A stretch of DNA of 64,000 bases from Alteromonadaceae bacterium Bs31 (GTDB lineage Bacteria; Pseudomonadota; Gammaproteobacteria; Pseudomonadales; Cellvibrionaceae), in the NCBI GenBank assembly GCA_900177435.1, contig FXAI01000012.1:62001-126000 (forward strand), read 5' to 3'. Made by a program: the position numbers and the translations under genes. The notes below the pieces were generated by a model, which saw nothing but the letters and a program-made list of their open reading frames with translations, ran no database searches and was not told the origin of the DNA. The stretch's first letter is position 1, and each line of letters begins with the position of its first letter. Positions 1 to 64,000 of the stretch are shown here, in pieces.

Positions 1-1717
1 CAATCAACATACCAATATTACTTGGCAGGCCGCGAGATACCATGGCATTGCGCCAGTCGGTAACAAAGCTCAACTCTTCGAGATAGTTGTTGTACTCGTA
101 GAAGTCGGCCGACTTGATGGGCATACCACCTACCTGCAGATTAGGATCTGGCAAGTATGGCTCTTCTACAGGGGTGTAGTTAGCGGAGTTACTGACAAAA
201 CCAGAAATTGGGTTAATACCAGAACCCAGATCACCTACTGCATCGCCAATAAGGTTAACCGCTGGGCCAAAGTTGGAAGACCAACCTAACCAACCGGAGT
301 GAGCGATATCAACGTAGGAATATACGTTGTCTAAAGTACCCAGCTGTTGCAGCGCATAACGAATCCCATCAACATAACCGCCAGGGCCGTTGGCTTCTGC
401 ACAATCAGGCTCGTTCAGGTTGGTGATAAGGTTAGGCAGTGAATCCACCTCAATAACGGCAGCAATACGTAATTCTCTGTACTTGCTATCGCTCAGGATA
501 CTGACAATCTCGCCAATGTAATCATTTTTGTAGATTTCAAAACCGTTTTCAGAAATGCGAAGCTCACCATTTGAGGCAAGAGCAGCACAGTCGCGGTTTG
601 GCAGATCGTAAACAACAAACTGGAACAAGTTGGCGTTTTGAGCCAGTGCTTCGTCCAGGTGTCCACGTAAACCTAAGCCGTCGCCATCAGCGGGGCCGGC
701 AATTGCGCCGATACGGTCCATCCAAACGAATGTAGGCTCTCCAGCAATTGCAGAACCACCAGGCTCACCAGCTGCTTTACCAGACCATACGGGATCAACA
801 TACCACTTAGCACCAACGAAGGGGTTGTCTACACGTGCAATCGGGTCGCCAGAACTTGAAGACGAGCTGCTAGAGGAGCTAGAGCTAGAACTTGAAGAGC
901 TGGAACTTGAAGAACTGGAGCTGCTGGAACTGGAAGTAGTAGAACCGCTAGAGCTCGAGGAAGAGCTGCTGGAGCTGCTGCTTGAAGAACTAGAGCTACT
1001 GGAGCTGGAGGAAGAGCTGCTGCTACCACACTCAACACCGCCACCACTTGTTGGCGACTGATCGTTGCGGCAGGTTTGCTCACCTATACAGGATGTTCCA
1101 TTCTCGTTACCCCAACCGCTATCCTGATTTTCACAGATGGCGAAGGTACTGTGGCCCCACCAGTTACAAACACAAGCACCACCACCAGATGTACTGGAGG
1201 AAGATGAACTGCTTGAACTTGAGCTTGAAGAACTTGAAGAAGAGCTACTGGTTGAGCCAGTTGAACCGCTTGAAGAACTAGAAGAGCTTGAGGAACTGGA
1301 GGAGCTTGAAGAACTGGACGAGCTTGAAGGACCGCTACTACATACATCACCTGTTACTACGGGTGTCTGGGCTGAACCGCTACCCTTGGTGCCTTGCACG
1401 CCAAACTCTACAGTGCTTCCCGGGTTAATGGTTGAGTTCCAACCAATTGGAGTTGCAGTATAAGGGTTGTTGCCGTCTACACTGGCGTTCCAACCGCTGG
1501 TGCGCTTGGAACCATCGGTATAAGCCCAGCTCACTTCCCAACCATTAATCGGTGTACTGGTGTTATTTGTAATACGAACAGCCGCAGTAAAGCCAGAGCC
1601 CCATTCATTGGATACCACATACTCACATTCTGCAGCTTGTGCAGACGCGTAGCTTGCAGAAATACCAATGCATAACAGGGAAGCTATACGCTTAAAGGTC
1701 TTCCGGGTTAAGTACAT
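1..1717 (-). CDS. Secreted GH6 cellulase (CBM2-CBM10-GH6), C-terminus cut by window edge
   Basis: Extracellular cellulase of glycoside hydrolase family 6, expected to cut beta-1,4-glucan with inversion. The 572 visible residues read in order: signal peptide (about 1-27, basic start [10 protein letters not shown], hydrophobic core, ASA/AQA cleavage sites), CBM2 cellulose-binding module (about 30-125), poly-serine linker (about 126-178), CBM10 with its CNWWG, GWGNENG and SCIG motifs (about 181-216), second poly-serine linker (about 232-289), then the GH6 domain. GH6 landmarks are [12 protein letters not shown] (the Tyr and Asp of the family signature), EVDSLPNL (general-acid Asp) and AHSGWLGW. 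The start is the ATG 3' of an AGAGG; a nearby upstream ATG is out of frame. The rest of the catalytic domain lies left of base 1. Serines use mixed TCN/AGY codons. Cellobiohydrolase versus endoglucanase cannot be decided without the C-terminal loops. Confidence 0.95.
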
Positions 1718-2313
1718 ATGTCATTACCTCTTGTGAAGTAGATTTTTATTGTTTTAAAACTGATTAGCAGCCCATGTAAAGAGCACTACGCATCACAGTT
1801 TCTTGGTTGGGCTCATAACTCTGGCCCCATTCCAGCCAATTCCCAAATATGCGTTACAACACTCGTACACACCGGAAATAGATTTTTGCACCGCACAAAC
1901 CATACTTTTTTCTGATTGCAGCAGAAGCAAAATGAACGTTGGTTGTAGTTTCAACCACACGTAGGAATACTTTGTTTTTATTTTTGTTATTTGTAAGCCT
2001 AGTGGCCTAGGCTTACCTTGCATTGCAGTAAGCAAAATATCTTAGTAAACGAGCCCGCTATATGAACAATAGTGCTTAGGCACTCGCAACAATAGTTTAG
2101 CGGCTCAAGAATAAACCGAATGTAGCCCCCACGTAAAATAAAAAGTGCACAAATTTGTAAAAAAGGCTGATAGATTGAGCTATTAATTTTCTTGCTAATA
2201 ATTATCTTGTTTACTGAAATGCTGCTCTACGTTGATCGAGCGTTAATTGACGTATAAAATTTACGGGCTAATTAGCAAAAAGCGGCTGTTTTTGGATTAA
2301 AACGCAGCGTCTG
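1718..2313. other. Non-coding interval between the two cellulase genes
   Basis: AT-rich stretch upstream of the GH6 gene and downstream of the GH5 gene, both on the minus strand. It should hold the GH6 promoter and the GH5 terminator, but I could not pick a convincing -35/-10 pair or a strong hairpin. The only sizeable open frame (1793-2035, minus, 80 codons) has no recognisable domain, no ribosome binding site and unconvincing composition, so I do not call it. Confidence 0.5.
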
Positions 2314-3468
2314 CTATTTGTATTTTTCTTTAAAGATATCTAACAATGGCTGGTTGACGTTTTCCGGGTCTAGCTCGCCATCGCCAAGATATAGTCCAAA
2401 TGACTCTTCATGGTACACATGAAAAGTATTGGTAATTCTTCTCTTTTCTATAACTGCCATCATATCCCTTATGTAGTTTAAGCCGCCTTTTCCCTCGTCA
2501 TAATTAGCTTTGTATAAACCCCATTCGCCGAAATAAAGCGGCACATTATTTTTTTTACCCCAAGCCAGGTAGGCATCAATGCTTTTTTCCAAAATATTGC
2601 GCGTATACCCCAGCTTTGCATCGGGCCAGGAACCGCCTTCTTTATTTTTCATATAATCAAGCCAGGGAACCCCCTGATGCGTATAGAAAAAAGGATCGTA
2701 ACTATGGAAGGTATAAATTATGTTATCGCCTTCCACTTTGACAAAATTCAACTCCTTATCTTGATCCCATTTTTTATTCACGGAATTAACTCGCTCGATA
2801 ATAATGGGGTGTTTTATATCTACTTTACGGATCTCATTCACCAAGCGCTGCGCCAGTTTTTGCCACTGCTGTTTTGAATCTGGCACTCCGGGCTCGTTAA
2901 CCAAGTCGTAGCCGAATACCACAGGCTCATCCTTGTAGCGTTTGGCAATGGCAAGCCACAGCTGTACCAATCTGTTTTGCAGTTCTATTTCACGCCAGAG
3001 AGACCAGCCTGTTCCCTGGGATTGAAAGCCACCCTGAGGCACATGCATGTTTAGAATTAGGTATACGCCGTTCTCTTTCGCCCACTGAATATTAGTGTCC
3101 AGCCACTGCCAACCGTCATCAAGGTAATGGTAGGGGTTTTCATCGTTTTCCAGTGTGCGGTAATTAATATAGAAGCGAACCAGGTTCATGCCCATATCCT
3201 TCACCCTGACGTAGTCTTTCTGCCCGTGGTGCAGGCGCGGAATACGCTCATCGCTCCATACACTGTTACCAAAGGATATACCCCGGTAAAAAACCGGCAC
3301 ACCATCACTGCGCACAATATCCGTGCCTTGGGCTTTATGAAACACAAAAGCAGGCACCTCCTCCGTGGCCACTTTTTCTGCGGCCATAAGGGAGTTAGCG
3401 CAGGCGATAGAAAGGCTAAAAAACAGCATATGTCGCAGCGCACTGCGTAAATTCTTTGCTAAAGTCAT
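2314..3468 (-). CDS. Secreted glycoside hydrolase family 5 (cellulase-type)
   Basis: Predicted exported beta-glycanase of GH5 (clan GH-A, retaining). From the chosen ATG the protein has 384 residues: a signal peptide (about 1-30, LFFSLSIACANSLMAAE) followed directly by one TIM-barrel catalytic domain, with no carbohydrate-binding module or linker. The acid/base Glu is in YDLVNEP (about E192), the nucleophile Glu in YFGEWG (about E315), and HSYDPFFYTH carries the conserved His/Tyr between them. An in-frame start 16 codons upstream exists, but the internal ATG has a good GGAG eight bases ahead and opens straight into a signal peptide, so I prefer it. It lies on the same strand as the GH6 gene about 600 bases away, suggesting a small plant-polysaccharide locus. 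Substrate (cellulose, mannan or other) is not determined by what I can see. Confidence 0.9.
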   Translation of the reverse strand: MTLAKNLRSALRHMLFFSLSIACANSLMAAEKVATEEVPAFVFHKAQGTDIVRSDGVPVFYRGISFGNSVWSDERIPRLHHGQKDYVRVKDMGMNLVRFYINYRTLENDENPYHYLDDGWQWLDTNIQWAKENGVYLILNMHVPQGGFQSQGTGWSLWREIELQNRLVQLWLAIAKRYKDEPVVFGYDLVNEPGVPDSKQQWQKLAQRLVNEIRKVDIKHPIIIERVNSVNKKWDQDKELNFVKVEGDNIIYTFHSYDPFFYTHQGVPWLDYMKNKEGGSWPDAKLGYTRNILEKSIDAYLAWGKKNNVPLYFGEWGLYKANYDEGKGGLNYIRDMMAVIEKRRITNTFHVYHEESFGLYLGDGELDPENVNQPLLDIFKEKYK

Positions 3469-3753
3469 CAAAACTACTCCTATTTTTCTATACTTAACAA
3501 GTATGAAGCAGGACAAAAACCAGCATTTGATTCATGCCGAACAATTTCACAAGATTTCTATTATGATTAATGCTAATCACCTAAGGAACATGTGAATAAA
3601 CTGTATCTGCAGTGGTCTGCCCAATACCTGCCGCTTTACCCTAACCGAGTTATATATGCCCTCAGTTTATCCATGCATCACCTCTAAGCCTCGTTTGTTC
3701 GGACAGGTTTACCACGCCCCCAGGTTTTTCATCAGCCAGCGAGAGTATCAATA

Positions 3754-5427
3754 ATGCCGGAGTCCGCTTCGCCCCTTGATGTAGGATTAATCGTTACGGG
3801 TCTATTGGGGGGGCTAGCGCTGTTTTTATACGGCATGCGCAAGATGACGGACGCCCTTAAAGCTGTAGCGGGAGACGGCTTGAGAAACCTGCTCTCCAAG
3901 CTAACCCGCAATAGGTTCTCTGCCGCCCTGGCTGGCACAATTATTACCGGTATCGTGCAATCCTCTTCTGTAACCACTGTGCTGCTGGTTGGCTTTATTT
4001 CCGCTGGCTTACTTAATTTCAGCCAGTCCATTGGCGTAATTATTGGTGCCAATATCGGTACCACGATTACGGCCCAGATCATTGCCTTCAAGGTGTACAA
4101 ATATGGCCTGGTGATGGTCGCTGCAGGTTTTTTTATAGAGGTACTGTCACGTAATGAGCGCCTTAAACACTGGGGCGTGGCGTTAATGGGCCTTGGCTTG
4201 ATCTTTTTCGGCATGGAAATGATGAGCAGTTCAACCAGCCCCTTACGTCAATGGCAGCCGTTCATTCAAACCATGCAGAGCCTGTCAAACCCGCTAGCCG
4301 GGGTGTTAATGGGCCTGGCCTTTACCGCCATTGTACAAAGCTCTTCGGCAACAACCGGTATTGTGATTGTGCTGGCCAGCCAAGGCATGATTAGCCTCGA
4401 ATCAGGCATTGCTTTACTGTTTGGTGCAAATGTAGGCACCTGCGTAACTGCGAGCATCTCCGCTATTGGTCGGCCAAGGGATGCAGTGCTTGCGGCTTGG
4501 GTTCATGTGATATTCAATTTGGGGGGAGTATTACTGTGGGTCTTTTTCATTCCCCAGTTCGCCGATCTGGTTCGGCAGTTTTCCCCGGTTTCGTCGCAGC
4601 TTTCTGCGGCAGAACAAATCGCCAAAGACACGCCCCGGCAAATTGCCAATGCGCATACTCTATTTAATATCGCCAATGCACTTTTATTTATAGGCTTTAC
4701 CAAGACACTGGCAAAACTGGTGGAAAAAATTGTTCCGCAAAAGGAGAAGGCGCTTACAAAACACAAGCCCGTAACCCTCTATCTGGATGACATTTATTTA
4801 GACCAGCCCTCACTGGCCCTGGATATTGTTCGACGCGAGCTGGTACGCATGGCGCAAGGTGCGCGCGGCACACTTTCGCGGGCATTTCGAGTGGTTACTG
4901 AAGGCGGCGACAGGCAAGTGGCAAAACTGGGCACCGAGGATAAATACATGGACGCGATTCATGGAGAAATTGTTCGCTTCCTGGGCAAGCTCTCTCAAAA
5001 AAACATCAGCAAAAAGGAGTCGGATACGCTTGCTGATTATATTTCTGTTGCAAACGACTTGGAGAGCATCGCCGATGTCGTGCAGGATAATCTTTTACAT
5101 AGCGCCAGAAAACGACTAAGACTACACGTTAAAATTAGCCCCATTACGCTCAAAACACTTAAACCCATCTACAAAAAAACTGTTGATACCTACGAGCAAA
5201 TGCTGGAAGCATTAGAAAGCGGTAACAAAGAGCACGCAAATGCAGCCGCAAAAAGTAAAAACGGGCTGCTGCAACTAACAGACGAAGCCACCTCTCACCT
5301 AATTAACCGCTTGGTTGCTAACGAACCAAACCGTGTGGAGGCTTTTCAGATTGAATCGGACATTATTGAGCACTTAAAGCGAATAAACACGCTTACCAGA
5401 AGAATTGCTCGCTGCTTTGTGAAATAG
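3754..5427 (+). CDS. Na+/phosphate cotransporter family protein (NptA/YjbB type) with PhoU-like tail
   Basis: Inner-membrane sodium-coupled phosphate transporter, 557 residues. The hydrophobic N-terminal part (about 10-330) carries the two inverted Na/Pi repeats, each with a QSSS motif (QSSSVTTVLL near residue 70 and QSSSATTGIV near 195). The cytoplasmic part (about 350-550) is helical and PhoU-like, the arrangement of E. coli YjbB. No Pho box is evident and no phosphate genes adjoin it; it stands alone between the GH5 gene and the convergent efflux operon. The family is linked to phosphate homeostasis, often export in bacteria; direction here is unknown. Confidence 0.9.
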   Translation: MPESASPLDVGLIVTGLLGGLALFLYGMRKMTDALKAVAGDGLRNLLSKLTRNRFSAALAGTIITGIVQSSSVTTVLLVGFISAGLLNFSQSIGVIIGANIGTTITAQIIAFKVYKYGLVMVAAGFFIEVLSRNERLKHWGVALMGLGLIFFGMEMMSSSTSPLRQWQPFIQTMQSLSNPLAGVLMGLAFTAIVQSSSATTGIVIVLASQGMISLESGIALLFGANVGTCVTASISAIGRPRDAVLAAWVHVIFNLGGVLLWVFFIPQFADLVRQFSPVSSQLSAAEQIAKDTPRQIANAHTLFNIANALLFIGFTKTLAKLVEKIVPQKEKALTKHKPVTLYLDDIYLDQPSLALDIVRRELVRMAQGARGTLSRAFRVVTEGGDRQVAKLGTEDKYMDAIHGEIVRFLGKLSQKNISKKESDTLADYISVANDLESIADVVQDNLLHSARKRLRLHVKISPITLKTLKPIYKKTVDTYEQMLEALESGNKEHANAAAKSKNGLLQLTDEATSHLINRLVANEPNRVEAFQIESDIIEHLKRINTLTRRIARCFVK

Positions 5428-5526
5428 ACGCCGCTCTTTTAATCAGCCGGCGAGCAAGCTACCGGTTTCACCTGCTACATTTACCGGCCTCTGTAATACC
5501 ATAAGACATGCTTTAACGGACCAGGC

Positions 5527-8500
5527 TTACTCTTTTACGTGATAAAAAAGTGCAAACAAAACGGGCACAACAATTAAGGTAAGCACCGTACCAAAACCCA
5601 GCCCGGCCATAATCGCAACCGCCATTGGCTTAAAAAACACATCGGCAAGCAGGGGGATCATCCCCAGTATTGTCGTCAGTGCCGCCATTGTTACCGGACG
5701 CAACCTGCTTACTGCCGCATCGCTAATAGCGCGGTGCCAGGCATAGCCCTCTTCTTCATTAAGGCGTTTTATTTCCTCCACCAATACGATGCCATTTTTA
5801 ATTTGCATTCCAATCAGGCTCAGCACCGCCAGTAAAGCGGTAAAACTGAAGGGCGCCCCCGAAAGCAAGAGGCCGTAGGCCACACCAACAATAGCAAGTG
5901 GTACCGTTAGCCAAATTACCAGTGTTTGTTTTACTGAGCTGAACATAAGCACGGTAATTATAATCATTACTAAAACACCCAGAGGCACGAAGGCAAATAC
6001 CGCCTTGTTGGCTTTTTGCTGTGCTTCGTACTCACCGCCCCACTCCAAACTATAACCTTGCGGTAAGGGAACGGCCTCTGCCTTAGCTCGGAGTTTTGCA
6101 AACAGTGCGAACGAGTTTGTTGTAGGTGCGGAATCTGCTAGCACGCTTAAGGTGCGCTTGCGGTTCATACGTTTTATTAACGGGTCTTCCCATACTAGCG
6201 TGTTTTCCAGCAGAAACTGACTGGCATCCACGTACTCCCTCAGTATTGGGCTGTATACGGGTATACGGCTTAGTTGCTCTATACCTTCCCTTTCATGAAT
6301 AGGTGGCCGCAATATAATGGGCAACATATCACTACCGTTGCGAAAGGTACCTACCTGCTCGCCAATGACATTCCGTTTTATTGCCGCATCCAGATCCGCT
6401 TTGCTAATACCCAGCCTGCGCGCTTCTGCCGCATCCAAAACCGGCTGTATCACTTTGGTTTTTTCCCGCCAGTCGTGACGCACGTTTATCGCGTCCGCTT
6501 CGCTTGCAAATAGATTGGTTAGCTGCGAGCCCAGCTCGCGAAGTACACCGGCATCTGGCCCTACAAGACGCGCTTCAATCTTTGCAGGGGTAGACGGGCC
6601 AACCGCCATTCTACGAAAGCGGGTAAAGGCCTGAGGGTAATTTTGTTTTATATTGGCTTCCACTTTTTCTATTGCAGGCTCCAGGCTTTTATAGTCTTTT
6701 GTCTGCACAATTAATTGCCCATAGCTGGAATAAGAGTTTTCCGGAGCATAGGTGAGCATAAAGCGCATTGCTCCAGCTCCAATGGTTGCTGTCACCTGCT
6801 CCACCTCTCCAAGCGCCAGCACCTCCTTCTCCAGGCTTTTAATATCGTGTTCCGTTGCATGAATACTGGAGCCTTCAGGTAACCAGTAGTCCACCATGAA
6901 TACGGGAAGTGCGCTATCCGGGAAAAAAGCCTGTTTCACATAGCCGAATGAAAATAGTGCCGATGCCAGTAATGCCAACATGACACTAATGGTAAGCCAG
7001 CGAAAATGCAGCATTACATGGAGCAGGGAGCGATAAGCACCGTAAGCTTTACCCTTGTATGGGTCTTCTTGCTCAGCGCCCTTTTCTTGCGGTTTATTTT
7101 TAAACATCAAAAAACAAAAGAACGGTGTTAGCGTTACCGCCAGCACCCAGCTTAATAGAAGCGAGATCAACAATACCCAAAACAAGCTACCGGTAAATTC
7201 ACCACTGGCATCTGGCGACAGACCAATGGGCGCAAAAGCGCTGATGGCGATTATTGTGGCCCCCAACAGCGGCCAACGTGTGTGAGAAACAATTTTTATC
7301 GCCGCCTCCAACTTGGAATAACCTCGCTGTATGCCGATGAGTATTCCTTCGGTAACAACAATGGCGTTATCCACCAGCATACCAAGCGCGATAATTAGAG
7401 CACCTAGGGAGATGCGATGCAGATCAATGTTAAAAAAACTCATTAAAATAAACGTACCAGAGATGGTAAGCAATAATACGCCGCTCATTATTATTCCTGG
7501 CCGCCATCCCATGGTGAACATCAACACCACTATCACTACCGCTATGGCCTGAACCAGGCCTTCCAGAAAATTGCTTACTGATTTTTCCACCTCTTGGGGC
7601 TGGTTGTAAATTGAATGTATTTCCATCCCCAGTGGTCGCTGGTACTCAAGTTGCTGCAAGCGCGCCTCTATATTTTCGCCCACCTCAACCACATTCACGC
7701 CTGAAGCAAAAGAGACCCCCAGGGTGAGGGCTTGCTTGCCATTTAATCGATATAAATGCTCGGGTGGGTCCTGAAAACCTGCGCTTAACTGCGCCACATC
7801 AGATAAATAAACCAGTTGCCCTTGCTGGCTGCCCACCAGAAGCCCCCCCAGAGCGTCCAGGCCATCCGCGCCGGAGAGCGTACTGGCAATTCGCAAATAC
7901 TCAGAGTCGATACGCATATGCCCTGCATCGTTAACCAGGCTTTGACTCTTTAATAATTGCCGAATAGCGTCGGAAGAAAACCCGGATGCGGCCAACTTCG
8001 CCCGATCAACTTCTATATACACTTGTTGCTGTCGTACACCACCAACATTTACTTTACCAACACCCTCTACCAGCACCAGCTCTCTGCGCAAGAGGTCTGC
8101 GTAATCCGATAATTCTTTGTAACTGAAGTCGTCACCGGTAACCCCGAGAAAAACACCGTATACATCACCGAAATCGTCCAGCACCATTGGCGGCTGGGCA
8201 CCCGAAGGCAGGTAAATTTTCAGGTCATTTATTTTTCGACGCAGCTCATCCCAGATCTGGGCAAGGTCGTTTTTACGATAGAAACTTTTCATCTCAACGG
8301 TTACTTGAGACAAACCGGAACTCGAAGTAGATGTTATTCGATACACATAGGGTAATTGTTGAATTGCATTTTCGATGGGCAGGGTAATTTCTTCCTCTAC
8401 CTCCAGAGCCGATGCACCCGGGTACCGAGTGACAACCAGCGCCTGCTTAATGCTGAATTCCGGGTCCTCCAGGCGCCCCAAACTATTGAAGGACAGTACT

Positions 8501-8574
8501 CCACCGATCACCAGCAGAATAACCATCATCCACGAAACCGTTTTATTTTTAATACTATATTCGGTTAATTTCAT
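5527..8574 (-). CDS. RND efflux transporter, permease subunit (AcrB-type)
   Basis: Proton-driven inner-membrane pump of the resistance-nodulation-division superfamily, 1015 residues, the usual length for AcrB-like subunits. It shows an N-terminal TM helix, a first periplasmic loop with the porter motif region (LPIENAIQQLP), TM2-6 containing LGMLVDNAIVVTEG (TM4 with the proton-relay Asp followed by Asn rather than a second Asp, common in non-AcrB members), a second large loop and TM8-12 ending in ALFYHVKE. It starts three bases after the stop of the adaptor gene, so the two are one operon. No outer-membrane channel gene is next to it, so a TolC-like protein elsewhere must complete the tripartite pump. 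Substrate is unknown. Confidence 0.93.
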   Translation of the reverse strand: MKLTEYSIKNKTVSWMMVILLVIGGVLSFNSLGRLEDPEFSIKQALVVTRYPGASALEVEEEITLPIENAIQQLPYVYRITSTSSSGLSQVTVEMKSFYRKNDLAQIWDELRRKINDLKIYLPSGAQPPMVLDDFGDVYGVFLGVTGDDFSYKELSDYADLLRRELVLVEGVGKVNVGGVRQQQVYIEVDRAKLAASGFSSDAIRQLLKSQSLVNDAGHMRIDSEYLRIASTLSGADGLDALGGLLVGSQQGQLVYLSDVAQLSAGFQDPPEHLYRLNGKQALTLGVSFASGVNVVEVGENIEARLQQLEYQRPLGMEIHSIYNQPQEVEKSVSNFLEGLVQAIAVVIVVLMFTMGWRPGIIMSGVLLLTISGTFILMSFFNIDLHRISLGALIIALGMLVDNAIVVTEGILIGIQRGYSKLEAAIKIVSHTRWPLLGATIIAISAFAPIGLSPDASGEFTGSLFWVLLISLLLSWVLAVTLTPFFCFLMFKNKPQEKGAEQEDPYKGKAYGAYRSLLHVMLHFRWLTISVMLALLASALFSFGYVKQAFFPDSALPVFMVDYWLPEGSSIHATEHDIKSLEKEVLALGEVEQVTATIGAGAMRFMLTYAPENSYSSYGQLIVQTKDYKSLEPAIEKVEANIKQNYPQAFTRFRRMAVGPSTPAKIEARLVGPDAGVLRELGSQLTNLFASEADAINVRHDWREKTKVIQPVLDAAEARRLGISKADLDAAIKRNVIGEQVGTFRNGSDMLPIILRPPIHEREGIEQLSRIPVYSPILREYVDASQFLLENTLVWEDPLIKRMNRKRTLSVLADSAPTTNSFALFAKLRAKAEAVPLPQGYSLEWGGEYEAQQKANKAVFAFVPLGVLVMIIITVLMFSSVKQTLVIWLTVPLAIVGVAYGLLLSGAPFSFTALLAVLSLIGMQIKNGIVLVEEIKRLNEEEGYAWHRAISDAAVSRLRPVTMAALTTILGMIPLLADVFFKPMAVAIMAGLGFGTVLTLIVVPVLFALFYHVKE

Positions 8575-8577
8575 GGC

Positions 8578-9654
8578 TTATATCCCGCGCTCTTTGGTTA
8601 TCGGGCGCACACGCATGCCTTCATGAATATAACTCACCCCCACACTCACCAGGGCCTCATTTGGTTCTAAGCCGGAAGTCACAAGCATTTTTTCATCCTG
8701 GATTCCGCCAATTTCTACCGGCCGTTTTTGCACATTGCCATTGGCGTCCACACGCCATACGAAAGATTGGCCGCCCTCTTCAAAAACCGCCGACAAGGGT
8801 ATTAACACGCCCTGAGTAAATTTTTCCCGGAGTAATTCACTCAAGTCCAGATCTACCTCAACCGCCATGCCCGGTAGCGCAGTAAACTCCCGAATGGGCG
8901 GCATACGGTGCACAACACTGTACGTTCTGGTTAAACGATCCGGTGTGGATTCGAATTCTTTAAAACAGGCGGGATAGGCCTTGGCCGGGTAAACATTAAA
9001 ACGCACCTGAACACAAACATCGCTAGGGTCGTCGATGTGTTTTAGTTTGCCTAACAGGCTCTCTGGGATATTGAAGCGAACATCCAGTTGATCCTCTGCG
9101 CGCAATTGCAGGATGGTTTCGTGTGGGTTTACCACCTGGTGATTTTCGGTTCGCAGGTTCGCAACCACGCCGTCGAAAGGCGCCAACAATCGCGTATGTT
9201 TGAGGTTGTCTTCAGCCACCGACAAGGCAGCTTGCGCTTCCTTCAAGCCTGCTTCTGCCTCGTCAACTTTCGTTGGGCTAACGTGGTTTTGCTGGCTTAG
9301 CTGTATTATTTTTTCGTACTGAGACTTGGCTAATGAATATTTAGCCTGGCGGTCTTTAAGGGTATTTTGGTATTCCGAGTCATCCAGCTCCGCCAGTAAG
9401 GCGCCTGTTTTAAAAACCGTGCCGGGAACCGCCGGCAGTTTTTCAAGCTGCCCTCCTACCCGAAAAGCAAGCTCGGACTGGACAGCCGACTCGATAGTGC
9501 CCGGGAAAATTCTACGTGACTTTTCGCCTGCCGCGACGGCCAAAATAATTTTCGCCGGACGTAAGGACTCAGCACCAGACACGGATGATTCCTCTTCCGA
9601 GCACGCGGAAACGAGGGCAAACAGGAGCAGGGGCAAAGCAAATGACTTACGCAT
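8578..9654 (-). CDS. RND efflux periplasmic adaptor lipoprotein (HlyD/AcrA family)
   Basis: Membrane-fusion protein bridging the pump and an outer-membrane channel. From the selected ATG (358 residues) it begins with a lipoprotein signal, MRKSFALPLLLFALVSAC, lipid-anchored Cys 18. A lipoyl/barrel-sandwich half (GGQLEKLPAVPGTVFKTGALLAELD), a coiled-coil hairpin (about 85-145, rich in Lys/Gln/Ala/Glu), the returning lipoyl half (LLAPFDGVVANL) and C-terminal beta-barrel and membrane-proximal segments follow. A longer frame begins 28 codons upstream but would bury the signal peptide and overlap the promoter, so I reject it. It is first gene of the efflux operon and divergent from the TetR-type regulator. 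Confidence 0.92.
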   Translation of the reverse strand: MRKSFALPLLLFALVSACSEEESSVSGAESLRPAKIILAVAAGEKSRRIFPGTIESAVQSELAFRVGGQLEKLPAVPGTVFKTGALLAELDDSEYQNTLKDRQAKYSLAKSQYEKIIQLSQQNHVSPTKVDEAEAGLKEAQAALSVAEDNLKHTRLLAPFDGVVANLRTENHQVVNPHETILQLRAEDQLDVRFNIPESLLGKLKHIDDPSDVCVQVRFNVYPAKAYPACFKEFESTPDRLTRTYSVVHRMPPIREFTALPGMAVEVDLDLSELLREKFTQGVLIPLSAVFEEGGQSFVWRVDANGNVQKRPVEIGGIQDEKMLVTSGLEPNEALVSVGVSYIHEGMRVRPITKERGI

Positions 9655-9729
9655 GATTCTTAGATTTCCTATACATATCAATACCTTAAAGAGATATTTG
9701 TGGAGCGGGGCTATAACAGCAACCAAACA

Positions 9730-9758
9730 AACATACATGCATGTATATTAATTGACAA
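9730..9758 (-). promoter_or_regulatory. Probable sigma-70 promoter of the RND efflux operon
   Basis: On the minus strand there is TTGTCA (-35, bases 9758-9753), a 17-base spacer and TATGTT (-10, bases 9735-9730), upstream of the adaptor ATG. The spacer contains a perfect palindrome, the likely repressor site. Motif positions are read directly; promoter activity is inferred. Confidence 0.6.
9733..9746. promoter_or_regulatory. Palindromic operator, likely bound by the divergent TetR/AcrR-like repressor
   Basis: ATACATGCATGTAT is a perfect 14-base palindrome between the divergent regulator and efflux genes. Its TACAT...ATGTA half-sites resemble the E. coli AcrR operator at acrAB. It overlaps the spacer and -10 of the efflux promoter, the right place for repression, and lies about 36 bases before the regulator's ATG, so it may also give autorepression. 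Confidence 0.65.
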
Positions 9759-9781
9759 GGGTTTTCTGTTAACATCGCCCT

Positions 9782-10399
9782 ATGGCACGCAGAACCAAAG
9801 AAGACACAGAGAAAACCTACCACGCCCTACTGGACGCGGCGACGGCAATATTTATTGAGCAGGGTGTTTCCAATACCACCCTGAACGAGATCGCCAAGGC
9901 CGCAGGTATGACGCGGGGGGCCGTTTACTGGCATTTTGAAAATAAAGATGCCGTGATTAAAGCTCTTTGGGAGCACAACGCTGGCGTGGAAACGGGTAAA
10001 TTTATTGCTGCCTTAAGCAAACTCCCCACAGAAGAACCGCTAAATTATTTTACATCGCAACTTAAAATGATTTTAAAACGGGCTTTTACCGACCCGAAAC
10101 TCAACCAGTCCATGCGCATTATTAACAGCTGTAAAGAGTTCACCGAGAGGGAGTCTGAACTGCAGCTATTCTTGCGCCGCCGCAGGGAAAGCATCTATGA
10201 CGCTTTCTATACCGCCATTGCCTCGCTGCAAAAAATCGGCGCGATAAACCCAAACCTGGAAACAGGCTTCGTTACCAATGGTCTGTGGGTGTATATCACA
10301 GGCCTGCTGGAGACTCAGCTGGAAATGGAAAAGATCGGTATTGGCTCACAATATGAAGACCACATAGATCTTTTAATTAAGGCTTTTAAACAAGCCTAA
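9782..10399 (+). CDS. TetR/AcrR-family transcriptional repressor of the efflux operon
   Basis: 205-residue regulator. The N-terminal helix-turn-helix (about 10-57) is typical: ATAIFIEQGVSNTTLNEIAK then AAGMTRGAVYWHFENKDAV. The start MARRTKEDTEKT and the ligand-binding half follow AcrR/TtgR-type efflux regulators, which release DNA on binding drug-like or hydrophobic ligands. It is transcribed away from the RND pair across a 127-base gap holding a perfect palindrome. The inferred role is ligand-sensing repressor of that pump. Its last four bases overlap the convergent CAP-protein gene. Confidence 0.92.
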   Translation: MARRTKEDTEKTYHALLDAATAIFIEQGVSNTTLNEIAKAAGMTRGAVYWHFENKDAVIKALWEHNAGVETGKFIAALSKLPTEEPLNYFTSQLKMILKRAFTDPKLNQSMRIINSCKEFTERESELQLFLRRRRESIYDAFYTAIASLQKIGAINPNLETGFVTNGLWVYITGLLETQLEMEKIGIGSQYEDHIDLLIKAFKQA

Positions 10400-11286
10400 A
10401 ATCCCGAACGGTAGTCATTGGCCTCTGTTAATCCGTTTTTACATAGAGCCTGCCCGTTATCGGCTTCACTGCATACATCTGCGGGCTCTGAACCCTGCTT
10501 GTAAGGTAACTGCCCACTGTAGTTTCCAGCCGAGGCGTAATTACACACCAGGTAAGTAGCACCATAGGATGAGACAGTGCCCGCAGGACAATAACTTACG
10601 GCACATGCCACTTTATAGCTGCTAGCCCAAATTAATTGAGTAAAATGCCCACAGGCGTTGACATCACAATGGTCGCTAACTGAAAACGACCCTATTGAAT
10701 AATCTCGTCCCTCATCTTCCCAGGCATCATATCCTCTCACAGCAAAATCCATAGTGGCGCTGTCCAGGTTGCTCGAACTGAAAAAAGCCAGGTTTTCTCC
10801 AACACTTACATTTCGGTTTAGCGCATTGCCGTTAATATCCGTTGGGGAAAGTGCGTTGTATTGGTCCGCCCGGTTAGCATTGTGCTGCCATTGACACTGG
10901 CTGGCCCAGGCTTGCGCGACCTGTTCCAGTTTTGCATCCCATTGCAGGCGCTTCATATCTGTGGCTACAGCAAAATCGCCAGATAAACCCAGAAAATTAC
11001 CCAAAGCAACTTGAGAACGTGTTTGGTTGTGTTTACAGAGTAAATACTCCTTTGCTTCGCTGTCCAAGCGATTGGCAGAAATACCCCCACTCACACTGCC
11101 ACAATCCAGCTGCACTGTTTTCCCTGTTTCTGGATCATTAGTATTCGAAGGGGGGCTTGTGGGTTCCAGAGAAGGCTCTAAACCTGGGTCTGCACTTGGC
11201 GCCTCGCTGGTCTCACTGCCACCACAAGCAGTAATGCCGAGCATCAAAAAGGAATAACACAGTAAGTACAGCAAACGAACACACAT
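10396..11286 (-). CDS. CAP/SCP (PR-1-like) domain lipoprotein
   Basis: Predicted cell-envelope lipoprotein of 296 residues. A lipobox LGITAC places the lipidated Cys at 21; a Pro/Glu/Ser-rich spacer (about 25-58) follows, then a CAP (cysteine-rich secretory protein, antigen 5, PR-1) domain from about 75 to 260. It shows both classical signatures in eukaryote-like form, GHFTQLIWASS and YLVCNYASAGNY, plus HNQTRSQV and a conserved His/Glu set (VGENLAFF). About ten Cys suggest disulfides. Bacterial CAP proteins are mostly of unknown function; binding of lipids or wall-associated ligands is proposed in the family. It overlaps the end of the convergent TetR gene by four bases, with no shared promoter. 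Confidence 0.88.
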   Translation of the reverse strand: MCVRLLYLLCYSFLMLGITACGGSETSEAPSADPGLEPSLEPTSPPSNTNDPETGKTVQLDCGSVSGGISANRLDSEAKEYLLCKHNQTRSQVALGNFLGLSGDFAVATDMKRLQWDAKLEQVAQAWASQCQWQHNANRADQYNALSPTDINGNALNRNVSVGENLAFFSSSNLDSATMDFAVRGYDAWEDEGRDYSIGSFSVSDHCDVNACGHFTQLIWASSYKVACAVSYCPAGTVSSYGATYLVCNYASAGNYSGQLPYKQGSEPADVCSEADNGQALCKNGLTEANDYRSGF

Positions 11287-11604
11287 AGCTCACACCAAAT
11301 TTTTTAAAAGCACGATACCCTTCATTCTAGAGCAGCTAGCTTAAAACGTTGTGCTCTAGCGCCTACACTTACAAATTTTTGACAAATTCAAGCGCATAGA
11401 CACACCAGAATGAGCAATAGAATGGCTATCACCCTCAAGCAAAAAAGCTATTGAAGGTGGTGCTAACTCTTATTTAATGCATTAAAATGCACGCTCTTGA
11501 ATGCTCAGCTTACTGGCACTTCAGCAGTTCTTGATACACCTCTGCTAATTACCTCCCTATAAGCGCACTCATTGGTGGAAATTACTGAGGGCTCTATACC
11601 GCGT

Positions 11605-12579
11605 ATGCACACATCACCCCACCGCTTCTGCATTGCCCCCATGATGGATTGGAGCGATCGACACTGTCGATATTTCTGGCGCTTGCTCACTCGCAATACC
11701 CTGCTTTACACAGAGATGGTCACTACGGGCGCAGTGCTGCATGGCGATGCACCACGCTTTCTCAACTTCAACAAAGAAGAACACCCGGTGGCCCTGCAAC
11801 TGGGGGGTAGCATACCCTCCGACTTAGCCGAGTGTGCACGTATGGCCGAGGACTGGGGTTACGATGAAGTGAACCTGAATTGCGGCTGCCCCAGTGACCG
11901 GGTGCAGGTAGGAAAAATTGGTGCAGTACTCATGGCAGAACCTGAGCTTGTCGCCGAGTGCGTGGCGGCTATGCGCCAGGCCTGCTCCATTCCTGTTACC
12001 GTAAAGCACCGGATAGGGATAGATGAACAAGACGACTACCAAGACATGTGTCGCTTTGTAGAGAAGGTGGCCTCCGCCGGTTGCAGTACTTTTATTGTTC
12101 ATGCCCGTAAAGCCTGGCTGAAAGGCTTAAGTCCAAAAGAAAACCGCGAAGTACCGCCCCTTAAGTACGAAAATGTGGTTCGCTTAAAACAGCAGTTCCC
12201 ACATTTAACCATTATTATCAATGGCGGTATTACCAGCCTGGAACAGTCCAAAATATTGCTGCAAGATTTAGACGGAGTAATGATTGGCCGCGAAGCCTAT
12301 AACAACCCCTATTTTCTTGCCCAGGTAGATTCAGAAATTTATGGCGACGAGCACCCGCTTGCAAGCAGAAAAGAAGTGCTGGAAAAATTCACCGACTATT
12401 GTCAGAAGGAAATTGAAAAAGGTAACCGCCTGCATCATATGAGCCGCCACATGCTCGGTTTATTTCATGGAGAATATGGCGCGCGTATTTTTCGACGCTA
12501 TATTACCGAGCATGCAAATAAGCCGGATGCTACAGCGCAGATTTTATTAGACGCTTACTCCTTCTGTGAAAGAGCGTAA
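11605..12579 (+). CDS. dusA: tRNA-dihydrouridine(20/20a) synthase DusA
   Basis: FMN- and NADPH-dependent enzyme that reduces U20/U20a in the tRNA D-loop. Very close to E. coli DusA along its length: APMMDWSDRHCRYF at the FMN-barrel start, LLYTEMVTTGA, ALQLGGS, NLNCGCPSDRVQ with catalytic Cys (C95), HARKAWLKGLSPKENR, NGGI and GREAYNNP (phosphate-binding), and ARIFRRYITEHANKPDA. The ATG given makes 324 residues; the frame also opens at TTG/GTG 11 codons upstream, but the ATG fits the family better. The GAGGG upstream is rather distant (13 bases). Followed 12 bases later by a membrane-barrel-like gene, probably co-transcribed. Confidence 0.95.
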   Translation: MHTSPHRFCIAPMMDWSDRHCRYFWRLLTRNTLLYTEMVTTGAVLHGDAPRFLNFNKEEHPVALQLGGSIPSDLAECARMAEDWGYDEVNLNCGCPSDRVQVGKIGAVLMAEPELVAECVAAMRQACSIPVTVKHRIGIDEQDDYQDMCRFVEKVASAGCSTFIVHARKAWLKGLSPKENREVPPLKYENVVRLKQQFPHLTIIINGGITSLEQSKILLQDLDGVMIGREAYNNPYFLAQVDSEIYGDEHPLASRKEVLEKFTDYCQKEIEKGNRLHHMSRHMLGLFHGEYGARIFRRYITEHANKPDATAQILLDAYSFCERA

Positions 12580-12591
12580 AAGGAAAAACTA

Positions 12592-13449
12592 GTGCAACGA
12601 ATTTTGGTATTGGCTATTAAAACAGGCAGCCTGCTCGCTCTGCTCTGCGCTTCACTGGCGGCGCAAGCGCAAAATGCATCGGTCCAACTGATAGAAGATA
12701 TACCTGTTAATTATATTTACGCTGCCGTGCTTGGTACCGGCTTCTACGATTTAAATGGCAAGCGTATCACCGTAGTGCGAATGCCCTTCTCCAGTAAGCG
12801 CTTTGAAGCAAAACCAGAGGGCTCCCAATGGCGAATACTGGCCCCGGTGGCGGTGGGCTATGAAAATATGGGTGAAGACAACGACTGGGAAATGTGGGTT
12901 CCCAACGAAGTACTCACCTTAAGCGTGATACCCGGCGCAGAATATTTTTACCAGCCCAGCGAAAAAGTATTGGTGAAACCTTTTTTACAATTGGGCCTGG
13001 GAAGAGATTACTCTCGCCACGAGAGTACCAACTTGGGTATTGCCGGTGTAAGGGTACTGGCAGACCTTTACGAAGGGCGTTTATGGCAGTTTCAACTGGG
13101 CAATTCTTTACAGTGGGCAGGGGAGAAGATTCAACACAGAGAGCAATATTCCAGCTTTGGCCTCTATGAATTGGGCCTCAATTTTAAACGTCAGCTACCG
13201 GTAAAAGTGCTAAACAGGCAGCTCAACCTTGGTAGCTATGTTTTGTGGCAACACTTCTTTAACCAAAAGAATTCTTCCTATCCCTTAGTCAAACCGGTAA
13301 ATATTGATAACCTTTTGCAGTTGGGCTTTACCCTCGGGCTTAGCCGCCCCTACTCTATCCTCGGCATTGGCTTCGAAACTGTGTCGATTGGTTTCAGCAT
13401 TGGAGAAAACGGCCACGCCATAAGCCTGGGAACAGGATTTCCATTTTAA
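12592..13449 (+). CDS. Predicted outer-membrane beta-barrel protein, function unknown
   Basis: 285-residue exported protein I cannot assign to a named family. The start is GTG with AGGA eight to eleven bases ahead. It has a signal peptide (about 1-26, ending AAQAQ), then alternating polar/hydrophobic strands with many aromatic residues and Gly, and a C-terminal Phe (LGTGFPF), the usual end of an outer-membrane barrel. Gly-rich strands such as PFLQLGLGRDYS and LQLGFTLGLSRPYSILGIGFE support the barrel. It sits 12 bases behind dusA and before a small palindrome and the transaldolase gene. No link to tRNA modification is implied by the sequence. Confidence 0.75.
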   Translation: MQRILVLAIKTGSLLALLCASLAAQAQNASVQLIEDIPVNYIYAAVLGTGFYDLNGKRITVVRMPFSSKRFEAKPEGSQWRILAPVAVGYENMGEDNDWEMWVPNEVLTLSVIPGAEYFYQPSEKVLVKPFLQLGLGRDYSRHESTNLGIAGVRVLADLYEGRLWQFQLGNSLQWAGEKIQHREQYSSFGLYELGLNFKRQLPVKVLNRQLNLGSYVLWQHFFNQKNSSYPLVKPVNIDNLLQLGFTLGLSRPYSILGIGFETVSIGFSIGENGHAISLGTGFPF

Positions 13450-13466
13450 TGGGCAATATTGCCCAT
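13449..13466. repeat. Perfect 18-bp palindrome after the barrel-protein stop
   Basis: ATGGGCAATATTGCCCAT begins at the last base of the TAA stop. As RNA it folds into a six-pair GC-rich stem with an AATATT loop. It lacks a good downstream T-tract, so it could be a weak terminator or a protein-binding site. Confidence 0.4.
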
Positions 13467-13549
13467 ATAATAAGCACACCTTGTTTACGCATGAATCAAA
13501 CAGGATAATGAGCACTTTTACCTAACCCGCTAGCATCACGAGGAGCCCT

Positions 13550-14482
13550 ATGAGCAACAAACTCGAGCAATTAAAGCAGTATTCTGATGTGGTAGCCGAT
13601 ACCGGTGATATTGAAGCCATTAAGCGCTATCAGCCATTGGACGCCACCACCAACCCCTCCCTCCTCTATAAAGCAGCTCAAATGGAGCAATATGCTCCCC
13701 TGGTAAAAGATGCTCTGGCGAATACTGATTCTATTGATGCTGCCTGCGATCAACTGGCCGTTGCTATTGGCTGTGAAATTCTCAAGATTGTTCCAGGCCG
13801 CGTTTCTACCGAGGTAGATGCCCGCCTCTCTTTTAATACTCAGGCCAGCATCGACAAGGCTAAACACCTTATTGCCCTCTATGAAGCCGCAGGTATCGGC
13901 AAAGATCGCGTGTTAATCAAACTGGCCTCCACCTGGGAAGGCATTCGCGCTGCAGAACAATTAGAGAAAGATGGCATTAACTGTAACTGTACCCTGCTAT
14001 TCAGCTTCAGCCAGGCCGCCGCCTGCGCCGACGCTGGCGCATTTCTTATCTCCCCTTTCGTTGGCCGTATTCTTGACTGGTACAAGGCCAATACCGACAA
14101 AAAAGAGTACAGCCCCTTTGAAGACCCCGGTGTGCAATCTGTCACCCAAATTTACAACTACTACAAGCAGCACGCCTACGACACCGTCGTTATGGGTGCC
14201 AGTTTCCGCAATACCGGTGAGCTGGAAGCCTTGGCCGGTTGTGATCGCTTAACCATCAGCCCGCAGCTCTTGGGTGAACTGGAAGCCGACACGGGCACAC
14301 TGGAGCGCGCGCTTTCACCAGAGAATAGCGGCGATGCCATGGCTAAAGTCATCGAAAACGAAGCGGCATTCCGTTTTTCCAACAATCAAGATGCCATGGC
14401 TACAGAGAAGCTCGCCCAGGGCATTAGAGGGTTTGTGGCGGACCAGATCAACCTGGAAAACTTTCTAAAAGCTCAAGCATAA
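13550..14482 (+). CDS. tal: Transaldolase (TalB type)
   Basis: Cytoplasmic pentose-phosphate enzyme that moves a dihydroxyacetone unit from sedoheptulose 7-phosphate to glyceraldehyde 3-phosphate. The 310-residue length is right for the TalA/TalB class. Visible motifs are [12 protein letters not shown] near residue 31, [13 protein letters not shown] near 83, and [11 protein letters not shown] with Schiff-base Lys 124. GAGGAG lies about five bases before the ATG. Short TerB-like gene follows after 12 bases. No regulator site is visible. Confidence 0.96.
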
Positions 14483-14494
14483 AAAGGGTTTACT

Positions 14495-14941
14495 TTGTTA
14501 AGCGCAATTAAAGACTTTTTCTCTCAGCTTCAGGTTGAGGAAGAAGGCGGTACAAGTGAGCAGCAGCGCAGGCTTGCTTGTGCTGCGCTGCTGATAGAAG
14601 TGGCAGTGATCGATCAACAGTTTGACCCGGCAGAGTTAGGGGCCCTGCATCAGGTCCTGCAGCACAAATTCGGCCTAAGCGCCGAAGAATGCGAAACCCT
14701 CACCACCCTGGCCAAAGCCGAGCGAGAGGAAGCCTCCTCCCTGTACCAGTTTACACAACTGGTGAATGACAGCTGCAGCCCCGCTGAGAAATACCAACTG
14801 ATCAAAGGCATGTGGACCATTGCCTACGCCGACGGCAACCTGGATAAATATGAAGAGTACGTGGTGCGCAAGGTCGCCGAGCTCATTTACGTGAGCCACA
14901 GCGATTTTATCCGCGCCAAATTGGAAACTCGCCCGGGATAA
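14495..14941 (+). CDS. TerB-like (tellurite resistance B family) protein
   Basis: 148-residue acidic helical protein of the TerB/DjlA-N-like family: two repeats of the pattern with acidic metal-binding-like residues, AALLIEVAVIDQQFDPAEL (about 30-48) and MWTIAYADGNLDKYEEYVVRKVAELIYV (about 108-135). The frame opens at TTG behind an AAGGG; no in-frame ATG fits. Despite the name, lone TerB-like proteins usually occur without a tellurite operon, as here. It is 12 bases after tal and before fapA. Function unknown. Confidence 0.8.
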   Translation: MLSAIKDFFSQLQVEEEGGTSEQQRRLACAALLIEVAVIDQQFDPAELGALHQVLQHKFGLSAEECETLTTLAKAEREEASSLYQFTQLVNDSCSPAEKYQLIKGMWTIAYADGNLDKYEEYVVRKVAELIYVSHSDFIRAKLETRPG

Positions 14942-15012
14942 ATGCTCCTACAGCCCGTTTGGCGCGTGAATTGTGCTATACCTAAGGGTGAAGACCTTAG
15001 AGAGTACAAACG

Positions 15013-16683
15013 TTGGAAGCCGTTTCAAATACACAAAGCCCCTGCCTAAGATACCGATTGGAAATTGAAGAAAAAACCAGTCGCCTTTTTGGTATTGTGG
15101 AATCTCCCAGCAAAGCTCCCCAGGAAGAAAATGCTCCAGTACTTGCACCGATAACCCTTCGCTCCCTGCACGAACATTTTAAACGTTGTGGTTTTGACGG
15201 CTTCTATTTTGTTACAAACAGCGTGGAGTTGTTTCTGAGGAAGATTCAACGCTTTGAAACCGGCCGCTACGTGCTGGCAGAAAGACGCGACGCGAAAATA
15301 AGCATTAGCGTTTCCCACGATAAATCCACCGCCAGGGTACAAACAGATAAAGCATGGGGGGGCCAAAGCCTCACAGCAGAGATAATCAAGGCGGAAATTG
15401 ATAAAGCCAAGCTTTCCGAGCTGTGTATCGATCAGGACAAGCTTCGCCAGTTAAGCGAAAGCAATGAGCCCCTTGATCTCATTCTGGCTAATGCCCTCCC
15501 GGCAGAAAATGGCAAAAACGCCAGCCTGGAATCACTTCTGGAGAGTAAGACCCTCGCGCAAAAAGACGCCAACAGCTCTAAAGCTATTGATCAGCATGAA
15601 GTCTTCGAATTTACCGTGGTGGAACACGGCGAAAAGCTCATGCAAAAAACGCCCGCCACCGCCGGCCAGGATGGCATGGATGTTACCGGCAAAAAAATCA
15701 AAGCTAAACCGGGAGTGGATATTCAATTTCAAAAACCCTTTGATGGCGTAGATATTTGTGAGGACGATGAAAACGTTCTGGTAGCGACCATTAAAGGCCA
15801 CCCCGTATTCAGTAAAACCGGTGTAAAAGTTGATAAATTAATGTTGCTGGAGAATGTGGATATTCATAGCGGCAATATTAATTATGACGGATCGCTGATG
15901 GTGAAACATAATATCGAACCCGGTTTCGAGGTGGATGTTAGTGGTGATGTATTTGTCAAAGGCAGCATTACTAAAGCGACCGTAAAAGCTGGCGGCAGCA
16001 TTGAAGTTTCAGGTGGCGTTAATGCCGATGATATTGACGACGAGCACGGCTGCCACCTCGAGGCCAAAGGCGATATCACAGCGAAGTTTTTTCATCATGC
16101 CAGTGTAAATTGCGAAGGCGACCTGCATGCGCACGAGTATTTAATGCAATGTCGTATTCGCGTGGAGGGCTACATCAATGCCGGACAAGAGCGCGGGCGT
16201 GGCTGCATTATTGGCGGATACAGTTTTAGTAATTCTGGCGTAAACGCTAAAATTCTCGGCAGCGACGCCTATGTAACCACCAATGTAGTATTGGGTTCAG
16301 ATGATGAAGCGCAGCGTGATGCAGCGCGTCTAAAAAAGAAAATCAAGAAGCGCTGTTTTGAAGAAGAGCAATTAACAGGCATATTGAAAAAAATACAGTC
16401 CAGCGGTACGCCCACAAGCATTGGCCGAACCACTCTGGATAAAGCCAGAAAAATAGAAAATACCGTGGCCCTGCTGCACGCAAAAATAGATGAAATGAAA
16501 AGCCAGCTTGCGCTAATCAAAGAGAAACTAAAATCTACAGAAGAACTGCGTGTTGCCGTAAGCAACCAGATCTACCCGAATGTGGTTATCAGTATCAGCG
16601 GCCGAACATGGTCGTGTGAAGAAACTCGCAAACGCTGCCAGATGAGTTTGCAGGGTGAACGTATCGTTATTGATCAAATATAA
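15013..16683 (+). CDS. FapA/DUF342 family protein
   Basis: 556-residue cytoplasmic protein of the FapA (flagellar assembly protein A, DUF342) family, named after the Vibrio protein that affects polar flagellar assembly. It has an N-terminal domain (1-200), the FapA core with VEHGEKLMQKTPATAGQDGMDV near 205-230, and a beta-helix built from repeated turns such as GGSIEVSGGVNADDI and GDITAKFFHHASVNCEGDLHA (about 270-420). A charged coiled coil (RDAARLKKKIKKR to EKLKSTEELR, about 435-515) precedes a short C-terminal end. The apparent start is TTG. No flagellar genes are in the window, so a general or signalling role is possible. The CBS gene follows at once. Confidence 0.85.
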   Translation: MEAVSNTQSPCLRYRLEIEEKTSRLFGIVESPSKAPQEENAPVLAPITLRSLHEHFKRCGFDGFYFVTNSVELFLRKIQRFETGRYVLAERRDAKISISVSHDKSTARVQTDKAWGGQSLTAEIIKAEIDKAKLSELCIDQDKLRQLSESNEPLDLILANALPAENGKNASLESLLESKTLAQKDANSSKAIDQHEVFEFTVVEHGEKLMQKTPATAGQDGMDVTGKKIKAKPGVDIQFQKPFDGVDICEDDENVLVATIKGHPVFSKTGVKVDKLMLLENVDIHSGNINYDGSLMVKHNIEPGFEVDVSGDVFVKGSITKATVKAGGSIEVSGGVNADDIDDEHGCHLEAKGDITAKFFHHASVNCEGDLHAHEYLMQCRIRVEGYINAGQERGRGCIIGGYSFSNSGVNAKILGSDAYVTTNVVLGSDDEAQRDAARLKKKIKKRCFEEEQLTGILKKIQSSGTPTSIGRTTLDKARKIENTVALLHAKIDEMKSQLALIKEKLKSTEELRVAVSNQIYPNVVISISGRTWSCEETRKRCQMSLQGERIVIDQI

Positions 16684-16695
16684 GTGGATAACACC

Positions 16696-17118
16696 ATGAT
16701 CGTCGCAGACATAATGAGCAAACAGGTTCACACCGTATCGCCCAATGAAAATCTTGCGGAATTACGCGATATATTTTCGAACGTGAACTACCGTCACTTA
16801 CTGGTTGAGGAAGATAACAAGCTGCTGGGCGTGATTTCCGACAGAGATGTCCTCGCACACCTCAGCCCTTTTATTGGTACCGAGCAAGAGCGGGAAAACG
16901 ACAGGACTCAAATGGACCTGAAAGTGCGAGACATAATGTCCACAGAACTCATCACTGTAGACAGTGAAACCATTGTGGACTGCGCCTCCATCTTACTGTT
17001 GGAAAACAACATATCCTGCCTGCCAGTGGTACAAGACGACTTGAGTATTGAAGGCATTCTCAGCTGGAAAGATATTTTGCAATTCCATGTTTACGGCGTT
17101 GACGAGACTTTCGAGTAA
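16696..17118 (+). CDS. CBS-domain pair protein
   Basis: Small stand-alone protein with two cystathionine-beta-synthase domains (about 3-55 and 75-135), which in general bind adenine nucleotides and sense energy or ligand state. Motifs: ADIMSKQVHTVSPNENL, LLGVISDRDVLAHL, VRDIMSTELITVDSE and ILSWKDILQF. An in-frame GTG directly after the fapA stop would add four residues; the ATG fits family starts better. Tight linkage to FapA and, further on, an HDOD protein suggests a signalling group, but this is inference. Confidence 0.85.
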   Translation: MIVADIMSKQVHTVSPNENLAELRDIFSNVNYRHLLVEEDNKLLGVISDRDVLAHLSPFIGTEQERENDRTQMDLKVRDIMSTELITVDSETIVDCASILLLENNISCLPVVQDDLSIEGILSWKDILQFHVYGVDETFE

Positions 17119-17535
17119 TCCTTCTTTGAGAAAGCCACTCTGTATAAGCCGTTAATATCACTGCGCTTCTATCATGGTTTAGTGAATTTTCCGCTGGTAT
17201 CAATGCCCTATTGCTCTACCATAGCAACGCCTCAGCCAAAGCATGGTAGCACCGCACTTGGCTGGCTACACGCAAGAAACAGCCCCTGTACTAAAACCAG
17301 GCAATTGGCGCGATATGCCGCCTACAAAGTCCGCACTCGTACTTAAACGCATACCGGCAAGCGCACTTGCTCAACGCTTAGCCACCACTTGTTGCGAGGC
17401 AGCCCCACGGCCACGGGTATCTTCCAAGCCTACTTTCGGGAATATGGGCTAGACTTTCAAGTAGCCGCCCTTCTTGGCTGCAAGCTAGCGGCGTAACACC
17501 CAGGCACACAGATTTTTCCCGGAGTACTACTTCGT
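17119..17535. other. 417-base interval without a supported gene
   Basis: Lies between the CBS gene and the HDOD gene. A 69-codon frame (17243-17452) and an overlapping, shifted frame ending near 17494 look locally coding-like but match nothing I recognise and lack a ribosome binding site. The region could be the eroded end of a gene. It must also contain the HDOD promoter, which I could not pin down. Confidence 0.4.
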
Positions 17536-18513
17536 ATGTCACTACTGAACAAAGTCTTTTCCAAGAAAGTTGACCCGCAAGAGGAGAAGCAATGGCTTAT
17601 CACGGAGCCAAGGCTCTATACCATCAAGGATTCCGAAGAGGCCTATTACCGTTTTTTGTACCCCAAAAATACAGAGAAAAATCTTACCGTCCCCCAGAAA
17701 CTTGTTGCGGACATGGTAAAAGCCTCTCTACAAAAACAAGAAAATCGTAACAAAGCCGTTCCTCGTTTACCCTCGGTCATCCCCCGTTTGCTGCGCAGCT
17801 TGAGAGACCCAAACAGCTCCGCGCGGGATTATGTTGAAATTATCAACAAAGACCCGGTAATGAGCGCCGCCGTACTTAAACTGGCTAACAGTGTGTATTT
17901 CAACCCTATTGGCGCTCGCATTGATGAAATAGAAAAAGCGGTAGTGAAGCTAGGTATTGAAGGTATACGTTCGGTTCTCTCCGCCGCAGTTATGCAGCCG
18001 ATTGTGCAAAGAGAATCCGCCTATTTTTCTCATACTGGTCAAAAAATGTGGAACCACTCGCTCAGTTGCGCCGTGGCCTGTGAGCTGATCGCCGATTACC
18101 GCAAGGTAGACAAGTTTAAAGTTTACGTCATGGGCTTGGTGCACGATATCGGTAAAATTACCGTGTTTAGTGAGCTTTGCAAACAATTTAAATTAAATGA
18201 AGAGGAAGTTAAGCCCGGTTACAATGCTTTCACACCCGTAATGAAAGTTATGGCACCTGCTGTAAGCTACTGGGTAGCAAAAGACTGGGAACTGCCTAAA
18301 GAAATATGTAAAGCCATTGCTGAGCAAGTAAACCTGCAGGCGGGGAATAAGCTCAGCCCCTTTGGCCATGTGCTCTATCAGGCAAACATGATCGCGGAAT
18401 GCCATGTGACTTTGCATCATAAAAATGAAAGCCTGGCAGAAACAATTTTACGTGATCTGGAATTGCCAGAAGATCTTTACGACAAGTTAGATATGTTACA
18501 GCGCGAGTACTGA
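17536..18513 (+). CDS. HDOD-domain signalling protein
   Basis: 325-residue protein with a central HDOD domain (about 75-270), a catalytically degenerate relative of HD phosphohydrolases used in bacterial signalling. Landmarks are SVIPRLLRSLRD at the start of the domain, VEIINKDPVMSAAVLKLANS, VVKLGIEGIRSVL and GLVHDIGKI, where an HD pair is retained. There is no GGDEF, EAL or receiver domain. It ends 18 bases inside the convergent GDPD gene. Partners are unknown; HDOD proteins affect motility, secretion and stress responses in gammaproteobacteria. Confidence 0.88.
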   Translation: MSLLNKVFSKKVDPQEEKQWLITEPRLYTIKDSEEAYYRFLYPKNTEKNLTVPQKLVADMVKASLQKQENRNKAVPRLPSVIPRLLRSLRDPNSSARDYVEIINKDPVMSAAVLKLANSVYFNPIGARIDEIEKAVVKLGIEGIRSVLSAAVMQPIVQRESAYFSHTGQKMWNHSLSCAVACELIADYRKVDKFKVYVMGLVHDIGKITVFSELCKQFKLNEEEVKPGYNAFTPVMKVMAPAVSYWVAKDWELPKEICKAIAEQVNLQAGNKLSPFGHVLYQANMIAECHVTLHHKNESLAETILRDLELPEDLYDKLDMLQREY

Positions 18514-19218
18514 TGGGTCCCAGCTTTCTATGTAATCTACCCCTCGCTCAGCCAGGCCCTGAGCCTCACTGAGATCGACACTATCGTAAACAAACCACTG
18601 CCAGGTGCCCGACCAAAGCGGGCGCTTGTCTTTGGGCAATAGCTTTTTATTTATAATTAAAAAATCAGCTTGAAGTGCTCGGGCACGGCCTAGTTGATGC
18701 TCATCATAGGCATCCAGTATCCAGCCAATCGCAACATCACTTTGTTTTACAAGCGCTTTAAGAATCGCTTCATCATAGCTGATAAGCGTTCGTCGGCCCG
18801 CCAACAACTGGCTAGCAGAAATAGCCGCACTCGCATAATACTCAGCGCTATACCGCTTTAAACTCTCTGCCTTTAATTCGATAAAAACCTCAACTGCTTC
18901 ATTGGCGAGAGCCCGGCAAAAATGCTCCAGGCTTGGTAGCGGCGTGCTATTAAACTTATCAGCAAAGCGCAGAGGTTCATGAGCGCTGATAGCTTCAAGC
19001 TCAACCGCGCTCAACTCTCCAATAGTTTTTTCGATACCCGTTGTGCGCAGTAAGCTCTCATCATGCAGCAGCATGCATACGCCATCGCGGCTAAGCTGAA
19101 CATCAATTTCCACAGCATCAACACCGATACTTATCGCCGAACGAACACTCGCCAAAGAGTTCTCGGGATAGCGTTGCGGATTACCTCGGTGACCAACCAG
19201 TTTAAAATTGCTTTTCAT
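18496..19218 (-). CDS. Glycerophosphodiester phosphodiesterase (UgpQ-like)
   Basis: 240-residue cytoplasmic GDPD enzyme that releases glycerol 3-phosphate from deacylated phospholipids. The catalytic set is visible: VGHRGNPQRYPENS (His-Arg and Glu), AVEIDVQLSRDGVCMLLHD (Glu-x-Asp metal ligands and the second His) and VEVFIELKAE. There is no signal peptide. It follows the aldo/keto reductase after 14 bases on the minus strand, likely one operon, and overlaps the convergent HDOD gene end by 18 bases. Confidence 0.92.
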   Translation of the reverse strand: MKSNFKLVGHRGNPQRYPENSLASVRSAISIGVDAVEIDVQLSRDGVCMLLHDESLLRTTGIEKTIGELSAVELEAISAHEPLRFADKFNSTPLPSLEHFCRALANEAVEVFIELKAESLKRYSAEYYASAAISASQLLAGRRTLISYDEAILKALVKQSDVAIGWILDAYDEHQLGRARALQADFLIINKKLLPKDKRPLWSGTWQWFVYDSVDLSEAQGLAERGVDYIESWDPSVLAL

Positions 19219-19232
19219 AAGCCTGAATAAGA

Positions 19233-20213
19233 TTAGATTGCGCAGCGAATATTTTGCTCAACCTCGGTTATATAAAAATCATACAAGGCCTGATGCAGTT
19301 CGCCGGGCAATTCCGGTAGAGCACTCACCGCAACATTGCTGCTGACCTGCTCATGGCTACTTGCGCCGGGGATAATTGTGGTAACTGCGGGGTGGTCCAA
19401 TATCCAACGCATGGCAAACTGGGCCATGGTGTATGTATCCGGTTTGAAAGACGATATGGCCTTTACCAGCTCAAGCCCTTTAGAAAATTCTATACCGGCA
19501 AAGGTTTCACCCACACTAAAAGCATCGCCATTTTTATTATAATTTCGGTGGTCACTGTCATCGAATTGAGTAGAACTATTGTACTTCCCACTAAGTAAAC
19601 CACTGGCAAGAGGCAGGCGTACAATTACTCCGATGTTATTTTCCTGACTTATATCAAATAATTCTTTTTTGGCATTTTGGCGAAATAAATTAAAAATAAT
19701 TTGTAAGGAGGTAAGATCCGGATGTTGTGCGCAGATCAGTGCTTCATCGATGCGTTCAACACTCGCGCCAAAATGAGCAATGTGCCCATCTTGCTGCACA
19801 TGCCTCAACCAGTCAAAAATGGCACCGTATGCCATTACCTCAGTTGGTATGCAGTGCAATTGAAGCAAGTCTATACAATCACGCTGTAAACGATCCTGTG
19901 CACGCTTTACTGAATCTCTTAGATCTATGAGGGAATAGCCATCGGGAAAGCTGCCCGGGCCTCTGCCGTATTTGGTGGCAATTTTCACCTCACTGCCAGC
20001 ATCAGCCAGCACCTGCCCAATATAGCTTTCGCTTTTGCCTGCGCCGTATACATCGGCGGTGTCAAAAAAGCTAATACCCTCAGCCAAAGCCGTTTCAAGT
20101 ATTTCTTTCGCGGAGCTATCGGATACCGGGCCAAAGTCGCCACCCAGTTGCCAGCAGCCCAAACCTACTTCGCTAATTTTTATGTGAGAACTACCGAGAA
20201 TACGATTCTTCAT
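19233..20213 (-). CDS. Aldo/keto reductase
   Basis: 326-residue NADPH-dependent oxidoreductase of the aldo/keto reductase superfamily. The TIM-barrel landmarks are VGLGCWQLGG, FFDTADVYGAGKSE (catalytic Asp and Tyr), KIATKYG (catalytic Lys), DLLQLHCIP (His) and TTIIPGASSHEQVSSN, the NADP-binding end. Substrate is not predictable from sequence. Probable first gene of a two-gene operon with the GDPD gene. Confidence 0.92.
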   Translation of the reverse strand: MKNRILGSSHIKISEVGLGCWQLGGDFGPVSDSSAKEILETALAEGISFFDTADVYGAGKSESYIGQVLADAGSEVKIATKYGRGPGSFPDGYSLIDLRDSVKRAQDRLQRDCIDLLQLHCIPTEVMAYGAIFDWLRHVQQDGHIAHFGASVERIDEALICAQHPDLTSLQIIFNLFRQNAKKELFDISQENNIGVIVRLPLASGLLSGKYNSSTQFDDSDHRNYNKNGDAFSVGETFAGIEFSKGLELVKAISSFKPDTYTMAQFAMRWILDHPAVTTIIPGASSHEQVSSNVAVSALPELPGELHQALYDFYITEVEQNIRCAI

Positions 20214-20347
20214 TTTTGTTTTATCCTGGTGGTTTGTGTCGCGGCCAATCCCATCCTATTATGGATGGCTAGATCAAGCGTATATTACAGTTTAGAGGAT
20301 TTCTAATTATATCCACTACCAAATCATTTTATATAGAGTAACGGGAA

Positions 20348-21139
20348 ATGATAATAAAGCTCTCACTAATAACTCTGCTGTTTTGTCTTTCACTCACTGG
20401 CCAGGCAGCCTCACTCCCCTGGGATGGAAAGGCCGCTGCTGTATCGCTTAGCTACGATGATGCGCTGAATGTTCATATAGACAAGGTGGCACCAGCTCTT
20501 GAGAAGCGCAAAATGCGCGGTACGTTTTACATCAACGGAAATTCTGAAGGCTTTAAGAACCGCATCGAAGACTGGCGCAAAGTGGCCGCCAAAGGGCATG
20601 AACTGGGTAACCACACATTATTTCACCCCTGCATGGGAGGCGCCGGCAGAGAATGGCTCAATGCTGAATGGGATTTAAACACTTGGACGGTCAAGCGTTT
20701 GAACGACAACATACTCATTAACAATGCTTTGTTACAAGCTGTTGATGGGCAAACCGAGCGAAGCTTTGCCTACACCTGCGGAGATACCCTTGCGGGAGGG
20801 CAAGCATTTTACCCCTTAATTCAGCAGCACTTTGTTGCAGCGCGTGGAGTATCAGGTGGTTATGCCAGGCTGGAAGAGGTGGACTTAAACAAACTTCGCG
20901 CGTTTACCATAGTTAAGCAGAATGCAGATGAACTGATTCAACAAGTAGACCAGGCAATTAAAGAAAAAGCCTGGCTGGTATTTTTATTCCACGGTGTTGG
21001 GGGAGAGCATGATATGAACATTGCGCAAGAGGAGCACGATAAACTACTGGATTATCTTAAAAAGCGAAGAAAGGCAGTATGGCTTGCACCAGTACGAGAG
21101 ATCGGCGGCTTTGTAAGCGAGTATCAAGAAAAGAAATAA
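20348..21139 (+). CDS. Secreted polysaccharide deacetylase (CE4/NodB-like)
   Basis: 263-residue exported protein with a signal peptide (about 1-21, LLFCLSLTGQAASL). The NodB-type domain shows AVSLSYDDALNVH, where the first motif has Asp-Asp, and GHELGNHTLFHPC, the metal-binding H-x3-H motif; a later LVFLFHGVGGEHD matches the motif supplying the catalytic His. The family removes acetyl groups from chitin, peptidoglycan or xylan-type polymers. The ribosome binding site is a GGGA just before the ATG. Gene is single and ends in a strong hairpin shared with purL. Polymer specificity is unknown; a link to the cellulase genes is only circumstantial. Confidence 0.88.
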   Translation: MIIKLSLITLLFCLSLTGQAASLPWDGKAAAVSLSYDDALNVHIDKVAPALEKRKMRGTFYINGNSEGFKNRIEDWRKVAAKGHELGNHTLFHPCMGGAGREWLNAEWDLNTWTVKRLNDNILINNALLQAVDGQTERSFAYTCGDTLAGGQAFYPLIQQHFVAARGVSGGYARLEEVDLNKLRAFTIVKQNADELIQQVDQAIKEKAWLVFLFHGVGGEHDMNIAQEEHDKLLDYLKKRRKAVWLAPVREIGGFVSEYQEKK

Positions 21140-21140
21140 T

Positions 21141-21183
21141 TTAATACTCCTCACTGAATGTTAAACACAGTGAGGAGTATTAA
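21141..21183. terminator. Bidirectional hairpin between convergent deacetylase and purL genes
   Basis: Perfect 16-bp inverted repeat, arms TTAATACTCCTCACTG (21141-21156) and CAGTGAGGAGTATTAA (21168-21183), with an 11-base loop. It begins at the deacetylase stop and ends just before the purL stop, so it fits as terminator for both strands, although the T-tract is short. Confidence 0.8.
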
Positions 21184-21187
21184 CATG

Positions 21188-24100
21188 CTACTCAACAAAC
21201 AAACGTGCATTTCTAAACAGCCGCATCCAGCCACTGTCTTCTTGCCAGTCTTGTGGATGCCAGGAATTACATATAGCGCGAAACACCCGCTCTGGATGAG
21301 GCATCATGATGGTCGCCCGACCATCACTGGAACATAACCCGGTTATGCCTGCTGGAGACCCATTGGGGTTGGCTGGGTAGGTTTCTGTAACGCGAATATT
21401 GTTGTCGATGAACCTCATAGCCACAGCACCACTTCGCTCACATTCTCGCAAGGACTCCTCATCCGCAAACTCAGCGCGACCCTCACCGTGAGCCACCGCG
21501 ATAGGCAAATGAGAACCCGCCATTGAATCCAATAATACCGAGGGCGACTTTTCTATTTTTACCAGGCTAAACCGCGCTTCAAATTGCTCGGATGCGTTGC
21601 GTACAAAGTGCGGCCAATGCTCAGCGCCGGGAATTAAACTCTTCAGGTTAGACATCATCTGGCAGCCATTACAAACCCCAAGGCTGAATGTGTCTTCGCG
21701 GTGAAAGAAGGCCTCAAACTGATCGCGCGCAAGGGCATTAAACAAAATAGTTTTCGCCCAACCTTCCCCGGCTCCCAGAACATCACCGTAAGAAAATCCG
21801 CCGCAAACGGCCAGGCCTTTAAACTCCTGCAACGACAACCTGCCCGCGAGTATATCGCTCATATGCACATCTATAGCCGTAAAACCAGCGCGATCGAAAG
21901 AAGCGGCCATCTCCAATTGACTATTAACGCCCTGCTCTCTCAAGATCGCTACTTTGGGCTTTGCGCCGGTATTAATACTTGGCGCGTGAACCTCAGATTC
22001 TATATCGTAGCTTAAGGAAACACTTAAACCCGGGTCCGGAGCTGAGATAGACGTAAACTCAGAATCGGCACAGGCCGGGTTATCTCTCATTTTCTGAACA
22101 TGGTAACTGTTAAGGCTCCATAGCTCTTGCAGCGCCGCTCGTTCACTGGCGTAAACTTGCTCGCCAGATTTAAACACTTCTATTCGCTGATCCGTTTTCG
22201 CTTCGCCTGCAAGCACAAAATTATTAGCCAGGCCAAAACGCTGGAAAATATCACTTACCGTTTTCAGGTTTTGTTCGGCGACCTGAAGTACAGCACCCAG
22301 CTCTTCATTAAATAAGATCGAGTGCGCATCCCCCTCAAAACCATCCAAATTAACGGTCACACCGCAGCGCCCAGCGAAACACATTTCGGCCAGGCTAGTG
22401 AACAAACCACCATCGGAGCGGTCGTGATAGGCCAAGAGAAGCTCTTCTTGTAAACATTGCTGTATCGCTTCAAAAAAGGCTTTTAATTGTTCTGGTTTAT
22501 CCACATCCGCTGCTTGCTCACCCAGTTGATTGTAAACCTGGGTAAATATGGAGGCACCAAGGCGATTTTTTCCATTGCCGAGGTCGATAACAACGAGCTT
22601 ATTATTTGCCAGGGGAAGCAACTGCGGTGTAAGGGTTTTGCGAACATCAATAACGGGGCTAAACGCAGAAATAATTAACGAAAGCGGTGCAGTAACCGCT
22701 TTACTTGCATCGGTATCTGGATCTTGCCAGGTGGTTCGCATAGACATGGAGTCTTTACCCACTGGTATGGTGATACCCAATGCTGGACAGATCTCCATGC
22801 CAACGGTCTCTACCGTTCTATAAAGCTTCTCATCCTCTCCCGGGTGCCCGGCTGCACACATCCAGTTGGCAGACAGGCGAATATCTTTTAGCGCGCCAAT
22901 TCGCGATGCACAAATATTAGTAATGGCCTCACCAATTGCCATACGACCGGAAGCGGGAGCGTCCAATAATGCCGTTGGTGTTCGCTCGCCCATGCTCATT
23001 GCTTCACCGGCGTAACTATCAAAGGCTACAGTGGTAACCGCACAGTCTGCCACGGGCACTTGCCACGGCCCCACCATTTGATCGCGCACTACCTGCCCTG
23101 TAACAGAACGGTCACCAATGGTGATAAGAAATTGTTTACTGGCAACCGCCGGGTGCTGAATTATGCGCTCTGCGGCTTCACCAAGAGGGATATGGGTATA
23201 ATCAAATACGCTTGTTTCGGCAACGAGTTTAGAACCTTCTCGGTGCATTTTTGGCGCCTTGCCAAACAAGACATTCATCGGTAAGTCGATGGGGCGAGAT
23301 TCAAACTTCTTATCGTTGAGAATAAGCACCTTTTCCTCAAGTGCTTCACCCACCACGGAAAACGGGCAACGCTCGCGCTCGCAAATCTGTTTAAATTGCT
23401 CGAGGTTTTCAGGAGCAACCGCCATAACATAGCGCTCCTGACTTTCGTTACACCAAATCTCCAATGGCGACATACCGGGCTCGTCGTTAGGTACCTGCCG
23501 CAACTCGAAACTGGCACCACAGCCGCCATCTTTCGCCAACTCGGGAAATGCATTGGACAGACCACCAGCACCAACATCATGGATAAAGGCGATAGGGTTT
23601 TGCCTGCCCAACTGCCAGCATTGGTCAATAACCTCCTGACAGCGGCGCTCCATCTCCGGGTTTTGCCTTTGTACCGAGGCAAAATCCAGGTTTTCTGATG
23701 AGGTGCCGGAGGTCATAGAAGAAGCCGCACCTCCACCAAGGCCAATCAACATGGCTGGGCCACCCAGCACAATCAGCTTGGAGCCAGGTGAGAAAGGTGT
23801 CTGTTCAATATGTTCTTGTTTTATGTTGCCGTATCCGCCCGCCAACATGATGGGCTTGTGATAACCACGCCGCTCACCGTTGAAATCTTCCTCAAAGGTA
23901 CGAAAGTATCCACAAATATTGGGCCGACCAAATTCATTATTGAAAGCTGCGCCACCAATGGGCCCCTCATTCATGATATCCAGCGCTGAAACGATGCGAT
24001 CTGGCTTGCCGTAGTGCTGCTCCCAGGGCAGCTCATAGCCAGGTATATTCAAGTTTGAAACCGTGAAGCCTGTTAAGCCCACCTTGGGCTTGGAGCCTTT

Positions 24101-25126
24101 GCCGACCGCACCTTCATCGCGAATTTCGCCGCCAGACCCAGTGCCTGCGCCCGGAAATGGTGCGATAGCCGTAGGGTGGTTATGGGTCTCCACCTTCATT
24201 AACAGATGTACAGGTTCTTCGTGATAGGTGTAATGCTGGCTTTCTGGGTCGGGGTAAAAACGGCCCGCAACAGAGCCCTCCACGACAGAAGCATTGTCTG
24301 CATAGGCTGAAAGAACACCCTCACCACCCTGCTCGTAGGTGTTCTTAATCATTTTAAACAGCGATAAATCTTGATCTTCCCCGTCTATGGTCCAGCTGGC
24401 GTTAAAAATTTTGTGACGGCAGTGCTCAGAGTTGGCTTGGGCGAACATCATCAACTCAACGTCTGTGGGGTCGCGTTGTAAGTCGACAAAGGCATCGGTG
24501 AGATAGTCGATCTCATCGTCAGCCAAGGCCAGCCCCAGCTCAGAATTGGCAGCAACCAGCGCGCTGCGACCATCCTCCAACACACTAACCGTAGAAAATG
24601 CACGAGGCTCCTGGCTGGTAAACAGCACCTCGACATCGGAAAGAGAGCCCATTACCTGCTCAACCATTCGGTCATGGATAAGGGGAGCGAAGGTGTCAAA
24701 GTCCACCTCGCCCAAGACACAGTAGGCTATTCCGCGCTCAATTCGGCGAACTTTTGTCAATCCACAATTTTTTGCTATATCTGTTGCTTTTGACGACCAA
24801 GGTGATATTGTGCCGCCGCGCGGGACTACAACCATGCCTAGATCACGCTTTTCTGGCTCGGTTTGTGCTGCATTTATTGAAGCCGAGTTTGAAACTGCGG
24901 CTTCAATTGCGTTTACCTGGAGTAGTCCAGAATCACGGCTAGAGCCGTATTCAAGTAACTTCTCAAGGGTTTCCATTTCAGCAGGCGTCAACTCTTCGCT
25001 GACATCCACGAAATGGTAATAATACGCACTGAGGTCACGTACCCCGGGGTTGGACTTTTGAGCCTGGTTAAGCAGCTTGCGGATTCGAAATTCAGAGAAT
25101 GCGGGAGCACCGCACAGGGTTAGCAT
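21188..25126 (-). CDS. purL: Phosphoribosylformylglycinamidine synthase PurL (large, single-chain)
   Basis: Fourth step of purine synthesis: converts FGAR, glutamine and ATP to FGAM. The 1312-residue length matches the fused gammaproteobacterial enzyme. The N-terminal PurS-like part starts [19 protein letters not shown]; the two AIRS-like synthetase halves include [43 protein letters not shown] and [10 protein letters not shown]; the C-terminal class I glutaminase has [15 protein letters not shown] and [10 protein letters not shown] with the nucleophilic Cys, then HPERVFR. The gene is alone, separated from mltF by about 430 bases. No PurR site could be identified with confidence. Confidence 0.98.
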
Positions 25127-25555
25127 TTTTTGCTTGCGCCTCGTTGTACTGGAAACAAATGGGTGGGTGAAGGTCAGAAAGGCGAGATTGTACTTGATCT
25201 TAGGATATTTAGGGAAACGACAATCTGCTGGCGAGCCGAGTCAATCAAACGCTCGAACTGTCAATTATTTCGACGTTTTTTAAGTTGAATACAGCGCCGG
25301 CAATTAACTTTTCTTATCGTTCAGCCTGGGTTAATGATATTTGGCGCATTCTCCCACATAAGCCGAGGTGATGTTCTAGACTTCTCTATCAAGGCTTACA
25401 CGAAAGAGCGTAAAGAAACAAGCTAGTTACGCACAGTTTAAACCTGTAAAATTGAGCAATATCTAATCAGCAACCAGTGCGCTTATAACTAAAACTTAAA
25501 GCTGCGGACTCGAACAGGACATTTGGGAAACGTAACTCGGAGTTTTTGGAAGAAT
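25127..25555. other. Divergent intergenic region between purL and mltF
   Basis: Must hold the purL (minus) and mltF (plus) promoters. I see no clear -35/-10 pair, purine-repressor palindrome, strong hairpin or small gene in it. Confidence 0.5.
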
Positions 25556-27073
25556 ATGACGAAACGAATGTTAAAGAAGACCTACAGACACACGACGAGT
25601 GCAATCCGGACGCTCCTCACTTGTGCCATGTTAGTCGCTCTCGCTTCAGCGTTGGAGAGCAGCCGCATACCTACTGTGCTGGAATCCATCCAAAATAGTG
25701 GCAAACTGGTGGTTATCTCCCGAAACGGCCCCACCACCTACTATGAAGGCCCTAGCGGAACCACTGGCTTTGAATATCAAATCGCGCGTAAATTTGCCAA
25801 GTTCCTGGGTGTAAAGCTGGAAGTTCGGGAAACAGAAAACCTAGGGGTTATGCTGGATGATGTGGGAACCGATAAAGGCCATCTCGCAGCTGCAGGCTTA
25901 ACTGTTACCGAAAAGCGTAAGCAAAAGGTTTTGTTCGGCGAGCCCTATTTACAGGTAACCCAACAGGTGGTTTATCGCCAGAGTTTACAGCGACCACAAA
26001 GTATTGAAGAACTGCAAAATAAAAATATCATTGTCATTGGCAACAGCTCTCATGCGGAACGCCTGCGTGAACTGAAAAAAACCTACCCCGAGCTGCGGTG
26101 GCAAGAGCGCCATGACGTAGAAATGCTCGATCTAATTGAACTGGTTCACGACGGCGTAATCGACTACACCATTGTTGACTCAAATGCCTTCCAGATAAAC
26201 AGTAATCTATTTCCCGAAGCGCAGGTGGCTTTTGATATAAGCGAGCCTCAGGAACTGGCTTGGGCCTTCCCCATCCAAAAAGACAAAAGCCTTTATTTAC
26301 AAGCGGAAAAATTCTTTAAAAAGATTAAGCAGGAAGGTGTTATCGAAGACACCCTAGAAACCTATTACGGGCACCTGGGTGAGATAGACTATAGCGGCGC
26401 AATACTATTTGCTCACCGCCTGGAATCACGCCTGCCAAAATGGCAGGACTTGCTGCACGCAGCTGCTGAAGAATATGAGCTCGACTGGCAACTACTCGCA
26501 GCCCTTAGTTATCAGGAATCCCATTGGAACCCCAAAGCCAAATCACCTACGGGTGTGCGAGGCTTTATGATGCTCACCCGCGATACGGCAAAATTTGTCG
26601 GAATAAAAAACCGACTGGATGCTGAACAAAGTATTCAGGGTGGAGCCAAGTATTTTAAATCCATTTACAGTCGTATCCCGGAACGCATTGCAGACCCCGA
26701 TAGAACATGGTTAGCAATGGCTGCTTATAACGTTGGCCTTGGACACCTGGAAGACGCTCGCATTTTAACCGCTCAGCAAGGCGGTGACCCCGACAGATGG
26801 ACTGATGTTAGAGAAGCTCTGCCCCTGTTGGCCAAGCGCAAGTACTATAAGCAAACTAAGCACGGCTATGCTCGCGGCTGGGAACCAGTAGAATATGTTC
26901 GCAATATTCGAAACTTTCGCACAATTATCGCCTGGCATGAAGTGAACAAAAGTCGTGATGAACAATTGGCCAGTGCAGAAGTACCGGCGCAGGAGTTTGC
27001 TAACTTTAGCCCTGTGGTGATGGAAGCCGTGCGCACCATTGCCGGTGGAGCTGGAGATGTATCCTCGCTTTAA
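25556..27073 (+). CDS. mltF: Membrane-bound lytic murein transglycosylase F (MltF)
   Basis: Peptidoglycan-cleaving lytic transglycosylase that yields 1,6-anhydromuramyl products. From the ATG given (505 residues): N-terminal hydrophobic segment (about 16-36), a solute-binding (SBP family 3) regulatory domain (about 48-275, GKLVVISRNGPTTYYEG, GFEYQIARKFAKFLGV), then the SLT catalytic domain (about 300-470) with LLAALSYQESHWNP (catalytic Glu about 321), SPTGVRGFMML and AAYNVGLGHL. That is the E. coli MltF design. A TTG 11 codons upstream also opens the frame; GGAAG precedes the ATG. A lipobox is not evident. A terminator follows. Confidence 0.94.
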   Translation: MTKRMLKKTYRHTTSAIRTLLTCAMLVALASALESSRIPTVLESIQNSGKLVVISRNGPTTYYEGPSGTTGFEYQIARKFAKFLGVKLEVRETENLGVMLDDVGTDKGHLAAAGLTVTEKRKQKVLFGEPYLQVTQQVVYRQSLQRPQSIEELQNKNIIVIGNSSHAERLRELKKTYPELRWQERHDVEMLDLIELVHDGVIDYTIVDSNAFQINSNLFPEAQVAFDISEPQELAWAFPIQKDKSLYLQAEKFFKKIKQEGVIEDTLETYYGHLGEIDYSGAILFAHRLESRLPKWQDLLHAAAEEYELDWQLLAALSYQESHWNPKAKSPTGVRGFMMLTRDTAKFVGIKNRLDAEQSIQGGAKYFKSIYSRIPERIADPDRTWLAMAAYNVGLGHLEDARILTAQQGGDPDRWTDVREALPLLAKRKYYKQTKHGYARGWEPVEYVRNIRNFRTIIAWHEVNKSRDEQLASAEVPAQEFANFSPVVMEAVRTIAGGAGDVSSL

Positions 27074-27126
27074 TCTGTTTAGTGCAACTGTTGAGTGTAA
27101 CTATTTAACAGGTTCTAATAATTAGT

Positions 27127-27159
27127 AAAAAGCTCGCATATTGCGGGCTTTTTATTTTT
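27127..27159. terminator. Rho-independent terminator of mltF, overlapping the tadA end
   Basis: Arms AAAAAGCTCGCA (27127-27138) and TGCGGGCTTTTT (27142-27153) with a three-base loop and a single G-T type mismatch, then a TTTTTATTTTT tract on the plus strand. The A-rich left side gives a T-rich tail on the minus strand too, so it can serve tadA. Confidence 0.8.
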
Positions 27160-27652
27160 CAGGGCGTGCCAAATTTTTTAACGCTTTTTTTTCGTTACGA
27201 CGGCGAGAAAAAAAATCGGAAATTAAAGCAGAGCACTCTTGCTCACAAACGCCACCGCGCCAGCTCAAGTGATGATTAAAAAAACTGGCTGACTGCCACT
27301 CCACATTACTGTCCAACACACCGGCTTTAGGCTCCTTCGCACCAAATACAATATGCTCTACTCTTGCATGCATTAGAGCGCCCAGGCACATGGAGCAAGG
27401 CTCAATGGTGACGTATAGCGTTGTGTTGGGCAGACGGTAGTTTTTCTCTGCTGTGCCAGCTGCTCTCAAAGCCATTACTTCCGCGTGCGCACTTGGATCG
27501 CAACTGCCTATAGGCTGGTTCCAACCTTCACCAATAATTAACTCATCTCTCACCAATAGAGCACCCACTGGCACTTCCTGGCTGTTAGCGGCTTTTTCAG
27601 CCAGCAGCAGCGCTTTCTTCATCCAATATATATCTCTATCAGCCATATTCAT
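27152..27652 (-). CDS. tadA: tRNA-specific adenosine deaminase TadA
   Basis: Makes inosine at the wobble position 34 of tRNA-Arg(ACG). The 166-residue protein has the zinc deaminase signature: HAEVMALR (His ligand and catalytic Glu) and EPCSMCLGALMHARV (two Cys ligands). VPVGALLV and GWNQPIGSCDPSAHAE match the family. The ATG follows immediately after the rlmA stop, indicating an operon DUF1653-rlmA-tadA. Confidence 0.95.
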   Translation of the reverse strand: MNMADRDIYWMKKALLLAEKAANSQEVPVGALLVRDELIIGEGWNQPIGSCDPSAHAEVMALRAAGTAEKNYRLPNTTLYVTIEPCSMCLGALMHARVEHIVFGAKEPKAGVLDSNVEWQSASFFNHHLSWRGGVCEQECSALISDFFSRRRNEKKALKNLARPEK

Positions 27653-28534
27653 TCATCGAGCCATTTCGGGGTCGTTGGGCTTGAGCACTTGAATGTCAAA
27701 GTCCACCTCCACTTGCAAGCGTCCCAGAGATATCAGGTCAGCCTTGGCTTGCTGGTTGCCATGCCAGTTGAGCGGCGTCATCATCAACAGGCTTTCAATG
27801 TCTTCACTACGCTCAAAATCAATGGAGAAACTGATAGTGTTTCTCTCAAGTAAATGAAAACCATCAGGCGCGGGCTCCACTTGATGCAACTGAACCTTGT
27901 CATAAAGCTTTTCTTTTAATTGGTACAAGTGCCTGGCAGCGGGCATTACTCGCAGTAAAAGACCTTCTCTATTTAGTATTCTGCGCGTTTCACCTGCATC
28001 CAGTGGGGCGAATACACTGAGGGCAATATCCACGGACTCGTTGACCACAGGCAAACGAAAAGAACTGGCGACCGCATAACTAAACCCCACAGCATTGTAG
28101 TCAGCTCCCTGCTGTAAGTGCTTTGCCGATATGGCGGCATGCTTGATGGCAGGCTTGGAGATATCGATGCCGCTGCAAAACAACTTATCCCTGCCTGTAT
28201 CGGAAATAAGCTGCGCTGCAATCTGCTCCAGGTAGTAACCTTCGCCACAACCCATATCAAGAATTGAAAGGCATGCGGCAGGTGAACAGGAGGCTTTTAG
28301 AAGCTCAGCCATGCCCTTCACCAAGGGGAAATAATGTTGAGCGCTTCGAAGAAAGCTTTTTCGCGCGGAAATCATCGCCTCGTTGTCACCAGGCTCCAGG
28401 CTGTTTTTATATTGCGGCAATAAGAGGTTTACATAACCCTGCCGAGCGAGATCAAAGCTGTGGTTCTGCTCACAGCGCAGAGTCTTTGCCTGCCGTTCAA
28501 GGGCTTGCTCACAACAAGGGCAACGCCAGATCAT
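27653..28534 (-). CDS. rlmA: 23S rRNA (guanine-745-N1)-methyltransferase RlmA-like
   Basis: SAM-dependent methyltransferase, 293 residues. The N-terminus is a zinc ribbon (CPCCEQAL...LRCEQNHSFD, about 4-26), characteristic of the RlmA/TlrB group. LARQGYVNLLLP follows, and then a Rossmann domain with ILDMGCGEGYYLEQI (SAM motif I, about 90-105) and LSVFAPLDAGETRRILNREG. It methylates G745 in helix 35 of 23S rRNA in E. coli. Its ATG overlaps the DUF1653 stop by four bases (ATGA) and its stop abuts tadA. Confidence 0.9.
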   Translation of the reverse strand: MIWRCPCCEQALERQAKTLRCEQNHSFDLARQGYVNLLLPQYKNSLEPGDNEAMISARKSFLRSAQHYFPLVKGMAELLKASCSPAACLSILDMGCGEGYYLEQIAAQLISDTGRDKLFCSGIDISKPAIKHAAISAKHLQQGADYNAVGFSYAVASSFRLPVVNESVDIALSVFAPLDAGETRRILNREGLLLRVMPAARHLYQLKEKLYDKVQLHQVEPAPDGFHLLERNTISFSIDFERSEDIESLLMMTPLNWHGNQQAKADLISLGRLQVEVDFDIQVLKPNDPEMAR

Positions 28535-28782
28535 TGATCTAAGACTCCGGGCATTTCACCCAGGTATTCAAATCGGGGCACACTCTCCTGCCCGTCGCGC
28601 GTATCTATGCTCACCGCCTGCATGAACATATCCAAAGGGCGAACCCACAGGCTGTGGTCGCCATAGAGGCAGCGATACACAACCATGTCCTGTTCTGTCT
28701 CGGAATGTTTTGCAATACACAGTACCTGGTATTCTTTCCCCTTAAAATGGCGATACCGGCCCGGTTTGAGAGTTGTCTGCAT
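28531..28782 (-). CDS. DUF1653 protein
   Basis: 83-residue protein of the DUF1653 family: LKPGRYRHFKGKEYQVLCIAK then VVYRCLYGDHSLWVRPLDMF, the pattern shared by these small SH3-like proteins. The chosen ATG has a strong GGAGGTG ahead; a longer frame from 28899 would run into the divergent flavodoxin gene and lacks such a site. First gene of the DUF1653-rlmA-tadA operon. Function is unknown. Confidence 0.88.
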   Translation of the reverse strand: MQTTLKPGRYRHFKGKEYQVLCIAKHSETEQDMVVYRCLYGDHSLWVRPLDMFMQAVSIDTRDGQESVPRFEYLGEMPGVLDQ

Positions 28783-28873
28783 CGCTCCACCTCCATTGAG
28801 TTTCTTTTTATGATTAACTACCATAGCCGCGCTATTATCCCCGCAGCCGCAACACAGCCCAAGAACTATTTGA

Positions 28874-29407
28874 ATGACTGATACAGAACGTGCGCCCATC
28901 GCCTTATTTTACGGCAGCTCAACTTGCTATACCGAAATGGCGGGCGAAAAAATTCGCCAGCAAATAGGCAGTGAGCGAGTGGATTTTTTTAATATTTCCG
29001 AGGAACCCATCGCCACTGCTCTCTACTACGACTGCCTGATAATGGGTATACCCACCTGGGATTACGGAGAACTACAGGAAGACTGGGAAGAAATCTGGGA
29101 TGAACTGGACGATTTGGATTTTAGCGATAAAACCGTTGCACTGTACGGTATGGGGGACCAAATTGGTTACCCCGAATGGTTTCTAGATGCCATGGGCTAC
29201 CTTTATCACAAACTAATCAAGCTTGGCGCAACCGTGGTTGGTTTGTGGCCCAATGAGGGCTACCAGTTTGAGCAAAGCAAAGCCTTGAATGAAGACCAAA
29301 CACTGTTTGTGGGGCTGGCGCTGGATGACGAAAACGAATTTGAAAAAAGCGACCAACGTATAGCCAGCTGGTGTGCACAAATACTAAACGAATTCGGCTT
29401 AGAATGA
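28874..29407 (+). CDS. fldB: Flavodoxin (FldB-like)
   Basis: 177-residue FMN-binding electron carrier. The phosphate loop is ALFYGSSTCYTEMAGEKI (about 9-26), followed by GIPTWDYGELQEDWEE (first isoalloxazine loop with Trp) and GMGDQIGYPEWFLDAM (second loop with Tyr). The long-chain insert agrees with enterobacterial FldB. It overlaps mnmC by four bases (ATGA), so the two are coupled. Physiological partner unknown. Confidence 0.9.
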   Translation: MTDTERAPIALFYGSSTCYTEMAGEKIRQQIGSERVDFFNISEEPIATALYYDCLIMGIPTWDYGELQEDWEEIWDELDDLDFSDKTVALYGMGDQIGYPEWFLDAMGYLYHKLIKLGATVVGLWPNEGYQFEQSKALNEDQTLFVGLALDDENEFEKSDQRIASWCAQILNEFGLE

Positions 29408-31500
29408 ATGAGGGCGAAGCTACCCGGCCCAACGCTGAGCTTATTTGGGATGAAAACAATCAGCCCCTCTCCCCGCAATTTGACGACGTTTACTTTTCAA
29501 GATCGAGCGGTTTAGAGGAAACCCGCCATGTGTTTCTCCGACATAATCACTTGTACCAGCGCTGGAGCAAGGCTTTAAACAACAAAACTTTTACCATCGC
29601 GGAAACTGGCTTTGGTACAGGTTTAAATTTTCTGGCTAGTTGGGCACAGTGGTGCCTTAGCAGTGTTAAAAGTAAGGAAGGGGAAGCTGCAAAGCTGCAT
29701 TTCATTTCTGTGGAAAAATTTCCCCTGGTCAAGGCGGATCTGGAGAAAACACTGGCACTTTGGCCGCAATTACACAACTTTAGCCAACAACTCCTTGAGC
29801 ACTACCCAGCCCAACCCGCCGAAGGTTGCCACCGGCTTTATTTTGAAAACGGGCACGTCTACTTAACGCTCTATTTTGGCGATGCAGCAGAGGGTTTTTC
29901 ACAATTCTTACCTCAAAACTCAGAGGCTACGCTTAACACCTCTTGCCACACCCTCGGGCTGAACAAACTTTTCGTGGATGCATGGTATCTCGATGGCTTC
30001 GCCCCCGCTAAAAACCCAGCGATGTGGAGCTCATCATTATTTCGAACAATGGCATTGTTAAGTAATAAAAGTTCAACCTTCGCGACATTTACCGCAGCAG
30101 GAGCGGTGAGACGCGGCCTGATGGAAGCCGGCTTTGATATAGAAAAAGTACCGGGCTTTGGCCGTAAACGCGAAATGTTACGAGGTCAGTTCAAACAGCA
30201 AAACAAACGGGATAAAACCGAAACCTCTCGGGGCCTTTTTTGGCACCTGCAGCCAGACAGAAAAAGAACTAAACCCATTCAAACCGCCTTGGTGATTGGC
30301 GGTGGCCTGGCGGGATGCCATGCTGCTTTTGCCCTTGCGAAACGAGGAATAAAAGTAAGCCTGCTGGAAAAAAACCAACAACTTGCGAGCGAGGCATCAG
30401 GCAATAGGCAAGGCGTGCTTTATACCAAGCTCTCGCCACATGCCGGCGCATTAAACAAGTTCAACCTGGCAGCGCAAATATACGCAAGCCACTTCTACCA
30501 CACACATACACTGGACTCAGAAGCACTGATAAAAAAATGTGGTAACGATTGTGGTGTTCTTCACTTGGCAAGCAAGGATAAACAGCAACAAGGCTATCGG
30601 GACCTCGCACAAAGATATTCCAAAACCGAGAATTTTTGTCAGTGGCGGGATCGTGAGCAAGCCTCGGAAGTAGCAGGTGTAACACTAAAGCTACCAGGCC
30701 TTTTTGTTGCCAATGCAGGATGGATTGCGCCACAAAAACTCTGCGAGGCCTTATGCCGCCACGCTAATATTGAGGTGCTCACTCAGTGTGATGTTGCTGC
30801 CATAAACGCTGATGAGCACTGGCATGCCCTTGATAGCGGCGGCAAGAGCTATGCACAGGCAGATGTGGCCATTGTTGCCAATGCGAGAGACGCGCTCACC
30901 TTCCAGCAAACGCAATATTTACCCCTGCGCAGAATTCGGGGGCAAGTCAGTCATCTGCCCGCACCGGGCGCTCTCGCCACGTTAAAAACCGTTCTTTGCG
31001 GCGAAGGCTATATTGCGCCGCCAGAGCACGGTCAGTTGTGCCTCGGCGCGAGCTTCAATCTAAACGATGAAAACGTCGAGCTGACAGCCAGAGATCAGGA
31101 GCATAACCTTGCAAACCTGGCGTCGATGCTCGAACAGGATATCACTCACTTGAGTCAGCATCCCCTGGAAGGACGTGTTGGCTTTAGAACCACCACTCCA
31201 GATTATTTTCCTATCGCTGGCCCCGTCTGCAACAGCGCGCAACTATTGCAACAGTTTGATCAACTTCGCTTCAATGCCAGCTCAAACATTGCTGCCTGCT
31301 CTCCTGCGATACCGGGCTTATTCACCTTACTCGGCCTTGGCTCGAGGGGCATTGCTTATGCTCCATTGGCGGCGGAAATACTGGCCAGCCTTATCGCCGG
31401 CGAAGCCCTGCCGGTGGATCAACAGCTATTCCTTCATGTGCACCCTTCCCGCTTTTTAATTCGTGATCTCAGCCGCAATAAAAAAACGTCTACACTATAA
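29404..31500 (+). CDS. mnmC: Bifunctional tRNA wobble-uridine enzyme MnmC (methyltransferase/oxidoreductase)
   Basis: Completes mnm5s2U34 in tRNA: the C-terminal FAD domain turns cmnm5 to nm5, the N-terminal SAM domain methylates it to mnm5. 698 residues, near the E. coli length. N-terminal half: ELIWDENNQPLSPQFDDVYFS, AETGFGTGLNFL (SAM site) and DAWYLDGFAPAKNPAMW. C-terminal half: ALVIGGGLAGCHAAFALAKRG (FAD GxGxxG), EASGNRQGVLYTKLS and FRTTTPDYFPIAGP. I use the ATG overlapping the fldB stop rather than a longer in-frame ATG inside fldB. Confidence 0.95.
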   Translation: MNEGEATRPNAELIWDENNQPLSPQFDDVYFSRSSGLEETRHVFLRHNHLYQRWSKALNNKTFTIAETGFGTGLNFLASWAQWCLSSVKSKEGEAAKLHFISVEKFPLVKADLEKTLALWPQLHNFSQQLLEHYPAQPAEGCHRLYFENGHVYLTLYFGDAAEGFSQFLPQNSEATLNTSCHTLGLNKLFVDAWYLDGFAPAKNPAMWSSSLFRTMALLSNKSSTFATFTAAGAVRRGLMEAGFDIEKVPGFGRKREMLRGQFKQQNKRDKTETSRGLFWHLQPDRKRTKPIQTALVIGGGLAGCHAAFALAKRGIKVSLLEKNQQLASEASGNRQGVLYTKLSPHAGALNKFNLAAQIYASHFYHTHTLDSEALIKKCGNDCGVLHLASKDKQQQGYRDLAQRYSKTENFCQWRDREQASEVAGVTLKLPGLFVANAGWIAPQKLCEALCRHANIEVLTQCDVAAINADEHWHALDSGGKSYAQADVAIVANARDALTFQQTQYLPLRRIRGQVSHLPAPGALATLKTVLCGEGYIAPPEHGQLCLGASFNLNDENVELTARDQEHNLANLASMLEQDITHLSQHPLEGRVGFRTTTPDYFPIAGPVCNSAQLLQQFDQLRFNASSNIAACSPAIPGLFTLLGLGSRGIAYAPLAAEILASLIAGEALPVDQQLFLHVHPSRFLIRDLSRNKKTSTL

Positions 31501-31530
31501 GGAATACGATCTACCCGAGAGGAGCATGCC

Positions 31531-31851
31531 ATGCTTTTGGGCGCCGGCCGACATAGACACGATATCGCTTCCGCACAGGACAGCGTGCATAACTATTACG
31601 AACACTTAGTCATCGCACAGCTGAAGCGTGCCAGTGAACGAGCCCTTAATGACATGGAATTTATGGCGGATGTCAGCTGCGTTGCCCTCAATCGCCTGCC
31701 ACCTCGCTATGTGCGCCACGACGTGGATATGACCTTCTTCCTCTCACCCACAGAAATGGATGAAATGGATGATAAAGTTGCACACGCAGTTAAAGATGCT
31801 TTGGAATATGTGGAAAGCAGGGAGCAAAAAACAGACGCTGATGAAGAATAA
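31531..31851 (+). CDS. ComFB-family protein
   Basis: 106-residue protein of the late-competence ComFB family: VHNYYEHLVIAQLKRA, then DVSCVALNRLPPRYVRHDVDMTFF, the hallmark NRLPPRYV segment. The family name comes from the Bacillus comF operon; cyanobacterial members bind cyclic dinucleotides. A GAGGAG sits just upstream of the ATG. It is alone between mnmC and the cyclase gene, with no competence genes nearby apart from the distant type IV pilus gene pilF. Role here is unknown. Confidence 0.8.
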   Translation: MLLGAGRHRHDIASAQDSVHNYYEHLVIAQLKRASERALNDMEFMADVSCVALNRLPPRYVRHDVDMTFFLSPTEMDEMDDKVAHAVKDALEYVESREQKTDADEE

Positions 31852-31969
31852 AGAAGGCTGTAACACGGGAACTTGAAGGCCGTTATCAAACCTTCACAAG
31901 TAAAATTCCCAGACGAAGATCGGTTAAATCCAGTAATATGGCCGCCCTAGCCATTGATTTCGACGCCTT

Positions 31970-32728
31970 ATGCTCACAGCCGTCTCCACCACCCTGCTCT
32001 GCCTCCTGAGTTTCTGCAGCCTTTGCCAGGCAGCAGAAAAACTGCGCTTTGAAATTTTGCAAAGCAGCCCTCATGACAACCAGGTATTTACCCAAGGCCT
32101 GGTTGTGGATGGAGACAATCTCATCGAATCTAGCGGCCATTACGGACAATCATTTGTAAGGGTGTATGAGAGTAAAACAGGTAAAGTGATTCGGCAGCAA
32201 GCCTTACCCGCCAAGATATTTGCTGAAGGTATCACGCTTTTTGAACACAACTTATATTTGCTGAGCTGGCGCGAAAGCGAGGCGTTTGTACTCGACCCCA
32301 TAAGCCTCAAAACAAAAAAAATATTCAGGTATCAGGGTGAAGGCTGGGGGATAACCCACAACGGTGAAAGTTTATTTACCAGCGACGGCAGCCATATTAT
32401 TACTGAACGAGAGCCCTCCGATTTTTCTGCCACTAGGCGTATCCCGGTCGTTCACGCCAAGCAGGGGAAAATTGACCGCATAAACGAACTGGAATATGCC
32501 AAAGAACATATTTGGGCAAACCGCTGGAAGACTAACTTTATATACGCCATAAACCCGAACACAGGAGAAGTGAAGGGTGAATTGGACTTAAGCGAGCTGG
32601 TGCCCGCACTCTACCTAAATAGTCAAAAACATGTACTGAACGGCATCGCTTACGCCCCGGCCCTGGACGCATTCTGGGTTACAGGGAAGAATTGGCCTAT
32701 CCGCTACTTAATCAAAGTCAGCCTTTAA
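31970..32728 (+). CDS. Secreted glutaminyl-peptide cyclotransferase (plant/bacterial type)
   Basis: 252 residues with a signal peptide (about 1-21, LLCLLSFCSLCQAAE) followed by a five-bladed propeller of the glutamine cyclotransferase family, which converts N-terminal Gln to pyroglutamate. Typical segments are VFTQGLVVDGDNLIESSGHYG, FAEGITLFEHNLYLLSW, GEGWGITHNGESLFTSDGS, RINELEYAKEHIWANRWKTN and LNGIAYAPALDAFWVTGKNWP, including the conserved Glu and Trp near the active centre. Location periplasmic or extracellular. Likely targets are exported proteins maturing with Gln at the N-terminus. Confidence 0.9.
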   Translation: MLTAVSTTLLCLLSFCSLCQAAEKLRFEILQSSPHDNQVFTQGLVVDGDNLIESSGHYGQSFVRVYESKTGKVIRQQALPAKIFAEGITLFEHNLYLLSWRESEAFVLDPISLKTKKIFRYQGEGWGITHNGESLFTSDGSHIITEREPSDFSATRRIPVVHAKQGKIDRINELEYAKEHIWANRWKTNFIYAINPNTGEVKGELDLSELVPALYLNSQKHVLNGIAYAPALDAFWVTGKNWPIRYLIKVSL

Positions 32729-32810
32729 AAATTGCTCAGATAGCGACTAAAGCTTGTAAGTTCTCCCGCAAACCGTAAAATGCGCGCATTTCGTTGCCTG
32801 AGTACAAAAT

Positions 32811-34118
32811 ATGAGCACTGAGTTACTTTCCCCCGCCGGAACCCTTAAAAGCATGCGCTACGCTTTCGCCTATGGTGCCGATGCGGTATACGCTGGCCAG
32901 CCTCGCTATAGTTTGCGCGTACGAAACAACGAATTTAATAAACTGGAAAATCTCTCAGCCGCGGTTAACGAAGCTCATCAACAGGGAAAGCTTTTTTATC
33001 TGGCGAGTAATATTTCACCGCACAACGATAAAGTGCGTACCTATGTAAGGGATTTAGAGCCCGTTATAGAAATGAAACCCGACGCACTCATTATGTCGGA
33101 CCCGGGCCTGATTATGATGGTGCGAGAAAAATGGCCTGATCAGCCCGTGCATCTGAGTGTTCAAGCAAACGCCGTAAATTATGCCACGGTAGAATTCTGG
33201 GCTCGCCAGGGGATTGAGCGGGTTATTCTCTCCCGAGAACTCTCCATTGACGAGATTGAAGAAATTCGGCAACGCTGCCCTGAAGTTGAGCTGGAAGTAT
33301 TTGTGCACGGCGCACTGTGTATTGCCTACTCCGGACGCTGCTTACTCTCCGGGTATATGACACACCGGGATTCAAACCAGGGAGCATGCACCAACTCCTG
33401 TCGCTGGGAATACAACACTCATCAGGCAAAAGAAACGGAAACCGGCGATTTAATCCCACTAAAAAATACTCAGACCTGGTCTCCCGAAGAACCAGTGTTA
33501 CTTCAGGAAAAAAGTCGCCCTGGAGAATATCTACCCGCTTACGAAGATGAGCACGGCACCTACATAATGAATTCAAAAGACCTTCGCGCGGTTCAGCATG
33601 TAGATCGGCTAGTAAAAATGGGCGTGAAATCACTGAAGATAGAAGGCAGAACTAAAAGTCATTATTACGTTGCGCGAACAGCCCAGGTTTATCGCCAGGC
33701 GATTGATGCTGCCGAAGCGGGCAAAGCATTTGATATGTCACTTATGACTGAATTGGAACATCTGGCCAATCGTGGTTACACCGAAGGCTTCTACCGCCGT
33801 CACCTGCCAGCCGAGTATCAGAATTATGAAAAGGGCGTTTCAGACAATAGCGGGCAGCAATTTGTCGCCGAAGTTAAGGAGTATGATAGGCATGCAGGTT
33901 GGCTAACCTTGGACGTAAAAAATCGTTTCGAAAAAGGTGATCTCGTAGAGTTGATTACGCCAACTGGAAATTATTCTTTTAATATAAATACCTTGGAGAA
34001 TCTAAAGGGCGAGGCAATTGAAGCCGCTCCTGGCTCTGGTCATACTGTTAAAATTCCAGCGCCCGAATTAGCACTCGACTCCAGCGGCGGCTACGCAATG
34101 CTAATGAGGCACTTGTAA
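32811..34118 (+). CDS. trhP: Prephenate-dependent tRNA uridine-34 hydroxylase TrhP (YegQ, peptidase U32 family)
   Basis: Member of the U32 family closest to E. coli YegQ/TrhP, which with prephenate forms ho5U34 in tRNA. 435 residues. Matches run the whole length: ELLSPAGTLKSMRYAFAYGA, YAGQPRYSLRVRNNEF, ALIMSDPGLIMMVRE, HLSVQANAVNYATVEFW, FVHGALCIAYSGRCLLSGYM, GACTNSCRWEYN (Cys ligands of the probable iron-sulfur centre), EDEHGTYIMNSKDLRAVQH and KIEGRTKSHYYVARTAQVYR. Despite the old label it is not expected to be a protease. Confidence 0.94.
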   Translation: MSTELLSPAGTLKSMRYAFAYGADAVYAGQPRYSLRVRNNEFNKLENLSAAVNEAHQQGKLFYLASNISPHNDKVRTYVRDLEPVIEMKPDALIMSDPGLIMMVREKWPDQPVHLSVQANAVNYATVEFWARQGIERVILSRELSIDEIEEIRQRCPEVELEVFVHGALCIAYSGRCLLSGYMTHRDSNQGACTNSCRWEYNTHQAKETETGDLIPLKNTQTWSPEEPVLLQEKSRPGEYLPAYEDEHGTYIMNSKDLRAVQHVDRLVKMGVKSLKIEGRTKSHYYVARTAQVYRQAIDAAEAGKAFDMSLMTELEHLANRGYTEGFYRRHLPAEYQNYEKGVSDNSGQQFVAEVKEYDRHAGWLTLDVKNRFEKGDLVELITPTGNYSFNINTLENLKGEAIEAAPGSGHTVKIPAPELALDSSGGYAMLMRHL

Positions 34119-34318
34119 TCACATTGCTTGCTGTTGGTAGGTTCTGCAAGCCACATTCTTACGCTTAAACAACAAATAAAAAACCCTATGCTACTGTTGA
34201 GCGAGTCTGATCTAGCGGCACTGTGCAGTGACTGCGGAGTTTTCCTCTGCGGTTTATCTTGCTCCACCTGCGCTCAAACAAACTCTTAAATTTCTGCTCT
34301 GGTTCGCATACTCTGCCG

Positions 34319-34332
34319 TTGATTTCCATCAA
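34319..34332 (+). promoter_or_regulatory. Consensus FNR/Anr box upstream of the HemN-like gene
   Basis: TTGATTTCCATCAA fits the FNR consensus TTGAT-N4-ATCAA at all ten defined positions. Its centre (34325.5) is about 41.5 bases before base 34367, and TAGACT at 34354-34359 could be the -10 element. That is class II activator spacing, but the transcript would then start at or inside the first ATG (leaderless or using the second ATG). Alternatively TACAAT directly 3' of the box could be a -10, making the site repressive. Confidence 0.75.
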
Positions 34333-34365
34333 TACAATAATGAAAGCAACAACTAGACTTGCTCC

Positions 34366-35208
34366 ATGCAAATGAATGAATCTAAATCCAACATTGCCGA
34401 GCACCCAACCCTGTCACGCCTGCAAGGCAAAGTGACCGAGTTTGAGGTTATTCGCTTGCTGGAAAAATACCGCCATCACCCAACTCGGCCGATCAGTATC
34501 TCCATCGACTGCAACTCTTTCGCATGGGTAAACGAAGCAGACGGAATTAGCCCTCCAGGGCGCCTATTGAGCAAAGAGATTTCTCTATGGTCAGAAGCCG
34601 TTGGGCATCGAACTGTGGATACTCTACTGCTCTGCTTCCCTTTCCGGTATTTAAAACCTTACGAGCTCACCGAGGTAATGCATGCTCTCGCCTCTCGGTT
34701 TTCTTTGTCCGAAACCTCAGACCGTTGCCATCGAGTAGCCACACATATCGATGAGATTAACGGTGACCACGTCGCCCTGCTCAAAGGCCTGGGCTTCAAT
34801 CACTACCAAATTGTTCTCAGCAGAGATGACCTGGAGGACATCCAGAAGATCGAAGAAGTAACAAAGCTGATACGTCAGTACTCCTTCTCGGGCGTAGGGA
34901 TACAGATTCACGATGCGGATTGCCTGGATGACCTGAGAGAGCACGTAATCGATGTTAAGACCAAGGTTCAGCCGGACTACATCTACATAGGTTGTCTCCC
35001 CAAGCTACTTAATCGGGAAATGGTGGGCGGTGGCGCGATAATCTTTGACGGAGAATACGACCTGGAAGAAGACTGTATCAATATGGGCGTAGAGGGCACC
35101 AGCTACCTTCAGAGCCTTGTACTGCAGAATTTCTGCAATCCAGAGCGATACGTGAGCGCACTTGAGGCAGGCAAACTGCCAGTTAATCCGGGGCCTCTCA
35201 GTTTGTGA
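34366..35208 (+). CDS. HemN-like protein lacking the radical-SAM cysteines
   Basis: 280-residue protein that aligns by eye with oxygen-independent coproporphyrinogen III oxidase: RPISISID at the first strand, LLSKEISLWSEAVGHRTVDTLLL for the next helix-strand, ISLEVDPxE-type DRCHRVATHIDEINGDHVALLKGLGFNHYQIVLSRDD, and a late YDLEEDCINMGVEGTSYLQ like the HemN GMGVSAIS region. Where HemN has CxxxCxxC, this protein has DCNSFAWVNEADG: only C49 remains, out of position, so a radical-SAM [4Fe-4S] cluster should not form. It is also shorter than HemN (about 450). It sits directly before fnr, the place occupied by hemN in several gammaproteobacteria, behind an FNR box. Two possible starts, ATG 34366 and ATG 34372. 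Function unknown. Confidence 0.75.
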   Translation: MQMNESKSNIAEHPTLSRLQGKVTEFEVIRLLEKYRHHPTRPISISIDCNSFAWVNEADGISPPGRLLSKEISLWSEAVGHRTVDTLLLCFPFRYLKPYELTEVMHALASRFSLSETSDRCHRVATHIDEINGDHVALLKGLGFNHYQIVLSRDDLEDIQKIEEVTKLIRQYSFSGVGIQIHDADCLDDLREHVIDVKTKVQPDYIYIGCLPKLLNREMVGGGAIIFDGEYDLEEDCINMGVEGTSYLQSLVLQNFCNPERYVSALEAGKLPVNPGPLSL

Positions 35209-35280
35209 TGGGTTTTTAGCAGATTCAAACACGTTTTTTATATATACTACGGCCTTCCTGATTTAACCTTGGAACGCCCA

Positions 35281-36024
35281 ATGCCTCCGCAATCTATTGC
35301 TAACCATCAGTGCCACCATAACGCACAGGTAAACTGTGCAGATTGTCGCCTAGCCGCAATTTGCCTGCCTATCAGTCTTCATGTCGATGACATCAGCAAG
35401 CTGGATGAAATCATCCAACGTGGAAGACCTGTGCAGAAGTCTGATCATGTATACCATGCTGGAGAGCCTTTTCGCTCAGTTTATGCACTAAGATCTGGTG
35501 CCGTTAAGACAGTGAAAGTCACTCAGGACGGACAAGAACAGGTGACAGGCTTTTACCTACCGGGTGAAATCATTGGTATGGATGGCCTTGCCTCTAACCA
35601 CCACACCAATTCAGCAACAGCTTTGGAAACCTCGGCCGTATGCGAGATTCCTTTCTCTCGCCTGGAAGAACTCAGCACTCAGGTACCCAACTTGCAGCGA
35701 CGATTCTTCCAGTTAATGAGTAAAGAAATCACTCATGAGCAGCAGCTAATCACGCTTTTAAGTAAAAACAGCGCAGACGAGCGTATTGCCGCACTGCTGC
35801 TAAGTATTTCCACTCGCAACCACAACCGTGGGCTATCCGCCAAAGAATTCTATCTACCCATGTCTCGCTCAGATATCGGTAATTATCTTGGCCTTACCAT
35901 CGAAACGGTTAGCCGAGTGTTAAGCCGACTGCACAAACAGGAAGTCATTGCCCTGGACAAAAAGCACGTTGTAATCAGTGATATGGACGCGCTACAAAAT
36001 ATCGCCTCTGTATCCATCGACTAA
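35281..36024 (+). CDS. fnr: Fnr/Anr oxygen-sensing transcriptional regulator
   Basis: Crp/FNR-family activator with an oxygen-labile [4Fe-4S] cluster, controlling the anaerobic switch. From the ATG given (247 residues) the ligands are C19, C22, C28 and C121, in CADCRLAAIC and SAVCEIPF. The cyclic-nucleotide-like sensor domain (about 30-150) includes YALRSGAVKTVKVTQDGQEQ and GFYLPGEIIGMDGL; the C-terminal HTH shows DIGNYLGLTIETVSRVLSRL, whose ETVSR matches the FNR recognition helix reading TTGAT. A TTG start four codons earlier is possible. DUF4202 gene starts 10 bases after the stop. Confidence 0.96.
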   Translation: MPPQSIANHQCHHNAQVNCADCRLAAICLPISLHVDDISKLDEIIQRGRPVQKSDHVYHAGEPFRSVYALRSGAVKTVKVTQDGQEQVTGFYLPGEIIGMDGLASNHHTNSATALETSAVCEIPFSRLEELSTQVPNLQRRFFQLMSKEITHEQQLITLLSKNSADERIAALLLSISTRNHNRGLSAKEFYLPMSRSDIGNYLGLTIETVSRVLSRLHKQEVIALDKKHVVISDMDALQNIASVSID

Positions 36025-36034
36025 GCAAACACCC

Positions 36035-36631
36035 ATGCAGGAAACCCCACTGCTGCATCAAATCTTCGAGAAGATTGATGCAGCTAATGCTGCCGACCCC
36101 AATCTAGAGCACTGCCCAATTACTGATACGAAACAGCCCAAAGAGCTGTTGTACGGAAGGCGTATGTCTGTATGCTTGGCCAGCTTTTCTCCAAACGCCT
36201 CTGATTACCTGCAGATCGCAGCGCGCGCTCAGCATATTGAGCGCTGGAAATCACCCCGTTCTGACTTTCCAGAGGGTCGCAGTGCTTATAAAAAGTGGCG
36301 CAGCCAGCTAGGGCTAATGCACGCAGCTCGAGCAGCAGAGTTAATGAGCGAAGTTGGCTACAGTGAGCAAGCCTGCGAGCGTGTTAAATTTTTGATACAA
36401 AAAAGGCAACTGCGCCGGGATGAGGAAACCCAAACCCTTGAAGACGTTATATGCCTGGTATTTCTTGAGCATCACATGGAAGCTTTCACGGCGAAGCACA
36501 GCAGAGAAAAGGTGATCGATATATTGCAAAAAACCTGGCAAAAAATGTCACCTAATGGCCACAAGGCTGCCCTCAAACTGCCCCTGAGCGACTGTCTCGC
36601 TGCTCTGGTATCTGAAGCTTTAGACGCTTAA
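36035..36631 (+). CDS. DUF4202 protein
   Basis: 198-residue protein of the DUF4202 family, recognisable from AARAQHIERWKSPRSDFPEGRS (split by positions about 66-87), YKKWRSQLGLMHAARAAELM and VGYSEQACERV. I chose MQETPLLHQIFEKIDAAN as start because a longer frame overlaps fnr by 47 bases. Close behind fnr and three bases before the SirB-like gene, so co-transcription is likely. HxxR/HA-type residues suggest a hydrolase-like helical bundle, but no function is established. Confidence 0.85.
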   Translation: MQETPLLHQIFEKIDAANAADPNLEHCPITDTKQPKELLYGRRMSVCLASFSPNASDYLQIAARAQHIERWKSPRSDFPEGRSAYKKWRSQLGLMHAARAAELMSEVGYSEQACERVKFLIQKRQLRRDEETQTLEDVICLVFLEHHMEAFTAKHSREKVIDILQKTWQKMSPNGHKAALKLPLSDCLAALVSEALDA

Positions 36632-36634
36632 AGC

Positions 36635-37006
36635 ATGCTTTTTCTGATCAAACATCTCCACGTCTGGTTTGCCATACTGAGTATCTCCGGTTTTGTGCTC
36701 CGGTTTATTTGGCTAATTCACAGTCCACACCTGCTGAGCAAACGCTGGGTAAAAATACTCCCTCATGTTAACGATACAGCGCTTTTTACCTCAGGGCTGG
36801 TAATGGCTGTTGGTTTTGGTCACTCTTTAAGCACCCTCAACTGGTTTTCGCTCAAACTAGCCCTTGTCGCCGTATACATTATATTTGGCGTCCTCACACT
36901 CAAGTTGCAAATTATTCGACTATACCGTTTTGTACTATTTGGAACAGCATTAATACTCTATTCTTCTATACTAGTATTAGCGGTTATGAAACCCTATCTC
37001 CTATAA
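36635..37006 (+). CDS. SirB-family membrane protein
   Basis: 123-residue inner-membrane protein with four predicted hydrophobic helices (about 3-25, 40-62, 68-90, 97-118). LFLIKHLHVWFAILSISGFVLR and the later HVNDTALFTSGL fit the SirB2 family, named from an invasion-gene study but of unknown biochemical role. It ends the probable fnr-DUF4202-sirB transcription unit. Confidence 0.8.
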   Translation: MLFLIKHLHVWFAILSISGFVLRFIWLIHSPHLLSKRWVKILPHVNDTALFTSGLVMAVGFGHSLSTLNWFSLKLALVAVYIIFGVLTLKLQIIRLYRFVLFGTALILYSSILVLAVMKPYLL

Positions 37007-37119
37007 ACCCCCATTACAACTACGTTGAGAACGCTGTCAACTCGCTCTTGCACTGGCACGCATATCCACCTTTGCGCTTTTTTACACACTTATTTACAAG
37101 GAACTGGTTCACACTGGTG

Positions 37120-37148
37120 TTGACATCCAAGGCCTAGCTCTTTTTAAT
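37120..37148 (+). promoter_or_regulatory. Sigma-70 promoter of the small secreted protein gene
   Basis: TTGACA (37120-37125), a 17-base spacer, then TTTAAT (37143-37148). The -35 is consensus and the -10 matches four of six. It lies about 78 bases before the ATG of the following gene. Confidence 0.65.
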
Positions 37149-37225
37149 GAGAACTGATGTAAGAAAAACCTACTAATAACTACAAATTATTAATTAACTA
37201 CCCACTCTTGAAAGGTAAAGTAACG

Positions 37226-37753
37226 ATGAAGGCCATATTGACGATAGGTACCATAGTAAGCTTGGTACTCGCTTCAACGGTCTACGGATGTGACGAGGAA
37301 TGTTTAAAGGAAAAAGCGGAAACCAAGAACAATATCAGTTTTCCTAGCTATTTAACCTGGGAATACTGTGACAACACGCGCATGGATTTTATGACGTCCT
37401 CAATCGATAGCTTGGAAAATTACAAAACCAATCACTTCGATACCCGCTACAAAGGCGGCATGAGAAACATAAAAAACTATGTCATTCAGCGAAAGGAATG
37501 GCTGCAAGAATGCGATCAATACATGCAACTAACCAACCACGGGCGTGTTTTTGATGATGCAACCAAGGATATATTCTCTGCGATGGACGCCGTAATAAAA
37601 GAGCTGGATGATCTAATCGCAGGAGTGACATACTCTTCTGAGACAGGGCAAGACTCTAAAGCAATTATGGCAGAGCGCTTTGACGGTATGTTCAAACTGG
37701 TAGATGACCATAAGCAATTAATGCACTACAAGGGCAGATACGTCACTCGCTAG
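37226..37753 (+). CDS. Secreted protein of unknown function
   Basis: 175-residue exported protein that I do not recognise. A signal peptide (about 1-21, ILTIGTIVSLVLASTVYG) is followed by CDEEC, so either lipidation of the first Cys or disulfide use is possible (VYGC is a weak lipobox). The mature part is charged and helical with four or five Cys, including WEYCDNTRMDFM and WLQECDQYMQL. I start at the ATG behind AAAGG rather than at TTG six codons earlier. It has its own promoter and its own hairpin, so it is monocistronic. Confidence 0.75.
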   Translation: MKAILTIGTIVSLVLASTVYGCDEECLKEKAETKNNISFPSYLTWEYCDNTRMDFMTSSIDSLENYKTNHFDTRYKGGMRNIKNYVIQRKEWLQECDQYMQLTNHGRVFDDATKDIFSAMDAVIKELDDLIAGVTYSSETGQDSKAIMAERFDGMFKLVDDHKQLMHYKGRYVTR

Positions 37754-37770
37754 TTTGCTGCATTACAATA

Positions 37771-37804
37771 ACAAGCAAGCGCTCATTAAATGACGCTTGC
37801 TTGT
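37771..37804 (+). terminator. Hairpin after the secreted-protein gene
   Basis: Perfect 11-bp arms ACAAGCAAGCG (37771-37781) and CGCTTGCTTGT (37794-37804) with a 12-base loop that can itself pair (TCAT/ATGA). No long T-tract on the plus strand. It also lies just downstream of the minus-strand gene ending at 37827 and may serve both. Confidence 0.65.
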
Positions 37805-37826
37805 ATGTAGGTTGCTATGAAGTACC

Positions 37827-38048
37827 CTAGGCCGTGCTTTGATGCTTCTCCGACAAAGCCGCGTCCCTTATGGCTTTCATTCCACATCTCAACAGACGAG
37901 CCTGCTCCACTGCACTTAGGTGGTCTGGAAAATGACTGGGTAGCACACCCAAGGGCTGTAATGGACTTCCCTCGATAGAGATGCGAAAGCCTGTAATATG
38001 AAAAGCCGAAAGCTTTTCAAGATCAACATTCCAAGCATCAAAATCCAT
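37827..38048 (-). CDS. Small conserved-looking protein of unknown function
   Basis: 73-residue soluble protein starting MDFDAWNVDLEKLSAFHI. GAGGAG seven bases before the ATG argues that it is real. No TM segment, signal or Cys pair is present. It follows guaA downstream on the same strand after about 195 bases, but with the opposite gene order no shared function can be read. Lies between two hairpin-bounded units. Unknown. Confidence 0.6.
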   Translation of the reverse strand: MDFDAWNVDLEKLSAFHITGFRISIEGSPLQPLGVLPSHFPDHLSAVEQARLLRCGMKAIRDAALSEKHQSTA

Positions 38049-38242
38049 TTCTTACTCCTCGCATTCTTTTACTCTTCTTCAGCGGGCCAGTGCCTATCAT
38101 CATGATAAGCGGCCGAAAGCGTTTGCACTGTGTATAAGATCAGTAGTCTTAAGCGCCGAACTTTAAAGCCTTTATGTGAACATCTCCACAGTTTTTTCCA
38201 TTAATGTGATTATTCACCAAACAGCCGCGACATTTCTCACAT

Positions 38243-39820
38243 CTACTCCCATTCAATGGTCGCTGGCGGCTTACTACTCACATCATAGGTCACTCTGGAT
38301 ACCCCGGCGATTTCATTAATAATGCGGCTGGACACCTTTTCTAGTAGCTCATAGGGCAAGTGGGCCCAGCGAGCGGTCATAAAATCTACCGTTTCCACCG
38401 CACGCAGAGCAATCACCCATTCGTAACGTCGACCATCACCAACGACACCCACAGATTTCACCGGTAGGAACACAGCAAAAGCCTGGCTGGTTTTGTGGTA
38501 CCAGCCACTTTCGTGTAACTCCTCAATAAAAATAGCATCAGCTTCACGCAGTATCTCGGCATATTCTTTCTTAACTTCTGCCAATATGCGTACCCCTAGC
38601 CCCGGCCCGGGGAAAGGATGGCGATATACCATATCGTAGGGTAAGCCTAGTTCTAAGCCGATCTTGCGAACCTCGTCCTTAAATAATTCACGCAGAGGCT
38701 CAACCAGCTCAAACGCCATATCATCCGGCAAGCCTCCCACATTGTGGTGGCTCTTAATAACATGCGCTTTACCCGTTTTCGCTGCTGCGGACTCAATAAC
38801 ATCGGGGTAAATTGTCCCTTGCGCCAGCCAGTGAATATTTTTGAGCTTGGCAGCCTCTTGGTCGAAGACCTCGATAAAGGTGTTACCAATTATTTTTCGC
38901 TTCTGCTCCGGGTCTGCAACCCCTTCCAGTTTACCCAAAAACAAGGCTTCTTCTTTGGCTCGGATAACTTTCACACCCATATTCTTGGCGAACATATCCA
39001 TTACCTGGTCGCCTTCGTTCTTGCGCAGCAGCCCGTTATCCACAAAAACGCAGGTAAGCTGGTCGCCTATCGCCCTGTGCAACAAGGCGGCCACAACCGA
39101 GGAATCCACTCCGCCAGAAAGCCCCAGTAAGACCTTATCCTCGCCAACCCGCTCTCGCACTCGCGCAATAGCGTCTTCTACAATATTGGCTGGTGTCCAA
39201 AGCGGCTCACATCCCGCTAGTTCAAGTACAAAATGCTCGAATATCCTCTTGCCCTGCAGGGTATGTGTTACCTCAGGATGAAACTGTAAGCCAAAAAACT
39301 TTTTCTCTTCACACACCATGCCTGCAATTGGGCACGAGGGTGTTGAGGCCAACACAGAAAAGCCTTCAGGTAAGCCCACGACTTTATCACCGTGGCTCAT
39401 CCAAACATCCAGCAAGGCACTGCCGCTGTGGTCGATATGGTCCTTAATATCACGGAACAAGCCACTTTCTGTTTCCACCTTAACTTGTGCATAGCCAAAT
39501 TCGCGGAAGTCAGAACCCTGTACCTTGCCCCCCAGCTGCTCGGCCATGGTTTGCATGCCGTAGCAAATACCCAACACAGGAACGCCCAGTTCAAATACCA
39601 CTTGAGGTGCGCGCGGTGATTGCTGCTCCGTGACAGACTCCGGACTACCGGCCAGAATGACAGCTTTTGGCGCGTAGGCACGAATTTCCGCCTCATCCAT
39701 ATCAAAAGCACGAATTTCTGAATAAACACCAATTTCACGCACCCGTCTTGCAATGAGCTGGGTATATTGGGAACCAAAGTCCAGAATCAGAATGCGCTGA
39801 GAATGGATATCTTGTGTCAT
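38243..39820 (-). CDS. guaA: GMP synthase (glutamine-hydrolysing) GuaA
   Basis: Amidates XMP to GMP. 525 residues. N-terminal class I glutaminase: [31 protein letters not shown] with the catalytic Cys, and [10 protein letters not shown] with His/Glu. Central ATP pyrophosphatase P-loop: [19 protein letters not shown]-terminal dimerisation part ends [18 protein letters not shown], the conserved XMP-binding tail. Second gene of guaBA, 73 bases after guaB. Confidence 0.98.
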
Positions 39821-39848
39821 AGTTTTACCTGATTTAAAGCAGCGAAAA

Positions 39849-39868
39849 TGGGGCGAAAGATCGCCCCA
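39849..39868 (-). terminator. Terminator-like hairpin in the guaB-guaA gap
   Basis: On the minus strand TGGGGCGA-TCTT-TCGCCCCA forms an eight-pair stem with a four-base loop and is followed by TTTT. It lies between guaB and guaA, so it could reduce read-through or be an RNA-stability element. Confidence 0.6.
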
Positions 39869-39893
39869 TCAAGGGATTTGCTAAAGTAAGCTG

Positions 39894-41369
39894 CTAGCGG
39901 CCACTAACAGGGTAGTTCGGCGCTTCTTTTGTAATGCTCACATCATGTACGTGGCTTTCACCCATTCCCGCTGCCGTAACGCGCACGAACTCAGGTTTAC
40001 TGCGCATGGTTTCGATATCGATAGAACCAGTGTAGCCCATGGCGGCTCTCACTCCGCCCATTAACTGATGTACGATTGCGCTGATTGGCCCCTTGTAGGG
40101 AACCCGCCCTTCAATACCCTCGGGTACAAGCTTTTCTGCACCTTGTGAAGAATCCTGAAAATAGCGGTCTGAAGAACCCTGTGTTTTGGACATGGCACCC
40201 AAAGAGCCCATCCCCCGGTACGACTTGTAGGTACGCCCTTGGTAGAGCTCCACTTCACCAGGCGCTTCTTCTGTTCCTGCAAACATGGAACCCATCATTA
40301 CTGCGTGTGCACCTGCCACAAGGGCTTTGGCGATATCACCGGAGAACCGAACACCACCATCGGCAACTACCGGCACACCTGTACCTTTAAGCGCCGCTAC
40401 CACGTTGGCAATGGCCGATATTTGCGGCACGCCAACACCGGTAACAATACGGGTGGTGCAGATAGAGCCTGGTCCAATGCCCACTTTAACGGCGTCGGCT
40501 CCCGCTTCCACCAAGGCCAGAGCCGCAGAGGCTGTAGCAATGTTTCCAGCAATTACCTGAACCTGCGGGTAGGCCTCTTTGATCATGCTCACTCTTTCAA
40601 TAACGTTCTTTGAGTGACCGTGCGCGGTATCTACCACTAGAACATCCACCCCTGCTTCCACTAGCGCGGCGACACGCTCATCGGTGTCCGGGCTGGTACC
40701 TACCGATGCTCCTACTCGCAAGCTGCCTGCCTGGTCTTTACAGGCGTTAGGGAAGGTTTCTGCTTTGTTAATATCCTTAACGGTTATCAGACCGACCAAA
40801 TCAAAATCGTCATTAACGACCAATACCTTCTCGATGCGGTGCTTGTGCAACAGCGCTTGCACTGCATCTGGGGCCGTACCCTCTTTCACAGTTACCAGCT
40901 TTTCTTTTGGCGTCATGATGCTGGCTACACTCGCATCCAGATTGGTTTCGAAGCGAACATCCCGCCCGGTTACGATACCAACAAGCTCACCGTTGAGCAG
41001 CACAGGCACGCCGGAAATATTGTGTTTACGGGTTAGTTGAATCAACTCATTGATGGTGGCATTTGATTCAATCGTGATCGGGTCTCTCACAACGCCAGCT
41101 TCAAATTTTTTCACAGCTCGCACTTCTCGCGCCTGCTGCTTAATTTTCATGCTTTTATGGATAATGCCAATACCGCCTTCCTGAGCCAGGGCAATCGCCA
41201 AGCCAGATTCGGTAACGGTATCCATCGCTGCCGATATCAATGGAATATTCAGTGCGATGTCACGAGTAAGCTTGGTTCGCAGGCTAACATCTTTGGCAGT
41301 AACCGCAGAATAACCTGGTACAAGCAATACATCGTCAAAAGTCAGTGCTTCTTGAGCAATCCTCAACAT
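39894..41369 (-). CDS. guaB: Inosine-5'-monophosphate dehydrogenase GuaB
   Basis: Oxidises IMP to XMP with NAD+, the committed step to GMP. 491 residues from [21 protein letters not shown]; an upstream in-frame start 17 codons earlier lacks support. The barrel is interrupted by a pair of CBS domains (about 95-205, [17 protein letters not shown] and [17 protein letters not shown]). Active-site loop [15 protein letters not shown] carries the catalytic Cys, and the flap includes GMGSLGAM. Faces xseA divergently across 191 bases. Confidence 0.98.
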
Positions 41370-41560
41370 AGAATAAGGCCTTGTATGGGGAACGGGTTGC
41401 CAGCCGCAGCTAAACAACATGTTTGGATAAACCGGCCATTATAAAGTTCTAGGCTGTATTGAACAACTTGAGTCTCACTCTTTAATTCGCGTACTCTATA
41501 CACCTTCCTGATTCCCCCGACCACAGAACCGGTCGCAGCAGCCAGAGCCCCTCACCTTTC

Positions 41561-42931
41561 ATGAGCAATTTCGATCTCTTCAGTCCAGAACAAAAACCAG
41601 CCACACCCAAGCGTTCGGTACTTAGTGTCAGTGAACTAAACCGACAGGCCAAACAGCTGCTGGAGATTCACCTGCCACTGCTTTGGGTGGAAGGTGAGCT
41701 TTCGAACTTCAGTAAACCCTCTTCTGGTCACTGGTATTTTTCGCTTAAGGATGAAAAGGCCCAGGTTCGCTGTGCCATGTTTCGAGCGCGAAATGCTATG
41801 TTTCGAGGAAAACTGAAAGACGGCGACAGGGTAAAAGTACGGGCAAGGGTAACCCTGTATGAAGGGCGAGGCGACTTTCAACTGGTGGTTGAGCACATAG
41901 AAGAAGCGGGCTCCGGTTCGCTGCAAAAGCAATTCGAACAGCTAAAAGCCAAGCTGCAGGCAGAAGGCCTGTTTGAATCAACAATTAAGCAAGCACTACC
42001 CAGCTTGCCCAAAAGTATTGGCGTAGTTACCTCCCCTACTGGCGCAGCAATAAAAGACGTTCTCTCTGTATTGAGCCGCCGCTTTCCTTGCCTCCCTGTG
42101 ACCATCATTCCCTCGAGCGTACAAGGCGATAAGGCCGGCGCCGAACTCTGCAAAGCATTAATATTGGCAGACAAACAGGGCTTTGACGCTATTATTCTAT
42201 GCCGGGGTGGGGGCTCCATAGAAGACCTCTGGGCTTTTAACGAAGAAAGACTCGCTCGCACTATTTATAGCTGTAAAACGCCCATAGTGAGTGGTGTCGG
42301 CCATGAGAGTGATTTTACTATTGCCGATTTTGTAGCTGATATTCGCGCTGCCACACCTTCTGCTGCAGCTGAACTGCTCAGCCCGGATAAACAAGCGCTA
42401 TGCTCGCGCTTTGAACAAATTGAAAGCAAGCTACAAAAATCCATACAACAAACCCTGCTCAGCCGGCAAACACAGCTGACACACCACCGCCGTTTATTGC
42501 GCCACCCGGGAGAGCAAATTAATTCATGGAGCCAACGGCTAGATCAGCTAGAAAATCATCTGCTCCACACCTTTAAAAGGTACTTACTGCAGCGGCAAGT
42601 GAAGGTAAACAAGGAGCGTGCATCGCTATTCCATTACTCGCCACAAAATGCCATTGAGCGTACAGCTCAACAAGTACAAAGCTTAAGTAAAGAGTTAAGA
42701 TTCGCTCTACAACAACACCTAAAGCTTCGCAAAGCAGGTTTAGCTAAGGCTGTTGATACTCTGCAAGCTGTAAGCCCCTTGAACACCTTGGCGAGAGGTT
42801 ATGCGATAGTCTCTGATTCATCGGGAAAAGTGGTAGCTGAAACATCCAAAATAGCTGTTGGCGATGCGATAAATATAAAACTCGCCAAATCTACTATTGA
42901 TGCAAAAGTTACCGCATTAAAAAGCAACTAG
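41561..42931 (+). CDS. xseA: Exodeoxyribonuclease VII large subunit XseA
   Basis: Large subunit of the ssDNA exonuclease VII. 456 residues: OB-fold DNA-binding domain (about 20-115, LSVSELNRQAKQLLE, LPLLWVEGELSNFSKPSSGHWYFSLKD), catalytic domain with LPKSIGVVTSPTGAAIKDV and AIILCRGGGSIEDLWAFNEE, GVGHESDFTIADFVADIRAATPS, then a long coiled coil (about 285-400) and a C-terminal segment NTLARGYAIVSD. The small subunit xseB is not in the window. Divergent from guaB, a common gammaproteobacterial arrangement. Confidence 0.97.
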   Translation: MSNFDLFSPEQKPATPKRSVLSVSELNRQAKQLLEIHLPLLWVEGELSNFSKPSSGHWYFSLKDEKAQVRCAMFRARNAMFRGKLKDGDRVKVRARVTLYEGRGDFQLVVEHIEEAGSGSLQKQFEQLKAKLQAEGLFESTIKQALPSLPKSIGVVTSPTGAAIKDVLSVLSRRFPCLPVTIIPSSVQGDKAGAELCKALILADKQGFDAIILCRGGGSIEDLWAFNEERLARTIYSCKTPIVSGVGHESDFTIADFVADIRAATPSAAAELLSPDKQALCSRFEQIESKLQKSIQQTLLSRQTQLTHHRRLLRHPGEQINSWSQRLDQLENHLLHTFKRYLLQRQVKVNKERASLFHYSPQNAIERTAQQVQSLSKELRFALQQHLKLRKAGLAKAVDTLQAVSPLNTLARGYAIVSDSSGKVVAETSKIAVGDAINIKLAKSTIDAKVTALKSN

Positions 42932-42936
42932 TACGA

Positions 42937-44271
42937 CTACCCGCTCAAAGAAAGAATTGTTTCTCTGGCGAGCAAGACAGCGTCCTGCACAGACACGTTT
43001 ACATAATCAGTGTTTATTTTTTCAGGCTGAAACAAGGTCTCAATAACCGTCGTTGGCTTAAGTGCGCGATCAACACTCGCGTACATCCCGGCGGCAAAAA
43101 AATCTACTGGAACATCCAGGCTATCGAGGTATTCAGGCATATATCGGGTTACCACTTTCTCCATAGCGTGTTTCACTGCGCTGTTATAGGCGATTTGTCT
43201 CATTCCTCCCACACAGGCTAGACCACACTCAAACATAAGCAATACAAATACCACAGCCATCCCTGGAATAACACGCTTTTCTCGCAGCGCGAGTACCAGC
43301 TCTGATGCGGATAAATGCTGACTATAAACATCGTTAAAAAGCGTGTTACCGTTAAAACCTAACAAGGGATACATTTTCTGGGACTGCAGCTGCCAGAAAA
43401 GAATCGAGCCCCTTCCCTTCGCAATATTCCAACAACCACTTTCACCATCCAGCAGGCTGACGAAACAGCGACATGACTCTGTATTGAAAAGAATATTGTG
43501 TAACAGAGAGGAAGTATCTTGCAACACATCGATGAGTAGCGTTATGGCAATTTCGCTTATATTTATAAATTCGAAGCGCTGATCGGGAAATGCGTCCCTA
43601 CATAAATGCAGATTAATCTGGCTACTCTGCTGCTTGTAGCTCTTTTGCTCAAGAATACTATCTAAACAAAAATACTCATCAATTAAGCTGATATACATTT
43701 CCCGATGCCGCTCAGTGATTTCTTTTTTTGTAGCAGCGCAATCCAGCTCTAAGCGCAGTTTATCTACATCCTTTCTTGTATAGGCGGTTATTTCTGACAC
43801 ACACTTTTTATTACAGGCTTTTGGAAAAATATTAAATTTTCTCAGGCCATGAGCTGAGGGAAGTAACAATCCTCGGGGATAAAACAGATTATCCATGGGT
43901 ATCCAGTCTGAACTCAAAACCGGAATAAGGTGCTGTTTATTGCGGGCCGCGTTGGCCACTAATAAGGTTTGCCAGGCAATTGGGTGCAATGCTGGAGCGG
44001 TATGATGCGCACTTAGCACCACTGGAGAGCGAGTTAAGGTGCTTTTCAATATTTCGGAATTAGCTAAACCCAGAGTATCAATTACCTTTAAAAATCGTGG
44101 AGAAACCTGATGAGAGTGCCGCCGGTCTGCCCCATTCCAGATGTAATTTGAATAATCCGCAAGGCTTGCATTCTGCCAACATCGCAAATGCTCAGCTAAT
44201 ATGGGGTTATTTTTAGAGAGCTGAGATAAAAAACTTTGCCACGACTCTCCGTGTACAGGAGCAAGTTCCAT
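42937..44271 (-). CDS. Unknown 444-aa protein coupled to a PhzF-like gene
   Basis: I do not recognise a firm family. The ATG used overlaps the PhzF-like stop as TAATG, a translational-coupling arrangement; a TTG three codons earlier is possible. The protein is mostly soluble, with about ten Cys. Two stretches recall the cysteine-adding enzyme BshC of bacillithiol synthesis: VVLSAHHTAPALHPIAWQ followed by NKQHLIPVLSSDWIP, compared with the BshC GQQ-GPLYT...PVFW pattern, and RVIPGMAVVF...ACVGGMRQIAYNSA, compared with its AYVGGPGEIAYWA segment. This likeness is by eye, distant and unverified. It ends five bases from the convergent xseA stop. A role in small-molecule synthesis with the PhzF-like partner is inference. 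Confidence 0.55.
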   Translation of the reverse strand: MELAPVHGESWQSFLSQLSKNNPILAEHLRCWQNASLADYSNYIWNGADRRHSHQVSPRFLKVIDTLGLANSEILKSTLTRSPVVLSAHHTAPALHPIAWQTLLVANAARNKQHLIPVLSSDWIPMDNLFYPRGLLLPSAHGLRKFNIFPKACNKKCVSEITAYTRKDVDKLRLELDCAATKKEITERHREMYISLIDEYFCLDSILEQKSYKQQSSQINLHLCRDAFPDQRFEFINISEIAITLLIDVLQDTSSLLHNILFNTESCRCFVSLLDGESGCWNIAKGRGSILFWQLQSQKMYPLLGFNGNTLFNDVYSQHLSASELVLALREKRVIPGMAVVFVLLMFECGLACVGGMRQIAYNSAVKHAMEKVVTRYMPEYLDSLDVPVDFFAAGMYASVDRALKPTTVIETLFQPEKINTDYVNVSVQDAVLLARETILSLSG

Positions 44272-45065
44272 TAGGCACAAGCCTCGACCTTTATACTGCC
44301 AGAAAACCAGGTAAGCGCCCTGCCCGAAATGGTAACCGCACTGCCATTAACAAAACAGGGTACCGGGCCTCCTCGCTCGGAGACTGAGTAACCCAGCAAA
44401 TCATCCCGTCCTAATTTATAACTCCAGAACGGCCCCAGAGCTGCGTTGGCGGAGCCACAAAAATAATCCTCATTAACCCCTACAGAAGGCGCAAAAACCC
44501 GATAACAATAGTCAGATACCCTGCCCGGCGCTGTTATCAGTAGGGCACGAATAGAATTCACCAAAGGCACGGAAAAATCTGGCTTGAGGCTACGCACCAT
44601 TTGTTCATTGGGAAATTCGGCAATAACATCGTAAAAACTTTTGTACACCAGCTTAGCTGGCAAACCTAAAAATCTTGAAACACAGGGAATTTCCGGAACC
44701 GGCTTACTGATAAACTTTGGCATTTCCAATTCAAAGCCCTCCGCAGTAATCGCAACACGCACCACCAATGCGCCCAAACTAAATATTATTTCTGGTTCAC
44801 TGTGCCCTAGGTGCTCATAAATGACATGCGAAGCAGCAACTGTACCGTGACCACAAATCTCCACACGATTTGTTGGTCCAAAATGCCTCAATTCATACAC
44901 ACCATCTGATCGGGGCGCAACAAATGAAGTAATGGGTTGGTTTAACTCGGTCGCAATTCTCTGAAGGTTATTATCTGGTAGAAGTTCATCGAGTATACAC
45001 ACTGCAGCGGGGTTGCCCTTAAAAGGTTCGCTGGCAAAAGCCTTAACAATAAAAAGATTACTCAC
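44271..45065 (-). CDS. PhzF-family protein with altered catalytic site
   Basis: 264-residue member of the PhzF / diaminopimelate-epimerase-like fold family, with GTG start. N-half: FIVKAFASEPFKGNPAAVCIL and FGPTNRVEICGHGTVAASHV. C-half: VFAPSVGVNEDYFCGSANAALGPFW, matching the second half-site. In Pseudomonas PhzF, Glu45 in NLSESTF is the acid/base; here the aligned segment is NQPITSF, with Ile at residue 45, so classical isomerase chemistry is doubtful. His (GHG), Asp (NED) and GSA are kept. First gene of a coupled pair with the unknown protein. No phenazine genes occur nearby. Confidence 0.85.
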   Translation of the reverse strand: MSNLFIVKAFASEPFKGNPAAVCILDELLPDNNLQRIATELNQPITSFVAPRSDGVYELRHFGPTNRVEICGHGTVAASHVIYEHLGHSEPEIIFSLGALVVRVAITAEGFELEMPKFISKPVPEIPCVSRFLGLPAKLVYKSFYDVIAEFPNEQMVRSLKPDFSVPLVNSIRALLITAPGRVSDYCYRVFAPSVGVNEDYFCGSANAALGPFWSYKLGRDDLLGYSVSERGGPVPCFVNGSAVTISGRALTWFSGSIKVEACA

Positions 45066-45249
45066 AAGTGCTACAGCCCTCTATCGGCAAAATTTTCCCT
45101 CTTATTCAAAGCGTCATGCTTTAAAAGACTAGCACATGAAATTCGGGGCTATGCGTCATATGGAAGATAGAGGCGCCAAGATTCTTGTTTGTGATATGCT
45201 CCCTCTTCTCAGCACAGAAATTAATTCCAAGGTCCATCCTTCAAGATCT

Positions 45250-46041
45250 ATGACTTCTATACCTCCAATCATTCATATTGATAACGCAACGGTTTACCGC
45301 GGGAATCACAAAGTATTTGAAAACCTCTCACTCACCCTGGAGCAAAACAGACATACCGCCATCCTGGGCCCTAATGGTGCAGGTAAAACAACCCTACTGA
45401 AATTAATTACCCGTGAAACTCTACCGATGGTAAAAGAAAACAGTGCTTGTTTGCTGTTCGGGCAAGACCGCTTCACTATTTGGGATTTAAGAAAAAAAAT
45501 CGGTATCGTATCTCAGGATTTCCAGAATGATTACAGAGCGCTGGCAAGCGGCGAGCAGGTGGTGCTCTCTGCATTTTTTGGCTCGGTCGGAATTCATAGC
45601 CACAATGTACCTACAGAAAGTATGCGAGAAAGAGCAAGGCATTGTATGCAGCAACTGGATATTGTTTCACTTGCTCAACGACAGTATTTACATCTATCGA
45701 CGGGAGAACAAAGGCGTCTTCTGTTGGCTAGAGCCTTGGTACACGAGCCGCAGGTACTTATCTTTGACGAGCCCACAAACGGGCTAGATCTCAAGGCAAG
45801 CATGCAAATTCTTGCGGATATGAGCAGACTCGCACGCAGTGGCGTTACACTGATTCTGGTTACGCACCATATCCACGAAATTGTTCCCGAAATCGAGCAG
45901 CTGGTATTTTTAAAAAATGGCGCGGTGGTAAACCACGGAAACAAGGAGGATTTACTGACAAGCCAGCAGATTAGTAAGCTCTATGATGTGCCTGTCAACA
46001 TCCATCAGCACGAAAGCTTCTACCAGGCTACACCGTGCTGA
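45250..46041 (+). CDS. ABC transporter ATP-binding protein (ModF/YlmA-like)
   Basis: 263-residue ATPase from ATG 45250. Walker A ILGPNGAGKTTLLKLI, Q-loop IGIVSQDFQ, signature LSTGEQRRLLLARAL, Walker B VLIFDEPTNGLDL and switch His VTHHIHEI are intact. Longer in-frame starts exist up to 45136 but the added residues look non-coding. There is no permease or binding-protein gene beside it. The sequence style resembles stand-alone cytoplasmic ABC proteins of the ModF/YlmA type. Divergent from the PhzF-like gene and convergent with the TSUP gene. Confidence 0.88.
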   Translation: MTSIPPIIHIDNATVYRGNHKVFENLSLTLEQNRHTAILGPNGAGKTTLLKLITRETLPMVKENSACLLFGQDRFTIWDLRKKIGIVSQDFQNDYRALASGEQVVLSAFFGSVGIHSHNVPTESMRERARHCMQQLDIVSLAQRQYLHLSTGEQRRLLLARALVHEPQVLIFDEPTNGLDLKASMQILADMSRLARSGVTLILVTHHIHEIVPEIEQLVFLKNGAVVNHGNKEDLLTSQQISKLYDVPVNIHQHESFYQATPC

Positions 46042-46058
46042 TGAACGAAGCGATTTAT

Positions 46059-46889
46059 CTAAGCCGCAATAAACATTCTTAAAGATAACAGTGCTAGCAG
46101 ACCCACCAAAGAAAAGCCCAGAATTTTGGCTGGCAACGCCCTACCGAGTTTTGCACCATAGGGTGCAGCGAAACTTGAGCACACGGCAAGCAAGAGGCAA
46201 GCAGGCAAATTAACAAGTGCAATGCTGCCCCGTGGGGCGTCTGCAGGCGTATCGGCAAACAGCAGGATGTTAAGCACAGCCGGTAAAGCAATGGCAAAAC
46301 CAAAACCGGCGGCGGTTCCAACTGCCTTGTGAGCACTGTAGCCAAGCGCCATCAATAAAGGCCCACCCAATGCACCACCACCCACACCGGCTAATGCGGA
46401 CAATAAGGCTATTAAATAGAGTGCAATGCTGATGAGCAGATTTGCCCCATGGCTTTCTCGCTCTGTTTCTTTATCAAGGCCCTTGGCTTTACCTAAAAGG
46501 CGGTATGCGGTGAAGGCCGCAACAAACAGCAGCAAGCCTGCAAATACCCAGTTAAGCCAAAGCCCGGCATAATGGGCTACAGCAAGAGATCCAGTAATTG
46601 CACCAAGCACCAGAGGTATTATGCTGTACTGCAAGCGCCTGACATCGAGATTACCGAGGCGATAGTGCGCGCGTAAAGACGCTAATGACGTAGGTAAAAT
46701 ACAGCACAAAGAGCTAGCAATGGCCATTGCGATCGCTGTTTGAGCGCTGCAGCCAACAGCCTGAAAAAGGTGAAACAAGGCCGGGACAATTATTACGCCT
46801 CCACCAATACCAAACAATCCAGCGAGAATACCCGCGCAGATACCTGAAAATGCAGCGATAATCGATAGAAATAGCAATGTGTCTAACAT
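46059..46889 (-). CDS. TauE/SafE (TSUP) family sulfite/sulfonate-type exporter
   Basis: 276-residue inner-membrane protein of the TSUP family with about eight hydrophobic helices and the two inverted family motifs, LFGIGGGVIIVPALF near residue 25 and LAGVGGGALGGPLLMALG near 165. Substrates in the family are sulfite, sulfonates or related anions. I take ATG 46889 as start; a longer frame to 46976 would be read through the strong leader hairpin. No sulfur-metabolism genes adjoin it. Confidence 0.88.
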   Translation of the reverse strand: MLDTLLFLSIIAAFSGICAGILAGLFGIGGGVIIVPALFHLFQAVGCSAQTAIAMAIASSLCCILPTSLASLRAHYRLGNLDVRRLQYSIIPLVLGAITGSLAVAHYAGLWLNWVFAGLLLFVAAFTAYRLLGKAKGLDKETERESHGANLLISIALYLIALLSALAGVGGGALGGPLLMALGYSAHKAVGTAAGFGFAIALPAVLNILLFADTPADAPRGSIALVNLPACLLLAVCSSFAAPYGAKLGRALPAKILGFSLVGLLALLSLRMFIAA

Positions 46890-46907
46890 AAAGGTAAATT
46901 TGTGAAG

Positions 46908-46950
46908 AAAAAATTGGCGGCTCAGTGTATTCGGTAATACACTGAGCCGC
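46908..46950 (-). terminator. 15-bp-stem terminator-like hairpin in the TSUP leader
   Basis: Perfect inverted repeat, arms GCGGCTCAGTGTATT (46917-46931) and AATACACTGAGCCGC (46936-46950), four-base loop. On the minus strand it is followed by CAA then TTTTTT, the full form of an intrinsic terminator, only about 20 bases before the TSUP ATG. A weaker AAGGCG/CGCCTT pair lies just upstream in that leader (about 46961-46993), which would allow an attenuator. Alternatively it ends an unannotated minus-strand RNA. Confidence 0.75.
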
Positions 46951-47028
46951 GAGTTTTCCAAGGCGTCGCTGCACAAAAAAGAGTCGCCTTATCAAATCCA
47001 GCCACATAAACCTGAAAGGAGATAAACC

Positions 47029-47397
47029 ATGAGTCGCAAGCCTTGGTTCGCCTGCTTGACACTGTTATTACTCACTCTGCTTCAGAGTAAGGTATTTGCA
47101 GCTCACCACGAAGGTGAAAGCACACCACAAGAGCCCGCCGCCCCAGCTGAACAAAGCGTCGCCGCCACAAATCAGTATTCTTGTACTCTGCAAGGGCTGG
47201 TACGGCGAGTAGAGATCGCCTACGCCACCGATGGCACCGGTGTTCCCTGTGATGTTAATTATTACAAGGATTCCGAAGCTCCCGATGCTGTTAGCACACT
47301 TTGGAGCGCGCAAAACCTGGAAGGCTATTGCGAGCAGAAAGCTAACGAATTTGTAGCAAAGCTACAATCCTGGGGTTGGGAGTGCACGGCTAAATAG
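47029..47397 (+). CDS. Small secreted cysteine-containing protein, unknown function
   Basis: 122 residues with a signal peptide (about 1-24, LTLLLLTLLQSKVFAAHH), a short Pro/Ala/Glu-rich spacer and a compact domain with four Cys: YSCTLQGLVRRVEIAY, VPCDVNYYKDSEAPD, LEGYCEQKANEFVAKLQ and WGWECTAK. The spacing suggests two disulfides in the periplasm. AAGGAG lies eight bases before the ATG, and a clean terminator follows. I know of similar unnamed marine gammaproteobacterial proteins but no function. Confidence 0.82.
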   Translation: MSRKPWFACLTLLLLTLLQSKVFAAHHEGESTPQEPAAPAEQSVAATNQYSCTLQGLVRRVEIAYATDGTGVPCDVNYYKDSEAPDAVSTLWSAQNLEGYCEQKANEFVAKLQSWGWECTAK

Positions 47398-47455
47398 CCC
47401 TCACCTCTCTATTTATTCGCTCTCTATACAAATTTTGTGAATGCGAAACTCCAAT

Positions 47456-47486
47456 AAAAAATGGCTGCGCAATGCAGCCATTTTTT
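47456..47486 (+). terminator. Rho-independent terminator
   Basis: Perfect 13-bp arms AAAAAATGGCTGC (47456-47468) and GCAGCCATTTTTT (47474-47486), loop GCAAT. The T-tract is built into the right arm, and the A-run gives a matching T-tract on the minus strand, so it can stop the secreted-protein gene and transcription from yjdM. Confidence 0.88.
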
Positions 47487-47555
47487 ATATGCAACGATTA
47501 CACGTGGACGATAAACGACGGACAAAGCAAGCGCCATCTAGTGGCTGTATCTGCG

Positions 47556-47888
47556 CTAGGCTTTTTTAACAAACTCCGATTTTAACTTCATGGGCCCTAT
47601 ACCATCGATTTTACAATCGATATTGTGGTCCCCGTCTACGATACGAATACTCTTTACTTTGGTGCCCACTTTTACTACCGAAGAACTGCCTTTAACTTTC
47701 AAATCTTTAATGACGCTGATACTGTCACCATCACAGAGCACCTTGCCATTAACATCCTTGGCCTGCGGCCCGTCTACTTGTTCGCTGCTCTCATCCCATT
47801 CATGGCCACACTCCGGGCACATATAACGGCCTTGATCCTGGTAGGTAAATTCAGAATTACACTCGGTACAATTCGGCAGATCACTCAT
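47556..47888 (-). CDS. yjdM: YjdM/PhnA-type zinc-ribbon protein
   Basis: 110-residue protein of the PhnA/YjdM family. The N-terminal zinc ribbon is CTECNSEF...[10 protein letters not shown] (about 7-30); the C-terminal PhnA domain includes [29 protein letters not shown] split over about 51-79. The old name 'alkylphosphonate utilisation' is misleading, since YjdM is not part of the C-P lyase pathway. It lies 14 bases after der on the same strand. Confidence 0.92.
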
Positions 47889-47902
47889 ATAGCTCTACTC
47901 TG

Positions 47903-49294
47903 TTACTTCTTTTTAACGTGTTTCATCAGCCGGCGTTTTTTTGCAACCTGCCTATCACTCAGCTTATTTTTGCGGCCAGCATAAGGGTTGTCTCCCGTGC
48001 GAAATTCAATTTTTACTGGCGTACCATGAAGGTCGAGTGCCTTGCGATAGGCTTTTTCCAGATAGCGCACATAGTGATTAGGTACATCCGCCGTTTGGTT
48101 TCCGTGAATCACAATCACCGGAGGATTGTGCCCGCCGGCATGGGCGTAACGCAATTTAATACGTCGTCCACGTACCAGTGGCGGCTGATGAGCACTAACA
48201 GCACTTTGCAGTACCCGGGTTAAAAAGCTACTGGAATATTTTTCAGTCGATGATTTGTAAGCCCGCTCTACAGATTTATAAAGATTGCCTACACCTGTGC
48301 CGTGTAGTGCAGAAATAAAATGAGTATCGGCAAATTCAATAAATTTCAAACGTCGATCCAATTCCATTTTAATTCTGCTTTTATGATCCTCTTCCAAGCC
48401 ATCCCACTTGTTAAGAGCAACCACAAGAGCACGTCCGCTATCCAGCGCATGGCCCATTAAATGTAAATCTTGATCAACAATACCTTCCCTTGCATCCAAC
48501 ACAAGAATAACAACATTAGAGTCGTCCATGGCCTGCAAGGTTTTTACAATGGAAAACTTTTCCACTGTAAGCTTAATATTTTTACGGCGACGAATACCGG
48601 CGGTATCGATAATGGTATAGGGTTTACCATCTCGTTCATAATCTATGTAGATGCTGTCCCGGGTTGTGCCCGGCAAATCAAAAACCACAACGCGGTCTTC
48701 TCCGAGCATGCGATTCACCAGTGTAGATTTACCCACATTAGGCCGACCAATTATCGCCATTTTTATGCCGCGAGCCGCGTCTTGCTCGGCATCTACTTCC
48801 CATTCGGGCACTTCCTCCAGCACATGCTCCAGTAAAGTCCGGACTCCGCGACCGTGTGCCGCTGCAATACTGTGAACCTCACCCATACCCAGTTCATAGA
48901 ACGCTGCAGTGGCAACGTCGGCATTTAATCCGTCGACTTTATTGGCGACCAGATAGGTAGGTTTGGCCAGGCTGCGTAAATGATCTGCTATTTGCTGATC
49001 TGCTGCAGTTAAGCCTTCTCGGCTGTCGAGCATAAACAGAACAATATCGGACTCTGCCATCGCCTGCAGGGATTGCTCTGCCATTACTGTGTCTATGCCG
49101 TCCTCATCACCACTGATACCCCCGGTATCCACGACGATAAATCGCTTACCCTCATACACAGCATCGCCGTATTTACGATCACGGGTAAGGCCTGAAAAGT
49201 TGGCAACAATGGCGTCGCGAGTTTTGGTGAGACGGTTAAACAGTGTGGATTTACCCACATTAGGTCGGCCGACCAAAGCGATGGTTGGAATCAT
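47903..49294 (-). CDS. der: Ribosome-assembly GTPase Der (EngA)
   Basis: Essential double-GTPase acting in 50S subunit maturation. 463 residues: first G domain with [14 protein letters not shown] (about 8-21), DTGG and NKVD; second with [15 protein letters not shown] (about 183-197), DTAG and NKWDG; then the KH-like C-terminal domain (about 360-440, [21 protein letters not shown]) and a basic tail. Last housekeeping gene of the block, separated from bamB by a short hairpin. Confidence 0.98.
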
Positions 49295-49316
49295 GAGCTA
49301 CTCAGGTTAAGCGAGA

Positions 49317-49334
49317 ACAGCCCCGAAGGGCTGT
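49317..49334 (-). repeat. UUCG-capped hairpin between bamB and der
   Basis: On the minus strand ACAGCCC-TTCG-GGGCTGT gives a seven-pair stem closed by C-G around UUCG, an unusually stable tetraloop. It is followed by TTCTCGCTT, not a real T-tract, so mRNA stabilisation or partial termination between bamB and der is more likely than full termination. Confidence 0.65.
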
Positions 49335-49347
49335 GAATCAATACTGG

Positions 49348-50556
49348 CTATTTAAGCTCAGCTAAGGTGAAGGCCGTAAGTTTGCCGCTGTCTGCAAAGA
49401 TATACAAGCTGTCCTCGTAGCTGAACAAAGGCGAACGAATGCCTTTGGGTTTTTTCTTACGGGCAAAATGCTTGTATTTGTCATTTTTCGCCTTGGCATC
49501 TGCGGTACGAGGCTTAAAGCGATAGGCCATTGTGCCATCTTCCTGCGAAAGAACATGTACATAACCTTGTGTGTCAGCCACGGCCAGATAATCGCCAATG
49601 ACAGCTGGCGTACCTGTACCACGACGCTTAAGCTCCATGGTCTCCCACTCCAATTCACCGGATGTGGAGTTCAGGGCAAAAATACGTGAATCCTCTGCAC
49701 TGACGAAAACTCGACCATTGTGGACAACCAAGTTATTTGCGGTGGAGCCCTCTTTTGACCAAGCCATACGGCCAGACCCGCGCGTGATCGCCACAATGTT
49801 TCCTTGAAAACTCGCAGCATAAAGATAACCGGCGTCGAGTACCGGGGTGCCGTCAATATCAACAATACGATCGAGCTCGGTACGCCCTTTTGGACGGCTG
49901 ACACGCAATTGCCATTGCATGCTGCCATCACTGGCTGAAAGGCTGAGTACCTGGCCGTTATCGAAGGCCACCAAAACTTGACTCGAGGTCAGGATAGGTG
50001 AGGCGTTACCTCGCAAGGTAAGTACCGGTGTGGTGTGGTCGAAAGACCAACGCAGTTCACCGCTGCTCGCCTCAAAGGCGAAAACTCGACCATCGATGGT
50101 GTTTGCTACAACCAGGTCTCCGTTCACTGCAGGTGCAGACGCAACCTCGCTACTTACCTCTGCCTGCCAACGCTGTTCGCCTGTTTCACTATCCAGCAGG
50201 AATACAAATCCATCGTAAGTGCCAAACACCAGATTACCGGAGTTGACTGACACGCCGCCGGAGATAGGCTGCTTGGTATATACAGACCATCGCCTCTTGC
50301 CTTTCTCGGCAGAAAAAGCATGAACATCCCCGTTCACACCAATGGTGTAGATATAGCCGTCTTCGTCAATGGCTGGCGTGTAACGAGAGAATCGCTCATC
50401 CTGGCCAGACCCTGCGTTTCTCGTCCACTTTCGCTTTAGCTCGACGGTACGCTCAAATTCTGTAAGCTTCGCAGCTTCCAGTTCTTGCTCCTTTGGGTCG
50501 GGAGAATCACAGGCGCTCAAACCCAACAGCATCAGCGCCACCAAAAATCTCCGCAT
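49348..50556 (-). CDS. bamB: Outer-membrane assembly lipoprotein BamB
   Basis: Beta-propeller subunit of the Bam complex that inserts outer-membrane proteins. 402 residues: lipoprotein signal with lipobox LLGLSAC (Cys 16), then eight-bladed PQQ-like repeats such as GKRRWSVYTKQPISGGVSV, GEQRWQAEVSSEVASAPAV, GELRWSFDHTTPVLTLRG and GELEWETMELKRRGTGTPAV. The ATG overlaps the last base of the yfgM stop (TAATG), indicating coupling. Confidence 0.96.
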   Translation of the reverse strand: MRRFLVALMLLGLSACDSPDPKEQELEAAKLTEFERTVELKRKWTRNAGSGQDERFSRYTPAIDEDGYIYTIGVNGDVHAFSAEKGKRRWSVYTKQPISGGVSVNSGNLVFGTYDGFVFLLDSETGEQRWQAEVSSEVASAPAVNGDLVVANTIDGRVFAFEASSGELRWSFDHTTPVLTLRGNASPILTSSQVLVAFDNGQVLSLSASDGSMQWQLRVSRPKGRTELDRIVDIDGTPVLDAGYLYAASFQGNIVAITRGSGRMAWSKEGSTANNLVVHNGRVFVSAEDSRIFALNSTSGELEWETMELKRRGTGTPAVIGDYLAVADTQGYVHVLSQEDGTMAYRFKPRTADAKAKNDKYKHFARKKKPKGIRSPLFSYEDSLYIFADSGKLTAFTLAELK

Positions 50557-51293
50557 TAGGCGTCGCCCTCAACATCGCTGGCAACTTCAGGCTCGGGCTC
50601 AGTAGAAGCTTCTACAGCGGTTTCCGGAGCAGCCGCAGATACAGCTACAGTACTCAACTTCATTTCAATAAGATTGCGCCTTACGTATTCTTCCGCAGGG
50701 AGGGATAAAAGTGCGGCGGAATAAGCCGTATGAGCAGCCTCCTGCTCACCCTTCTTCAGGTAAATATCACCACGAATTTCTTCATATAAAGCTCTATAGG
50801 GTTCTGAGGGCGTACTCGCCACAAGTGCCAAGGCCTTATCAGCTTCACCTTTTGTGCTGAGCACTCGAGCCAGACGGGCTGTAGCCAGTTGACGCATGGA
50901 CTCGTTAGCACCCTGATCTTTCACTGCCTGTAATAAGCCCGCTGCAGCATCCAGTTGATTATCCTCAACCTGCAGACGTGCCAAAATTAAATTCGCCATG
51001 TCGGCGTACATGGTTCCGCCGTGCTCACCCACCAGCTTTTCAGCGAGATCCGTGATGGCTTCTTTCTGATCACCAGTAAAGCTTGCTCCAGGAGCCACTT
51101 CAGCGGCCTGGCTCAAATCCTGATATAACTGCGACGCGGCACTAACCTGATCGGCCTGGTGATCCTTCCAGGTATTCCAGCCTATATAGCCGATTAACAC
51201 GACAAAAATGGGTGCAACCACGTGCAGCCAGTTTTCGTTCCACCAGCGTTTTAAGGCTTCGACCTGTTCTTCTTCTGTTAAGTGATCTGCCAC
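50556..51293 (-). CDS. yfgM: YfgM-family inner-membrane TPR protein
   Basis: 245-residue protein with a cytoplasmic N-terminus (TEEEQVEALKRWWNENW), one TM helix (about 24-42, LHVVAPIFVVLIGYIGWNTW) and a periplasmic TPR domain. In E. coli YfgM works with PpiD at the Sec translocon. The C-terminal Ala/Glu/Pro tail is low-complexity. The start is GTG. Sits between hisS and bamB, as in most gammaproteobacteria. Confidence 0.95.
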   Translation of the reverse strand: MADHLTEEEQVEALKRWWNENWLHVVAPIFVVLIGYIGWNTWKDHQADQVSAASQLYQDLSQAAEVAPGASFTGDQKEAITDLAEKLVGEHGGTMYADMANLILARLQVEDNQLDAAAGLLQAVKDQGANESMRQLATARLARVLSTKGEADKALALVASTPSEPYRALYEEIRGDIYLKKGEQEAAHTAYSAALLSLPAEEYVRRNLIEMKLSTVAVSAAAPETAVEASTEPEPEVASDVEGDA

Positions 51294-51302
51294 TTTTTGC
51301 TC

Positions 51303-52574
51303 CTAAACAATTATGTTTGTAATTTCTTGTTGTTTGACAGTTTGCTGCGGCTCATCCGCACGCAAGAATTTTACTGTTATTTCATCATTTTGCGCTTCGT
51401 TTTCACCCATAATGAGCGCTATTTCCGCACCACTTTTATCCGCCCTTTTCATCTGGCTCTTAAAGCTGCCTCCGCCGCAGTTCAACTGAACCCTTAAATA
51501 GGGTGCCTCCTCCCGCAAATACTCGGCGAATTGGAAAGCTTGCGGCAATACATCCCCCACCGCCAGCAAATAGACATCCACATTGCGGGAAATATCCTCA
51601 GGAAAGGCATTGAGTTCCTGCACAAGTAAAAGCAGTCGCTCTAATCCCATGCCAAAGCCAACTGCAGGGCTTGGCTGCCCGCCCAGCTGCTGAACCAGAG
51701 AATCGTAACGACCACCGCCGCATACCGTTCCCTGAGCACCCAGGCGATCTGTCACCCATTCAAACACCGTTCGACTGTAATAATCCAAACCGCGCACCAA
51801 TCGAGGGTTAACGGTATATTTTACACCAGCAGCACTTAACAGGTTTTGTAACTGCTCAAAATGTGCTTTGGAGGTATCATCGAGGTAGTCCGTCAGTTGT
51901 GGCGCATTATCCAGCAATGACTGCGTGTTCACATCTTTGCTGTCCAGAATGCGCATGGGGTTCGATTCCAAACGCCTCTGGCTGTCCTTATCCAAGCGAT
52001 CTCTATGCTGCTGCAGAAACGCCACCAGCGCTGCACGATACTGTGAACGAGATTCACTGGTTCCCAGGCTATTGATCTGCAAGCTTACCGCCGACTCAAC
52101 ACCTAGCGCGCGCCACATGCGGGCGAGCATTATAAGCATTTCTGCGTCCACGTCTGGGCCTTCGAAGCCATAGGCCTCTGCGCCAATCTGATGAAACTGT
52201 CGCTGGCGCCCTTTTTGTGGCTTCTCGTAACGGAACATGGGGCCCATGTACCAGAGCTTTTGCGTTAGTGTCCCACGATTGTAGAGTAGTTGGGCTTGCT
52301 CACAGGCTCGCACGCAGCTTGCGGTTCCCTCGGGGCGCAGAGTAAGGCTATCGCCGTTTCGATCGTCGAAGGTATACATTTCCTTTTCAACGATATCGGT
52401 AACTTCGCCGATAGAGCGTTTAAACAGCTCTGTAACCTCAAGCATGGGGAAGCGGATTTCCTGATAACCATAACTCTGCACCACTTCGGTGAGAACGGAT
52501 TCCAGGTACTGCCAATAGGGCGTTTCGGAGGGCAAAATATCATTCATGCCCTTTACGGCTTGTAACTTCTTCAC
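51303..52574 (-). CDS. hisS: Histidyl-tRNA synthetase
   Basis: Class II synthetase charging tRNA-His. 423 residues with N-terminal [15 protein letters not shown], motif 2 [21 protein letters not shown], the His-specific [14 protein letters not shown] and [10 protein letters not shown], motif 3 [12 protein letters not shown] and the anticodon-binding domain (about 325-420). Preceded by ispG after 20 bases. Confidence 0.98.
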
Positions 52575-52594
52575 TAAGTATCCTAAATTTGGCG

Positions 52595-53707
52595 CTAAGC
52601 CTTGGCTATTAGATCTTTTTCTTGCTCGGCTTTTTGTTTTGCACGTTTGCGGATGAGCTGCTCAAGGTTATCTACCAGGTTTTCCTGTTCCATCTTGTGA
52701 TTGGGCACACCATCCACATAGATTAAATTCTTCGGAGTACCACCTGCCAGCCCGATATCGACTTCCTTCGCTTCCCCCGGGCCATTTACCACACAGCCTA
52801 TTACCGCAACATCCAGAGGTGTTTTTATATCTTCCAAACGGGTTTCCAACTCGTTCATGGTCTTAATCACGTCAAAGTTCTGCCGAGAGCAGCTTGGGCA
52901 GGCAATAAAGTTAATGCCTTTATTGCGCAGCTTGAGGCTCTTAAGCATATCCCAACCAACTTTCACTTCCTCAACAGGGTCTGCAGCAAGGGAAACTCGA
53001 ATGGTGTCGCCAATACCGTCCATAAGCAGCATACCCAAGCCAACAGAGGATTTAACCGTACCGGCACGCAGGCCTCCGGCTTCTGTAATCCCCAGGTGCA
53101 ATGGCTGTTCTATTTGAGTGGCCAGTTTGCGATAAGCGGCAACGGCCATGAATACATCGGAGGCCTTCACGCTCACTTTGAAGTCCTGAAAATTGAGTTT
53201 ATCCAGAATATCCACATGCCTCAGCGCAGACTCAACCAAGGCATCGGGTGTGGGTTCGCCGTATTTTTTCTGCAGGTCTTTTTCCAGAGAGCCCGCGTTC
53301 ACACCGATGCGAATGGGTATATTTAAATCGCGCGCTTTTTCTATTACAGCTTTAATACGATGTTCCCGGCCAATATTGCCGGGGTTTATACGCAGGCAAT
53401 CAACCCCAAGTTCGGCCACTCGAAGGGCGATTCGGTAGTCAAAATGGATATCTGCCACCAGCGGCACGGTAACTTGCTTGCGGATTTCACCGAATGCCTC
53501 CGCCGCATCCATGCTGGGCACGGATACTCTCACGATGTCTGCACCGGCCTCTTGAATACGCGTAACCTGCGCGACAGTGGCGTCTACATCGGTGGTTTCA
53601 GTGTTGGTCATACTCTGCACGCTAATGGGGGCATCGCCTCCCACGGGCACATTTCCCACCATTATCTGACGTGATTGCCGACGCTTAATCGGTGACTCAA
53701 AAAACAT
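52595..53707 (-). CDS. ispG: 4-hydroxy-3-methylbut-2-enyl diphosphate synthase IspG
   Basis: Penultimate MEP-pathway enzyme, with a [4Fe-4S] cluster. 370 residues: N-terminal barrel starting [38 protein letters not shown] and [10 protein letters not shown]-terminal cluster part with [11 protein letters not shown] (two Cys) and [11 protein letters not shown] (third Cys) plus a Glu. Client of the Suf system further right in the window. Confidence 0.97.
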
Positions 53708-53736
53708 GAAGTTAACCTGGTTAAAACAGAGAGACC

Positions 53737-54723
53737 TTAGGGTGTGACAGTGAATCGAAGGGTATCGCGACCTGGAGCAGGTGTGACGGCAAAGGCTTGA
53801 CCATTAATCAACACATCCACTACCCGCGCATTGCCCAACATCACTTCAAACGGAGCCTCGCCAAAAAGCTGGAGATTATCCCCTGTACGCTTGAGTTGCG
53901 CAAACTTTAACTCACCGCTGGCGTCAGAGATTTCTACCCAACAATCAGCAGAGAAGGTCAAGGTCAGCAGATCCTGGTTTTGGGCGGCTGCACTGGCTTG
54001 TCTCTCCTCAACAGGCGCGGGAGCTATCACCGGAACCGGAGCAAGGGTGGGCACAACTGTCGGGGAAATACTTGGCAAAGGCGTCGGAACGGGCAGCGCT
54101 TGCGGTGATTCTGGCACTACAGTATCGCTCAAATCCGCTTGCGAAGAAGTAGAGCCCTGCTCAGGCTCAGGCTGCTGCACGGATTCCACTTGCTCCTCAG
54201 GCTGCGTCACAGAGAGGTTTGCCTGAGCTGACTCCTCATCAGCCTGCTGTTCGGGTGCTTTTGTCAGCCAGGCTAGTACGATCCAAATTAGAATCAACAA
54301 AGCCACAGCGAGCACACCATGTACCCCTGTTAACTTTGTAAATACGGAGCTTTTGGGGCGCAATACTTCTCGTGGAGCATACGCTGTTGTTACAGGGCTG
54401 GCTGGCTCACTTTCTATCAGGGCTTCTGCAGCTGATCGCGCCTGCTTATTAAATGCTTCTATCAGCGCATCTGAATCCAGCTTGAGTATTTTGGCAAGCT
54501 TGCGCAGGTAGCCGGTGATAAATGGTGCCGCCCCCAAGCCTCCATAACTATCATTTTCAAGATCGCGTATCTTCCAGTCGGGGATCAGAGTTTCGCGAGC
54601 CAGCTCATCAATAGACACCCCTTTGCCTTCTCGGAAGTACTTGATGGCAGCACCGGGCTTTCCATCTTCAAGTAATTGCTTAAACTCTTCGGTTTGTTCG
54701 AGCGGGGTATTGTCACCGTTCAT
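53737..54723 (-). CDS. rodZ: Cell-shape protein RodZ
   Basis: Bitopic membrane protein linking MreB to the elongation machinery. 328 residues: cytoplasmic helix-turn-helix (about 20-90, [23 protein letters not shown] split by family, [13 protein letters not shown]), TM helix (about 133-152, [18 protein letters not shown]), a long Pro/Gln/Ser/Glu-rich periplasmic spacer (about 155-245), and a C-terminal beta domain (DUF4115, about 250-328). Position between pilF and ispG is conserved. Confidence 0.95.
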
Positions 54724-54749
54724 AATTGTGTTCTTGTTTTTATCAGTAT

Positions 54750-55538
54750 TTAGTTCTGCTCAAGAAAGCGCTTGTAATCCAAATATTCCTGAGAGTAAGG
54801 GTACAGGTTTTTTAGTGCCAATGCGTAGCTTGCTTCCTTATCCTTGTTACCAAATATGCGTTCAATGCGAATTCCCAGCCAAAGACTGCGAGGCGTGTGG
54901 CGCGCAGCATCGCTAAATTGATCCAAATGTTTTTTCGCACTGGCGTAATCTCGCTCGGCAAATGATAAGTCTGCCAGCTCTAATGAAGCCTCTGCCTGGC
55001 GAGTTTCAAGATTTAAGGCATGCTCAAAGGCTCCCCTCGCCCGCACTTTATCACCCAGCGCCAGCGAGGTGCGGCCTACGCTCACAAGGGCGTCCGGTCG
55101 TTTTTGGTAAGCAAAATCGGCGGCGGCGGCTTCGAATTGAGTCAGCGCGTCTTTATAGCGCTCTTGTTCGAACAGCATGCGACCGTAGCTGAATTGTATG
55201 GTTGCACGGGAGAAATCAACCCTGCTTTTGAGTGCTTTTTTGAAGTTGGTTTCAGCCTCTTTTATCTCACCGTTCAATTGGTGGATTAGGGCCATACCCA
55301 AATAAGCTTCGGCCGAATTTTTGTCGATTTCCAAAGCCTTGGCAAAGGAGCGTATTGCGCCCTCGCGCTTGTTTTGCTGAAGGTAAGTCATCCCGAGGCG
55401 GATATTTGCCTCTAAGGCCTGGCGCTCATCAACCCTGATCTTTGCAGACGAGTCCATGTTGGTTACGCATCCACTGGCGAATAACACCACAAGTACTGCT
55501 GTAAAAGCTTTCGAAAACCACCTCAAGCACATAAGCAC
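54750..55538 (-). CDS. pilF: Type IV pilus biogenesis lipoprotein PilF/PilW
   Basis: Outer-membrane pilotin that lets the PilQ secretin reach and oligomerise in the outer membrane. 262 residues: lipobox FASGC (about residue 24), then six TPR-type repeats, for example NIRLGMTYLQQNKREGAIRSF, AYLGMALIHQLNGEIKEAE and SYGRMLFEQERYKDALTQF. It lies between rlmN and rodZ as usual. Other pilus genes are not in the window. Confidence 0.93.
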   Translation of the reverse strand: MLMCLRWFSKAFTAVLVVLFASGCVTNMDSSAKIRVDERQALEANIRLGMTYLQQNKREGAIRSFAKALEIDKNSAEAYLGMALIHQLNGEIKEAETNFKKALKSRVDFSRATIQFSYGRMLFEQERYKDALTQFEAAAADFAYQKRPDALVSVGRTSLALGDKVRARGAFEHALNLETRQAEASLELADLSFAERDYASAKKHLDQFSDAARHTPRSLWLGIRIERIFGNKDKEASYALALKNLYPYSQEYLDYKRFLEQN

Positions 55539-55615
55539 GCCTACCCCCCAAAATCATTCTCTATTATTGTATTGTCATCTTAACGCGTTAACGCCCAATA
55601 CGCTTTTATAAGGCC

Positions 55616-56812
55616 TTATGAATTTACCATTTTTACGGGAATTATGTCTGAATCGGAGCTCAACATGGCCGCCTGATCCAGTTTATATCGCTGACTGCGT
55701 TTGGTTTTGTCGTTCACCTTACCCGCTAACTGGCCACAAGCTGCGTCTATGTCTTCACCACGAGTAGTGCGTATTGTAGTGGTGTATCCCGCATCGATCA
55801 GAATTTGTTGAAAACGTCGCAATGCGTTATTGCTCACCCGCTTGTAATTGGATAGCGAAAAAGGATTAAAAGGAATCAGGTTAATTTTTACCGGGACATC
55901 AGCCAGTAGTTCTGCCAATTCTTGTGCGTGTTCTGGACGGTCGTTCACATGATCGATGAGCGTGTACTCAATAGTGATTTTGCGATGGGTATCAGGTAGC
56001 CCGTCAATATAGCGCTTGGCAGAGTCAAGCAGTTGAGCGATGGGGTAACGCTTGTTCAACGGCACCAATTCATTGCGAAGCTTGTCATTTGGCGCATGCA
56101 GAGATATTGCCAGGCAGGCGTCGGTGTATTCACCCAGGCGATCCAGCGCCGGAACCAGCCCCGACGTGCTTAGAGTAACCCTGCGTTTGGAGATGCCAAA
56201 GGCATTGTCATCCATCATCAGGCTCATGGCGTTAACCACATTGTCGAAATTCAACAGCGGCTCACCCATGCCCATCAGCACAACATTGGTCACTTTGCGG
56301 TCCCCACGCCGGGTACCGCATTCCTGCAACTGGCCGAACGATTTTGCCGCTATCCACACCTGACCAATGATCTCGGCTGCGGTGAGGTCACGATTGAAGC
56401 CCTGCTTCCCCGTTGCGCAGAAACTACAGTCGAGAGAGCAGCCCACCTGGGATGAAACACAGAGGGTTCCGCGCTCGCCTTCTGGAATAAACACCGTCTC
56501 GATAGCGCTGCCACCTGCTACCCGAATAAGAAATTTGCGTGTCCCATCTTTTGAGTCCCACTGCTCAATCACTTCCGGTGCGCGCACTTCGGCAAGCTCG
56601 TCCAGCTTGTTGCGCAAATCTTTGCTGATGTTGCTCATCTTCTGAAAGTCACAAACGCCCAGCTGATGAATCCACTTCAACAGCTGAGTTGCTCGAAAAC
56701 GTTTTTCACCCAAGGTCTCGAAAAAGGCCTCCAGCCCTTTTTGAGATAGCCCCATCAGGTTAACTTTTTGCGTTGGACCAACCATGGCTGCTTGTTCTGA
56801 AGAAGGACTCAC
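55616..56812 (-). CDS. rlmN: Dual-specificity 23S rRNA/tRNA adenine-C2 methyltransferase RlmN
   Basis: Radical-SAM enzyme making m2A2503 in 23S rRNA and m2A37 in some tRNAs. 398 residues: [12 protein letters not shown] in the N-terminal domain, radical-SAM triad [38 protein letters not shown], and [16 protein letters not shown], where the second methyl-carrier Cys lies. The start appears to be GTG with GAGG upstream; ATG nine codons in is an alternative. Confidence 0.97.
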
Positions 56813-56836
56813 TTAATTCTCTACCTCTATGTAGGG

Positions 56837-57265
56837 CTATACCCGGGGACAAAGCTCGTCAGCCGCGAAAAAATAGCTGATTTCACGTGCTGCAGACTCA
56901 GGGCTGTCTGAACCGTGCACAGCGTTCTCTCCCAAAGAGTCACCAAAATCTTTGCGAATAGTGCCCTCTGCAGCGTCTGCCGGGTTAGTAGCGCCCATAA
57001 TGTCTCGGTTCAGGCTTATAGCATTTTCGCCCTCAAGTACCTGTACAACAACCGGCCCGGAGGTCATAAAGGACACCAACTCATCAAAAAAGGGCTTACC
57101 GCGATGCTCTTCGTAAAAACCACCTGCTTTTACCTGGTCCAGATGTATCATGCGAATGGCTACCAACTGAAGCCCTGCTTTCTCAAATCGACTGTATATT
57201 TTGCCAATGATATTTTTGTTTACTGCATTTGGTTTAACAATGGAAAGGGTTCTTTCGATAGCCAT
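56837..57265 (-). CDS. ndk: Nucleoside diphosphate kinase
   Basis: Transfers gamma-phosphates between nucleoside triphosphates and diphosphates. 142 residues: [20 protein letters not shown] at the start and [16 protein letters not shown] with the phospho-histidine. First gene of the housekeeping block; the region upstream to 57419 is shared with the divergent glutathione peroxidase. Confidence 0.98.
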
Positions 57266-57419
57266 TAACTCTCATCTCCGTAATAATTCATCCAACTTAC
57301 GCAGTGGTACGTAAGCACTTAAATTGTAAAACGTTAAAAATCGCAGGATTATACGTGCATAAAACACAAATTTGTACGCAACTTGAGCCATGTAAAAGCT
57401 TTTCCCGGAGCAACCGTCT

Positions 57420-57983
57420 ATGAAAAAACTGATCACTCTGTCCGCCCTAATACTAACAAGTTCTCTCGGCTCAGCCCTAGCTGTGGCCAAACAAGATCAG
57501 CCTGCAGAGGCCTGCCCAGCGTTCCTGGACCACGAGTTTAAAAAGCTGCACAGCTCTAAAACGGTAAACCTCTGTGATTTGTATAGTGGCAAGCCTATGG
57601 TCATTGTGAATACTGCCAGCCATTGCGGATACACAAAGCAATTTTCCGGGCTGGAAGCGCTCTACCAAAAATACAAAGACCAAGGTGTACAAGTGGTAGG
57701 CTTCGCCTCTGACGATTTCAAACAAGCCGCCAAGTCTGAACAGGAAGCTGCCACCATTTGCTACAAGAATTATGGCGTTACCTTTACCATGCTGGCTCCC
57801 ACCCCCGTTAAAGGGGAAATGGCAAATCCAGTGTTTGCCGAACTTAATAAAGCAACCAGCAAACCGAGCTGGAACTTCAACAAATACCTGGTCTCTGACA
57901 ATGGCGACAAGGTTGAGAAATTTGGCAGTAATGTCAAACCGACTGATTCCAAACTGGAAAAAGCACTCACCAAAGCACTTTAA
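57420..57983 (+). CDS. Periplasmic glutathione-peroxidase-like protein
   Basis: 187-residue thioredoxin-fold peroxidase with a signal peptide (about 1-23, LSALILTSSLGSALAVA). Peroxidatic Cys 69 is in NTASHCGYTKQF, and the Trp and Asn of the catalytic set are in PSWNFNKYLV (W151, N152). The usual CNQFGxQE segment is replaced by GFASDDFKQAAKS, so the catalytic Gln is Asp and the Cys there is lost. Cys 114 (ATICYKNYG) lies where the resolving Cys sits in thioredoxin-type enzymes. Glutathione is unlikely to be the reductant in the periplasm; a thioredoxin-like partner is more plausible. Confidence 0.88.
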   Translation: MKKLITLSALILTSSLGSALAVAKQDQPAEACPAFLDHEFKKLHSSKTVNLCDLYSGKPMVIVNTASHCGYTKQFSGLEALYQKYKDQGVQVVGFASDDFKQAAKSEQEAATICYKNYGVTFTMLAPTPVKGEMANPVFAELNKATSKPSWNFNKYLVSDNGDKVEKFGSNVKPTDSKLEKALTKAL

Positions 57984-57987
57984 AATA

Positions 57988-58422
57988 TTAGGCTCTTCGA
58001 CTGGTGGTTCTAATTCGTTCCACCATCGCCCGGAGACCATTACCTCGAGTGGGGCTTAAATGACGCAGTAGCCCCAACTGCTCAAAATAATTCTCCACAT
58101 CAAACTGCTCGATTTGTTGCGCGCTTTTGCCGTTATAGGCCGCCAACACCACACCCAGCAAACCTTTTACAATGAAAGCGTCGCTATCTGCTTCGAACCA
58201 AAGCTGCCCATCGATGGATGAAGAGTCGATCCAAACCTGGCTTTGACAACCCTTCACTTGATGGGCTTCATCTTTTTTAGCCACATCCATTTCAGGCAAT
58301 TCCTTACCAAGATCAATAATGTATTTGTAGCGATCCTCCCAAGCATCAAAGAAGCCAAGAGTCTCAATAATATCTTCGACGGTGATACTTGTTCCAAAAG
58401 GAGATTGCGTAATGCTTGTCAT
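57988..58422 (-). CDS. sufE: SufE-type cysteine desulfurase activator
   Basis: 144-residue sulfur acceptor that stimulates SufS. The active Cys 59 is in HQVKGCQSQVWI, the family signature, and the C-terminal LGLLRHLSPTRGNGL also matches. Its ATG overlaps the sufT stop by one base (TAATG). Last gene of the suf operon, tail to tail with the peroxidase (four-base gap). Confidence 0.95.
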   Translation of the reverse strand: MTSITQSPFGTSITVEDIIETLGFFDAWEDRYKYIIDLGKELPEMDVAKKDEAHQVKGCQSQVWIDSSSIDGQLWFEADSDAFIVKGLLGVVLAAYNGKSAQQIEQFDVENYFEQLGLLRHLSPTRGNGLRAMVERIRTTSRRA

Positions 58423-58958
58423 TAAAAAAACATTCCCGTTTCCAATTGCGCCTCTTCAGACATCATTTCTCGCTGCCAGGGCGGGTCAAATACCAGATTA
58501 ACCTCTACCAGCTCCACATTAGGCACCATTTGCACCCGATATTTAACATCACCCACCAAAACTGGCCCCATGCCACAGGCGGGCGCGGTCAGGGTCATAT
58601 CTATAAGCACCTTCTTGTCAGCTTGATTTATATCCACCTTGTAAATTAAACCGAGGCTGCGCAGGTTAACCGGTATTTCCGGGTCATAAACCGTTTCCAG
58701 CGCTTGCCACACCTGCTCATCATCAATATTACTGTTTTCTGGTGCTGCAAATTCCAGTACGAATTTTTCAAGGCCTAATGCATCCGCATCCGTTCCATCA
58801 ATACGTAGCATGTTTCCCTGGTAAACCACGGTGTAATTGCCACCGAGGGACTGCGTAATAGTAATAAATTGATGAGCCGGAATTGTGAGTTTATCGCCTA
58901 CCGGTACGAGCCGTGCGGGGCAATCCCGCAGGGTTGTCACCATTCTTTGTTCTGCCAT
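58422..58958 (-). CDS. sufT: Putative iron-sulfur assembly protein SufT (DUF59/MIP18 family)
   Basis: 178 residues. The C-terminal MIP18-like domain (about 85-175) shows VWQALETVYDPEIPVNLRSLGLIY and TLTAPACGMGPVL, with a single conserved Cys, and FDPPWQREMMS at the end. The N-terminal 80 residues are the extra domain seen in Suf-linked versions. SufT-type proteins help maturation of Fe-S clients under high demand. Between sufA and sufE in the operon. Confidence 0.93.
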   Translation of the reverse strand: MAEQRMVTTLRDCPARLVPVGDKLTIPAHQFITITQSLGGNYTVVYQGNMLRIDGTDADALGLEKFVLEFAAPENSNIDDEQVWQALETVYDPEIPVNLRSLGLIYKVDINQADKKVLIDMTLTAPACGMGPVLVGDVKYRVQMVPNVELVEVNLVFDPPWQREMMSEEAQLETGMFF

Positions 58959-58970
58959 ATTAACTACATC

Positions 58971-59321
58971 CTAAACACTAAAACTTTCGCCACAACCGCA
59001 GGCATCTTTTACGTTTGGATTATTTAGCACCAGGTTTTTATTTAAACCTTGTGTCACATAATCCACAACTGTTCCCTGAATTGCTGAAAGGTGTTTGGTA
59101 TCCACGTAAAGCGTCACAGAATTCCCCAGTGTGATGAGCACATCCTCAGCTTCGCCAGCTTCAACCTCATCGATAACATACATAAACCCAGTGCAGCCGC
59201 TCTCTTTTAAACTGATACGAATTGCACTCGCCTGCTTTTTGTCCAGCTGCCGCTGGAAATGCTCGGCCGCTGCAGGTGTTACGCTGACAACTTGATCTAT
59301 GCTAAAGGTTTCAACACTCAC
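58971..59321 (-). CDS. sufA: A-type iron-sulfur carrier (SufA/IscA/HesB family)
   Basis: 116 residues with a GTG start. The three ligand Cys are C43 (SGCTGFMYVI) and C108/C110 (DACGCGES). VTPAAAEHFQRQLDK is the family N-terminal helix. Carries clusters from the SufBCD scaffold to apoproteins. It follows sufS after 14 bases. Confidence 0.93.
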   Translation of the reverse strand: MSVETFSIDQVVSVTPAAAEHFQRQLDKKQASAIRISLKESGCTGFMYVIDEVEAGEAEDVLITLGNSVTLYVDTKHLSAIQGTVVDYVTQGLNKNLVLNNPNVKDACGCGESFSV

Positions 59322-59335
59322 TTTATCTTACCTCG

Positions 59336-60589
59336 CTACAGAAACTGCTTAACTTTATCGAGCGCAGCAAACAGCCTGTCGATGTCTTCTTTGGTATTGT
59401 AAATTGAAAAGGAAGCTCGCACGGTACCCGGTATATTCAGTGCATCCATAAGTGGCTGCGCGCAATGGTGACCGGTACGAACCGCGACACCCTGCTGATC
59501 TAACAGCATTCCCACATCGGATGGATGCGCGCCCTTCAACAAAAAACTAAAAACCCCGGCAATATTTTCAGCTTCCCCTACTCTGCTTAGGCCGTCGCAG
59601 TGCGCCGCCAGTTCATGGCAATAGCTGAGCAATGTGTTTTCATGCTGACTAATTTGGGCACGATCAAAACTTTGCACATAGTCGATTGCAGCCGCTAAAC
59701 CAATAGCACCGGCAATATCCGGCGTACCTGCTTCAAACTTATACGGCAACTTGTTGTAGGTAGTACACGCAAAACTGCAGGTTTCTATCATTTCTCCACC
59801 ACCGTGATACGGCGGCATGGAATCGAGCAGCTCCTCTTTACCCCAAAGCACACCGATACCGGTAGGGCCAAATAGTTTATGCGCTGAAAATGCATAGAAA
59901 TCACAGCCGAGCGACACAAGATCAACAGGAAAATGCGCTACCGCCTGCGCACCATCAACAAAGGATTTAGCTCCAACTTTTTTTGCCAATTGGACGATAT
60001 CCGCTACCGGATTAACCGTACCCAAAGCATTGGACACCTGGTTCACCGAAACCAGTTTTACCGAATGATCCAACATGCCTTCCAAGGCGTGCAGATCTAT
60101 TTCTCCTTTGGCGGTAATCGGAATGGGAACAACGCTCGCCCCCTTTTCTTCAGCCAGTATCTGCCAAGGAACAATATTCGAGTGATGCTCCATCGTGGAG
60201 ACCAGTATTTTATCTCCCGCATTAATATTGTGGCGCCCCCAACTGTGTGCGACCAAATTGACAGCCTCTGTTGTACCTCGAACCCACAATATTTGTTCTT
60301 TTTTAGGGCTGTTTAAAAATTCGGAAACAGTTTGCCGGGCCCCCTCAAACGCCTCTGTAGCCATATCACTTAAGTGATGAGCACCGCGGTGCACATTGGA
60401 ATTAATGGTACGGTAGTAATTCGAGATTGCATCAATTACCGAATTGGGCTTTTGAGTACTTGCAGCGTTATCAAGGTAGACAAGAGGATGCCCGTTAATT
60501 TGCTGCTGTAATATTGGGAAATCTGAGCGCACTTTTTCCACATCGAATTCACGCACACTCTTAGCTGTAGACGCCAACTCAGCACTCAC
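59336..60589 (-). CDS. sufS: Cysteine desulfurase SufS
   Basis: PLP enzyme that removes sulfur from cysteine and passes it to SufE. 417 residues: YLDNAASTQKP, TEAVNLVAHSWG, EHHSNIVPWQ, FSAHKLFGPTGIGVLWG (PLP Lys) and RTGHHCAQPLM (active Cys). Reads from a GTG overlapping the sufD stop by four bases. Group II desulfurase, as expected for Suf. Confidence 0.97.
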   Translation of the reverse strand: MSAELASTAKSVREFDVEKVRSDFPILQQQINGHPLVYLDNAASTQKPNSVIDAISNYYRTINSNVHRGAHHLSDMATEAFEGARQTVSEFLNSPKKEQILWVRGTTEAVNLVAHSWGRHNINAGDKILVSTMEHHSNIVPWQILAEEKGASVVPIPITAKGEIDLHALEGMLDHSVKLVSVNQVSNALGTVNPVADIVQLAKKVGAKSFVDGAQAVAHFPVDLVSLGCDFYAFSAHKLFGPTGIGVLWGKEELLDSMPPYHGGGEMIETCSFACTTYNKLPYKFEAGTPDIAGAIGLAAAIDYVQSFDRAQISQHENTLLSYCHELAAHCDGLSRVGEAENIAGVFSFLLKGAHPSDVGMLLDQQGVAVRTGHHCAQPLMDALNIPGTVRASFSIYNTKEDIDRLFAALDKVKQFL

Positions 60590-61902
60590 AGCAAATGCCT
60601 CTTCAGCCCGTCGTCCGTGCTAAACATGTTTACCAGCTCAGGCCGTAAATAATCAGCGATAGCCGATAACTTAATGTCGTTTATAAGTTCATTTATAAAG
60701 GCGAAGCTTAGCATTACCCTTGCTTCTGCTTCACTGACACCCCGCGTGCGGAGATAGTGCATGGAGTTGTCATCCAGCTGGGCAACGGTAGCGCCGTGAG
60801 CACACTGCACATCGTCAGCATAAATTTCCAGCTCCGGCTTGGTGTCCACCTCAGCTTTATTACTGGTAAGTAAGTTTTTATTACTTAATTGCGCCAGTGT
60901 TTTTTGTGCATCCCGATGAATATGAATTCGCCCATTGAAAACGGCTTTGGAGCTATCCGCCACAATGCCGCGAAATACTTCACTTGTGGTGCAATGGGCT
61001 ACCGCGTGTTCAATGCAAGTATGGTAATCAATATGCTGTTGGTTCTGAGTTAAGTAGACGCCGTTGAGTTTGGCTTCTGCACCCTCACCACGATACTCCA
61101 CCGTTAGGTCCAAGCGTTTTAATTTACCTCCCAGCCCCAGTGAAAAGCTGTTCAGTTGCGCGTTTCGCTGCATAAGCGCTGAAATATTGCCAATGTGCAG
61201 CGCCTCCTCCTGTTCCATATTCAAGCGATAGTGGCTAAGGCGCGCATCTGCTTCTACATAAAACTCCGATACACCATTGGTAAAAACAGCTGGGCCGTCA
61301 TCATCCGTTAAAAAACGCTCGACAACCGTTGCCTCACTGTTTTGCTCTGCCACTAGTAACAAGCGCTGATTCACCGCGTAAGCTTGGTCAATGCCGGTAT
61401 TAATATGAACAATTTGCAGCGGCTTTGGCAGCACGCAGTTTTTGCCGATATTGACAAATAGGCCGTCTGAAAGTTGAGCGGAATTCAGGCAAGCAAACAG
61501 GTGTTTGTTCTGTTCAATAGCACCACCCAGCTTCTGCAATATTATCGTTTGCTGCGTAGTACTTGCTTCGGAAAAAAGGCATATTTCCACCCCCTGCGGC
61601 AGCATGGACAAGTCGCTGGACAGTGCCGCCTCGAAATAGCCATTAATAAATACCAGATCAATACTATCTAACTGAGGAATACTTAAATGTGCAAGGTCAT
61701 GGTCAACAAGCGCTGGCTTTTCCGCCAGAGGCTGGTATTGCTCCATTTCCAGAGCACGCAAACTGGTGTATTTCCAATTCTCTGTTTTACGTCCGGGCAA
61801 AACCAGCTCACTGCATTGGCTTCGGGCCTGCTGATTAAACGCTTCCAGCCATGCCGGCCCACGATACTTATCACTATAAAGCTGTTTGAGTACTTCCGAC
61901 AT
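60586..61902 (-). CDS. sufD: Fe-S cluster scaffold subunit SufD
   Basis: 438 residues, beta-helix core partner of SufB in the SufBC2D complex. Landmarks: PGRKTENWKYTSLRAL near the N-terminus and the C-terminal DVQCAHGATVAQLDDNSMHYLRTRGVSE split over about 365-390 with the functional His. ATG overlaps the sufC stop (TGATG). Confidence 0.95.
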   Translation of the reverse strand: MSEVLKQLYSDKYRGPAWLEAFNQQARSQCSELVLPGRKTENWKYTSLRALEMEQYQPLAEKPALVDHDLAHLSIPQLDSIDLVFINGYFEAALSSDLSMLPQGVEICLFSEASTTQQTIILQKLGGAIEQNKHLFACLNSAQLSDGLFVNIGKNCVLPKPLQIVHINTGIDQAYAVNQRLLLVAEQNSEATVVERFLTDDDGPAVFTNGVSEFYVEADARLSHYRLNMEQEEALHIGNISALMQRNAQLNSFSLGLGGKLKRLDLTVEYRGEGAEAKLNGVYLTQNQQHIDYHTCIEHAVAHCTTSEVFRGIVADSSKAVFNGRIHIHRDAQKTLAQLSNKNLLTSNKAEVDTKPELEIYADDVQCAHGATVAQLDDNSMHYLRTRGVSEAEARVMLSFAFINELINDIKLSAIADYLRPELVNMFSTDDGLKRHLL

Positions 61903-62660
61903 CAAGCCGCCCCACTCAATGAAGCTTCGATCCAGCCATAGCCTTTTTCTTCCAGCTCAAGCGCCAGTGATTTATCTCCGGATTTAACAATTTTACCGCC
62001 GGCAAGTACATGCACAAAATCCGGTTCTATGTAGTCGAGTAAGCGCTGATAATGGGTCACAATTAAAAAAGAGCGCTCCGGGCTGCGCAAGGAGTTAACC
62101 CCTTCGGCGACCACTTGCAAGGCATCAATATCCAGGCCAGAATCGGTTTCATCCAATATGCAAAGCTTTGGCTCAAGCAACATCATTTGCAGGATTTCAT
62201 TACGTTTTTTCTCACCACCAGAGAAACCTTCGTTTACGCCGCGCTTAAGAAAATTTTGATCCAGATTTACCGCCTTGCAGAATTCACGTGTTTTCTTCAA
62301 AAAACTAACTGCGTCTATAGCCTCTTGCCCCCGATGCTCACGAACCGCATCCACTGCTGCTTTCATAAATTCCATATTACTCACGCCCGGAATTTCTACG
62401 GGGTATTGAAAGGCCAAAAACAAACCTTCGCGCGCACGCTCTTCTGTGTCCATTTCGAGCAGATTTTTCCCCAAAAAGCTCACACTACCCTCTACCACCT
62501 CATAACCGTCTCTACCTGAAAGCACATGTCCAGTGGTACTTTTACCCGAACCGTTGGGACCCATAATGGCGTGAACTTCACCAGCATTCACCTGCAGATT
62601 CAACTCTTTTAAGATGAGTTTGTCATCGATTTTTGCGTGAAGATTATTTATTGAAAGCAT
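61902..62660 (-). CDS. sufC: Fe-S cluster assembly ATPase SufC
   Basis: ABC-type ATPase driving SufBCD. 252 residues: Walker A MGPNGSGKSTTGHVLSG, signature GVNEGFSGGEKKRNEIL, Walker B CILDETDSGLDIDAL and switch His VTHYQRLL. The DETDSGLD variant is typical of SufC. Confidence 0.98.
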   Translation of the reverse strand: MLSINNLHAKIDDKLILKELNLQVNAGEVHAIMGPNGSGKSTTGHVLSGRDGYEVVEGSVSFLGKNLLEMDTEERAREGLFLAFQYPVEIPGVSNMEFMKAAVDAVREHRGQEAIDAVSFLKKTREFCKAVNLDQNFLKRGVNEGFSGGEKKRNEILQMMLLEPKLCILDETDSGLDIDALQVVAEGVNSLRSPERSFLIVTHYQRLLDYIEPDFVHVLAGGKIVKSGDKSLALELEEKGYGWIEASLSGAA

Positions 62661-62727
62661 GAATTTTAACTCCGAAAGTACCGCCTCTCTACGAGGCCTA
62701 CTCTGACATCTACAGAAATAAATTTAT

Positions 62728-64000
62728 TTAGCCAACCGAGCCTTCAAGGCTAACTTCAAGTAATTTGCCGGCTTCTACGGCAAATTCCATTGGCAATTCT
62801 TTAAAGACTTCTTTACAGAAACCGTTAACAATCATCGATACTGCTTTTTCGGTATCGATACCCCGCTGAAGACACAGGTATAACTGATCATCGCTCACCT
62901 TTGAGGTCGTCGCTTCATGCTCAATCACAGCAGAGGGGTTTTTGCTTTCGATATAGGGGAAAGTGTGTGCCGCACATTTATCACCAATTAACAGAGAATC
63001 ACACTGGGTATAATTACGCGCACCCTCAGCAGCAGGATTCATACGCACCAAGCCGCGATAGGCGTTAGAGCTTTTACCAGCAGAGATACCTTTGGAAATA
63101 ATGGTTGAACGGGTATTTTTGCCCAAGTGAATCATTTTTGTGCCGGTGTCTGCCTGCTGATAATTGTTCGTTAGCGCTACCGAATAAAATTCACCAACGC
63201 TATTATCACCTTTGAGAACACAGCTGGGGTATTTCCAGGTTATGGCCGAACCCGTTTCAACTTGCGTCCAGGAAATACGGGCATTGGTGTGAGCAATACC
63301 TCGCTTTGTTACAAAATTGTATATTCCACCATGGCCTTCGGCATTGCCTGGGTACCAGTTTTGTACCGTGGAGTATTTTATATTTGCATCATCCAGCGCC
63401 ACCAGCTCGACAACCGCAGCATGCAGCTGATTTTCATCGCGCATGGGAGCGGTGCAACCCTCGAGATAGCTAACATGGCTACCTTCATCGGCAATAATTA
63501 AAGTACGTTCAAATTGCCCTGTATTTTGTTCGTTAATTCGAAAATAGGTGGAAAGCTCCATCGGGCAACGCACACCCTTGGGAATATAAACAAAGGATCC
63601 ATCGCTAAATACGGCACTGTTCAAAGCTGCATAAAAGTTATCTTTTTGCGGCACAACACTGCCAAGGTATTTTTTTATCAGCTCCGGATAGTCGTGAACT
63701 GCTTCCGAGATAGAACAAAATATAACGCCAGCATCCTTTAGCTTCCCGCGGAAGGTTGTGGCAACGGAGACGGAATCAAAAACGGCATCAACAGCCACAC
63801 CAGCAAGCATTTCTTGCTCGTGCAGGGGAATACCTAATTTCTTGTAGGTCTCCAGAAGCTCTGGATCGACCTCGTCTAAACTCTTGGGCTTGTCTTCCAT
63901 GCTCTTTGGCGCGGAATAATAGGACAAGGCATCGAAGTCGATTTTTGGGTAGTTAACATGGGCCCACTCTGGCTCCACCATTTCTCGCCAGGCCCGGTAA
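62728..64000 (-). CDS. sufB: Fe-S cluster scaffold subunit SufB, N-terminus cut by window edge
   Basis: C-terminal 423 residues of the main scaffold subunit. The frame stays open through the right edge, where [15 protein letters not shown] matches the family N-terminal region, so roughly the first 50-70 residues and the promoter lie outside. Visible motifs: [75 protein letters not shown] and [21 protein letters not shown] with the cluster-assembly Cys. The gene order continues with sufC after 67 bases. Confidence 0.97.

Follow-up and report, generated by a model that had tools for sequence, protein, structure and literature searches.

A HemN-derived protein without the radical-SAM cluster, encoded beside fnr in Cellvibrionaceae: a probable FNR-activated pseudoenzyme

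The window analysed here, i. e. the whole stretch of 64,000 nucleotides from Alteromonadaceae bacterium Bs31, carries directly 5' of fnr a gene for a descendant of the coproporphyrinogen oxidase HemN that has lost the catalytic motifs. This gene, here called pseudo-hemN (positions 34366 to 35208, plus strand), is an intact reading frame of 280 amino acids; its reality and its descent from HemN are borne out by profiles, the predicted fold, a tree and dN/dS. It comes from an hemN that was already linked to fnr, is under purifying selection and bears the signature of an FNR promoter; we infer that it is induced at low oxygen. We are rather confident that its product is a functional, FNR-controlled and non-catalytic protein. 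The fuller reading, an FNR-activated, HemN-derived pseudoenzyme that acts by binding, is the one we favour, with less assurance.

The neighbouring fnr (35269 to 36024, plus strand; NCBIfam PRK11161, E 2.3e-88) has the same orientation. The ORF finder placed its start at a TTG (35269); an in-frame ATG is also present at 35281. Further 3' follow a DUF4202 gene and a SirB-family gene.

Relatives and kinship with HemN

Among 144 genomes of the family, 31 gave matches at E<=1e-5, of which 18 have a short form (260-320 aa) and 13 an intermediate one (open frames of 412-488 aa). The carriers include Teredinibacter, Agaribacterium, Saccharophagus, Pseudoteredinibacter and Exilibacterium. By their coordinates all 31 copies adjoin fnr on the same strand; the view of a first-pass annotation of the window, that a former coproporphyrinogen oxidase has become cluster-free and kept its place, is supported. 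Every short form and 10 of the intermediates were also read gene by gene with their surroundings, and fnr was the next gene each time; the short, Cys-less form beside fnr is thus found in relatives as well. On the other side of pseudo-hemN the locus varies. The window has at 34119-34365 no counterpart of a gene of 277-290 aa which in seven other Teredinibacter genomes lies between a U32 peptidase gene and pseudo-hemN and which, at the one locus examined (L036), encodes an aldose 1-epimerase. At L045, from a more distant carrier, a SIR2-family gene lies in this place.

Taken alone, the window protein matched the HemN profile TIGR00538 only weakly (E 0.0083, 15 bits, residues 68-157) and did not reach its curated cut-off of 324.95 bits. 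No Pfam family matched it at E<=1, the radical SAM domain PF04055 and PF06969 included, and scans of genome contigs and viral contigs with the single sequence found no relatives. With an alignment as the query, the scan of the genome contigs gave 13 loci. The comparison of alignments by hhalign was clear: the 18 short forms matched four true HemNs with a probability of 98.9 (E 9.8e-18), the short forms matched the intermediates with E 4.7e-31 and the intermediates matched HemN with E 3.2e-41. Of the two families proposed for a profile search in the first-pass annotation, HemN is therefore recovered, weakly by the protein alone and clearly together with its relatives, and HemW is not.

The HemN barrel fold is present in the AlphaFold2 model of the window protein (pLDDT 84.0, pTM 0.83). 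Superposed by VIA-align, this model matched E. coli HemN (1olt) with Z 18.5 (3.6 A over 240 residues; next entry 10.3), and the model of an intermediate, L072 (pLDDT 78.0, pTM 0.80), did so with Z 34.4 (2.9 A over 385 residues; next entry 11.9). Foldseek gave E. coli HemN with E 6.7e-11 and E 5.3e-27, respectively. The earlier observation that the protein follows HemN strand by strand is upheld by these matches. Intermediates were present in the alignments used for folding, as were two HemN-like rows of full length (L076, L079), and the models may be biased towards HemN for this reason. The profile comparisons, by contrast, are independent of the models.

In a quick IQ-TREE tree with SH-aLRT support only (59 rows, among them 16 of the 18 short forms and nine intermediates), the 16 short forms make up one group (SH-aLRT 96), and short and intermediate forms together make up another (99). 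Both are nested in a larger set (45 rows) whose remaining members are fnr-linked HemNs; its SH-aLRT of 86 is under the 95 mark. The branches are very long (up to 3.7), and the exact attachment point of the clade is therefore unsure. Ten of the 11 distal HemNs form a separate group (98) together with two fnr-linked rows. The synteny agrees with the tree: the short and intermediate forms descend from fnr-linked HemN. A minor observation concerns L087 and L093 (genomes G020 and G028), whose fnr-adjacent HemNs cluster with the distal lineage, which suggests that the fnr-linked copy was replaced there.

Membership of the HemW or PsgB family was ruled out by profile search, as neither TIGR00539 nor TIGR04419 matched the window protein at E<=1. 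HemW and CgdH2 resemble it in being HemN relatives with a role other than that of an oxidase. They differ from it in that both keep the cluster motif, according to excerpts of PMC10320005, and the HNxxYW motif of the HemW type is absent from the sequence of the window protein. PsgB, by its family name a HemN-related non-iron pseudo-SAM protein, is likewise a relative of HemN without the iron site; in the window genome the two matches to TIGR04419 at E<=1 are at the HemW and HemN genes only, and the window protein would have arisen independently of PsgB. The existence of this NCBIfam family means that iron-free HemN-like proteins are already a known kind. In titles and abstract beginnings of the literature on radical SAM pseudoenzymes, pseudo-SAM HemN, Cys-less HemN-like proteins and cluster loss, we found nothing on the family described here, and none of the papers searched mentions Teredinibacter together with hemN.

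Lost motifs and the series of forms beside fnr

The window protein has the fold, the collinear sequence, the adjacency to fnr and the FNR promoter architecture in common with HemN, and differs from it in what is missing. The CxxxCxxC segment is deleted rather than mutated, C62, C66 and C69 being absent in 18 of 18 short forms; the three cluster cysteines are also absent in all nine aligned intermediates and in a tenth, L119. Since separate genomes agree, a sequencing error at the motif can be rejected, and the cluster-free form is not the outcome of local decay. The first-pass annotation was thus right that the cluster motif is gone, though DCNSFAWVNEADG, which it had read at the CxxxCxxC site, does not lie there. 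The Cys of DCN aligns just before the motif, in a column that holds G in eight and C in three of the 18 short forms; because of this position and variation it was discarded as a remnant cluster ligand. Also lost, and unmentioned in that annotation, is GGGTP: every one of the 18 short forms lacks G111 and has another residue for T114. At E145, Q172, R184 and D209, which we take to be SAM-site residues of HemN, the window protein has A125, S152, D155 and Q180. Among the short forms E145 and D209 are never kept (0/18 each, the latter being Q in 15), R184 is kept in one, and Q172 is replaced in at least 15.

Two larger parts are absent besides the cluster segment, one around E. coli residues 240-310 and the other at the C-terminus. 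The C-terminal domain (PF06969) is missing in the alignment and gives no match in the window protein; the canonical HemN of the same genome does match it. At 280 aa versus 467 aa for this HemN and 457 aa for 1olt, the early estimate of a protein about 170 residues short was about right. As far as the sequence can tell, radical-SAM chemistry is excluded, and the protein is predicted to be incapable of the oxidative decarboxylation of coproporphyrinogen III.

Read along the clade, the forms at this one fnr-linked place make up a series from intact hemN through intermediates without the cluster motif to short forms without the C-terminal domain. The intermediates (L053-L061, L072-L075, L077 and L078, from Pseudoteredinibacter, Exilibacterium and genus g15) share clade, place and lack of the cluster motif with the window protein. 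In contrast to it, they measure 404-485 aa, retain the HemN C-terminal region and are not predicted to be leaderless. Cluster segment and GGGTP are already lost in them; the short forms in addition lack the C-terminal region and the stretch near E. coli residues 240-310. The cluster site was accordingly lost first and the C-terminal domain later. To our knowledge, radical-SAM enzymes have seldom been shown to become non-catalytic proteins. Here place, promoter and ancestor are known and intermediates survive, which makes the order of the losses readable and the gain of a new role testable.

Elsewhere in the order the gene 5' of fnr is a true HemN. A search of 390 genomes of the order gave mainly frames of HemN length, and the best 30 loci all have a fnr-like gene (on the opposite strand in one, L157); CxxxCxxC is present in 29 of these 30, and GGGTP in 28 of the 29. 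The remaining one lacks both motifs. This is L140, the same protein as L079 (4620-6023), which is fnr-linked, full-length and from another family; its sister L148 is intact, and the motif loss in L079/L140 is independent of that in the short and intermediate clade. With 337 bits, L079 lies just above the cut-off of TIGR00538 and could therefore be named coproporphyrinogen oxidase by automatic annotation. L076 (HTCC2143, 4776-6146), likewise outside the clade, is an fnr-linked HemN that has kept CRHHCQTC and lost GGGTP; it scores just below the cut-off (323 bits) and may represent an early step of this erosion. In many sister genera fnr has no such neighbour: in 30 fnr neighbourhoods from 29 genomes neither a hemN-like gene nor a convincing remnant was found, the only signal being E 0.64 and 4.2 bits (L113). 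In one carrier, G164, pseudo-hemN is split over two frames (L112, 5217-5765, minus strand) which match the family separately; the draft assembly may be at fault here. Of the other copies examined, all 28 are open over their whole length, 18 of them short and 10 intermediate.

The FNR promoter

A perfect FNR box, TTGATTTCCATCAA (34319 to 34332, plus strand), is centred 40 bp 5' of the ATG of pseudo-hemN, a distance that is conserved in the Teredinibacter relatives. A predicted -10 element, TAGACT (34354 to 34359, plus strand), follows 21 bp after the box, and this spacing is that of a class II arrangement. Transcription would start at about 34366, i. e. at the ATG itself, and the mRNA would be leaderless.

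In each of the 18 short forms a box scoring 8/10 or better is followed by TANNNT at a distance of 21-22 bp, in agreement with the FNR control suspected from the start. Twelve of these boxes are perfect, four score 9/10 and two 8/10; 0.026 perfect boxes are expected per 400 bp. In 17 of the 18 an in-frame ATG lies 33-35 bp after the box and 6-8 nt after the -10 element; for five of the short forms (L044, L047, L048, L051, L052) the ORF finder had set an earlier start, and the ATG after the promoter was adopted. The exception is L049, with its ATG 59 bp after the box. None of the nine intermediates has an in-frame start at 33-35 bp, hence none is predicted to be leaderless. The leaderless layout chiefly distinguishes the short clade, though such a start also occurs in a few other fnr-linked genes (L063, L064, L079, L148, L152 and, at a second box, L165). 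The window genome (5.0 Mb) contains four perfect boxes with a -10 element, the one at pseudo-hemN among them (reversed-pattern control: 0). With the ATG added, the pattern is found once in seven of the eight Teredinibacter genomes, always at pseudo-hemN (the box of G002 is 9/10), and once each in two of 11 other genomes (G009 and G038), at other places.

The same architecture is found at true hemN genes. In 32 of 43 upstream regions of fnr-linked hemN (L076 and L079/L140 included) a box of at least 8/10 is followed by a -10 element 20-23 bp later, and hemN is a core Anr target in Pseudomonas, according to excerpts of PMC6588701. Since fnr-linked true hemN has both this promoter and this position, neither feature speaks specifically for a new role. 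The genome's own distal hemN has no box above 8/10. Among 20 upstream regions of distal hemN, 10 have a box of at least 9/10, one of them perfect (L136, a further region, was not resolvable); the idea that pseudo-hemN alone is FNR-controlled was therefore rejected.

These comparisons bear on the proposal that the product feeds back on the neighbouring oxygen sensor and thus closes an Fnr-activated loop, a possibility which the first-pass annotation had raised. It could draw on the adjacency of all 31 copies to fnr, on the FNR box 5' of the gene and on several genomes in which the pair is intact where the gene 3' of fnr varies. However, fnr-linked true hemN has both the place and the box, so that they are expected by descent and the adjacency is weak evidence for a regulation of Fnr; moreover, fnr persists without pseudo-hemN in many genera. 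We therefore regard a modulation of Fnr as possible and very improbable. Independently of this, TATACT is present 5' of fnr (35243-35248) and may point to an additional promoter for fnr itself, apart from the FNR box 5' of pseudo-hemN.

Selection, conservation and possible function

The ratio dN/dS was determined by the Nei-Gojobori method in eight pairs, three of which were saturated (27 of 28 in the first set tried). It amounted to 0.022 (L040/L041) and 0.092 (L051/L052; dS 2.4, near saturation) in the short forms and to 0.057 (L073/L074), 0.072 (L073/L075) and 0.229 (L056/L057) in the intermediates. The neighbouring genes, set against the 0.022 of L040/L041, gave 0.004 (fnr), 0.021 (GuaA), 0.025 (U32 peptidase) and 0.053 (DUF4202). 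The closest short pair lies within this range, which indicates that the protein is maintained and not its place alone. Pseudo-hemN is thus under purifying selection, less strict than that on fnr. A frameshift pseudogene in the window genome was ruled out by the open frame and the selection. That the gene is no simple pseudogene, as had been argued from its intact frame, is supported by values of 0.02-0.23 in five unsaturated pairs.

The main rival explanation is a slower process, in which the fnr-linked copy has been eroding ever since a second HemN (and HemF) sufficed and is held for now only by weak constraint or by its position 5' of fnr. Canonical HemN is present elsewhere in 26 of the 31 carriers, and HemF in 19 of 20 genomes examined, the exception being 68% complete. 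The stepwise shrinkage, the long branches, the broken frame in G164, the absence of the gene beside fnr in many genera and the second, independent motif loss in L079/L140 also speak for decay, and the value of 0.23 in one intermediate pair counts against a function. Yet dN/dS was 0.022-0.092 in the four other pairs, the frames of the 28 other copies read are open, and 11 residues are invariant among 18 divergent short forms. Furthermore, the promoter is found in 18 of 18 short forms, whereas a box of at least 9/10 lies within 300 bp of fnr in only three of the 31 loci where the gene is absent or broken. We consider slow decay unlikely, though it has to be taken seriously.

The conservation of the 18 short forms was compared with that of 32 fnr-linked true HemNs, in zones defined by predicted secondary structure. 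In the beta-to-alpha loops of the catalytic face, mean conservation was 0.77 in true HemN and 0.44 in the short forms. The corresponding values were 0.65 and 0.58 for the alpha-to-beta loops, 0.64 and 0.57 for the helices, 0.85 and 0.57 for the strands, and 0.69 and 0.53 for the C-terminal sheet. Because the short forms have diverged further than the HemN set, a general drop is expected, and only the contrast between the two faces is informative. Of the invariant residues, E71, T102, L138, G141, F144, G241, Y262 and P272 are common to HemN; W75 is invariant in 18 of 18 short forms and not in HemN. This pattern fits a protein whose barrel has ceased to be an enzyme and is used for binding instead.

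The ligand could be a tetrapyrrole. Having been an enzyme, the protein would then hold and deliver haem or porphyrin in the manner of HemW-type proteins and of Campylobacter CgdH2, as the first-pass annotation had also considered. The HemN ancestor handles coproporphyrinogen, and there is a precedent in CgdH2, which excerpts of PMC10320005 describe as a HemN-like protein without oxidase activity that binds haem and takes it from ferrochelatase. H106 and Y262 are well conserved in the short forms; their conservation is about the same in true HemN, however, and they need not be new haem ligands. The cluster motif, conserved in CgdH2 and HemW according to the same excerpts, is deleted here. In addition, conservation within the barrel is lowest in the substrate-side loops of the catalytic face, the C-terminal domain is absent, and HNxxYW is lacking. 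Carriage of haem or porphyrin thus seems improbable.

We return to the preferred reading, a pseudoenzyme that acts by binding. Selection and a strong low-oxygen switch have been retained despite the lost metal site, which probably means a new, non-catalytic job. In this model an fnr-linked coproporphyrinogen oxidase would have been reduced to a barrel without the [4Fe-4S] site, the SAM-binding loops and the C-terminal domain. Fnr would activate its gene at low oxygen through the class II promoter, and the transcript would probably be leaderless. The product, incapable of radical-SAM chemistry, would most likely bind another molecule, most plausibly a protein, and would do so with the helical, alpha-to-beta side of the barrel, which has stayed conserved while the catalytic face diverged. 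A haem-pathway enzyme or Fnr itself might be the first candidate partners. A protein-binding or scaffold mode is a reasonable, if tentative, proposal; the chances that it is right come close to even. Much bolder, and in our estimate rather unlikely as a whole, is the idea that in this clade of Cellvibrionaceae the fnr-linked oxidase evolved by stages into a new Fnr-activated regulator, made from a leaderless mRNA and exerting low-oxygen feedback on Fnr or haem supply, with intermediates surviving in related genera.

A last candidate partner is the canonical HemN encoded elsewhere in the genome. In the window genome it lies on contig C30 (596.5 bits, 467 aa, normal CxxxCxxC); a second, weaker match to TIGR00538 on contig C27 (123 bits) was taken for HemW. 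A role as regulator or inactive partner of HemN, also proposed in the first-pass annotation, would suit the 26 carriers that have one, and allosteric regulation, scaffolding and competitive inhibition are modes described for pseudoenzymes (excerpts of PMC10211241). Nevertheless, no HemN over the cut-off was found in G059, G021, G147 and G149, drafts that are 97-99% complete, carry the gene and have HemF; it is unlikely that HemN was missed in all four. The fifth carrier without HemN, G024, is 68% complete and not informative. Partnership with HemN can therefore not be the general role, and we give this alternative very little weight. These four carriers also serve as a warning that a hemN-like gene beside fnr may not make haem. 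As a side observation, another of the four perfect FNR boxes with a -10 element in this genome is present 78 bp after the canonical hemN (G000:C30:220614-220654, corresponding to L065 6615-6655), and a 64-aa Cys-rich frame with CxxC pairs follows this site (L065 6767-6961). Possibly, it encodes an FNR-activated small protein.
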